NCBI GenBank assembly: GCA_035699745.1
Contig: DASSPH010000081.1
Location: 1 to 39,121, forward strand
Reading direction: 5' to 3'
DNA from: Vicinamibacterales bacterium
GTDB taxonomy: Bacteria > Acidobacteriota > Vicinamibacteria > Vicinamibacterales > 2-12-FULL-66-21
DNA: 39,121 bases
Shown: piece after piece, positions 1-39,121 of the stretch
Numbering within the stretch: position 1 is the stretch's first letter
Layout: every line of letters begins with the position of its first letter
Position numbers and translations under genes: made by a program
Notes under the pieces: model-generated
Database searches by the model: none
Seen by the model: the letters and a program-made list of their open reading frames with translations, nothing else
What the model was told of the DNA's origin: nothing

Positions 1-97
1 CGCCCACTTGGTCAGTGATCGCCTTTAGAATGGCCTGCAGATCGCTAAGCTGGCGAAACGGGCCAACAACACATTTAAAGAGCGCAAAAACTCGCAT
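1..97 (-). CDS. Possible 5' end of a truncated reading frame, function unknown
   Basis: An ATG on the minus strand opens a frame that stays open to the window edge (MRVFALFKCVVGPFRQLSDL and about 12 more residues). A GGAG lies about 13 nt upstream, farther than usual. The stretch is visibly richer in A+T than the rest of the window, so it may be a foreign or degenerate remnant. I recognise no family. The short length makes a chance frame quite possible. Confidence 0.2.
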   Translation of the reverse strand, partial: MRVFALFKCVVGPFRQLSDLQAILKAITDQVG

Positions 98-213
98 GAT
101 GTCCCATAAGCTCCAGAGGCGGCCGTAGCCGTCCCGGGATGGGACTTGGCAGCCTGACCCCGCGCGGGAGATCATGGATCCCTCCGGCTGGTTAGGCAAG
201 TATATTGTTGCCG

Positions 214-416
214 CTACTGGCTACTGGCAACCGGCTACTGACTACTGCCTACTGGCTACCGGCAACCGGCTACCGGCTACTGGCTACCGGCTACCGGCTA
301 CCGGCTACCGGCTACCGGCTACCGGCTACTCGCTACCGGCTACTGGCAACCGGCTACCGGCTACCGGCTACCGGCTACTGGCTACCGGCTACCGGCTACC
401 GGCTACTGGTTACCGG
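214..416. repeat. Heptanucleotide tandem array, 29 units of CTACYGG
   Basis: Read in steps of seven from the first base, the array gives 29 consecutive units without a single insertion or deletion: 15 CTACCGG, 7 CTACTGG, 3 CAACCGG and four singletons (CTACTGA, CTACTGC, CTACTCG, TTACCGG). The final TTACCGG contains the TAA stop of the tricorn-like gene on the other strand. Because 7 is not a multiple of 3 and the unit holds no stop on the plus strand, all plus frames are open and show a false LPATGYR-type repeat. The array looks non-coding. Comparable strictly heptameric repeats (STRR) are known from filamentous cyanobacteria; I cannot say whether these are related. Confidence 0.93.
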
Positions 417-3400
417 CCTGGCGACTGTGAGGTCGTGGGCTTCTTGCCCAGCTCGGCTTTCAGCACTTCGACGGCCTTTTCGATCTGGGCGTCGCGCCCT
501 TTCAGGAAGTCCGCCGGCGTGTTGTCGACGTAGACGTCCGGCGGTACCCCGTAGTTCTCCATGTTCTCGCCGGTGGAGGTCCACACGCCGCTGCCGGGCG
601 TGCGGATCGCCGAGCCGTCGAGCAGCGTGTACGATCCGGTGCCGATCACCGCGCCCATGGTCGGCACGCCGATCACCTTGCCGAGGCCCAGCGCCTTGAA
701 GCCTGCCGGGAACATCTCGGCGTCCGAGGCCGAACGCTCGTTCTGCATCACCACCATCGGCCCGTAGAAATTCTGCGGCCGCGGCTGCTGGAATCCGGCG
801 TCCCGCCCCTGCGTGTACTGGTAGCGGCGGCCGTTGAGGATTGCCAGCAGCTCCTGGTCGATGCCGCCGCCGCCGTTGAACCGCTGGTCGATCACCAGCG
901 CGCGCTTGGTGCGGCTGGCGGCGAGATCGAGCTGGAACTGGCGCAGCGACGGCGCGTCCATCGCCCGGATGTGCAGGTAGCCGATCTCGCCGTTGCTCAA
1001 CTTCGTCACCATCTCGCGGCGATCGTCGACCCACTTCGCATACATCAGGTCGGCCATGCTCGCGACCGGCGTGATGGTGACCTCCCAGGCCCCGTCCTTG
1101 ACCGGCTTGTCGTTGAGCAGGAAGTGGAACTTGGTGCCGGGCGCCAGCGTGAAGAACTGCCAGTAGTTGTCGCCGCTCTTCAACTCGTGGCCGTCCACCG
1201 CGACGACGTAGTGCCCTTCCTTGATCTTCAAGTAGTCGCGATCCGCCGGCCCGTCCTTGTAGACGTGGCCGACCTTGAAGAAGCCGGAATCGTCGGGCAG
1301 CAGGTCGAATCCCGGATATCGTGTCTGCTGCGTCCGCTCCACCGGCCCCGGTCCGCCGCTGACGCCGGTGTGCGACGCGTTCAGCTCGCCGATCATCATC
1401 ATCATGACCGTCTGCAGCTCTTCCCGATCGACGAGGTTGTCGAGCAGCGGACCGTAGGTCTCCCACGCGTTGTTCCAGTCGGCGCCGTGCATCCTGGCGT
1501 CGTAGAACCGGTTCTTCATGATCCGCCAGCCTTCGTTGAACACCTGCTGGCGCAGCGCCTTGCGATCGACTTCGATGTTGGCGGTGTAGGTCACCTGCCG
1601 CGCGGTCTGATTCGTCGCCGACGGTTCGGGCGCCGCCGCGGCCGCGCCGCCTCGTCCGCCGCGTCCGCCGGCGGTCGGCGCGCCGGCGCTGCCGCCGGCC
1701 TGGTTCGGAAGCGTCGCGGCATAGAGGCCGCTGCCGGATCGGAAGTAGAGCGTGCGGCCGTCGCGCGCGAAGACCATGCTGCCGCCGCCGCCGAAGGGTC
1801 CGCCGCCGGCGTTGCCGCGCCCGCGTCCCCCGCCGGCCGCGTTCGCGTTCTGCGGCGGCGCGGGAGGCACCCGCGTCAACTGTCCGCTCTCGACGTTGAT
1901 GATGTACATGCCCGCGTTCGGATCGTTCGGCGCGCCGGCGCCGCGCCCGCCGCCGACACCGGCGGTCGAGAGCGTGAGCGCGACGGAGTGTCCTTCAGGC
2001 GAGGGGGTCAGCCCGCCGATCGCCGTCCCCGGAACGGTGAGCTGCCGCGTGCGGCGGGCCAGGCCGTTCCAGTCGATTTGCACCGTCACCGGCTGCGCGC
2101 CCGCGCCGCCGCCACGCCCGGTCTGCTGCCGCGCCGCGGCTTCCGCGGCCAGCCCTTCGGCCTCGTTGTCGATGTCGCGATCCATCGGGTCGCGATCGCG
2201 CTCGCGCAGCGACGTCACCCACAACGCCATCGTCGTCTGGATGCCGCCCTGGGTCGCGATGCCGTTGCTGAACCCTTCGGACGAGGTGAAGACGATGTAC
2301 TTGCCGTCGGCGGTCCAGACCGCGTTGGTCTCCGAGTACATCATCTTGTCGTCGGACAGGTGGCGCTCCTCGCCGCCCGCGATCGGGACGATGTAGACGT
2401 GCGGCCGCAGCGATCGGTCCTGCCGCTGGAAGGCGACCCACTTGCTGTCGGGCGACACCGAGACCGAGCCGATGCGCGCCAGATCGCTCGAGGCGAGCAC
2501 CGCGCTCTTGCCGTCGGCCACGACGTAGCTGTACAGCTTCTTGTCGGCGGCCGTGTAGAGCAGCCGGCTCGAATCCGGCGCCCAGACGAGCGCCCCTTTC
2601 TCGTTGTCGAGACTCGTGATCTTCTTCGGCGTCCGTCCCTCGGGATCCGCGATCCACACCTCGTCGCGGCCGGAGCGGTCCGAGACGAACGCGATGTACT
2701 TGCCGTCGGGCGACCACTTCGGCGTGTCGCTGCGCGACGCCATCTTGTCGGGAACGATGCGGGTGATGTCGCCGCGGTCGGTCGCGATGGTGAGGATCTG
2801 GCCGCGCGTGGAGATGACCGCGCGGCGTCCCGACGGCGAGATGTCGAAGTTGTCGACGTCGTTCGTCACCGTCTCGATCTCGTGCTCGTTGTCCTTCTCG
2901 TCGGTGACGATGTCGAGCGCGATCTCGCTGGCGCGGCCGGTGGCGAGATCGAGCTTCCAGATGCCGAAGTTCTCCTCGTAGACGATCGTCTTGCCGTCGG
3001 CCGACATCGACGGCCAGAACAGGTTGCCGGTCGTATGCCGGGTGACCTGCGCCGGCTGTCCGGAGCCGCTGACCGGAATCCTGTAGATGTTGTTGACGCT
3101 GCGCCGGACCTCAGGGCTGCCCGGCTTGATCGATCTGTCGTTCGGCAGCGGGTCGGCGACGAAGTAGATGTGATTGTCGGCCCCCCACATCGGCCAGTAG
3201 CGGTTGTATTGCTCGTCGCCGAGCAGCCTGGTGTAGCTGCTGTCGCTCAGGCGCGCGATCCACAGATCGGCCGAGTAGCTGCCGCGGTAGTGCTTGCGCG
3301 ACCACGTCGCGGGATGACGGTTGAAGACGAGCGACTTGCCGTCGGGCGAGTAGCTGCCCCAGTAGCCCCAGTCCACGGGCAGCGGCCGCTCCAGCCCTCC

Positions 3401-3835
3401 GCTCACCGCCACCTCGTACAACGTGGCGACGGTGGGGAAGGCGCCGTGCCCCCGCGACGCCCGGAAGACGACGTTCCTGCCGTCGCGCGACCAGCCGACG
3501 ACTTCGTCGTTGCCGGTGTGATAGGTGAGACGCTTCGCCGTGCCGCCGGCGGCGGGGACCAGGAACACGTCGTAGTTGCCGTAGCGGTTCGACGCGAACG
3601 CGATCCACTTGCCGTCGGGAGAAAAGCGCGGATAGACCTCGCGCGCGATGTTGTCGGTGAGGCGATGCACGCCGCTGCCGTCCTCGTTCGCGGTCCAGAT
3701 GTCGCCGAGATAGCTGAAGGTGACGCGGCCGGCGTGGTAGTCGGGATGGCGGGCGAGCTTGATCGGCGCGGCGGCCAGGGTGGCGGCGCCGCAGGCAATG
3801 CTCAGCAGCGCGAACAAGGCGGTCTTTCGCAGCAT
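410..3835 (-). CDS. Secreted tricorn-type S41 peptidase with PD40 beta-propeller
   Basis: 1141 residues. The N-terminus (MLRKTALFALLS...) is a Sec signal peptide. The first ~550 residues hold repeated PD40/WD40-like blades of the type FSPDGKWIAFASNR, as in the substrate-gating propellers of tricorn. Gly/Arg-rich low-complexity stretches follow (about 590-760), then a tricorn core region, a PDZ domain (about 850-900) and an S41 catalytic domain. Catalytic residues by comparison with archaeal tricorn are His ~822 (LNASHTG), Ser ~1037 followed by Asp (SASDAE) and Glu ~1093 (MENYG). The likely role is degradation of peptides in the periplasm or outside the cell. The start is chosen because GGGAGG sits 6 nt before this ATG and the signal peptide begins here; an upstream TTG in the same frame lies inside repeat DNA. 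The last codons and the stop overlap the heptamer array. Confidence 0.93.
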   Translation of the reverse strand: MLRKTALFALLSIACGAATLAAAPIKLARHPDYHAGRVTFSYLGDIWTANEDGSGVHRLTDNIAREVYPRFSPDGKWIAFASNRYGNYDVFLVPAAGGTAKRLTYHTGNDEVVGWSRDGRNVVFRASRGHGAFPTVATLYEVAVSGGLERPLPVDWGYWGSYSPDGKSLVFNRHPATWSRKHYRGSYSADLWIARLSDSSYTRLLGDEQYNRYWPMWGADNHIYFVADPLPNDRSIKPGSPEVRRSVNNIYRIPVSGSGQPAQVTRHTTGNLFWPSMSADGKTIVYEENFGIWKLDLATGRASEIALDIVTDEKDNEHEIETVTNDVDNFDISPSGRRAVISTRGQILTIATDRGDITRIVPDKMASRSDTPKWSPDGKYIAFVSDRSGRDEVWIADPEGRTPKKITSLDNEKGALVWAPDSSRLLYTAADKKLYSYVVADGKSAVLASSDLARIGSVSVSPDSKWVAFQRQDRSLRPHVYIVPIAGGEERHLSDDKMMYSETNAVWTADGKYIVFTSSEGFSNGIATQGGIQTTMALWVTSLRERDRDPMDRDIDNEAEGLAAEAAARQQTGRGGGAGAQPVTVQIDWNGLARRTRQLTVPGTAIGGLTPSPEGHSVALTLSTAGVGGGRGAGAPNDPNAGMYIINVESGQLTRVPPAPPQNANAAGGGRGRGNAGGGPFGGGGSMVFARDGRTLYFRSGSGLYAATLPNQAGGSAGAPTAGGRGGRGGAAAAAPEPSATNQTARQVTYTANIEVDRKALRQQVFNEGWRIMKNRFYDARMHGADWNNAWETYGPLLDNLVDREELQTVMMMMIGELNASHTGVSGGPGPVERTQQTRYPGFDLLPDDSGFFKVGHVYKDGPADRDYLKIKEGHYVVAVDGHELKSGDNYWQFFTLAPGTKFHFLLNDKPVKDGAWEVTITPVASMADLMYAKWVDDRREMVTKLSNGEIGYLHIRAMDAPSLRQFQLDLAASRTKRALVIDQRFNGGGGIDQELLAILNGRRYQYTQGRDAGFQQPRPQNFYGPMVVMQNERSASDAEMFPAGFKALGLGKVIGVPTMGAVIGTGSYTLLDGSAIRTPGSGVWTSTGENMENYGVPPDVYVDNTPADFLKGRDAQIEKAVEVLKAELGKKPTTSQSPGR

Positions 3836-3853
3836 GTCATCCTCCCGGCGCGG

Positions 3854-3879
3854 ATTATATAGGGAGCCTGCGCTGTCAA
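3854..3879 (-). promoter_or_regulatory. Probable promoter of the tricorn-like gene
   Basis: On the minus strand a perfect TTGACA (3874-3879) and a perfect TATAAT (3854-3859) precede the gene. The spacer is only 14 bp, shorter than the sigma-70 optimum of 17, so either the pair is used in an unusual way or one hexamer is fortuitous. The TATAAT lies 18 nt before the ATG, leaving a short leader with the GGGAGG ribosome binding site. Confidence 0.5.
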
Positions 3880-3883
3880 GCCC

Positions 3884-3949
3884 CGACTCCCAACGCCCAA
3901 CTCCCAATCAACGCTCAACTCCCAAAACTCCCAAACTCCCAATCCCAAG
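3884..3949. repeat. Irregular ACTCCCA repeat, G-rich on the minus strand
   Basis: Five exact ACTCCCA copies begin at 3886, 3900, 3918, 3927 and 3935, with related CGCCCA and AATCCCA variants between them. The complementary strand reads as GTTGGGAG/TTGGGCG and contains two stretches fitting the G3 N1-7 quadruplex pattern with loops of 3-6 and of 4 nt. The block lies directly upstream of the -35 box of the tricorn-like gene and downstream of the LIC_10091-like gene. The same TTGGGCGTTGGG core recurs near 21861, and a GTTGGGAG core recurs near 38722. Confidence 0.85.
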
Positions 3950-3963
3950 AGGCCGAAGCCTGC

Positions 3964-4974
3964 TCAGCCTCCGCAGGTCCTCAGCTTCGCCGACAGTTTC
4001 TGAACGCCGTCGCGCTCGATGAATGCCGCGTCGTCTGCCGCTGGCAGCGCGGCGAGATTCCGGCAGAAGGCGCGGGTCTGCTCGCGGGTCAGATACACGC
4101 CGACGTTCGACCCATAGAAGACGCTGAGCCGATGGCCCCGCGACCGGATGTCGTCGCCGATGCGGCGCAGGGCAGTCGGGCCCGCGAAGTTGCCGACGAC
4201 CGGTACGATCAGGTTGCGGAGGTGCAGGTCCTTCACGAACCGGAAGTCCTCTTCGGTCGCCAGGAAGCTCCGGGTGAATCCAGACGCGTCCGGCATCGTC
4301 ATCAGCCGCCGGAAGGATGGCGCCGGCTCGGTATCGCGCGCCTGCCAGAACTGAATGGACGGTCCGCTGTCGTGAAAGACGGTGAAGAGGCGATCGATCC
4401 AGGCGAGCTCGGTGGAATCGAGCGGCAGGCGGCGCGTCTCCAGCAGCCACCTGCGCACGGTTGCGGCGTTCCATTGCAGCTGCTCCGCCGAGGGCGGAAC
4501 GGCGTCGAATCGATCGAAGATCTCGCGCGCGCTCGAGCCGGCGCCGAGGCCGGCGGGGCGCGGGCGGGAGAACAGGCGCGCCACGAAATCGGCTCGATCG
4601 GAGGAGAGCTCGAACAGCGCCTTGTAGAAGAAATGCAGGCTTCGGTTCTCGCGCCGGATGTCGACGACGTAAGCGATCACCGGCCGCACGCTCGCGATGT
4701 ACGTGAAGTTCTGCTCCGGCCCGACGCCGACGTAGACCCCGCCGCGGCGCCACACGCGGCGGGCATTCTCGGCAACGTGCGGTTCGTTCGACACCAGATT
4801 GTCCGAGATGTCGAAGGTGCCCGGCGGTTCGGACAGCGTCTGGATCAGCGACCGGAACTCCGCGTCGGTGAGCGACGGCGCCGGCGCGCCGCGCCATGCG
4901 CACGCGCCAATCCAGAGGCCGCAGCACAGCGCCGCGGCAAGGGGAATCGTCCGCCTGAGGGCGGAAGGGGGCAT
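3964..4974 (-). CDS. LIC_10091-like putative lipoprotein, function unknown
   Basis: 336 residues from this ATG; a GTG three codons upstream (4983) is an alternative start. The N-terminus has a hydrophobic segment ending in WIGAC, a plausible lipobox. The body carries the strongly patterned blocks GGVYVGVGPEQNFTYIASV, AYVVDIRREN and LHFFYKALFELS, which I associate from memory with the LIC_10091 family first noted in Leptospira; no biochemical role is known to me. Near the C-terminus a segment on an object of the type FYGSNVGVYLT resembles the end of a Rossmann-like domain, but I would not call it an enzyme. The gene starts about 21 nt after the small basic protein and has no clear Shine-Dalgarno, so it is probably translated by coupling within that operon. 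Confidence 0.8.
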   Translation of the reverse strand: MPPSALRRTIPLAAALCCGLWIGACAWRGAPAPSLTDAEFRSLIQTLSEPPGTFDISDNLVSNEPHVAENARRVWRRGGVYVGVGPEQNFTYIASVRPVIAYVVDIRRENRSLHFFYKALFELSSDRADFVARLFSRPRPAGLGAGSSAREIFDRFDAVPPSAEQLQWNAATVRRWLLETRRLPLDSTELAWIDRLFTVFHDSGPSIQFWQARDTEPAPSFRRLMTMPDASGFTRSFLATEEDFRFVKDLHLRNLIVPVVGNFAGPTALRRIGDDIRSRGHRLSVFYGSNVGVYLTREQTRAFCRNLAALPAADDAAFIERDGVQKLSAKLRTCGG

Positions 4975-4995
4975 GGTCGGCACCGCGGCGGCTCG

Positions 4996-5202
4996 TTACT
5001 TGCGCCGTCCAGTCTTCCTGCCTGCGGTCTTCTTTCCCGCACGCTTCCGTCTGGCGGCGGTCTTCTTCCGCCCGACCCGTTCGGGGAGCTTCGCGCCGCC
5101 GGTTTCGCGGTTCCACTCCTCGAACGTCTGCGGCGAGATCTTGCCCTGGACGAGAAGCTCCGCGAACTTCCGGCGCTGGGCCTGGCTCTTGAAGGGACTC
5201 AT
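4996..5202 (-). CDS. Small basic protein with MSPFKSQAQRRKFAELL head
   Basis: 68 residues. The first ~43 form a compact conserved-looking unit (SQAQRRKFAELLVQGKIS, then TFEEWNRETGG.KLPERV). I have seen similar short proteins in several proteobacterial and acidobacterial genomes, always uncharacterised. The last ~25 residues are almost only Lys, Arg, Ala, Gly and Thr, like the tails of histone-H1-type nucleoid proteins, so nucleic-acid binding is an inference. Its ATG overlaps the TGA of the upstream TMEM175-type gene as ATGA, which fixes the start and implies coupled translation. Confidence 0.8.
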   Translation of the reverse strand: MSPFKSQAQRRKFAELLVQGKISPQTFEEWNRETGGAKLPERVGRKKTAARRKRAGKKTAGRKTGRRK

Positions 5203-5780
5203 GTGCGCGCGCTCAGGCGCCGCTCGATGCGGCGATCCGGGATCAGCCACAGCAGCGCGACGCCGACATAGATCGCGGTCGCGATCCAGGTGTTGACGAA
5301 CGAGATGAGGATGCCGGCAAGATAGATGGCCACCGAGATCTTCCCCTTGGCGTCCGATCCCAGCGCCGCCTGCAGGCGCGAGCCCGGCCCCTGCGCCGTG
5401 ATCAGCGTGGTCTTCAGGATGAAATACGCCACGCCGGCCATCATCAGCACCACGCCGTAGAGGGCGGTCGGCAGCGGCGCCAGGTGCGAGTCCCCCAGCC
5501 ACGCCGTGGTGAACGGAATCAGCGACAGCCAGAAGAGCAGGTGCAGGTTCGCCCACAGCACGCTGCCGGTGACCCGGTCGCACACGTGCAGCATGTGGTG
5601 GTGATTGTTCCAGTAGATGCCGATGAAGACGAAGCTCAGGACGTAGGCGGCGAACACCGCCGCCAGCGGACGGAGCGCCGGCCAATCGTGCCCGGCCGGC
5701 GTCTTCAACTCCAGCACCATGATCGTGATCAGAATCGCGACTACGCCGTCGCTGAACGCTTCGAGCCGGTTGGTCGTCAT
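5199..5780 (-). CDS. TMEM175/DUF1211 family membrane protein (putative potassium channel)
   Basis: 193 residues with about six hydrophobic segments. The N-terminus carries the family signature RLEAFSDGVVAILIT, where the RxxxFSDG element lines the pore in structurally studied bacterial TMEM175 channels. Bacterial members have a single six-helix repeat and assemble as tetramers conducting K+; that function is known for the family and inferred here. The gene leads a probable operon with the small basic protein (ATGA overlap) and the LIC_10091-like protein. On the minus strand TAGAAT (5793-5798) lies 12 nt before the ATG, with GGAG between them. Confidence 0.9.
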   Translation of the reverse strand: MTTNRLEAFSDGVVAILITIMVLELKTPAGHDWPALRPLAAVFAAYVLSFVFIGIYWNNHHHMLHVCDRVTGSVLWANLHLLFWLSLIPFTTAWLGDSHLAPLPTALYGVVLMMAGVAYFILKTTLITAQGPGSRLQAALGSDAKGKISVAIYLAGILISFVNTWIATAIYVGVALLWLIPDRRIERRLSART

Positions 5781-5822
5781 GCCGCTCCGGCGATTCTACG
5801 CGAGCGTGAGACAATCGCTGCC
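5781..5822. promoter_or_regulatory. Compact divergent promoter region, 42 bp
   Basis: The two start codons are separated by only 42 bp. The minus strand holds a TAGAAT -10-like hexamer (5793-5798) for the TMEM175-type gene. The plus strand holds GACAAT (5810-5815), exactly 7 nt before the GTG of the transglutaminase-like gene, which would put transcription start at or next to the first base of the start codon. The -35 regions would overlap the opposite gene's -10 region or coding start, so the two promoters probably compete. Confidence 0.45.
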
Positions 5823-7490
5823 GTGAAGCTCGCGCGAATTCTTCGGCCGCTGCCGCGCCGGGCGGCGCGCGCCGGATCGCTGCTGGTTCTGGCCGCGTGG
5901 ATCGCGACGATGGCGGTCCTGCTGGCGCGGACGTACGCGCAGGCGCGATCGATGAATCTCGCGGCGGATCTCGCGCGCTACGGCAGCGCCGCCGAATGGC
6001 GCGGCGTGTATTACCGCGGTGAGAAGGTCGGGTTCACCGTCAGCCAGACGTCGCCGTCCGGCGACGGCTTCGAGGTGAAGGAAGACGCCCGGCTGCAGAT
6101 GTCGCTGCTCGGCGCGACCACCGCCGCGTCGATCAGGACCACCGCGCAGCTCGACGCGTCGTTCGGCCTGCGATCGTTCCAGTTCTCCCTCGATCCGGGC
6201 ACCGGTCCGCTCGAAGTGTCGGGCATCGTCAACGGCACGCGCGTGAGCGTCACGCTCAAGTCCGCGTCCGGCGTGCAGCACGAGGAGCGCACCATGCAGG
6301 AGGCGCCCGTCCTGAGCTTGACGCTGCCGCGCCGCCTGGCGGCCGCGGGTTTTCAGCCGGGCACGCGGCAGCAGTTCACGATTTTCGATCCGGCCACCTT
6401 GCGCACCGAACCCGTCGCCGTCGAGATCGGCCGGCGCGAGATCGTCAATCTGGCTTCGCCCGGGCCGGCGGTGGGCGGGCGCGGCGGCGTCCGCCTGGCG
6501 CGGCCAGCGATGCCCGCGTTCCGCGTCGACATGGCGTATGCGGGACTGAAGACCACCGCGTGGATCACCGACACCGGGGAAGTGCTCCGCGAGGAGAGCC
6601 AGCTCGGGTTGATGTCCGTGCGGGAAAGTCCCGACGTCGCGCGGCGCATGGCGATCAGCCGCCGCATCACCGGCGACCTCCTCGAAGCGTCCGCCGTGGT
6701 CCCTCGCAACGTGACGAAAGCGCGGATTGACGACGGCCGCGACGTGCGCCGGATTCGCCTGCGCGTCGAAGGGACGGACCTGTCGGGTCCCGACTTCGCC
6801 GGCGTCGGGCAGACCGTCGAAGGCGACGTACTGGAGATTCGCGACGCGCGGTCGCTGCAGGCAACGGCGGCGGATCCCGACGTCGAGCGGTACCTGCGTC
6901 CCGAGCCGCTGATCGAAAGCGACGACGCGCAGATTCGCGCTGAAGCGGCGGCAGCGATCGGCGGCCTCACGGAGCCCCGGGCGATGGCGGAGCGGCTGAC
7001 CCGCGCCGTCAACGGCATGCTCGACAAGAAGCCGACCGTCAGCCTGCCGTCGGCGCGAGAAGTGCTGCGAACCAGAGTCGGCGACTGCAACGAGCACACT
7101 GCGCTGTACGTCGCGATGGCGAGAGCCGTCGGGCTGCCGTCGCGAATCGCCGTGGGACTGGCCTATACGCGCGGCGCGTTCTTCTATCACGCGTGGCCGG
7201 AGGTCTATCTCGCCGACGGGCGCGGCCGCGGGCTGTGGCTGCCGGTCGATCCGACGTTCAACCAGTTCCCCGCGGACGCGACGCACGTGCGCCTGGCGCG
7301 CGGCGGCCTCGACAAGCAGGCGGCGATCCTGCCGATGATCGGGCGCCTCAAGATGACCATCGTCGACGTGGAGCTGGCCCCGGGATCCACGCCGGTGCTC
7401 GTCGGGCGTGGATCGGCCGACGCGCTGCCGCTGCCGATGCCCGTGCGCGCCGGGATGACGTGCTGGTCGACCCCCGTGCCCGCCCGATGA
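5823..7490 (+). CDS. Membrane-anchored transglutaminase-like protein
   Basis: 555 residues from a GTG start. Residues ~15-35 are one hydrophobic segment (signal anchor). A long mainly beta region follows, and at the C-terminus a transglutaminase-like (papain-fold) domain has a complete triad: Cys ~422 in VGDCNEHT, His ~456 in FYHAWPEVY and Asp ~476 in LPVDPTFNQ. Family members act as cysteine proteases or amide-bond enzymes; the substrate here is unknown. The stop overlaps the next ATG as ATGA, so it is co-translated with an ABC ATPase, suggesting a role in processing or handling what that exporter moves. The start was chosen because the signal anchor begins here and a -10-like GACAAT sits 7 nt upstream; no Shine-Dalgarno is visible. 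Confidence 0.88.
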   Translation: MKLARILRPLPRRAARAGSLLVLAAWIATMAVLLARTYAQARSMNLAADLARYGSAAEWRGVYYRGEKVGFTVSQTSPSGDGFEVKEDARLQMSLLGATTAASIRTTAQLDASFGLRSFQFSLDPGTGPLEVSGIVNGTRVSVTLKSASGVQHEERTMQEAPVLSLTLPRRLAAAGFQPGTRQQFTIFDPATLRTEPVAVEIGRREIVNLASPGPAVGGRGGVRLARPAMPAFRVDMAYAGLKTTAWITDTGEVLREESQLGLMSVRESPDVARRMAISRRITGDLLEASAVVPRNVTKARIDDGRDVRRIRLRVEGTDLSGPDFAGVGQTVEGDVLEIRDARSLQATAADPDVERYLRPEPLIESDDAQIRAEAAAAIGGLTEPRAMAERLTRAVNGMLDKKPTVSLPSAREVLRTRVGDCNEHTALYVAMARAVGLPSRIAVGLAYTRGAFFYHAWPEVYLADGRGRGLWLPVDPTFNQFPADATHVRLARGGLDKQAAILPMIGRLKMTIVDVELAPGSTPVLVGRGSADALPLPMPVRAGMTCWSTPVPAR

Positions 7491-8257
7491 TTGCGATCCA
7501 GGATCTGGTCAAGCGATACGGCGCCTTCACCGCGGTCGACGGCGTCAGCCTCGACGTGGCGCCCGGCGAGATCCACGGCTTTCTCGGACCGAACGGCGCC
7601 GGCAAGACGACGACGATCCGGATGATCGCCGGCCTGCTGAAGCCCACCTCGGGGCGCATCCTGGTCAACGGCCACGATCTCGCCCGCGAGCCCGAGGCGG
7701 CGAAGGCGTCGCTCGGCTTCATTCCCGACCGGCCGTTCATCTACGACAAGCTGACCGCCGGCGAGTTCCTTCGCTTTCATGCCGGCCTCTACGGCATGGA
7801 CGACGCCGCGGTGCCGCCGCGCATCGCCGAGATGCTGGACGTGTTCGAGCTGACCCGGTGGGAGCACGAGCTGGTCGAGAGCTTCTCGCACGGCATGAAG
7901 CAGCGGCTGGTGATGAGCGCCGCGTTCATGCACCGGCCGCGGGCGGTGCTGGTCGACGAGCCGATGGTCGGACTGGATCCGCGCGGCGCGCGTTTGATCA
8001 AGGACGTCTTCCGTCGCATGAGCGAGCGCGGCGTCGCGATCCTGATGAGCACGCACACGCTCGAGGTCGCCGAGGAGATGTGCGATCGGATCAGCATCAT
8101 CCTGAGGGGGAAGATCATCGCGCGCGGCACGGTCGACGAGCTGCGCGCGCTGGCGCACGGCGCCGGCCCCGACGCCGACGGCCGGACGCCGCAGCTCACC
8201 GACGTCTTCCTGCGCCTGACCGGCGGCAGCGGGCTGCAGGAAATCGATGAGGTGTAG
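7487..8257 (+). CDS. ABC transporter ATP-binding protein
   Basis: 256 residues, a single nucleotide-binding domain of normal length. Walker A is GPNGAGKTTT (about 40), the signature is the variant FSHGMKQRL in place of LSGGQ, Walker B is AVLVDEPMVGLD and the switch histidine is in STHTLE. This variant signature is common in the ABC-2 / Nat-type exporters. The ATPase would energise the multi-pass protein encoded 21 nt downstream. It overlaps the transglutaminase-like gene by four bases (ATGA). Substrate unknown. Confidence 0.95.
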   Translation: MIAIQDLVKRYGAFTAVDGVSLDVAPGEIHGFLGPNGAGKTTTIRMIAGLLKPTSGRILVNGHDLAREPEAAKASLGFIPDRPFIYDKLTAGEFLRFHAGLYGMDDAAVPPRIAEMLDVFELTRWEHELVESFSHGMKQRLVMSAAFMHRPRAVLVDEPMVGLDPRGARLIKDVFRRMSERGVAILMSTHTLEVAEEMCDRISIILRGKIIARGTVDELRALAHGAGPDADGRTPQLTDVFLRLTGGSGLQEIDEV

Positions 8258-8278
8258 CCGCGCGGCGGGGACGATCTG

Positions 8279-9970
8279 ATGGTGCGCGCCTTTCCCTTCC
8301 TGCTCGCGCCGTCGATCTGGGCCTCGCGCAACCGCGCGCGCCGGCGCGAGCGCGGCGACGGCATGCGCGCCGGGTTCTTCGGCGGCGTCGCGCTCCTGGT
8401 CGCGGGGGCGATCTTCAGCGCGACGTTCTGGCTCACGCAGGAGCTGGGCGCCTTTGCCGACTTCGGCGATTACCTGCTGCGGCTCGGCCTCTCCTGGCTG
8501 TTCGTCTCGTTCCTGTCGTTTCTGGCGTTCAGCGCCATCGTGACCGCGCTGTCCACGTTCTTCCTGTCGGACGATCTGCGGCTGCTGCTGGCGGCGCCGG
8601 TCGCGGCACGGCGGGTGTTCCACGCCCGCTTCGCGCGGACCGTGGGGCTCGCCTCCTGGATGGTCGTCGTCTTCGTCGTGCCCGTGCTCGCCGGGGTGGG
8701 CGTGGGCCACTGCGCGCCGGCGTCGTACTACGCGCTCTCGGTCGCGGCGGTCACGCCGTTCGTGATCATCCCCGTCGCCGTCGGCACCGCGATCACCCTC
8801 CTGCTGGTCAACATCTTCCCGGCCCGGCGCGCGCGCGACATCCTGATGCTGATGGGGCTGCTGTTCGCCGGCAGCCTGGTCGTGCTGCTCCGCATGATCC
8901 AGCCGGAGCAGCTGCTCCGCGTCGAGTCGCTGCCCGACATCACCGACTTCTTCGCGACGCTGCAGTCGCCGATCACGCCGCTGCTGCCGTCGTTCTGGGC
9001 CGGGGAAGTCGTCTTCGCGGCGATGCAGGGGCGCGTCGACGTGCTGCACCTCGCCGCGCTGTGGACGACCGCGCTCGGCCTGGTGGTGCTGCTCGCCGCG
9101 GCGATGGACCGGTGGCACTTCGCCGGATTCAGCAAGGCGCAGGAGGCGCGGAAGACCCGCTTCACCCGTTTCGAGCTGATCACCCGCGCGGCCCGGCTGC
9201 TGCCGGTCTCGCCGGTGCAGCGGCAGCTGCTGGTGAAGGATCTGAAGATCTTCCTGCGCGACGTCAGCCAGTGGTCGCAGCTCCTGCTGCTGCTCGCGCT
9301 GGTGCTGGTGTACCTCTACAACTTCCGCGTGCTCGATCTCGATCGCAATCCCTATATGAGCGGGATGATCAAGAACATCTACGCGTTCGTGAACCTGGGG
9401 ATGGCGGGCCTGGTGATGGCGACGGTGTGTGCGCGCTTCGTCTTCCCCGCGGTCTCCTCCGAAGGGGCCGCGTTCTGGATCATCCGCACCGCGCCGATCT
9501 CGCTCCGGTCGTTCCTGTGGTCCAAGTTCTGGACCGGGCTGATCCCGGTGTTCCTGCTGACCGAGCTCCTGACGGTCGCCGCCAACCAGTTCCTCGGCGT
9601 GGCGCCGTTCCTCCGCATGGTCGCCGCCGTCGCGGTGTTCTTCATGAGCGTGGCGCTGGTCGGCCTGGCCACCGGCCTGGGGGCGCGCTATCCGCGCTTC
9701 GCCGCCGACAACGCGAGTCAGGTCGCCGGATCCTACGGCGGCGTCGCGTTCATGATCGTCGCCGTGCTGTTCACGCTGACGTTGATCGCGCTGATCGGCT
9801 GGCCCTCGTCGATGGTGTTGTGGCACGCCGCCCGTCCCGAGCGCGCGATCCCCGGCTCGACGATCGCGATCGCCCTGGCCTGCACGCTCGCCGCGCTCGT
9901 CCTCAGCGTCGGGACGTGGTGGTACGGCATGCGCACCGGCATCCGCGCCCTGGAGCACCTGGGCGACTAG
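8279..9970 (+). CDS. ABC exporter permease, multi-pass
   Basis: 563 residues with roughly a dozen hydrophobic segments spread along the whole length (for example LLVAGAIFSATFWL, LLLLLALVLVYLYNF and FMIVAVLFTLTLIALIGW). The size and alternating short charged loops fit the large ABC-2-like permeases with two six-helix halves. It directly follows the ATPase gene, so both very likely form one exporter together with the transglutaminase-like protein. The start ATG is followed immediately by a possible GTG; a GGGGAC motif precedes it. The gene ends just before the ~30 bp repeat array, which it faces with a convergent gene on the other side. Confidence 0.85.
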   Translation: MVRAFPFLLAPSIWASRNRARRRERGDGMRAGFFGGVALLVAGAIFSATFWLTQELGAFADFGDYLLRLGLSWLFVSFLSFLAFSAIVTALSTFFLSDDLRLLLAAPVAARRVFHARFARTVGLASWMVVVFVVPVLAGVGVGHCAPASYYALSVAAVTPFVIIPVAVGTAITLLLVNIFPARRARDILMLMGLLFAGSLVVLLRMIQPEQLLRVESLPDITDFFATLQSPITPLLPSFWAGEVVFAAMQGRVDVLHLAALWTTALGLVVLLAAAMDRWHFAGFSKAQEARKTRFTRFELITRAARLLPVSPVQRQLLVKDLKIFLRDVSQWSQLLLLLALVLVYLYNFRVLDLDRNPYMSGMIKNIYAFVNLGMAGLVMATVCARFVFPAVSSEGAAFWIIRTAPISLRSFLWSKFWTGLIPVFLLTELLTVAANQFLGVAPFLRMVAAVAVFFMSVALVGLATGLGARYPRFAADNASQVAGSYGGVAFMIVAVLFTLTLIALIGWPSSMVLWHAARPERAIPGSTIAIALACTLAALVLSVGTWWYGMRTGIRALEHLGD

Positions 9971-9980
9971 GGGCGACTAG

Positions 9981-10399
9981 GTGCCAGGTCTGCGAACGGG
10001 CGCCGCCCGGTGCCAGGTCTGCGAACCCGCCGCCCAACGGTGCCAGGTGCCACTTTCGGCCGACTCACAGACGTGGAACGGCTCGCGTTTGTCTGCAGAC
10101 CTGGCACCCTTCCGCCGCGCACCGGAGACCTGACCCCCTTCGCGCCCGTTCGCAGACCTGGCACTCCGTCCCGCCGGTTCGCAAACCTGATCCCCGCGGC
10201 GCGGGTTCACAGACCTGGCACCCCGTAGCGCCGGTCCACAGACCTGGCACCCCCGTAGCGCGGGTTCACAGACCTGGCACCCCGGTGGCGCGGGTTCACA
10301 GACCTGGCACCTCCGTAGCGCCGGTTCACAGACCTGGCACCCCGGTGGCGCCGGTTCACAGACCTGGCACCCCGTGGCGGCGGTTTACAGACCTGGCAC
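9981..10399. repeat. Two-armed array of ~29-30 bp GTTCACAGACCTGGCACC units
   Basis: The right arm has CAGACCTGGCAC at 10096, 10153, 10210, 10239, 10269, 10299, 10329, 10359 and 10388, with decayed copies near 10125 and 10182, so the period is 27-30 bp. The left arm holds the reverse complement (GTGCCAGGTCTG) at 9981 and 10010 and a truncated copy at 10040, again 29-30 bp apart. The ~12 bp between cores are GC-rich and similar to each other (CCCGTAGCGCCGG type). The arms could fold into a long imperfect hairpin. The last unit encodes the final residues and the stop of the convergent gene. The block fills the gap between two converging genes and does not look coding. Confidence 0.9.
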
Positions 10400-10924
10400 C
10401 AGCTTGGCGGTGGCGGCGGTCAGCAGCGGCACGCAGTAGAACTGGCCCTTGGCGTTGACCGGCTGTTCCCCCGGACAGGGGCCGGCATCGGCCGGCTCGC
10501 TGCCGACGTCCGCCTGAGGCGGACGCATCACGGTGCGCACCTGTCCGTCATACACACCGCTGAACTCGTAGGTCGCCGGACCCGGGCCGGGAGGAGGAGG
10601 CAGGGTGGGGCCGCTCAGGGCGACCGCGACGGTCGTGCCGGCGCGCTCGGCGGCGACGAACGCGTCCCAGGTCTTCACCGGCGCGATGCTGCCGTCGCGG
10701 GCGATCGCCCCGAGGGTGATGACGAGCGACACGCGCGTCGAGCCGTCGGCGATCTTCTCGGTGATCGCGCCGTGAAAGCTGACACCGCTGCCGCTGACCT
10801 GCCTGTTCTTGTACTGATCCGCGGCGCCGCCGCGAAACGCCTTCGCGAACACGGTCGCGTCCACGTCCGCCTGGACTGGCGCCAGCAGCAGGATACCGCC
10901 GAGGACGGCACAGCTCGCGCGCAT
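10385..10924 (-). CDS. Secreted hypothetical protein
   Basis: 179 residues with a clear signal peptide (MRASCAVLGGILLLAPVQA, cleavage likely near VQADV) and GGAGGAG upstream of the ATG. The mature part has a Pro/Gly-rich linker (LPPPPGPGPA) and two cysteines near the C-terminus (GPCPG and FYCVP) that could pair. I recognise no family. It is followed 69 bp upstream on the same strand by a large permease gene, so it may be the second gene of that unit. Its last five residues (LVPGL) and stop are written by a copy of the ~30 bp intergenic repeat, so the C-terminus is probably recent or flexible. Confidence 0.75.
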   Translation of the reverse strand: MRASCAVLGGILLLAPVQADVDATVFAKAFRGGAADQYKNRQVSGSGVSFHGAITEKIADGSTRVSLVITLGAIARDGSIAPVKTWDAFVAAERAGTTVAVALSGPTLPPPPGPGPATYEFSGVYDGQVRTVMRPPQADVGSEPADAGPCPGEQPVNAKGQFYCVPLLTAATAKLVPGL

Positions 10925-10993
10925 GATCGGCTCCTCCGTTTGCCGCTAGGAAGCATTCATGCGCCGTGCCGGAGCCGGGCTCGAGCGCGCGGA

Positions 10994-13438
<2,445 letters not shown>

Positions 13439-13574
13439 GGTCACCTATACGGGTGGCGCGGCAATGTGACGAATGCCGGGACGAACGCCCGCGCGCGCCG
13501 CGCCCCGTACGGGTCGCACTGTCTGACGCAGCAGCCGCCCTCTTGGTTTGGCGGACAGGTATCCTGAGGAGCAC

Positions 13575-14237
13575 ATGGGAGCTGGAGCACACCTCGGCAT
13601 CGATCTCTCCGAGTACGACGCGCGGATTCGCACGTTCATTCCCGAGTACGACCTCATGCACGAGGCCGTCGCCGGCGCGCTCGCCGCCATGGTGCGCCGC
13701 CGCGCCGCGACCATCGTGGAACTCGGCATCGGCACCGGGGCTCTGGCGGCGCGCTGTCTCGCCGCATTTCCATCGGCGGCGATCGTCGGCGTCGACGAAG
13801 ACGCCGCGATGCTGGATGCCGCGCGGGCGCGGCTCGCCGGACGGCTCGACGCGCGTCACGGCAGCTTCGAGTCGATCGACCTGCCCCGCGCCGACGCGAT
13901 CGTCACCTGCGTCGCGCTGCACCACCTGCCGCCCGGCGCCCGCCGCCAGCGGCTGTTCCGGACGCTGCGCCGTACGCTGCGGCCCGGCGGCGTGTTCGTC
14001 AACGCCGACTGCTTTCCGGCGAGCCATCCCCGGATCGCCGCGGCCGACCGCGCCGCATGGACGGCTCATCTCGCGCGCACGTATCCGCCAGACGACGTTC
14101 GCGCGCTCTTCCGACGCTGGGCGGGCGAGGATCATTACATCCCGCTCGCCGACGAACTGAATGCCCTGCGCCGCGCCGGCTTCCGCCCCGACGTCGTCTT
14201 CCGGCGCGGCGCGTTCGCGGTGATCGCAGCGTCCTGA
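13575..14237 (+). CDS. Class I SAM-dependent methyltransferase
   Basis: 220 residues. Motif I is VELGIGTGALAAR (about 50-62), followed by the acidic residue of motif II in VGVDEDAAMLD, motif III-like GSFESIDLPRADAIVTC and a post-motif with HHLPPG and LRPGGVFVNAD. This is the Rossmann methyltransferase order of the UbiE/small-molecule group; the substrate cannot be told. The ATG was chosen because GAGGAG stands 4 nt before it; a TTG nine codons upstream is possible but weaker. It is transcribed divergently from the ADOP gene, with 136 bp between them. Confidence 0.9.
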   Translation: MGAGAHLGIDLSEYDARIRTFIPEYDLMHEAVAGALAAMVRRRAATIVELGIGTGALAARCLAAFPSAAIVGVDEDAAMLDAARARLAGRLDARHGSFESIDLPRADAIVTCVALHHLPPGARRQRLFRTLRRTLRPGGVFVNADCFPASHPRIAAADRAAWTAHLARTYPPDDVRALFRRWAGEDHYIPLADELNALRRAGFRPDVVFRRGAFAVIAAS

Positions 14238-14290
14238 TCGCGCGCGGCGCCTCCGCACCGCCGTAGTAGGATTCACGCGGAGGATTTCGC

Positions 14291-15934
14291 ATGCGCCGCG
14301 TTGCCGCCGTCGTGTCCGCGCTGGCCGTCACCGCCCTGGTGGCTGACGCCCGGCAGAAGCCGTCCGTCGCAAAACTGAAGACCACGGCGGAAGCGTCCGG
14401 GTTCAAGTCGACGTCGACGTATGACGACGTCGTGCGGTTCATGAAGGCGGTGGACGACGCCTCGCCGGTCATTTTCTATACGACCTACGGCACGACGCAC
14501 GAGGGGCGCGCGATGCCGATGGCCGTGGTGGGCACGGGGCTGAAGGATCCGAGCGCCGCCGCGGTGCGCGCGACGGGGAAGCTGCGCGTGCACATCCAGG
14601 GGAACATTCACGCGGGGGAGGTCGAAGGCAAGGAATCGGCGCAGATCCTGCTGCGCGAGTTCGCGCTCGGACAGCACAAGGACTGGCTGCAGTCGACCGT
14701 GTTCCTGATCACGCCGATCCTCAATGCCGACGGCAACGAGAAGTTCGCGGTGAACAACCGGCAGCGGCAGAACGGCCCGATCAACGGCATGGGCACCCGG
14801 CCGAACGCGCAAGGGCTCAACATCAACCGCGATTTCATGAAGCTCGACACGCCCGAAGCGCGCGCCTTCGTGAAGCTCTGGGTCGACTACGACCCGCATG
14901 CCGGCTTCGACCTGCACACCTCCGACGGGTCGTTCCACGGCTATTACCTGACCTACTCGCCGCCGCTCAACCCGAACACCAGCGACGCGATCACGACGGT
15001 GATGAAGGGGGAGTGGTTTCCCTTCGTCACCAGGAACATCAAGACGAAGCACGGCTGGGACACCTTTTATTACGGCAACGTTTCCACGCCCGGCGGCCGC
15101 GGCCGGGGCCGCGGAGGAGAGCCGCCTTCGCCGCCGGCGACTCCGCCCGCCCCCCAGCCGACCGGCCCGCCTGAATGGCGGACGTTCGAGCACGTCCCGC
15201 GTTTTCACAACAGCTATGTCGGCATGCGCAACCGCTTCGCGCTGCTGAGCGAGGCATACGCCTACGCGACGTTCGAGGATCGCATCAAGGCGACGAACTA
15301 CTTCATGGAAGAGGCGCTGAACTTCGCGCACGCCAACGCGCCGCGCTTGAAGAAGCTCGCCCTCGACGCGGACCGGGAGAAGATCGCCGGCAGAACGCTG
15401 GCGACCAGCGCCCGGATCAAGCGCGGCGGCATGATCGAGATCCTGATGGGCGAAGTCGAGGACGAGACCAATCCCGTCAGCGGCGCGGTGATGAACCGCC
15501 GCAAGAACGTGGTGAAGCCGCAGCAGATGGTCGACATGCTCTGGTTCGAGGCGGCCGCGACCGAGGTGGTGCCGTCGGCGTATTACGTGCCGGCGACGGC
15601 GACGAAGGCGGTCGAGCTCCTGAAGGCGCATGGCATCCAGATGCGGGAGGCGGCGCTGCCGGGCGGCACCGAAGAGTTCGCGATCTCCGCGAACACCGCA
15701 GGCCAGACCTTCGAGGGGCACACCCTGCGGCGGCTCGAAGGGAAGTGGGGCGTCACGAGCGGCGGCAATCCGTCCGGCAAGTACCTGGAAGTGCGGACGG
15801 ATCAGCCGCTCGGACGGCTCGCGTTCTATCTGCTGGAGCCGACGTCCGATGACGGTCTCGTGGCGTGGAATTTTCTCGACGCGGAACTGAAGGACGTCGC
15901 CACCGGCCCCTATCCGATCGTCAGGAGGAAATGA
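14291..15934 (+). CDS. Secreted M14 zinc carboxypeptidase
   Basis: 547 residues with a signal peptide (MRRVAAVVSALAVTALVADA). The M14 zinc site is visible as His ~107 and Glu ~110 in GNIHAGEVEGKE and His ~209 in FDLHTSDG; the conserved NRDF lies between them and PILNADGNEKF precedes it. These enzymes remove C-terminal residues or cut cell-wall peptides; specificity is unknown. A Gly/Arg then Pro-rich insert (about 272-296, beginning PGGRGRGRGGEPPSPP) interrupts the domain. GGAGG lies 7 nt before the start and a TAGGAT -10-like hexamer at 14267. Its TGA overlaps the first possible ATG of the next gene, and the two are probably one operon. Confidence 0.92.
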   Translation: MRRVAAVVSALAVTALVADARQKPSVAKLKTTAEASGFKSTSTYDDVVRFMKAVDDASPVIFYTTYGTTHEGRAMPMAVVGTGLKDPSAAAVRATGKLRVHIQGNIHAGEVEGKESAQILLREFALGQHKDWLQSTVFLITPILNADGNEKFAVNNRQRQNGPINGMGTRPNAQGLNINRDFMKLDTPEARAFVKLWVDYDPHAGFDLHTSDGSFHGYYLTYSPPLNPNTSDAITTVMKGEWFPFVTRNIKTKHGWDTFYYGNVSTPGGRGRGRGGEPPSPPATPPAPQPTGPPEWRTFEHVPRFHNSYVGMRNRFALLSEAYAYATFEDRIKATNYFMEEALNFAHANAPRLKKLALDADREKIAGRTLATSARIKRGGMIEILMGEVEDETNPVSGAVMNRRKNVVKPQQMVDMLWFEAAATEVVPSAYYVPATATKAVELLKAHGIQMREAALPGGTEEFAISANTAGQTFEGHTLRRLEGKWGVTSGGNPSGKYLEVRTDQPLGRLAFYLLEPTSDDGLVAWNFLDAELKDVATGPYPIVRRK

Positions 15935-15936
15935 TG

Positions 15937-17520
15937 ATGCGGCGTGCCGCGATCGCGCTGTGCTGCGTGTTGACGTCGGCGGAGCTGAACGGGCAGAACG
16001 TCGGGCACCAAGCGCCGCCGCCGCAGTTCGCCGACGCGGCGCGGCGCGAGAAGCTGGCGAGCGCGTTCGCCGAGATCGACAAGCTGTTCCGCGACTACGC
16101 CGCCGGAGCGAACATCCCCGGCGCCGCCTGGGGCATCGTCGTCGACGGCGAGCTCGCGCACACCGGCGTGCTCGGCTATCGCGAACTCGCGGCGAAGTCA
16201 CCGGTCACACCCGACACCGTGTTCCGCATCGCATCGATGACGAAGAGCTTCACCGCGATGGCGATCATGAAGCTGCGCGACGCCGGGAAGTTGTCCCTCG
16301 ACGATCCCGCCGAGAAGTACGTGCCCGAGATGAAGTCGCTCGTCTATCCGACGTCGGACTCACCCCGGATCACCATCCGGCATCTGCTCTCGCACGCCGA
16401 AGGATTCCCGGAAGACAATCCGTGGGGCGATCAGCAGCTCGCCGACACGGACGAGCAGCTCTCGGCGTTGATTCGCGGCGGCATCCCGTTCTCCAACGCC
16501 CCGGGCGTCGCCTATGAGTACTCGAACTACGGCTTCGCGATCCTCGGCCGCATCGTCGGCACGCTGAGCGGCAATCGCGGCACGCCGACGCAGGCCTACA
16601 CGAAGTACGTCCAGGACCAGATCCTCCAGCCGCTCGGCATGACGTCGACGACACTCGAGCCGTCGAGCGTGCCGGCCGACAGGCTCGCGCACGGCTACCG
16701 CTGGGAGGACGCGCAGTGGAAAGAAGAGCCGCTGCTCGCCAACGGCTCGTTCGGATCGATGGGCGGCATGCTGACGACGCTGTCGGATCTGGGGAGGTAC
16801 GTCGGGGCGTATCTCGCGGCGTGGCCGCCGCGCGATGCGCCTGAGAGCGGACCGGTGCGGCGCGCGTCGCTGCGCGAGATGCAGCAGGTGTGGCGCCCAT
16901 CGCCCGCCAGCGTGACGGCGGGCGGCAGCGGCGTGCAGCTGAACGCGGGTGGATACGGGTTCGGGCTGCGCGTGGCGCAGACGTGCGCGTTCCCCACCGT
17001 CGTCTCGCACAGCGGCGGCCTGCCCGGGTTCGGTTCGCTGATGCGCTGGCTTCCCGAGTACGGCGTCGGCATCATCGCCTTCGGCAACCGCACCTACTCC
17101 GGGTGGGCGCGCACCGTCGATCTGTCGCTCGACGCGCTCGCGCGCACCGGCGCCTTGCAGCCGCGCGTCGTGCGGCCATCGCCGGCGCTGGTGTCGGCGC
17201 GCGACGCGGTCGCCGGGCTGATCGTGACGTGGGACGACGGCGTCGCCGACCGCATCGCGGCGCAGAACCTGTATCTCGACGAGAGCAAGGCGCGGCGGCG
17301 CGCGGCGATCGCCAGGCTGGTGGCGGCGGCGGGCGCGTGCACCGCCGGATCCGGGTTCGACCGGGTGGAAAACGCGCTGCGCGGCGACTGGACGATGCGC
17401 TGCGCCCACGGCGATCTCCGGGTCGCGATCACGCTGGCGCCGACCAATCCGCCGCTGGTGCAGTACCTGTCCGTGACCGCCGCCACGCCGGCGCCGCGGC
17501 CGCAAACGTGTCCGCAATAG
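15937..17520 (+). CDS. Secreted S12 beta-lactamase-like serine hydrolase
   Basis: 527 residues with a signal peptide. The three active-site motifs of the penicillin-binding/beta-lactamase class C fold are present: SxxK at Ser ~100 (ASMTKSF), YxN at Tyr ~195 (YEYSNYGF) and HSGG at His ~358. Known relatives are D-aminopeptidases, esterases and beta-lactamases; the reaction here is open. Three ATGs in a row follow an AGGAGG; the third gives a spacing of 8 nt and is used here, while the first (15931) overlaps the TGA of the M14 gene. A C-terminal region of ~120 residues with two cysteines follows the catalytic domain. Together with the M14 gene it suggests hydrolysis of peptides or peptidoglycan fragments. 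Confidence 0.92.
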   Translation: MRRAAIALCCVLTSAELNGQNVGHQAPPPQFADAARREKLASAFAEIDKLFRDYAAGANIPGAAWGIVVDGELAHTGVLGYRELAAKSPVTPDTVFRIASMTKSFTAMAIMKLRDAGKLSLDDPAEKYVPEMKSLVYPTSDSPRITIRHLLSHAEGFPEDNPWGDQQLADTDEQLSALIRGGIPFSNAPGVAYEYSNYGFAILGRIVGTLSGNRGTPTQAYTKYVQDQILQPLGMTSTTLEPSSVPADRLAHGYRWEDAQWKEEPLLANGSFGSMGGMLTTLSDLGRYVGAYLAAWPPRDAPESGPVRRASLREMQQVWRPSPASVTAGGSGVQLNAGGYGFGLRVAQTCAFPTVVSHSGGLPGFGSLMRWLPEYGVGIIAFGNRTYSGWARTVDLSLDALARTGALQPRVVRPSPALVSARDAVAGLIVTWDDGVADRIAAQNLYLDESKARRRAAIARLVAAAGACTAGSGFDRVENALRGDWTMRCAHGDLRVAITLAPTNPPLVQYLSVTAATPAPRPQTCPQ

Positions 17521-17613
17521 CCGATTTCCCCCATGAAAACGTGGGAAGTTGTGCTACGCTTCGGGCATTCACGCGCACCCCTGGGTAACGCGAACGCGCG
17601 TTAAGGAGATCAG

Positions 17614-17898
17614 ATGGCCAAGAAGACGGCGAAGAAGTCCGCGAGAAAACCGAACGCGGCGTTCATGAAGCCGATGACGCCGAGCTCGGCGCTGTCGGAA
17701 GTGGTCGGCAGCAAGCCGATTCCGCGGACGGAAGTCACCAAGAAACTGTGGGCCTACATCAAGAAGAACAAGCTGCAGGATCAGAAGAACAAGCGGATGA
17801 TCAAGGCGGACGACGCGCTGAAGACCGTCTTCGGCGGCAAGTCCCAGGTCAACATGTTCGAGATGACCAAGCTTGTGAACAAGCACCTCAAGGCCTAG
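17614..17898 (+). CDS. SWIB/MDM2 domain protein
   Basis: 94 residues: a Lys/Ala-rich head (about 1-15) and one SWIB domain filling the rest, recognisable by FMKPMTPSSALSEVVG, RTEVTKKLWAYIKKNKLQD and TKLVNKHLKA. In eukaryotes this fold is part of SWI/SNF complexes; stand-alone bacterial copies exist in Chlamydia and many environmental phyla and are presumed DNA-associated, without a settled role. The basic head supports nucleic-acid binding. A strong ribosome binding site (TAAGGAGATCAG) precedes the ATG, an extended -10-like TGCTACGCT lies at 17552-17560, and a strong terminator follows: a single-gene, probably well expressed unit. Confidence 0.95.
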   Translation: MAKKTAKKSARKPNAAFMKPMTPSSALSEVVGSKPIPRTEVTKKLWAYIKKNKLQDQKNKRMIKADDALKTVFGGKSQVNMFEMTKLVNKHLKA

Positions 17899-17926
17899 GC
17901 CGTCCTCGAATTCCCGGCGGTGGTTC

Positions 17927-17969
17927 AAAGCGGCTCCCCCCTCGCGGGGCAGGGAGCCGCTTTCCTTTT
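17927..17969 (+). terminator. Rho-independent terminator after the SWIB gene
   Basis: AAAGCGGCTCCC (17927-17938) pairs perfectly with GGGAGCCGCTTT (17952-17963) around a 13-nt loop, and TTTCCTTTT follows. It is the clearest intrinsic terminator in the window and separates the SWIB gene from the pseudopilin operon. Confidence 0.9.
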
Positions 17970-17990
17970 GTACCAGTAACGTGATCGCGT

Positions 17991-18080
17991 GTGCCAGAAC
18001 GGGGCACCAACCTTCCCGGTTCGCGATCCGGCGGCCGGGCCGCGCCGCCGGTTTCCGGCGGCGGCGGGCAGTTTCCGCCC
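17991..18080 (+). other. Structured leader upstream of the pseudopilin operon
   Basis: Before the first pseudopilin gene there are about 180 bp without a gene. They contain GTGCC...GGCAC (17991-18007), a perfect 9-bp hairpin with a 3-nt loop (CGCCGCCGG at 18043-18051 with CCGGCGGCG at 18055-18063) and a further GGGC/GCCC pair (18066-18080). I find no match to the c-di-GMP riboswitch consensus that often precedes pilus genes. It may be an unrecognised RNA leader or simply GC-rich DNA. Confidence 0.3.
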
Positions 18081-18148
18081 GGAGCCGCCCCGCGACCCTG
18101 CGCCGGATCGCCTGGCGGCATACGGATTGCCCTCGAATCGAGTCGCCC

Positions 18149-18754
18149 ATGTTTTACAGAGATTCGCGCGGCTTCTCGCTGATCGAGCTGCTGATGGTGG
18201 TCGCCATCATCGGCACGCTTGCGGCGATCACAGTGCCGATGAGCGGCAACGCGATCCGCTTTCTGAAGCTCAGTGGCGACGCCCGCGAGCTGTCGAACGC
18301 GACCGCGGTTGCGAAGATGCGCGCCGCCGCGAAGTTCACCCAGGCGCGGCTCTACGTCGACATCACCGGCCGCCAGTTCTACGTGCAGACCTTCGACAAG
18401 TCGACGTCGACGTGGAACACCGAAGGGGGCGCGGTCTCGCTGTCGAGCACGGTGTCGTTCGGCTACGGGCCGATTTCGACGCCGCCGCCGAACACGCAGA
18501 CCACCATCGGCCAGGCGCCGGAGTGCACCACCATGGCGGGCTCGCCGCCGGCGCCGGTCGCGGTCGCGAACACCGCGTGCGTCACGTTCAATTCGCGCGG
18601 CATTCCGATCGACGGCACGGGGAGTCCGACCGGCCTCGACGCGATCTACGTGACCGACAGTTCCGCCGTCTACGGCATCACCGTGGCGGCCACCGGCTTC
18701 ATCCGGACGTGGCAGTCCAACTACACCTCGACACCGTCATGGACGCTGCAATGA
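18149..18754 (+). CDS. GspH/FimT-like type IV pseudopilin
   Basis: 201 residues. A short leader MFYRDSRG ends in the prepilin peptidase site G/FSLIE with Glu at +5, followed by the hydrophobic helix LLMVVAIIGTLAAITVP. The helix continues into an amphipathic stretch (about residues 40-60), then a beta-rich globular part with two or more cysteines (PECTTM, ANTACVTFNSRG), the usual form of FimT/GspH minor pilins. Its TGA overlaps the ATG of the PilV-like gene (ATGA). It would be cleaved by PilD and placed in the tip of a type IV pilus or a type II secretion pseudopilus. No clear Shine-Dalgarno is visible before the ATG. Confidence 0.9.
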   Translation: MFYRDSRGFSLIELLMVVAIIGTLAAITVPMSGNAIRFLKLSGDARELSNATAVAKMRAAAKFTQARLYVDITGRQFYVQTFDKSTSTWNTEGGAVSLSSTVSFGYGPISTPPPNTQTTIGQAPECTTMAGSPPAPVAVANTACVTFNSRGIPIDGTGSPTGLDAIYVTDSSAVYGITVAATGFIRTWQSNYTSTPSWTLQ

Positions 18755-19308
18755 AGACGCGGCTGCACGGGGAGCAGGGCACGACCATCGTCGAGGTCGT
18801 GATCGCCACGGCGATTCTGGCGACGCTGATGGCGGGGCTGATGTCGCTGGCGGCGCTGGCGATCTCGACCACCGAGAACCAGGGGCACCTCGGGGCGCGG
18901 ACCACGGAGTACGCCCAGGACAAGCTGGAGCAGCTGCTGGCGCTGACCTACGGCGACGCGTCGAGCGACACGCGCGTGTTCCCGGCCGCCAGCTCCGGCG
19001 GCAGCGGCCTCGCCGCGGGAGGGAACTCCAATCCGGGCACCCCGGTCGCGCTCTACGTCGACTATCTCGATGACAACGGCAACCTGTGCGGCACCACGGG
19101 AGCCGCGTGCGCGGCGCCGAGCGGCACGACGCCGCCGAGCGGCTGGTTCTATCAGCGCGTCTGGCAGATTGACGACAACACCACGCACCCGACGGAGCTG
19201 CCGGCCGATCTGAAGCGGATCACGGTGTCGTCCACGATCGCGCGCGGCTTCGGCGGTGCGATGAAAGCACAGTCGACGCTGACGGTGCTGAAGGCCAGGG
19301 GCTTCTGA
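18751..19308 (+). CDS. pilV: PilV-like minor pseudopilin
   Basis: 185 residues. Leader MKTRLHGEQG, cleavage site G/TTIVE with Glu at +5, and helix VVIATAILATLMAGLMSLAAL. The following segment (TENQGHLGARTTEYAQDKLEQLLAL) is typical of PilV/GspI proteins. Two cysteines in NLCGTTGAACA may form a small disulphide loop. The start overlaps the previous stop and the next gene begins 3 nt later, so it sits inside a tight operon. The name is by position and pattern; a GspI role is the alternative. Confidence 0.85.
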   Translation: MKTRLHGEQGTTIVEVVIATAILATLMAGLMSLAALAISTTENQGHLGARTTEYAQDKLEQLLALTYGDASSDTRVFPAASSGGSGLAAGGNSNPGTPVALYVDYLDDNGNLCGTTGAACAAPSGTTPPSGWFYQRVWQIDDNTTHPTELPADLKRITVSSTIARGFGGAMKAQSTLTVLKARGF

Positions 19309-19310
19309 CC

Positions 19311-20330
19311 ATGCGCCGCACGCCGATGCAAGCCGGCTTCTCCCTGCCGGAGCTGCTCGTTGCCATGGCGATCATGCTGCTGATCTCCGGCGCCGCGGTA
19401 TCGGCGCTGCTGAAGATGACGGCGGCGCAGGCCACGATCTGGAACCGCACGCAGATGCACAGCGGCATCCGCGGCGCGACCGAAGTGCTGCAGCAGGAAG
19501 TCGGGCAGGCGGGACGCATCGCCCTGCCGGCGGTCACGACGACCTCCGGCACCAGTGCCGGCGCCGCGGGAGCGACGGTGACGATTCCCGTGTCCTCTTC
19601 CGCCGGCATGTATGTCGGCATGAAGCTCACGATCGACACCGGCAGTGCGTCGAACGAGACGGACGCGGCGCAGGAGACGGTCAAGGTGACGGCGATTCCG
19701 TCGGCGACCTCCGTGACGGTGCAATCGCTCCAGACCGATCTGGCGGGCGTGGTGACCGGGCGGGTCCGGGCGCACAACGCCAACGCGCCGGTGCTGGCGC
19801 TGGGCGCCTTCGGCACCGGCATCATTCCGCCCGCCAGTTCCCCGTCGACCTACGCGCCCGGCGGACCGACCTTCACCTATGCGAATGGCTCGACCGGCAC
19901 GGTCCTGAAGCTGTATGGGGACATCAACGCCGACGGCAACATGGTCTACATCGAGTACACCTGCGACACCGTCGGCAACAATCTCTACCGCAACATGATG
20001 TCGTGGACCCTGGGGACCAAACCCCCGGTCACCGCCAAGGACATCCTGCTCAGCAACATCACCGACAATCCCAACGGGACGCCGTGCTTCACCTACCAGA
20101 CGGCCATGGTCGGCGGCAACGCCTACGTGACCGATGTCGCGATCACGCTGACCGTGCGGACGCAGCTCATCGATCCGATCACGAAGCAGTATCAGACCCA
20201 GACCAAGGCGCTGCTCAACGTGTCGCCGCGCAACACGTTCAACGCCTGGCAGATGGCGAGTCTCGGCATCGCGAACCGCATTCAGCCGATCCCGCCGAGC
20301 ATCACGGCGCTGCTGCCGCCGCTGCCGTAA
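19311..20330 (+). CDS. pilW: PilW-like minor pseudopilin
   Basis: 339 residues. Leader MRRTPMQAG, cleavage site G/FSLPE with Glu at +5, and helix LLVAMAIMLLISGAAVSAL. The typical PilW/GspJ head continues to GATEVLQQEVGQAGR. An insert at about 70-145 (PVSSSAGMYVGMKLTIDTG...) has the look of a small beta domain and is not usual in GspJ. Cysteines at TCDTVG and TPCFTY could pair. It is the third gene of the pseudopilin operon. Confidence 0.85.
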   Translation: MRRTPMQAGFSLPELLVAMAIMLLISGAAVSALLKMTAAQATIWNRTQMHSGIRGATEVLQQEVGQAGRIALPAVTTTSGTSAGAAGATVTIPVSSSAGMYVGMKLTIDTGSASNETDAAQETVKVTAIPSATSVTVQSLQTDLAGVVTGRVRAHNANAPVLALGAFGTGIIPPASSPSTYAPGGPTFTYANGSTGTVLKLYGDINADGNMVYIEYTCDTVGNNLYRNMMSWTLGTKPPVTAKDILLSNITDNPNGTPCFTYQTAMVGGNAYVTDVAITLTVRTQLIDPITKQYQTQTKALLNVSPRNTFNAWQMASLGIANRIQPIPPSITALLPPLP

Positions 20331-20346
20331 GAGAAAGAGCACTGAC

Positions 20347-21849
20347 ATGACCCGCACCGGCGAACACGGCGTCGCGCTCGTCTTCACGCTCTTCCTGATG
20401 GCGGCGCTCTCGGCGATGGCGGTGTCGATCATGTTCCTGGCGCAGACCGAGACCTCGGCGAGCCGCAACTACAAGACCATGTCGCAGGCGCGCTACGCCG
20501 GCGAGGCGGGCGTGCACCGCGCGATCCACTATCTGTCGAGCACCACCTACACCAGCCTCGTGACCAACACCACGGGGTTCGACACCACGGTGTCGCCGGT
20601 CACCTACAGCGGCAACCCGGTGGTGCTGGCCGCGGTCGCCACCGACTCGAACCACCCGAGCACGACGATCAAGAGCGCCTATGCGGCGCTGTTCAGCGGC
20701 GCGTCGCTGAGCGTCGGCTCCGGCGCGACGGTCACCTACGCCGCCAAGGCGACGCTCATCTCGATGAGGCAGGTGACCGTCTACGGCGGCACCTCCGGCG
20801 TGGTGCAGACGTGGCGCATCGAGGCGACCGGCACCGTGCCCGGGGCGCTGGCGGCGACCGTCGAAGTGGCGGCGCTCCTCGAGCGCGACAGCACGGCGGC
20901 GGAGACGTATGCGATCTTCGCCACCGGGTCCGGCTGCGGCGCCATCACCATGACCGGCAACGTCCGCACCGACAGCTACGATTCGAACAGCATGACGATG
21001 TCCGGCGGGGCCCCGGTCACCCAATCGGCAGGCGGCTCGGTCGGAACCAACGGCAACCTGAGCATCGCCGGCCAGGTGAACATCGCCGGCAACCTCGACA
21101 CGCCGCGGACCGGGGTCGGCAACTGCACCAACGGCAACATCACCGCCCTGACGCAAACCGGCCAGGCGAACGTGTCCGGCGACACGATCCAGCTGCCGCA
21201 GGCGAAGACGTACCCCACGCCGGCGCTGCCGTCGCCGTTGCCGCCGACGACGAATCTCAGCATCACGTCGAGCACGACGTGTCTCTCGCTGTCGCTCTAC
21301 ATCAGTTTCCCGGTGACGTGCAGCAGTTCAGCCGCCGGAAACATCACCCTGAACTCGAACGGGGGGACGATCTCGCTCGGCAACGTCACGCTCAGCGGCG
21401 GCTCGACGCTCACGATCGACAACGGCACGTCGGCCTCCCCGGTGACGGTGAACGTGAACTCGTTCATCATGGCCGGCAACTCCAATCTCATACTCGGCAC
21501 CGACACGTCGGTGACGATGAACGTCGTGGGAACCGGCGTCACCGGTGACGTGGTCGACTTCACCGGCGGCTCGTTCTCGAACGCGACGTTCGATCCGTCG
21601 AAGTTCCAGATTCTGTACGCCGGCACCGGAACCATGAAGTACACGGGCGGGAACCAGACGGCCGCGACCGTCTACGCGCCGAACGCGTCGGTCAGCATGG
21701 ACGGCAGCGGCAACTTCTACGGGTCGATCCTGTCGAGGCAGTTCACCGACACGGGAGGCGCCAGCGTCCATTACGATCGCAGCCTGGCCTCGAAGTTCAC
21801 CGTGCTCGGCAATCACGTCATGTCATCGTTCAGCTGGCAGAAGTACTAG
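20347..21849 (+). CDS. pilX: PilX-like pilus assembly protein with long beta-rich C-terminus
   Basis: 500 residues. The N-terminus (GEHG followed by VALVFTLFLMAALSAMAVSI) resembles the PilX N-terminal region; as in that family there is no Glu at +5. Residues ~45-60 keep the SRNYKTMSQARYAGEAG pattern. The rest is Thr/Ser/Gly/Asn-rich with beta-strand-like repeats (NVTLSGGSTLTIDNGTSA, FIMAGNSNLILGTDTS) and ends with a segment resembling the DUF7305 type (ATVYAPNASVSMDGSG, then NFYGSILSRQF). GspK is the type II secretion counterpart. It closes the pseudopilin operon; no pilY1 or major pilin gene lies nearby. Immediately after the stop comes CTGAAACG and then a GTTGGGC repeat. Confidence 0.83.
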   Translation: MTRTGEHGVALVFTLFLMAALSAMAVSIMFLAQTETSASRNYKTMSQARYAGEAGVHRAIHYLSSTTYTSLVTNTTGFDTTVSPVTYSGNPVVLAAVATDSNHPSTTIKSAYAALFSGASLSVGSGATVTYAAKATLISMRQVTVYGGTSGVVQTWRIEATGTVPGALAATVEVAALLERDSTAAETYAIFATGSGCGAITMTGNVRTDSYDSNSMTMSGGAPVTQSAGGSVGTNGNLSIAGQVNIAGNLDTPRTGVGNCTNGNITALTQTGQANVSGDTIQLPQAKTYPTPALPSPLPPTTNLSITSSTTCLSLSLYISFPVTCSSSAAGNITLNSNGGTISLGNVTLSGGSTLTIDNGTSASPVTVNVNSFIMAGNSNLILGTDTSVTMNVVGTGVTGDVVDFTGGSFSNATFDPSKFQILYAGTGTMKYTGGNQTAATVYAPNASVSMDGSGNFYGSILSRQFTDTGGASVHYDRSLASKFTVLGNHVMSSFSWQKY

Positions 21850-21860
21850 CTGAAACGCGC

Positions 21861-21888
21861 GTTGGGCGTTGGGCGCTGGGACGTTGGC
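21861..21888. repeat. Short GTTGGGC heptamer run between convergent genes
   Basis: Four units in 7-nt register (GTTGGGC, GTTGGGC, GCTGGGA, CGTTGGC) fill almost the whole 41 bp between the PilX-like gene and the convergent amidohydrolase. The core TTGGGCGTTGGG also occurs on the minus strand within the block near 3900. No other signal is visible in the gap. Confidence 0.7.
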
Positions 21889-21890
21889 GG

Positions 21891-23471
21891 TTATCTCCGC
21901 GCAGCTCCGTACAACACCCTGCCGGGTCTCGACGCGGTCATCTCGCCATGCTCGAACACCACCTGGCCGTTGACCACCACGTGTGAGAACCCCTCGGCAT
22001 ACGAGTGCGGACTGGCGAACGTTGCCGTGTCCCGCACCGTCGCTGGATCGAACACGACGAGGTCGGCCTTGAGTCCGGGCCGCAGGAGCCCGCGGTCGGT
22101 GAAGCCGAGGCGGCCGGCGGGGAACGCCGACATCTTGCGGATCGCGTCCTCGAGCGACAGCACTTTCTTCTCGCGCACGTAGGTCCCGAGCACGCGCGCG
22201 AAGGTGCCGTAGCTCCGCGGGTGCGGATTGGCTTCGCCGAATACCGGCACCGAGCCGTCGGACGCGATCATCGTCGCCGGATGGCGCAGGATCCGCACCA
22301 GGTCACGCTCGCTCATGGCGTGGAAGATGCCCTGGCAGCCGCCCTGCTCGACGATCCACATCACGACCTCCGCGGCATTGCGGATGGTGGGGGCGAGGCC
22401 GCGCGCCCTGGTCAGGTCGGCCAGGGTCTTGCCGGCGAGCGAAGGATCGAAGCTGCAGCTCGCGAACTGCACGTTCTTCGGATCGCCGCCGCCGCGCTCG
22501 TCGCGAATCATCATCGCGATCCCGCCCTTCGCCTTTTCGCGGGGTCCCGATTCCTTGAGCCGCGCCAGCGTCGCCTCGCGCCCGCCCTCCAGCACCCAGG
22601 CCGGAATCAGCGCCGCCGCTACGCTGGTGCTCGACGCGGTGTATGGATACTGATCGATGGTGACGTCCACGCCGCGGGCGCGCGCCTCGTCCACCAGCCG
22701 CAGCATGTCGACGCTGCGCCCCCAGTTGCCGACGCCAACCACCTTCGCGTGGCTGATCTGAGTCGGCAGGCCGCCCTTCTCGCCGATCGCGATCGTTTCG
22801 TTGACGCTGTCGAGCAGTCTCGCGGCATCGTCTCGCTGATGCGATTCGTGGACGCCGCCCAGGCGTCCCGCGGCGCGGGCGAGCTCGATCACTTCGTCGG
22901 TCGGCGTGAACGTGCCCGGCACGTAGAACAGCCCGGTGCTCAGGCCGAGGGCCCCTTCCCGCATCCCCTGTTCCACCATGCCGACCATCGTCCGGATCTC
23001 CTCGGCCGTCGCCTTGCGGTTGGTGTTGCCGACGACGGCGCTGCGGATGGATCCCTGGCCGAGGAACGAAGCGATGTTGACCGACTTGTCCAGCTTCTCC
23101 ATTTGCGCGAAGAACGGGGCGATCGGTACCGCCGACGATCCGTCGGGCCCTTCGATGACGGTGGTGACGCCCTGCCGGACGTAATTCGCCGCCGTCGGCA
23201 CCTGCGACAAGCCGCGGCGCGCGTGGGTGTGGATGTCGATGAAGCCGGGCGCCACGATCCTGCCGCCGGCGTCGATGGTGCGGGCGGCGCCGGCCTCGAT
23301 CCGCGGCGCGATCGCGGCAATCGCATCGCCGCGGATCGCCACGTCCGCTCGATACCACGGCGATCCGGAGCCGTCGACGACGCGCCCGTTGCGGACGATG
23401 AGGTCGTAGGACGCCGGCTGAGCGAGGGCGGCGGCCGCCGCCGTCACGAGCGCGATCGCGAGTGGGCGCAT
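21891..23471 (-). CDS. Secreted D-aminoacylase-type amidohydrolase
   Basis: 526 residues with a signal peptide (MRPLAIALVTAAAAALAQP). It has the amidohydrolase family 3 layout: a small beta domain around the ends (YDLIVRNGRVVDGSG, GLKADLVVFDPATV) and a TIM barrel with metal-site motifs GFIDIHTHARRG, SHQRDD, ISHAKVVG and MIASDGS. These match the N-acyl-D-amino-acid deacylase group, which frees D-amino acids from N-acyl forms. Oddly, the NCG segment that supplies a cysteine metal ligand in characterised D-aminoacylases reads PDG here (TTVIEGPDGSSAVP). The start was chosen at the ATG before the signal peptide; TACAAT lies 8 nt upstream and no Shine-Dalgarno is seen. Confidence 0.9.
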   Translation of the reverse strand: MRPLAIALVTAAAAALAQPASYDLIVRNGRVVDGSGSPWYRADVAIRGDAIAAIAPRIEAGAARTIDAGGRIVAPGFIDIHTHARRGLSQVPTAANYVRQGVTTVIEGPDGSSAVPIAPFFAQMEKLDKSVNIASFLGQGSIRSAVVGNTNRKATAEEIRTMVGMVEQGMREGALGLSTGLFYVPGTFTPTDEVIELARAAGRLGGVHESHQRDDAARLLDSVNETIAIGEKGGLPTQISHAKVVGVGNWGRSVDMLRLVDEARARGVDVTIDQYPYTASSTSVAAALIPAWVLEGGREATLARLKESGPREKAKGGIAMMIRDERGGGDPKNVQFASCSFDPSLAGKTLADLTRARGLAPTIRNAAEVVMWIVEQGGCQGIFHAMSERDLVRILRHPATMIASDGSVPVFGEANPHPRSYGTFARVLGTYVREKKVLSLEDAIRKMSAFPAGRLGFTDRGLLRPGLKADLVVFDPATVRDTATFASPHSYAEGFSHVVVNGQVVFEHGEMTASRPGRVLYGAARR

Positions 23472-23479
23472 GGCGCGGC

Positions 23480-23485
23480 ATTGTA
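23480..23485 (-). promoter_or_regulatory. -10-like TACAAT of the amidohydrolase gene
   Basis: On the minus strand TACAAT ends 8 nt before the ATG, so transcription would begin within a base or two of the start codon (leaderless or nearly so). The divergent MFS gene begins only 35 bp away. On the plus strand TTGTAG (23481-23486) and TATGAT (23505-23510) form a possible opposing promoter with an 18 bp spacer. Confidence 0.45.
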
Positions 23486-23506
23486 GCGCGGCGGGAGCGG
23501 TGGAGT

Positions 23507-24835
23507 ATGATGAGGGCCCCCACCGACATGGCTGCCGAACCGTCACCGCTGCCGCCGCGCGACGCTGCCCGGGGTGTCTCGAGCGCCACTCGAGAAGCGG
23601 TCCCGATGACGCTGCGCGAGGTGCTGGGTCTGACGGTGATGCGCCGCGTGTTCTACGCGCAGGTGGTCAGCCTGCTCGGCGACTTCCTCGCCATCTTCGC
23701 CGTCATCAGCATCGTCACCTACCGGATGCACGCCACTCCCGCCCAGGTGACCGGGGTGCAGATCGCCTACATGCTGCCGCTGGCGTTCCTCGGTCCGCTG
23801 TCGGGCGTCTTCGTCGATCGCTGGCAGCTGAAGCCGACGCTGATCGCCAGCGATCTCATCCGCGCCGCGCTGGTGCTGCTGCTGATGGTGACCACGACGA
23901 TCTGGCAGATCTACATCATCCTGGCGGCGCTCAGCTGCGTGTCGAGCTTCTTCGCTCCGGCGCAATCGGTGACGATCCGCAGCCACGTGCCGCCGAACGG
24001 ACTGATGTCGGCGAACGCGCTGATGCAGATGGCGATGCTCGGCGCCCGAATCGTCGGCCCGGCGGCGGCCGGCGGACTGGTGTCGGCGTTCGGCCCGTCG
24101 GTCTGCTACGCGGTCGATTTCGTCAGCTTCATCGTCTCCGCGCTGCTGATTGGCACGGTGACGATCGTGCGTCCGGCGGGCGCGCCGGCGCAGACCGCGG
24201 CGGTCCAGCGCGGCCGCATCGCTGGGATCGTCCACGAGATGGGCGAGGGGATGCGGTTCATCTCCCATCACGCCGCCATCTCGTTCGTCGTGATGGCGAT
24301 GGCAGCCGGGATGTTCGTGATGGGATGTTTCGGTCCGCTGATCGCCATTTACGTCCGCGAGTGGCTGCACGCACAGGCCGGCGTCTTCGGGGTCGTGAGC
24401 GCGATGGTCGGCACCGGGATGCTCTTCGGCATGCCGCTGGTGCGGCGCGTCTCGGGCCGGATCGCCAGCGCGACGCTGGTGCTCTCGGGGCTCGCCGGGA
24501 TCGGGCTCGGGGCGCTGCTGCTCGGCGCGCTGCCGTGGGTGGCGATGTCGATGCTGGCCTGTTTCACCCTCGGCTTCGCCTTCGCCGGCGTCATCGTGCC
24601 GGCGCAGACGCTGATGCAGCAGGAAACGCCGGCGGCGCTCATGGGGCGCATCTCGAGCACCACCATGTCGGTCGTCTTCTTCGCGCAGTTGATCGGCCTG
24701 GCGCTCTCCGGCGTGCTCGCACAGGCGTTCGGCGTGCGCGCGGTGTTCTTCCTCTGTGCCGTGCTGGCGTGGGCGCTCACCGGCGCGGGCAAACTGCTGC
24801 TCTCGAGCGACCGCCATGCCGCCGCGGCCGTCTAG
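23507..24835 (+). CDS. MFS exporter (EntS/MFS_3-like)
   Basis: 442 residues with about 12 transmembrane segments. A cytoplasmic head of ~40 residues precedes the first helix region (VFYAQVVSLLGDFLAIFAVISIV). The loop GPLSGVFVDRWQLKPTLI matches the MFS motif A region after helix 2, and the second half begins at about residue 245. The pattern fits the MFS_3 group around enterobactin exporter EntS and macrolide exporters; the substrate is unknown. Two adjacent ATGs start the frame; a TATGAT -10-like hexamer overlaps them, which would make the later ATG at 23528 the true start. The stop lies 20 bp inside the next gene. Confidence 0.88.
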   Translation: MMRAPTDMAAEPSPLPPRDAARGVSSATREAVPMTLREVLGLTVMRRVFYAQVVSLLGDFLAIFAVISIVTYRMHATPAQVTGVQIAYMLPLAFLGPLSGVFVDRWQLKPTLIASDLIRAALVLLLMVTTTIWQIYIILAALSCVSSFFAPAQSVTIRSHVPPNGLMSANALMQMAMLGARIVGPAAAGGLVSAFGPSVCYAVDFVSFIVSALLIGTVTIVRPAGAPAQTAAVQRGRIAGIVHEMGEGMRFISHHAAISFVVMAMAAGMFVMGCFGPLIAIYVREWLHAQAGVFGVVSAMVGTGMLFGMPLVRRVSGRIASATLVLSGLAGIGLGALLLGALPWVAMSMLACFTLGFAFAGVIVPAQTLMQQETPAALMGRISSTTMSVVFFAQLIGLALSGVLAQAFGVRAVFFLCAVLAWALTGAGKLLLSSDRHAAAAV

Positions 24836-25652
24836 GATCTGCTTCGGCGACTTCGCCTTCGATCCGGCGAGCGGCGAGTTGTGGCGCCGGGGGCGCCGCG
24901 TGCGCCTGCAGCGGCAGCCCTCGCGGCTGCTGGAACTGCTGCTGGCGAATCCCGGCGAGCTGGTCGGACGGGACGAGATTCGCGCGGCGCTCTGGGGGGA
25001 CGACACCCACGTCGATTTCGAACGCAGCTTGAACTTCTGCGTCGCCAGGCTGCGATCGGCGCTGCGCGACAACGCGGCGGCACCGTCCTACATCGAGACG
25101 GTCCCGACCCGCGGCTACCGCTTCATCGCTCCCGTCACCGAGCAGCGGCCGCCGATCTTCGTACCCGCATCCGAGCGCCGGCGCCTGCCGTGGGGCGTGA
25201 CCGCCGCCGTGCTGGCGGCCATTGCGTTCGTCGTCGCGCTGCGCTACACCCAGCACCGACCGGCGCCCACCGTTCTCGTGGTTCCGTTCAACAACGAGAC
25301 CGGGTCGGCGGACCTCGACCGCGTCGCCAAGGGGGTGTCGGACGCGACCGTCGCCCGCTTGGCGGCGTCGAGCCGGCTGCGGGTCATCGGCAATGCATCC
25401 GGGCTGACGTTCACCTTCCGTCCGCCCGACCTGAAGGCGATGGGGGAGTCGCTCGGCGCGCAGTACCTGGTGCTCGGCCAGATGAAGCGGGACGAGCGCC
25501 AGCTGCGGATCGTCGCCCACCTGATCCGCGTCGCCGACCAGACGCACGTCTGGGCGCGGACCTACGACAGCCCGACCCTCGACCTCCGGCAGCAGGACAT
25601 CATCGCGGCGGAGATCGCCGTCGCGATCATGCAGCGGATCGGGAAGGCCTGA
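24816..25652 (+). CDS. Winged-helix / membrane / TolB-like domain regulator
   Basis: 278 residues in three parts: an OmpR/PhoB-type winged-helix DNA-binding domain (about 8-105, with FGDFAFDPASGELWRRG and ETVPTRGYRFIAPV), one transmembrane helix (about 126-143) and a periplasmic TolB/FlgO-like domain (about 152-270, VLVVPFNNETG ... QYLVLGQMKRD). This is the CadC-like architecture of membrane-bound one-component regulators. Many acidobacterial relatives carry a long TPR tail, which is absent here. The gene overlaps the end of the MFS exporter by 20 bp, so it may control that exporter; this is inferred from position only. The ATG is placed where the winged-helix domain begins. Confidence 0.88.
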   Translation: MPPRPSRICFGDFAFDPASGELWRRGRRVRLQRQPSRLLELLLANPGELVGRDEIRAALWGDDTHVDFERSLNFCVARLRSALRDNAAAPSYIETVPTRGYRFIAPVTEQRPPIFVPASERRRLPWGVTAAVLAAIAFVVALRYTQHRPAPTVLVVPFNNETGSADLDRVAKGVSDATVARLAASSRLRVIGNASGLTFTFRPPDLKAMGESLGAQYLVLGQMKRDERQLRIVAHLIRVADQTHVWARTYDSPTLDLRQQDIIAAEIAVAIMQRIGKA

Positions 25653-25751
25653 GTCCTCAGCAGGTTGCCGGCTCACACGCCGCTCACACGCTGATGGCTT
25701 GAAGCGCGCGGCGAGCCGCCGGTAGCGTCGGCCGGCAGGAGGCACCCGCAG

Positions 25752-26537
25752 ATGTTCGACTCGTTTTCCCGCCGCCGGTTTCTCGCCGCCGTTCCCGCCG
25801 TTCCCTTCCTGGCCGCGCGACAGCCGTCCACGGCGGCCGCGCCGGGGGCCGCCTTTCCGGCGCACGAGCCGGCGCTGGTCAGAGACGTGGTGACCGCGTC
25901 GCACGGCAACCTCGCCCGGGTCAAGGAGCTGGTCACGGCGCGGCCGGCGCTGGCCAGGGTCTCGTGGGACTGGGGATACGGGGATTGGGAGACGCCGATC
26001 GACGCGGCTTCGCACGTCGGCAACCGCGCGATCGCGGAGCTGCTGATCGCGCACGGCGCGCGGCCGACGATCTTCACGGCGGCGATGATGGGACAGGTGG
26101 CGATCCTCAAAGGCTGGATCGCCGCGGCGCCGGGCATTCAGCGTGCGCGCGGGCCGCACGGCATCACGCTGGCCGCCCACGCGCGCGCCGGCGGCGCCGC
26201 GGCGGCGGAGGTGCTGGCGTATCTCGACGCGCTGGGCGACGCCGACCCGCGCTACACCGACCTGCCGCTGAGCGAGGCCGAGTACGCGGCGATCGCCGGC
26301 GAGTACTCGTTCGGCGCCGGCCCGAGCGAGACCTTGAAGGTGGCGCGGACCGCGCGCGGCGCGCTCACGATCGCGCGCGCCGGCGGCAGCGAGCGCAACC
26401 TGTTCCACCACGGTGGACTCGTGTTCAATCCCGCCGGGGCCGAAGCGGTGCGCGTCCGGTTCGACGTGGCCGGCGGCCGCGCGCGCTCGCTCACCGTGGA
26501 GGACGGCCCGGTGCCGACGCGCGCCGCGCGAGTGTGA
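25752..26537 (+). CDS. Tat-exported ankyrin-repeat protein
   Basis: 261 residues. The N-terminus MFDSFSRRRFLAAVPAVPFL has a twin-arginine motif (SRRRFL) followed by a hydrophobic stretch, so export in folded form is likely. Residues ~50-150 show two to three ankyrin-like repeats (DWETPIDAASHVGNRAIAEL then LIAHGARPTIFTAAMMGQ; HGITLAAHARAGG). The C-terminal ~80 residues look beta-rich, similar in feel to the C-terminal DUF-type domain next to hydrolases, and I do not recognise them. AGGAGG precedes the ATG. Between this gene and the regulator are 99 bp in which I see nothing definite. The role is presumably protein-protein interaction in the periplasm. Confidence 0.85.
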   Translation: MFDSFSRRRFLAAVPAVPFLAARQPSTAAAPGAAFPAHEPALVRDVVTASHGNLARVKELVTARPALARVSWDWGYGDWETPIDAASHVGNRAIAELLIAHGARPTIFTAAMMGQVAILKGWIAAAPGIQRARGPHGITLAAHARAGGAAAAEVLAYLDALGDADPRYTDLPLSEAEYAAIAGEYSFGAGPSETLKVARTARGALTIARAGGSERNLFHHGGLVFNPAGAEAVRVRFDVAGGRARSLTVEDGPVPTRAARV

Positions 26538-26571
26538 GGGTATACTCCTCCGGTTATCCCCTGGAGGACAG

Positions 26572-29538
26572 ATGAACGTGTCGTCGTACCGCTCGCGCGG
26601 GCCGAAGCTCGCCTTCGCCGCCGCCGTGGCGCTGCTCTGCCATCTTCCCAGTCCCGTCCACGCGCAAGGTCCGCGGACGACGGCGACGCCGCAGAAGCTC
26701 GATGAGGAGTACACCGCGCGGATCAAGAAGGCGACGCCGGATGCGCGGATTCTCACCGAGCTGGTCGATCACATGCCGGCGTCGGCGACGGTGCCGTCGC
26801 CGCTGAAGTTCTTCGGCTACGTGCCGGGCGAGCCCGGCAATCTCACGTACCACGCCGACATCGTCCGTTACTACGAGGCGCTCGAGAAGGCGTCCCCCAG
26901 GGTGAAGCTGTTCCGCATCGGCAAGAGCGACGAGGGGCGCGACATGGTGGCGCTCGCGATCGCGGACGAGGCGACGATCAAGCAGCTCGACAAGTACAAG
27001 CAGATCACCGCGCGGCTCACCGATCCGCGGAAGCTCGCCGAAGCGGAAGCCAGGCAGTTGATCGCGGCCGGCAAGCCGATTTACTACGCGAGCGGCAGCA
27101 TCCACACGCCGGAGTTCGGCAGCCCCGAGATGCTGATCGAGCTGGCCTTCCGTCTGGCGGTCGAAGAGTCGGAGTACATCCGCACGATCCGCAACAATTC
27201 GATCGTGGTGCTGACGCCGGCGACGGAGGTCGATGGCCGGGAGAAAGCCGTGGACAACTTCCGCTGGGCGCTCAAGAACCCGGGGAAGCCGCAGCCGGGG
27301 CTGGTCTACTGGGGCCAGTACGTGCAGCACGACAACAACCGCGACGGCATCGGCGTCGGGCTGAAGCTCACGCAGAACATTCTCAAGAGCTTCCTCGACT
27401 GGCGCCCGCAGGTGTTCCACGACCTGCACGAGTCGGTCACGCTGCTGTATGTCTCGACCGGCACCGGTCCCTACAATACCGTCGTCGATCCCATCCAGGT
27501 GAACGAGTGGTGGCTGCTGGCGCAGAACGAGATGGTCGAGATGGCCAAGCGCAACGTGCCCGGCGTGTGGACCTACAACTATTACGACGGGTGGGTGCCG
27601 AACTACATGTTCTGGATCGGCGTCACCCACAATTCGATCGGCCGCTTCTACGAGACGCAGAGCTTCCGCGGCCAGAACTATCCGATCGGCGGCAATCAGA
27701 GCCGCGAGTGGTACCGGCCGAACCCGACGCCCGGGGACGTGCAGTGGGGACCGCGCGCCAACGTCAACATGCAGCAGAGCGCGATCCTGATCTCGATGAA
27801 CAACGTCGCCAGGAACAAGGACTTCTTCCTCGAGAACTACTACCTGAAGAACAAGCACACGATCGAGCGCGGGCAGGCGAAGGCTCCCTATGCGTACGTG
27901 ATTCCGGCGAAGCAGCGCCGGCCGGTGGAAGCGGCCGACCTGATGAATCTGCTCCGCCGCCAGGGAGCCGAGGTGCATACGGCGAACGCCGCGTTCACGG
28001 CGGGCGGCGTCCAGGTTGCGGCGGGCGATTACATCGTGCGCCTGGATCAGCCGTACGCGGCGGTGGTCGAGACGCTGCTCGGCGTCCAGTTCTACGCGCC
28101 GGACAACCCGCGCCCGTACGACGACACGGGATGGGCGATTCCGCTGGTCCGCAATCTCAAGGTCACGGCGATCGCCGACAAGGCGATCCAGCAGCAGCCG
28201 ATGACGCTCGCGGCCGCCGATTTCAAGGTGGCCGGCACGATTACCGGCAGCGGCCCGGTCCTGATCGTCGAGCACACGACGGACAATCCGCTCGTGACCT
28301 TCCGCTTCCGCCACGCGGCGGTCAAGATGTCCGCCGCGCAGCAGGCGTTCGAGGCCGGCGGGCGCAAGTTCGGAGCCGGCTCGTTCGTGATTCAGAACGC
28401 CGACCGCGCCGTCCTCGAGCCCTCGATCCGGGAGCTCGGGCTGTCGGCGGTGGCGGTCGCCGGCGCACCGTCGGTGCCGATGCACGATCTCGACGCGCCG
28501 CGGATCGGCTACATCCACACCTGGACCAGCACCCAGGACGAGGGCTGGGTGCGGATGGCGCTCGACTACTACAAGGTGCCGTACACCTACTTCGCCGACA
28601 ATCTCGTGCGCCAGGGAAGCCTGAAGCAGAAGTACGACGTGATCATCTTTCCGCACGCCGGCGGCGCAGCGCAGGGGCTGGTCTACGGCGGCGTGCAGGG
28701 CAGCGAGCCGCGCCCGTACAAGAAGACCGCGGAGACGCCGCACCTCGGCATCCAGGACTCGACCGACGACATGCGCGGCGGGCTTGGCTACGACGGACTG
28801 CAGGAGCTGATGAAGTTCGTGCAGCAGGGGGGCGTCCTGATCACGGAGGGGAGCACCGCCACGATCTTCCCGGAGTTCAACCTCACGCAGGGGATCAACG
28901 TCGAACCCGGCGAGGGTCTTTATGCGCGCGGTTCGGTGCTGAAGACGCTGCTCGGGGACAGAACCAGCCCGGTCCTCTACGGCTACGATCAGAACGCGCT
29001 CGCCGTGTACTTCAATCAAGGGCCGATCTTCTCCGTCGGCGGGGGCGGCGGTTTCGGCGGGCGCGGCGGCGGCCGCGGCGCCGGGCTGCCCGGCAACATC
29101 AACATGCAGCCGAACGCGGTGCAGCCGCGCCTGGCGACGCTCGAAGGCTCGGCACCCGCCTCCGCTGCCGGCACCGGCGCTGCGCCCGGACAGGGGCGCG
29201 GCGGCCGCGGCGGCGCCGGGGCAGGGTTCGGAGGCCGCGGCGGCGGCGCGGGAGCCGGCCCGAACGCTCCGCGCGTGCTGCTGTCGTTCCCGACCGATCC
29301 GAACGACATGCTCCTGTCAGGCGTGCTGGTCGGCGGTGATGCGATCGCGGGGCGCGCCGTCGCCGTCGACGCGCCGATCGGCGCCGGACACGTCATCCTG
29401 TTCGCGAACCGTCCGTTCTGGCGGTGGCAGACGCAGGGGAACTTCTTCCTCGGCTTCAACGCCATCCTGAACTGGAACGATCTCGACGCCGGCCGCACCG
29501 CGCCGCGGCCGACCGCGACGCCGGCACAGGAGCGTTAA
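26572..29538 (+). CDS. Large secreted M14 zinc carboxypeptidase-like protein
   Basis: 988 residues with a signal peptide ending near PVHAQG. The M14 catalytic domain lies at about 100-430: His ~178 and Glu ~181 in GSIHTPEFGSPE, the NNRDG segment and His ~286 in FHDLHES. The second half is not catalytic; it resembles the glutamine-amidotransferase-like or GATase-fold tails of large acidobacterial M14 proteins (for example KYDVIIFPHAGGA and GGVLITEGST). Gly/Arg-rich stretches (about 823-845 and 875-905) interrupt it. GGAGGACAG precedes the ATG, and a TATACT hexamer (26541-26546) is a possible -10. Substrate unknown; a scavenging peptidase is the natural guess. Confidence 0.9.
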   Translation: MNVSSYRSRGPKLAFAAAVALLCHLPSPVHAQGPRTTATPQKLDEEYTARIKKATPDARILTELVDHMPASATVPSPLKFFGYVPGEPGNLTYHADIVRYYEALEKASPRVKLFRIGKSDEGRDMVALAIADEATIKQLDKYKQITARLTDPRKLAEAEARQLIAAGKPIYYASGSIHTPEFGSPEMLIELAFRLAVEESEYIRTIRNNSIVVLTPATEVDGREKAVDNFRWALKNPGKPQPGLVYWGQYVQHDNNRDGIGVGLKLTQNILKSFLDWRPQVFHDLHESVTLLYVSTGTGPYNTVVDPIQVNEWWLLAQNEMVEMAKRNVPGVWTYNYYDGWVPNYMFWIGVTHNSIGRFYETQSFRGQNYPIGGNQSREWYRPNPTPGDVQWGPRANVNMQQSAILISMNNVARNKDFFLENYYLKNKHTIERGQAKAPYAYVIPAKQRRPVEAADLMNLLRRQGAEVHTANAAFTAGGVQVAAGDYIVRLDQPYAAVVETLLGVQFYAPDNPRPYDDTGWAIPLVRNLKVTAIADKAIQQQPMTLAAADFKVAGTITGSGPVLIVEHTTDNPLVTFRFRHAAVKMSAAQQAFEAGGRKFGAGSFVIQNADRAVLEPSIRELGLSAVAVAGAPSVPMHDLDAPRIGYIHTWTSTQDEGWVRMALDYYKVPYTYFADNLVRQGSLKQKYDVIIFPHAGGAAQGLVYGGVQGSEPRPYKKTAETPHLGIQDSTDDMRGGLGYDGLQELMKFVQQGGVLITEGSTATIFPEFNLTQGINVEPGEGLYARGSVLKTLLGDRTSPVLYGYDQNALAVYFNQGPIFSVGGGGGFGGRGGGRGAGLPGNINMQPNAVQPRLATLEGSAPASAAGTGAAPGQGRGGRGGAGAGFGGRGGGAGAGPNAPRVLLSFPTDPNDMLLSGVLVGGDAIAGRAVAVDAPIGAGHVILFANRPFWRWQTQGNFFLGFNAILNWNDLDAGRTAPRPTATPAQER

Positions 29539-29556
29539 TCGGCTGTCACGGACGGA

Positions 29557-29632
29557 ACCACCGCCGAGGCCGCAGAGCACGCAGAGACCCGGGAAGGATT
29601 CCACCCGGTACTCTGCGTCCCTGCGGGAGCAC
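29557..29632. repeat. Imperfect inverted repeat of the CGCAGAG type
   Basis: CCGCAGAGCACGCAGAG (29570-29586) pairs imperfectly with CTCTGCGTCCCTGCGG (29611-29626), and inside them CCGGG (29589-29593) pairs with CCCGG (29604-29608). The whole could form one long hairpin. Phrases such as CCGCAGAG..CGCAGAG recur between genes in many unrelated bacterial genomes, and I take this as one such interspersed palindromic element. It occupies most of the 120 bp before the EamA transporter gene. Confidence 0.6.
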
Positions 29633-29658
29633 GACGTGACGCCGGGCGGCGCACGCCG

Positions 29659-30540
29659 ATGACGCTGACGGTCTGGTGGATCACCTGCCTGATCTGGAGC
29701 AGCGTCTGGCTGTTCATCAAGATCGGGCTTCGTGACCTCCCGCCGGTCACCTTCGCGGCCACCCGTCTCGTCGTCGCGATCGCGGTGTTCCTCCCCATCC
29801 TGTGGATCCGCGCGGTGCCGCTGCCGCGGCGCGCCGCGGACTGGTCGGTCATGGCCATCGCCGGCCTGCTCGTCCTCGGCGTGAACTACGCGCTGCTCTT
29901 CTGGGGCGCGCAGTTCATTCCGTCCGGCCTCGTGGCGGTGCTTGGCGCCACGACGCCGGCGTTCTCGCTGGTGCTCGGCCACTACATGCTGAAGGACGAG
30001 CCGTTCACGCTGCGCGCGCTCGGCGCGATCGCGCTCGGGATCGGCGGCGTGTGGACCATCTCCGCCGACCAGCTGCACCTGTCCGGCCGGCAGGCGCTCT
30101 TCGGCGCGCTCGCGGTCACGGCGGCCTCCGCGTTCGTCGGCTTCGCTTACGTCTTCGTCAAGGCCCGGCGCCGTCCCGCGCTGAGGCCGGAAGTGATCAC
30201 CTGCGGGCAGATGATCGCCGCGGTGGGCCCGATGCTGCTCTTCGCGGCGGTCCGCGAAGGCAATCCGCTCGCCCACAACTGGACCCTCCCGGCGATCGGC
30301 TGCGTGCTGTATCTCGCGGTCTTCGGATCCGTCGCCGCGACCTGGCTGAACTACTGGCTGCTCGAGCGCATGTCCGCCACTGCCGTCCTGTCGATGGGGC
30401 TCGTCGAACCGTTCATCGCCATCCTGCTCGGGGCGGTCGTTCTCGGCGAGCGCCTCAGCGTGAATGCCGGGCTCGGCGGCGGGCTGGTCCTGTGCAGTAT
30501 CTTTATGATCACGATCCCTTTTCAAAGGAGGCGCGCGTGA
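29659..30540 (+). CDS. EamA/DMT-family transporter
   Basis: 293 residues with ten hydrophobic segments, i.e. two EamA repeats of five helices. Typical landmarks are the opening IWSSVWLFIKIGLRDLPPVTFAATR, the end of repeat one (ALGAIALGIGGVWTI) and the family phrase LVEPFIAILLGAVVLGERL in repeat two. Family members export amino acids or metabolites; the substrate is not predictable. The TGA overlaps the GTG of the following gene (GTGA), with an AAAGGAGG ribosome binding site for the latter inside the last codons, so both are co-transcribed. Confidence 0.92.
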   Translation: MTLTVWWITCLIWSSVWLFIKIGLRDLPPVTFAATRLVVAIAVFLPILWIRAVPLPRRAADWSVMAIAGLLVLGVNYALLFWGAQFIPSGLVAVLGATTPAFSLVLGHYMLKDEPFTLRALGAIALGIGGVWTISADQLHLSGRQALFGALAVTAASAFVGFAYVFVKARRRPALRPEVITCGQMIAAVGPMLLFAAVREGNPLAHNWTLPAIGCVLYLAVFGSVAATWLNYWLLERMSATAVLSMGLVEPFIAILLGAVVLGERLSVNAGLGGGLVLCSIFMITIPFQRRRA

Positions 30541-31502
30541 TCGTTCGATGGCTGGTGCGTGCTGGAGTGGTGCTGCTCGTGGCGGGCTCCGCCGTCCAGG
30601 CCGCGGCCCAGGCGGTTCCGATCCGCTACAAGTGGGCGCAGGGGGACGTGCTGACCTATCGCACGGTCGTGCGCACGACGAGCAGCGCGACCGGCGGTCC
30701 CCGCGGCCCGGAAACGTTCGAGCAGACGATGTCGCAGACCATCAAGCTCACCGTCGCCGCGGTCAATCCGGCAGACGGCAGCGCCACGCTGCGCCACTCG
30801 ATCGACGCCGTGTCGATGGAAGTGACGACGCCGGCGGGGAAGGTGGTATACGACAGCGCCAGGCCGCTGCCGGAGGGCGCCGATCCCCGCGTCCTCGCCA
30901 TGTCCAAGACCCTGGGCGGCATGGTCGGGGAAGCCGTCAGCGTCACCATGGCCCCGACCGGCGCGGTGCGGCGCATCGACGGCGCGGCGCGCATCGCCCA
31001 GAAGCTGATCGACGATCTGCCGCGCGACCCGATGTCGGGGGCGCTCGCCCAGAGCATCAAAGGCATGTTGAGCGACGAGGCGCTCCGTGCCGCGCTCGAG
31101 CAGAGCTTCGCGCGGCTGCCGGAACAGCCGGTGAACGTCGGCGACAGTTGGAGCGCGGAGCAGGCGGTCGGCGCCGACGCGACCGGCCGGCTGCTCGGCA
31201 AGTCGACCTACACCCTGAAGGCGATCGACGGCGCCGGCGACGCCGCGGTGGCGCGGATCGCGGTCTCGCTCGCCCTGCGCCAGGAAGAGGTACCCTCGAC
31301 AGGCGCATCCACGGTCGTGAAGCTCGCCCCGGGCAGCAAAGGCGAAGGGGAGCTCGTCTTCAGCCTCGCGCGCGGGCGCATCGAGAGCAACACCATGCGC
31401 ACGGACATGCCGTCCACCATTACGCTGCGCACGCCGGACGCCGGGACGATCACCATGCAGAACAACACCAGGACGACGATGACGATGACGATCGTCAAGT
31501 AG
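30537..31502 (+). CDS. Secreted DUF6263-like protein
   Basis: 321 residues from a GTG start; signal peptide IVRWLVRAGVVLLVAGSAVQAAAQ. The mature chain begins with IRYKWAQGDVLTYRT, the kind of opening seen in DUF6263-type proteins, and contains PVNVGDSWSAE and a long beta-rich body ending in a Thr/Met-rich tail (NNTRTTMTMTIVK). The family assignment is from pattern memory, and no function is known. The start is fixed by AAAGGAGG 7 nt upstream and by the GTGA overlap with the transporter gene. The next gene follows after 9 nt behind AGGAGG. Confidence 0.78.
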   Translation: MIVRWLVRAGVVLLVAGSAVQAAAQAVPIRYKWAQGDVLTYRTVVRTTSSATGGPRGPETFEQTMSQTIKLTVAAVNPADGSATLRHSIDAVSMEVTTPAGKVVYDSARPLPEGADPRVLAMSKTLGGMVGEAVSVTMAPTGAVRRIDGAARIAQKLIDDLPRDPMSGALAQSIKGMLSDEALRAALEQSFARLPEQPVNVGDSWSAEQAVGADATGRLLGKSTYTLKAIDGAGDAAVARIAVSLALRQEEVPSTGASTVVKLAPGSKGEGELVFSLARGRIESNTMRTDMPSTITLRTPDAGTITMQNNTRTTMTMTIVK

Positions 31503-31511
31503 GAGGATCCG

Positions 31512-31991
31512 ATGAGGCTGATGGCAGTACTCGGGGCGATGGCGCTCATGACGGCCGGCGCAGCGGCGCAGCAGAAGGGGGCCGACGAAGCGGCGATCGC
31601 CAAGATCCGCACCGCGTATCAGACGGCGGCAGGGGCGCAGGACGCCGCCGGCCTGGCGAAGCTGTTCGCCGCCGACGGCGTCGAGATGCCGCCCAACGCG
31701 CCCGCGGCGAGCGGCCGCGCCGCGATCGAAGCGTTCCACAAGGAGTTCGCCAAGCAGTGGATGCTGCACGGCATGACCATCACCGCGACCTCGACCAGGG
31801 TGATGGGCGACACGGCGTACGACATCGGCACCTACAAGCAGCAGCTCATGTCGCACGCGACCGGCGGCATGGTCGACGACAAGGGCAAGTACGTCGTGCT
31901 GCTGAAGAAGGACGCGGCGGGCAACTGGGCGATCTCGCACGCGATCTACAACAGCGACAATCCGCCCCCGCCGCCGCCGGCGAAGAAGTAG
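31512..31991 (+). CDS. Secreted SnoaL-like / DUF4440 protein
   Basis: 159 residues: a signal peptide (MRLMAVLGAMALMTAGAAAQ) and one NTF2-fold domain of the DUF4440/SgcJ type, recognised by IRTAYQTAAGAQDAAGLAKL, GRAAIEAFHKEF and the closing strand YVVLLKKDAAGNWAISHAIY. The tail is Pro-rich (NPPPPPPAKK type). Such domains bind small hydrophobic ligands or act as minor isomerases; no specific role can be given. It is the last gene of the EamA - DUF6263-like - DUF4440 operon. Confidence 0.88.
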   Translation: MRLMAVLGAMALMTAGAAAQQKGADEAAIAKIRTAYQTAAGAQDAAGLAKLFAADGVEMPPNAPAASGRAAIEAFHKEFAKQWMLHGMTITATSTRVMGDTAYDIGTYKQQLMSHATGGMVDDKGKYVVLLKKDAAGNWAISHAIYNSDNPPPPPPAKK

Positions 31992-32008
31992 ATCGCGTCC
32001 GCCCGGAG

Positions 32009-32014
32009 TAAGAT
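32009..32014 (+). promoter_or_regulatory. -10-like TAAGAT immediately before the M20 gene
   Basis: TAAGAT is followed by exactly 7 nt and then the ATG, so transcription from it would start at the A of the start codon. No Shine-Dalgarno is present in between, in line with a leaderless message. No convincing -35 is visible 17 bp upstream. Confidence 0.4.
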
Positions 32015-32021
32015 CGGGCCA

Positions 32022-33305
32022 ATGTACGCGCTCGTCTTTCTCACGCTGCTCGCGGTGTCGCAGATCGCGTCCTCGACCGAGCGCGCGATCGTCGCGGCGG
32101 TGGATGCCGGCAACGCCGACGCGCTGGACCTGCTCGAGAAGGCCGTCAACATCAACAGCGGGACGCACAACTTTCCCGGCGTCCGCGCCGTCGGCGCGCT
32201 GTTCCGCCGCGAGCTCGACCAGCTCGGCTTCAAGACGACGTGGGTGGACGGCACGCCGTTCAAGCGCGCGGGACATCTGGTCGCGGAGCACCCGGGGAAG
32301 GGAAAGCGGATGCTGCTCATCGGCCACCTCGACACGGTGTTCGAGAAGGACAGCCCGTTCCAGGCGTTCCAGCGGGTCGACGAGCGTACCGCGAAGGGAC
32401 CCGGCATCATCGACATGAAGGGGGGCGACGTCATCATCATCGCCGCCCTGAAGGCGCTCAAGGCGGCCGGCGTGCTCGACCAGATGAACGTGGTCGTGGT
32501 GATGACGGGGGACGAGGAGGACTCCGGCGAGCCGCAGGCGGCCGCGCGCGCCGCGCTGGTCGAAGCGGCACGGGGCGCCGAGTATGCGCTCGGATTCGAG
32601 GACGGCCCCGCCGATCCGAAGTTTGCCGTCACCGCGCGGCGCGGCACGTCGTCCTGGAAGCTGGCCGTGACGGCGAAGACCGGCCACTCGTCGCAGATCT
32701 TCCGCAGCGACATCGGCTATGGCGCGAACTACGAGCTGGCGCGCATCCTCGACGGCTTCCGTCGCCGCCTCGCCGGACAGCCGCACCTGACCTTCAATCC
32801 CAGCCTCGTCCTCGGCGGCACGACGATCGACGTGGACGACGTGCTGAGCAAGGGCTCGGCGTCGGGCAAGACGAACGTCATCGCCGAGCGGGCGATTGCG
32901 CTCGGCGATCTCCGGACGCTGTCGAAGGAGCAGCTGCAGCAGGCGCGCGACACGATGCAGGCGGTGGTGGCGGCCACGCCGCTGGCGCAGACGAAGGCGA
33001 CGCTGACGTTCGAGGAGGGTTATCCGTCGATGCCGCCGACGCCCGGCAACGCGCAGGTGCTCGCGGCGTACGATCGTGCCAGCCGCGAGCTTGGCTTCGG
33101 CGCGGTGACGGCCGTCAGCCCGGACCGCGCCGGCGCGGCGGACGTGTCGTTCGTTGCGGCGTATGTGAAGAACATCCTCGACGGCATCGGGTTGATGGGC
33201 CGGGACGACCACTCGCCCGCGGAGACGGCCGACCTGACGACCCTGCCGAGCCAGACCAAGCGGGCGGCGATTCTGATTCACCGGCTGAATCAGGGGACCA
33301 GGTAA
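32022..33305 (+). CDS. Secreted M20 metallopeptidase (glutamate carboxypeptidase-like)
   Basis: 427 residues with a short signal peptide (MYALVFLTLLAVSQIASS). The di-zinc site of M20 enzymes is complete: His ~102 in GHLDTVF, Asp ~131 in IIDMKGG, the catalytic Glu ~165 and ligand Glu ~166 in GDEEDSG, an acidic ligand at ~193-194 (GFEDGPAD) and His ~397 in RDDHSPAETAD. The dimerisation domain lies between about 205 and 320. It is closest in pattern to carboxypeptidase G2-like enzymes, which release C-terminal glutamate, but specificity is not proven. The cystathionine beta-synthase gene begins 1 nt after its stop. Confidence 0.93.
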   Translation: MYALVFLTLLAVSQIASSTERAIVAAVDAGNADALDLLEKAVNINSGTHNFPGVRAVGALFRRELDQLGFKTTWVDGTPFKRAGHLVAEHPGKGKRMLLIGHLDTVFEKDSPFQAFQRVDERTAKGPGIIDMKGGDVIIIAALKALKAAGVLDQMNVVVVMTGDEEDSGEPQAAARAALVEAARGAEYALGFEDGPADPKFAVTARRGTSSWKLAVTAKTGHSSQIFRSDIGYGANYELARILDGFRRRLAGQPHLTFNPSLVLGGTTIDVDDVLSKGSASGKTNVIAERAIALGDLRTLSKEQLQQARDTMQAVVAATPLAQTKATLTFEEGYPSMPPTPGNAQVLAAYDRASRELGFGAVTAVSPDRAGAADVSFVAAYVKNILDGIGLMGRDDHSPAETADLTTLPSQTKRAAILIHRLNQGTR

Positions 33306-33306
33306 C

Positions 33307-34680
33307 GTGCGCGAGAAGCGAGTCTTCGCCAATATCCTCGAGGCGATCGGCGACACGCCGATGGTCCGCGTCAACCGGATCACGAAGGGAGTCAAGGGCA
33401 CCGTCTACGCCAAGATCGAAACCACGAACCCGGGCAACTCGATCAAGGACCGCATGGCGGTCAAGATGATCGAGGACGCCGAGAAGAGCGGGGCGCTGAA
33501 GCCCGGCGGCACCATCATCGAAGGGACCTCGGGCAACACCGGCATGGGGCTGGCGATCGCGGCGGTGATCAAAGGCTACAAGTGCGTCTTCACCACGACC
33601 GACAAGCAGTCGAAGGAGAAGGCCGACGCGCTCAAGGCCTTCGGCGCGGAGGTCATCGTCTGCCCGACGAACGTCGATCCGGACGATCCGCGATCCTACT
33701 ATTCGGTCTCGTCGCGCCTGGTGCGCGAGGTGCCCAACTCGTGGAAGGCGAACCAGTACGACAACCTGTCGAATTCGCAGGCGCACTACGAGCAGACCGG
33801 GCCGGAGATCTGGGACCAGACGGACGGGAAGATCACGCACCTCGTCGTCGGCGTCGGCACGGGGGGAACGATCAGCGGAGTCGGCCGCTACCTGAAAGAG
33901 AAGAATCCGACGATCAAGGTGTGGGGGATCGACACCTACGGCTCGGTGCTGAAGAAGTACAAGGACACCGGCATCCTCGACAAGAACGAGATCTATCCGT
34001 ACATCACCGAAGGCATCGGCGAGGATTTCCTGCCGAAGAACGTCGACTTCTCGGTGATCGATCACTTCGAGAAGGTCACCGACAAGGACGCCGCGGTGAT
34101 GACCCGGCGCATCGCCCGCGAGGAAGGCATCTTCGCCGGCAACTCCGCTGGCTCGGCGATGGCCGGCCTGCTGCAGCTGAAGGAGCACTTCACCGACGGC
34201 GACGTCATCGTGGTCATCTTCCACGACCACGGGTCGCGCTATCTCGGCAAGATGTTCAACGACGACTGGATGCGCGAGAAGGGCTTCTTCGAGAAGAGCG
34301 GCATGACGGCGCGCGATCTGGTGGCGTCAGGCGTGTCGGGCGAGCTGCTGTCGATCGAATGCCATCAGCCGGTCGAGGCGGCTGTGCATCTGATGGGGGA
34401 GCACGACTTCTCGCAGCTCTCGATCACCCATGAAGGGCGACTGGTGGGATCGCTCAACGAGACGCATCTCTACTCCGAGCTGGTGAAGAATCCTCTCATC
34501 AAGACCGAGCCGGTGGAGTCGATCATGCAGCCGGCGTTCCCGTTCGTCGACGTGTCGACGCCGGTCGATCTGCTGGCCACGATGATCACTCCCGCCATGC
34601 CGGCCGTGCTCGTGCGCGACTTCAAGACCGACAAGACCTTCATCATCACGCGGTCGGACATCATTCGGGTGATCGTCTAG
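33307..34680 (+). CDS. cbs: Cystathionine beta-synthase with CBS domain pair
   Basis: 457 residues from a GTG start. The PLP-binding lysine is Lys ~47 in NPGNSIKDRMA, the phosphate-binding loops are GTSGNTGMG (about 73) and VGVGTGGTISG (about 185), and YDNLSNSQAHYEQTGPEIW is typical of CBS rather than of O-acetylserine sulfhydrylase. A pair of regulatory CBS domains occupies about 340-457. The enzyme condenses serine and homocysteine to cystathionine in the cytoplasm (EC 4.2.1.22). No haem-binding N-terminal extension is present. The last codons contain CGGGTGATCG, the same sequence as the repeat that starts just after the stop. Confidence 0.93.
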   Translation: MREKRVFANILEAIGDTPMVRVNRITKGVKGTVYAKIETTNPGNSIKDRMAVKMIEDAEKSGALKPGGTIIEGTSGNTGMGLAIAAVIKGYKCVFTTTDKQSKEKADALKAFGAEVIVCPTNVDPDDPRSYYSVSSRLVREVPNSWKANQYDNLSNSQAHYEQTGPEIWDQTDGKITHLVVGVGTGGTISGVGRYLKEKNPTIKVWGIDTYGSVLKKYKDTGILDKNEIYPYITEGIGEDFLPKNVDFSVIDHFEKVTDKDAAVMTRRIAREEGIFAGNSAGSAMAGLLQLKEHFTDGDVIVVIFHDHGSRYLGKMFNDDWMREKGFFEKSGMTARDLVASGVSGELLSIECHQPVEAAVHLMGEHDFSQLSITHEGRLVGSLNETHLYSELVKNPLIKTEPVESIMQPAFPFVDVSTPVDLLATMITPAMPAVLVRDFKTDKTFIITRSDIIRVIV

Positions 34681-34720
34681 GGGATCGGGTGATCGGGTGA
34701 TCGGGCGATCGGGTGATCGG
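34681..34720. repeat. GATCGGGT octamer array with G-quadruplex pattern
   Basis: Four full 8-nt units plus a partial one (GATCGGGT, GATCGGGT, GATCGGGC, GATCGGGT, GATCGG) run without indels. Five GGG runs separated by 3-5 nt fit the canonical quadruplex pattern on the plus strand. The array fills the gap between two converging genes. The core CGGGTGATCG is also present inside the end of the upstream coding region (34666-34675). Confidence 0.85.
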
Positions 34721-34725
34721 TCTCA

Positions 34726-37368
34726 TTATTCGCTGCGCAGCGCAGTGAGAGGATCGATGGCCGCGGCGCGGCGGGCGGGGATGGCCAGCGCGAGGCCGAT
34801 GATCGCGAGCAGCACCAGCGCGGCGGCGGCGTAGATCAGCGGATTGGCGGCCGCGGCGCCGACGCGCAGCTTGAGGATCGAGCCGCCCATCACCAATCCA
34901 GCCGGGACCGCCAATGCCAGGCCGCCGATGAGGCCGATGGCGACGGGCGTGAACGTGCTTCGGATCACGGTGGCGTGGATCTCGCGCCGCCCGGCGCCGA
35001 GGGCCAGGCGGACGCCAAGCTCCTGTCGTCGCCGCGCGATCGCGAACGACACCACCCCGAAGATCCCGATCGCGGCGAGCGCGACCGCGGCGCCGCTCAG
35101 CCCGACGACCAGCGCCTCGACCTTGCCGATCTCCTCAATCCAGCTGTCGATCGGCCAGCGCAGCGTGTAGCTGTCGACGAACGCACCGGGAAACCGGGCG
35201 CGAAGCGCCGCGGCGACGGCTGGCGCGCAGGTCGACGGATCTCCTGAGACCCGGACGAGCGCCTGGTACGGACGTCCATCCGGTATCCATGGCAGGTACG
35301 CCTGCGGCCCGTCCGGCCGGCCGGCCTCCTCGGTCGCCGTGTCGCGGGCCACGCCCACGATCCGCCACGTGACGCCGGACCTGGTACGAACCGCCTGGCC
35401 GACCGGATCCTGCGTGTTCAGGATCCGCCGCGCGAACGACTCCGAAATCACGATCTGGCAGTCGTCGTGCTCGCAGGGCCGATCCCCTTCGTCGAGCGCG
35501 CGGCCGCGCAGGATGGGCAGGTCCAGCGCCGTGAAGAATCCGGGAGAGACTTCGTTGGCGGACACGGTGCGCACACTCCCGTCGGGCGCGACGATGTCGG
35601 CCCGGGCCGATCCGAACACCGGCGCCGTCTGGGCGAACACGACGGCGCCCGTGCCCGGGACAGCGCGCAGCACACCGGAGAGTTCGGCCGGCGACGGACG
35701 GCTCACACCTCCCGCCGTCCGGTAAGTGACGCGCGGCATGAGGACGCGCTCGGTCTCGAAGCCGGTCTGCCAGTTGCGCGTCTGATAGTGCGTGGCGAGG
35801 AACAGCGCCGATCCGACGACGAGGACGAAGCTCAACCCGACCTGAACGGCGACCAGCGCGCTGCGGAAGCGCGACCCGCTCCGCGATCCGAACAACGATC
35901 GGCGTCCCTTCAGCGAATCCAGGACGTCGACGCGCATCGTCTCGAACGCCGGCGCGAGGCCGGCGGCGACCCCCGCCAGGCACACCGTCGCGGCGAGGTA
36001 CGCGAACGCGCGCCAGTCGGGCGTCATCCGTGTTTCGAGTACCGTTCCTGCGAGCCAGTCGATGATCAGTCGGGGCAACTGATAGGCGACATACACGCTC
36101 GCGGCGCCGGCGACCGCGGCCAGTGTCAGCGTCTCGGTGAGCAGCATCCGCATCACGCGTCCGCGCCCCGCGCCGAGCGAGATCCGGACCGCGACTTCCT
36201 TCTGCCGCGCTTCCGCGCGCGACAACAGCAGCGTCGCGACGTTGGCACACGCGATCAGGACCAGGCAGGAGAGCGCGGCCATGGTCATACCGATCACTGC
36301 CAGAACCGTCGCCCGGATCCTGGGCTCGTTCACGGTCGCGCCGTTGGTCACGACGACGCTGCTCGTGCGTCCCGGGTGCGCGAGATCGTTCCGCGCGGCG
36401 ATGACCGCCATTTCCGCGGCGGCCTGCGCGCGGGTGGCCTCGGGGGCGAGCCTTCCGCTCACCATCAGCCAGCGATCGTGGCCGTGGTGGCCGCCGGCCA
36501 TCAGCCGGGGATCGGGGCCGATCTGCATCCGGCCGCGGAGCGTGTAGGGGAGCCAGCCGGCCCCGAACTTCAGCGACGCGTCGGAGGGAGGTGCGATGCC
36601 GACGATGGTGACCGGCACGCCCGCCACGGACACCGTGCGGCCGATCACGCCTTCATCGGCGCCGAAGCGGGTGAGCCACCCGGTATGCGACAACACGAGT
36701 ACCGGAGCCGCGGTCTCGCAATCAGCGGGCTGGAGCAACCGGCCGCGCGCGGGACGCTCGAGGCCGTAGACCTCGAAGTGATTGCACGTGACCAGCTGCA
36801 GGGTCGCCGCGGCCGCTGCGTCGACGCCGATGTGCGCGCGGACTTCACTGAAGGCCGACAGCGCGCGCACGGCTCGAACACCATCGCGAAACGCGACGTA
36901 TTCCTCCACGCTCAGCGCCCCGAGCGTCGGGACCTTCGTCCGCTCGGTCGTCGAGGCGGCGTACACCTGCAGAAAGCTGCCCGGATCCGTGCCGACGGGC
37001 GGTTGCAGCGCGATCCGCGAGAAGATCGTGAACACGCCGCTGCTGATGCCGATGCCGAAGGTCAACGTCAGGACGATGACGGCCGAGAGCAGCCGGTTCT
37101 GATTGAAGCCACGGATCGCGAACCGCACGTCGGCGACCAGGTCGTCGAGCAGATTGATCCGGCGCGCGTCGCGACAGCGATCTTCGATCGCGGCCGGATT
37201 GCCGAACTCGAGGCGGGCCTGGCGCTGCGCCTGAGCGGGCGTCAGCCCGTTCGCCTCCAGATCGGCGACGCGGCTCTCGAGGTGAAACCGCATCTCGTCG
37301 GCCATCTGCGATTCGAAGGCCTCGCGGCGCCGCACCGCGCGCCACAGCGAACGCAGCCGTCTGAGCAT
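34726..37368 (-). CDS. ADOP permease with N-terminal cytoplasmic domain
   Basis: 880 residues. The first ~70 form the cytoplasmic head typical of ADOPs (MLRRLRSLWRAVRRREAFES, EMRFHLESRVADLEANGLTP, ARLEFGNPAAIEDRCRDAR). Then come a first helix (LSAVIVLTLTFGIGISSGVF), a MacB-like periplasmic domain, an FtsX three-helix block (MAALSCLVLIACANVATLLL), a second periplasmic domain and a final FtsX block ending in IPARRAAAIDPLTALRSE. There is no cognate ATPase gene nearby. The ATG is 11 nt after the PadR stop, so the two are one operon and the permease is presumably under PadR control; ADOP substrates are unknown. Confidence 0.95.
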   Translation of the reverse strand: MLRRLRSLWRAVRRREAFESQMADEMRFHLESRVADLEANGLTPAQAQRQARLEFGNPAAIEDRCRDARRINLLDDLVADVRFAIRGFNQNRLLSAVIVLTLTFGIGISSGVFTIFSRIALQPPVGTDPGSFLQVYAASTTERTKVPTLGALSVEEYVAFRDGVRAVRALSAFSEVRAHIGVDAAAAATLQLVTCNHFEVYGLERPARGRLLQPADCETAAPVLVLSHTGWLTRFGADEGVIGRTVSVAGVPVTIVGIAPPSDASLKFGAGWLPYTLRGRMQIGPDPRLMAGGHHGHDRWLMVSGRLAPEATRAQAAAEMAVIAARNDLAHPGRTSSVVVTNGATVNEPRIRATVLAVIGMTMAALSCLVLIACANVATLLLSRAEARQKEVAVRISLGAGRGRVMRMLLTETLTLAAVAGAASVYVAYQLPRLIIDWLAGTVLETRMTPDWRAFAYLAATVCLAGVAAGLAPAFETMRVDVLDSLKGRRSLFGSRSGSRFRSALVAVQVGLSFVLVVGSALFLATHYQTRNWQTGFETERVLMPRVTYRTAGGVSRPSPAELSGVLRAVPGTGAVVFAQTAPVFGSARADIVAPDGSVRTVSANEVSPGFFTALDLPILRGRALDEGDRPCEHDDCQIVISESFARRILNTQDPVGQAVRTRSGVTWRIVGVARDTATEEAGRPDGPQAYLPWIPDGRPYQALVRVSGDPSTCAPAVAAALRARFPGAFVDSYTLRWPIDSWIEEIGKVEALVVGLSGAAVALAAIGIFGVVSFAIARRRQELGVRLALGAGRREIHATVIRSTFTPVAIGLIGGLALAVPAGLVMGGSILKLRVGAAAANPLIYAAAALVLLAIIGLALAIPARRAAAIDPLTALRSE

Positions 37369-37379
37369 GGTGCCGCCCT

Positions 37380-37721
37380 TCAGCCTTCCGACGGCCGCGA
37401 CTGGAGCGCGGCCGCCATCGCGGCGGCCAGCCGGTTCCAGCTGTCCGTCTGCTCGCGCAGACGGCGGCGCCCCGCGGCGGTGAGGCTGTAGAACCTGGCG
37501 CGGCGGTTGTTGTCCGAGACCCCCCACTCGCCGGCGATCAATCCCTGGTGCTCGAGGCGATACAGGGCGGGGTAGAGCGCCCCCTGTTCCACCAGCAGCG
37601 CGCCACGGGTGATCTGCTCGATGCGCAGCAGCACGCCGTAGCCGTGAAGCGACCCGAGCGAGACCGCTTTGAGGATCAGAACATCGAGCGTGCCTGGAAG
37701 CAGATCCGCCTGCGGCGCCAT
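37380..37721 (-). CDS. PadR-family repressor, acidobacterial type
   Basis: 113 residues: a winged helix (LPGTLDVLILKAVSLGSLHG, then GALYPALYRLEHQGLIAGEW and RRARFYSLTAAGRRRL) with a short C-terminal dimerisation helix, the compact PadR subgroup 2 form. The opening and the neighbour match the acidobacterial PadR subfamily that travels with ADOP genes. It probably senses a small toxic compound and releases the promoter of its own operon; this follows from the family, not from direct evidence. GGGGAGGA is the ribosome binding site. A promoter with repeated CTTAGG half-sites lies directly upstream. Confidence 0.95.
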   Translation of the reverse strand: MAPQADLLPGTLDVLILKAVSLGSLHGYGVLLRIEQITRGALLVEQGALYPALYRLEHQGLIAGEWGVSDNNRRARFYSLTAAGRRRLREQTDSWNRLAAAMAAALQSRPSEG

Positions 37722-37731
37722 CGGGTCCTCC

Positions 37732-37776
37732 CCTAAGATGCTTAGGCATATTGACGCGCTTCTCCTAAGTTGTCAA
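37732..37776 (-). promoter_or_regulatory. PadR operon promoter and probable operator
   Basis: On the minus strand a perfect TTGACA (37771-37776) is followed after 17 bp by CAATAT (37748-37753). On the plus strand CCTAAG occurs at 37732-37737 and 37764-37769 and CTTAGG at 37741-37746. The first two form the palindrome CCTAAGATGCTTAGG between the -10 and the start codon; the third half-site lies between -35 and -10, 32 bp (about three helical turns) from the first. This arrangement suits repression by a bound dimer or tetramer. Confidence 0.6.
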
Positions 37777-37862
37777 GGAGAGAGTGAACGACCGCGGTCC
37801 GGGCCATCCCGGTCGAGCTGGAACCTCGTCCGTGCGGCGGTACGGATCCTGCTGTTCTCATC

Positions 37863-37884
37863 CGCGGCCTCCGCGGAGGCCGCG
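37863..37884. other. Perfect 22-bp palindrome before the BON gene
   Basis: CGCGGCCTCCG/CGGAGGCCGCG is a perfect palindrome with 11-bp arms and no loop. It ends 23 bp before the BON-protein ATG, just upstream of the AAGGAG ribosome binding site. It may be an operator or a leader hairpin. The 186 bp between the PadR and BON start codons otherwise hold only the PadR promoter; I see no sure promoter for the BON gene. Confidence 0.6.
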
Positions 37885-37907
37885 AAATTCAGATGAAGGA
37901 GTCACAC

Positions 37908-38636
37908 ATGCTGAAACGGATGAGCGTTCTGTTTTGCGGCGCCGTGTTCGCGCTGACGACAGCGGGGCTCGCGGCCCAGACCGCCACCCAGGACGCGAAG
38001 GAGAAGACCAAGGCGGCGGCCAGTCAGAGCGGCGAGGTGATCACCGACGCGGCGATTACCAGCGCGGTGAAGACCAAGCTGCTGGGCGATCCGGACGTCA
38101 AGGGGCTCAACATCGACGTCGACACCACCAACGGCGTGGTGACGCTCACCGGCGTCGTCCACACCGCGGCGGAGCGCACCGAGGCGCTGCGTCTCGCCCG
38201 CAGCACCAAGGGGGTCAAGAACGTCAAGAACAACCTCAAGCTGGAGCCGCGCCGCGCCGGCGCCGACACCACGACGACGGCGACGACGGGCCGGACCGAC
38301 AAGGACGACAAGCTGAAGGTGGAGATCAAGGACGACACCAAGGAGTCGGCCGCGAAGGTCAAGGACGCCAGCAAGAAGGCGGGGGAGAAGACCAAGGACG
38401 CCGCCAGCAAGTCCGGCGAGGTGATCACTGACGCGGCGATCACCTCCGCGGTGAAGACCAAGTTCCTCGCCGACAGCACGGTGCCCGGCCTGAAGATCGA
38501 CGTCGACACCAAGGACGGCGTCGTCACGTTGACCGGCACGGTGAAGAGCGCGGCGGAGAAGGCCGAAGCCGTCCGCCTCGCCAAGACGACCAAGGGCGTG
38601 AAGTCGGTCGTCGACAAGCTGACCGTTCAGCAGTAG
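37908..38636 (+). CDS. Secreted protein with two BON domains (OsmY-like)
   Basis: 242 residues with a signal peptide (LKRMSVLFCGAVFALTTAGLAAQ). Two closely similar BON domains (about 40-115 and 165-240) share GEVITDAAITSAVKTK, IDVDT..GVVTLTG and TKGVK..V, joined by a Lys/Asp/Thr-rich linker. The near-identity of the two opening blocks points to a fairly recent internal duplication. BON domains bind phospholipid surfaces, and OsmY-like proteins protect the envelope under osmotic stress. The ATG is chosen because AAGGAG stands 6 nt upstream; an earlier in-frame ATG (37893) lies before that site. A small hairpin (TTCAGC AGTA GCTGAA) spans the stop codon. Confidence 0.92.
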   Translation: MLKRMSVLFCGAVFALTTAGLAAQTATQDAKEKTKAAASQSGEVITDAAITSAVKTKLLGDPDVKGLNIDVDTTNGVVTLTGVVHTAAERTEALRLARSTKGVKNVKNNLKLEPRRAGADTTTTATTGRTDKDDKLKVEIKDDTKESAAKVKDASKKAGEKTKDAASKSGEVITDAAITSAVKTKFLADSTVPGLKIDVDTKDGVVTLTGTVKSAAEKAEAVRLAKTTKGVKSVVDKLTVQQ

Positions 38637-38688
38637 CTGAAACGGATCAGCGGCCACCACCCGACGGCCAACTCGCGGGCGACTGACA

Positions 38689-38737
38689 GACTCCCAGCTC
38701 CCAACACTACCCGGTACGGGAGTTGGGAGCGGGAGTC
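38689..38737. terminator. Strong inverted repeat between convergent genes, likely bidirectional terminator
   Basis: GACTCCCAGCTCCCAAC (38689-38705) pairs with GTTGGGAGCGGGAGTC (38722-38737): 16 base pairs with one bulged A around a 16-nt loop that itself holds TACC/GGTA. It ends 4 bp before the cupin stop. There is no long T-tract on either side, so termination is inferred from position and stability. The arms are made of the same CTCCCAAC/GTTGGGAG motif as the repeats near 3884 and 21861. Confidence 0.65.
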
Positions 38738-38741
38738 GACT

Positions 38742-39104
38742 CTATTCGTCCCGGTGAACGGTCGCCGGCGAGAAGGCCGGCAGGCAGACGGCGACGTACT
38801 CCGCGCCTTCCGGCCCCGGCGTGCTGTAGCGGATCCACTCCCCAGGGCTCGTCACGACGGCCTGCCCGGCGTTGACGTCGAGCACCCCGCCTTTGTGCTC
38901 GACTCGCAGCGAGCCTTTCAACACGACGGTGATTTCCTCGAACTGCGGCGTCTGACCCGGTTCTTCCCATCCGGTCGGTGAAATCATGCGCGCCACGCTG
39001 ACGGCCGAGTGGCCCGAGTTCACGCGTCCGGCGAATTCCTGAATCTGCTTGGGCTTCGTGCCCACGCAGTCGATCACGGTCGGCTTCTCGATCAGTTTCG
39101 GCAT
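38742..39104 (-). CDS. Single-domain cupin protein
   Basis: 120 residues. The beta-barrel pattern is visible in HSAVSVARMISPTGWEEPG, QTPQFEEITVVLKGSLRVEH and GQAVVTSPGEWIRYSTPGP. Cupin motif 1 is reduced: Glu in FEEITVVLKG is kept, but only one or no histidine is in place (QTPQFEE where HxH-type ligands would be expected), so metal binding is doubtful. The role may be ligand or sugar binding. It starts 17 bp from the window edge with a weak AGAGAGACACC leader and faces the BON gene across an inverted repeat. Confidence 0.85.
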   Translation of the reverse strand: MPKLIEKPTVIDCVGTKPKQIQEFAGRVNSGHSAVSVARMISPTGWEEPGQTPQFEEITVVLKGSLRVEHKGGVLDVNAGQAVVTSPGEWIRYSTPGPEGAEYVAVCLPAFSPATVHRDE

Positions 39105-39121
39105 GGTGTCTCTCTAATCGA

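Follow-up and report, generated by a model that had tools for sequence, protein, structure and literature searches.

A two-armed repeat array in a Vicinamibacterales genome is probably a gene-less element of a RAYT/TIRYT-type Y1 transposase

The window array and its neighbours

What is the array of short repeats that occupies positions 9980-10400 of the window, that is, of the whole stretch of 39,121 nucleotides of Vicinamibacterales DNA analysed here? It had been predicted to be a tandem array with two arms of opposite orientation, and both the mapped unit positions and Tandem Repeats Finder (scores of 96 for the left arm and 346 for the right) show that it is real: two minus units and a stub stand opposite 12 plus units. 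The left arm (9980..10026, minus strand) holds two GGTGCCAGGTCTGCGAAC units, which start at 9980 and 10009, 29 bp apart. A truncated third minus unit, the 10-bp stub GGTGCCAGGT (10039..10048, minus strand), and the junction of the arms (10049..10062), which contains no transposase gene, come next. The inner right arm (10063..10204, plus strand) has units starting at 10063, 10091, 10120, 10148 and 10177, of which 10063, 10120 and 10177 are degenerate; 10120 ends in GAGACCTGACCCC. Seven well-kept units, 29-30 bp apart and starting at 10205, 10234, 10264, 10294, 10324, 10354 and 10383, form the outer right arm (10205..10400, plus strand). Along the whole right arm the spacings are 28, 29, 28, 29, 28, 29, 30, 30, 30, 30 and 29 bp: the original prediction of about eleven units at intervals of 27-30 bp was right about the tandem array, and the count becomes 12 plus units with a spacing of 28-30 bp.

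The array lies between two converging genes. On its left is a permease gene with a Pfam match to ABC_tran_2 (PF16949; 8279..9970, plus strand), the stop codon of which is 9 bases ahead of the left arm. On its right the ORF list has a convergent ORF of 179 aa (10385..10924, minus strand), whose start looks signal-peptide-like by eye and which has neither a Pfam match nor a homologue in 39 relatives. The outermost plus unit encodes the last residues of this ORF, VPGL-stop, the stop codon itself (TTA on the plus strand, 10385-10387) being supplied by that unit. A search for orthologues of both flanking genes gave no empty site that would be a clean counterpart of the window locus; orthologues of the left gene in four relatives (G004, G013, G007 and G012) had no array in the stretch examined, but they have different neighbours. 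No target duplication was established. At 9961-9980, at the permease stop codon and directly before the left arm, GGCGACTAGG occurs twice in tandem; this doublet could be a duplication made on the arrival of the element.

The transcript of the window array is predicted to fold strongly because its two arms pair (z of -5.05 against 100 shuffles, none of which folded as well), in agreement with the earlier suggestion of a long transcript hairpin. Elsewhere the window carries repeats of other kinds. Around 29 consecutive GCTACCG/GCTACTG heptamers at 213-417 form a possible slippage locus, and an ORF of 247 aa at 37893-38636 has two halves that resemble each other (DAAITSAVKTK...VVTLTG) and by eye is BON-domain-like, with a 33-bp tandem repeat at 38323-38406.

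A genome-wide family of arrays

A search for the core elsewhere in the genome, as the original prediction had proposed, yielded 15 further arrays, giving 16 loci in 6.3 Mb with 168 units in a loose scan. The exact core AGACCTGRCMCC has 151 copies in the genome compared with 2 for the control, and AGACCTGGCACC has 85 compared with 1 for a control read backwards; the loose pattern GACCTGNCMC (273 versus 143 in the control) was too unspecific and was dropped. All 151 copies of AGACCTGRCMCC sit within arrays or in the half-array on contig C15, and no exact copy is solitary. C15 begins with the same units as the left arm of the C44 array and is probably the other half of that array. Both orientations are present in every array, with all minus units before all plus units in 14 of 16; the exceptions, of mixed unit order, are those on C14 and C41 (L015 and L019). 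The consensus of the unit is roughly GCCC-GTTYGCAGACCTG[G/A]C[A/C]CC. Its first variable place is A in 33% of units, and the GGGGTCAG form is thus a minority in the family, occurring side by side with GGTGCCAG within arrays. The longest arms, the left arm of C47 and the right arm of the window array, have 11-12 tandem units, and the period differs from array to array.

These arrays bear on whether the repeats are the product of a single local event. Such an origin would agree with the greater likeness of units within an arm than of units elsewhere, but the 15 other arrays have different flanks; they rule out a one-off duplication of the whole array and make a one-off local tandem duplication at the window locus extremely improbable. 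The original prediction had held that a lack of other copies, with irregular spacing in close relatives, would point to that origin: copies are abundant, and irregularity is present in part, as the period varies by locus, and no close relative turned up that shares the array and could serve to compare spacing. Local duplication is instead the likely way in which arms lengthen. Over 167 of the 168 units, spacers of the same arm have an identity of 0.61, compared with 0.44 for spacers of opposite arms in one array and 0.43 for those of different arrays; by eye, C24 alternates between unit types and C41 has repeats of longer units. Judged from sequence, the likeness of spacers within arms agrees with units being duplicated locally, sometimes as pairs.

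The same spacers speak to a CRISPR-like array, which the locus resembles only in unit size and spacing. Instead of near-identical repeats with unique spacers, the arrays have variable repeats and spacers that are alike within an arm, in two orientations per array and in places within genes; the spacers contradict a CRISPR, and we give anything CRISPR-like practically no chance. Classical REPs were rejected as well. Folded singly (DNA parameters, mononucleotide shuffles; all units but one at a contig end, 167 of 168), units gave mean z values of +0.45 and +0.17 and form no hairpin, and their base frequencies lack the conserved GT[AG]G foot.

A Y1 transposase gene between the arms of one array

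Three Y1_Tnp genes are present in the genome, and the best-scoring, C44:281-1159, sits between the arms of an array, with 10 minus units on one side and 6 plus units on the other in a loose scan; the left arm extends to the end of the contig. No arrays were found around the other two genes in the stretches examined. In the 13 array junctions searched for a remnant of a transposase gene there were short matches only, the best (E of 0.012) lying in a right-arm unit.

The C44 protein carries the HUH motif H60-Y-H62, both histidines of which are invariant in 30 sequences, as are Y119, N123 and P124 of the class 2 signature Y---NP. It matches PF01797 above the cut-off and scores 61.5 with NCBIfam REP_Tyr_transpos, below the cut-off of 80. 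Its structure model has a mean pLDDT of 90, and the nearest solved fold is 4ER8, E. coli TnpAREP (Z of 15.3, rmsd of 2.8 over 156 residues, the comparison covering mainly residues 6-167), with the second-best match at a Z of 9.9; a sequence profile run against the PDB matched 4ER8 alone at E <=0.01 (E of 0.0024). C-terminal helices are present in the model, and the HTH_23 match in this part is weak (E of 0.065, below the cut-off), while the homologue L042 has an HTH_38 match with an E of 7.7e-6, also below the cut-off. Sequence and model together suggest that the C44 gene encodes an intact-looking, RAYT-like Y1/HUH transposase.

The core motif in relatives and across phyla

Among 40 genomes (our own and 39 relatives), three-unit arrays were found only in our own, G000, and in G030, a relative that belongs to the same order but to a different family. 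The RAYT gene of G030 has two outward units to its left and two to its right, the right arm being separated from the gene by an assembly gap, and the remaining arrays of that genome are short, with at most three units per arm. From 42 RAYT matches in our own genome and the relatives we fetched 30 loci, and only those of G000 and G030 had at least two outward CAGACCTG per side. A more distant RAYT locus, L063, has one outward CAGACCTG per side, one of them more than 1 kb away, and no arrays. Some RAYT loci have an inverted motif of their own: TCTGACCCC in L040 (2+2 copies), AGGCCGGCG in L058 (3+5) and TGCCAGGCA in L061 (3+2). Most of the 30 show no clear inverted multi-copy motif. The RAYT-like genes of L058 (1064-1962, G031) and L061 (1232-2513, G036) thus have inverted multi-unit arms of different sequence.

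The association of core and transposase reaches well beyond the order. From at least 569 transposase loci confirmed in a scan of named genomes we kept 80, from Nitrospira, Proteobacteria, Elusimicrobia, Patescibacteria and others, of which 77 were usable, with 150 bases on both sides. Outward CTGACC occurs within 150 bases on both sides in 47 of the 77 and on at least one side in 67; the corresponding counts for inward CTGACC are 0 and 5. An unbiased search for outward 7-mers within 250 bases returned CTGACCC at the top, shared by 47 of 77 loci, as against 4 loci for the best 7-mer of the direct-orientation control. CTGACCC is part of the core, and its overlapping neighbours spell AAGACCTGACCCC. 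In the first 150 bases its density is 6.1 per kb outward versus 0.08 inward, and it drops with distance. The core therefore reads as the terminal repeat of the C44 transposase's family, close to the TIRYT motif GGGGWSAS. GGGGTCAG is found in the left arm of C44, whose right arm has the GGTGCCAG variant and not strict GGGGWSAS. In the window array GGTGCCAG is the form of most units and departs from GGGGWSAS at two places; GGGGTCAG occurs there only in the degenerate unit 10120.

Since the C44 array encloses a Y1 transposase gene and the core is the outward flank motif of its family, the window array is very probably a non-autonomous, MITE/REPIN-like element that carries no gene and consists of the terminal inverted repeats (TIRs) of a RAYT/TIRYT-type Y1 HUH transposase. 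Long arms are no general product of this transposase family, the phylum sample being otherwise without core arrays: four of 297 genomes were positive, and G000 alone has core arrays (G030 is outside the sample). The remaining positives, G014 (a heptamer), G260 (a short motif) and G313 (a differently cored repeat), were set aside as other repeats. Contig C1 of G014, from the same order, has scattered tandem heptamers of the AGACCTG type (L157, L160, L162, L164 and others), unrelated to the array unit though they match the same search pattern.

The original prediction favoured a different function, a protein-binding array or condensation site with every core on the same face of the DNA. At 10.5 bp per turn, 27-30 bp amount to 2.57-2.86 turns, a rotation of 206-309 degrees from unit to unit, and together with a period that varies among arrays this rules out helical phasing. 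A chromosomal array bound by a nucleoid, condensation, segregation or regulatory protein unrelated to the transposase would account for the strong conservation of the core (about 12 bp) and for its tandem repetition in two opposed arms. We consider it very unlikely: beyond the missing phasing and the locus-dependent period, a transposase family has this core as its flank motif, arrays occur inside fmt and other genes, and three-unit arrays are confined to 2 of 40 genomes, our own included. The data favour the terminal repeats of an HUH transposase over a binding or condensation function; the units may be bound by the transposase's own C-terminal tail.

Arrays at gene ends and inside genes

With a frame-and-GC3 heuristic applied to 30 sides of 15 arrays (C44 excluded), 13 sides were assigned a gene stop at -36 to +13 relative to the edge of the array. 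Five of these have the stop at +13, inside the first unit; one of the five, on the right side of C6, runs antisense to a gene prediction and is doubtful. An ORF on C15 that ends in GSGL-stop is a further case of stop donation. Such siting, the converging genes of the window locus and the fold of its transcript (z of -5.05) would suit an RNA or terminator element retained by the host, with a hairpin at gene 3' ends that terminates or protects transcripts. We regard this as unlikely, given that several arrays lie within coding sequence, that presence across genomes is patchy and that single units are unfolded; placement at 3' ends could merely reflect where a mobile element is tolerated.

Four arrays lie inside genes as in-frame inserts, in fmt, in an ABC-F ATPase gene and in two membrane-protein genes. 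Residues 4-240 and 309-360 of the fmt product align to residues 3-239 and 253-303 of 1fmt, leaving about 55 extra residues that match the array (residues 261-313). In the ABC-F ATPase the array (residues 551-634) follows the second ABC domain (352-482) and precedes the C-terminal domain (671-733), in a region that the alignment to the best solved homologue does not span. Homologues of the C43 membrane protein in several relatives match to about residue 299-322 and again from about 402-415, skipping array residues 310-411, and in G010 and G008 about 42-45 bases separate the two parts. For the PMT_2-TPR protein of C95, homologues match to about 480-489 and resume at about 573-587, skipping array residues 485-574. 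The insert is thus absent from homologues for three of the four in-gene arrays (fmt, C43 and C95). Two more arrays lengthen C-termini, in a PP-loop gene (TtcA-like by eye) and in a pseudouridine synthase gene. Just ahead of the array-bearing gene on C43, G000:C43:382-1672 (L020) gives piecewise matches to the membrane protein, one with an internal TGA, and is perhaps a broken paralogue of it.

In-gene arms keep to multiples of three. Among same-sense spacings between 24 and 33 bp (six outside this range were excluded), 26 of 27 are divisible by three in genes (C43, C83, C95 and the left arm of C6), a class defined after the ORFs were seen, versus 22 of 94 elsewhere. Counted by spacing the contrast has a Fisher p of 3e-12, units within an arm not being independent, and the in-gene figure becomes 28 of 30 when fmt is added. 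Counted by arm, for arms with at least two spacings (three single-spacing arms excluded), 5 of 7 in-gene arms are wholly in multiples of three versus 0 of 18 others (p of 4e-4). The exceptions to the frame rule are the minus arm of C95 (27, 27, 28) and the plus arm of fmt (30, 29). The divisible periods of in-gene arms suggest that arms grew once the element had inserted, with selection keeping the reading frame.

Discussion

The closest known relatives of these arrays are TIRtrons/TIRYTs, in which, according to passages of Di Nocera 2013 (PMC3733652) and Quentin 2018 (PMC6006769), a Y1 transposase has inverted flanking repeats instead of REPs. In passages of the former, TIRs often share GGGGWSAS (most, not all) and occur in dimers or clusters. 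The likeness extends to the GGGGTCAG unit form, which fits that motif, to the Y---NP signature, and to a longer protein with a C-terminal tail that may be HTH-like, its HTH matches being weak (Bac_DnaA_C, HTH_23 or HTH_28 in the TIRYTs described in those passages). A sharply defined TIRYT group is reported in Acidobacteria (PMC3733652, PMC6006769, in part). In passages of Quentin 2018 (PMC6006769), 20 of 26 TIRYTs fall in subclass 2.1, for whose genes no REP-like sequences are reported. The present arrays differ in arms of up to 11-12 units, in having two arms in every copy and no solitary exact copy, and in lying in frame inside genes; passages of PMC3733652 and PMC6006769 do not describe TIR arrays so long or within genes.

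REPINs, BIMEs and intragenic REPs with their RAYTs (passages of PMC2817692, PMC3116915 and PMC3733652) are also gene-less inverted units, spread in theory by a RAYT, for which Nunvar 2010 (PMC2817692, in part) gives the RAYT-REP model. They share the siting at gene 3' ends and between convergent genes, stop-codon donation and in-frame inserts, REP clusters of 43-82 residues being reported in passages of Di Nocera 2013 (PMC3733652), where TIR families are suggested, without a test, to form as REPs do. The units described here differ from them in lacking a single-unit hairpin and the conserved GT[AG]G foot. Rickettsia palindromic elements likewise lie in frame within genes, but in passages of PMC10969869 they measure about 150 bp and have a conserved peptide, and they are not two-armed tandem arrays. 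We found no description of long two-armed TIR arrays in the open-licence literature, and among the matches listed for the literal core motif there, none, by title and start of abstract, concerned bacterial repeats of such a kind. What is new is the long two-armed TIR arrays without solitary exact copies, partly translated; the TIR/TIRYT kind is already known.

In the mechanism that we propose for these gene-less elements, the transposase would cut single-stranded DNA at the units and move two-armed elements into or beside gene ends. Transfer would probably proceed as single-stranded DNA, as is described for IS608 and ISDra2 in passages of PMC6006769. Each arm would then grow in place as a unit or a pair of units is duplicated in tandem, and in genes selection would keep the reading frame. 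The window array is probably a passive one, except that its hairpin, long and present in both converging transcripts, may help to end or protect them.

More speculatively, and in our view rather doubtfully, it could be the transposase and not replication slippage that builds the arms, adding units one or two at a time beside existing units, with its C-terminal tail perhaps bound to double-stranded units as a platform. Copies would thus exist only as growing two-armed arrays, and inside genes, even fmt, the process would make in-frame segments of 50-100 residues. If this were true, the system would be a generator of new in-frame protein segments, even in translation genes.

TIR-type (non-REP) repeats of Y1 transposases are little studied. 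Here the cognate TIR repeat stands out clearly across phyla; 16 long arrays of it occur in one genome, some of them translated, and their bias towards multiples of three in translated arms offers a natural experiment on arm growth and on the tolerance of proteins for inserts.
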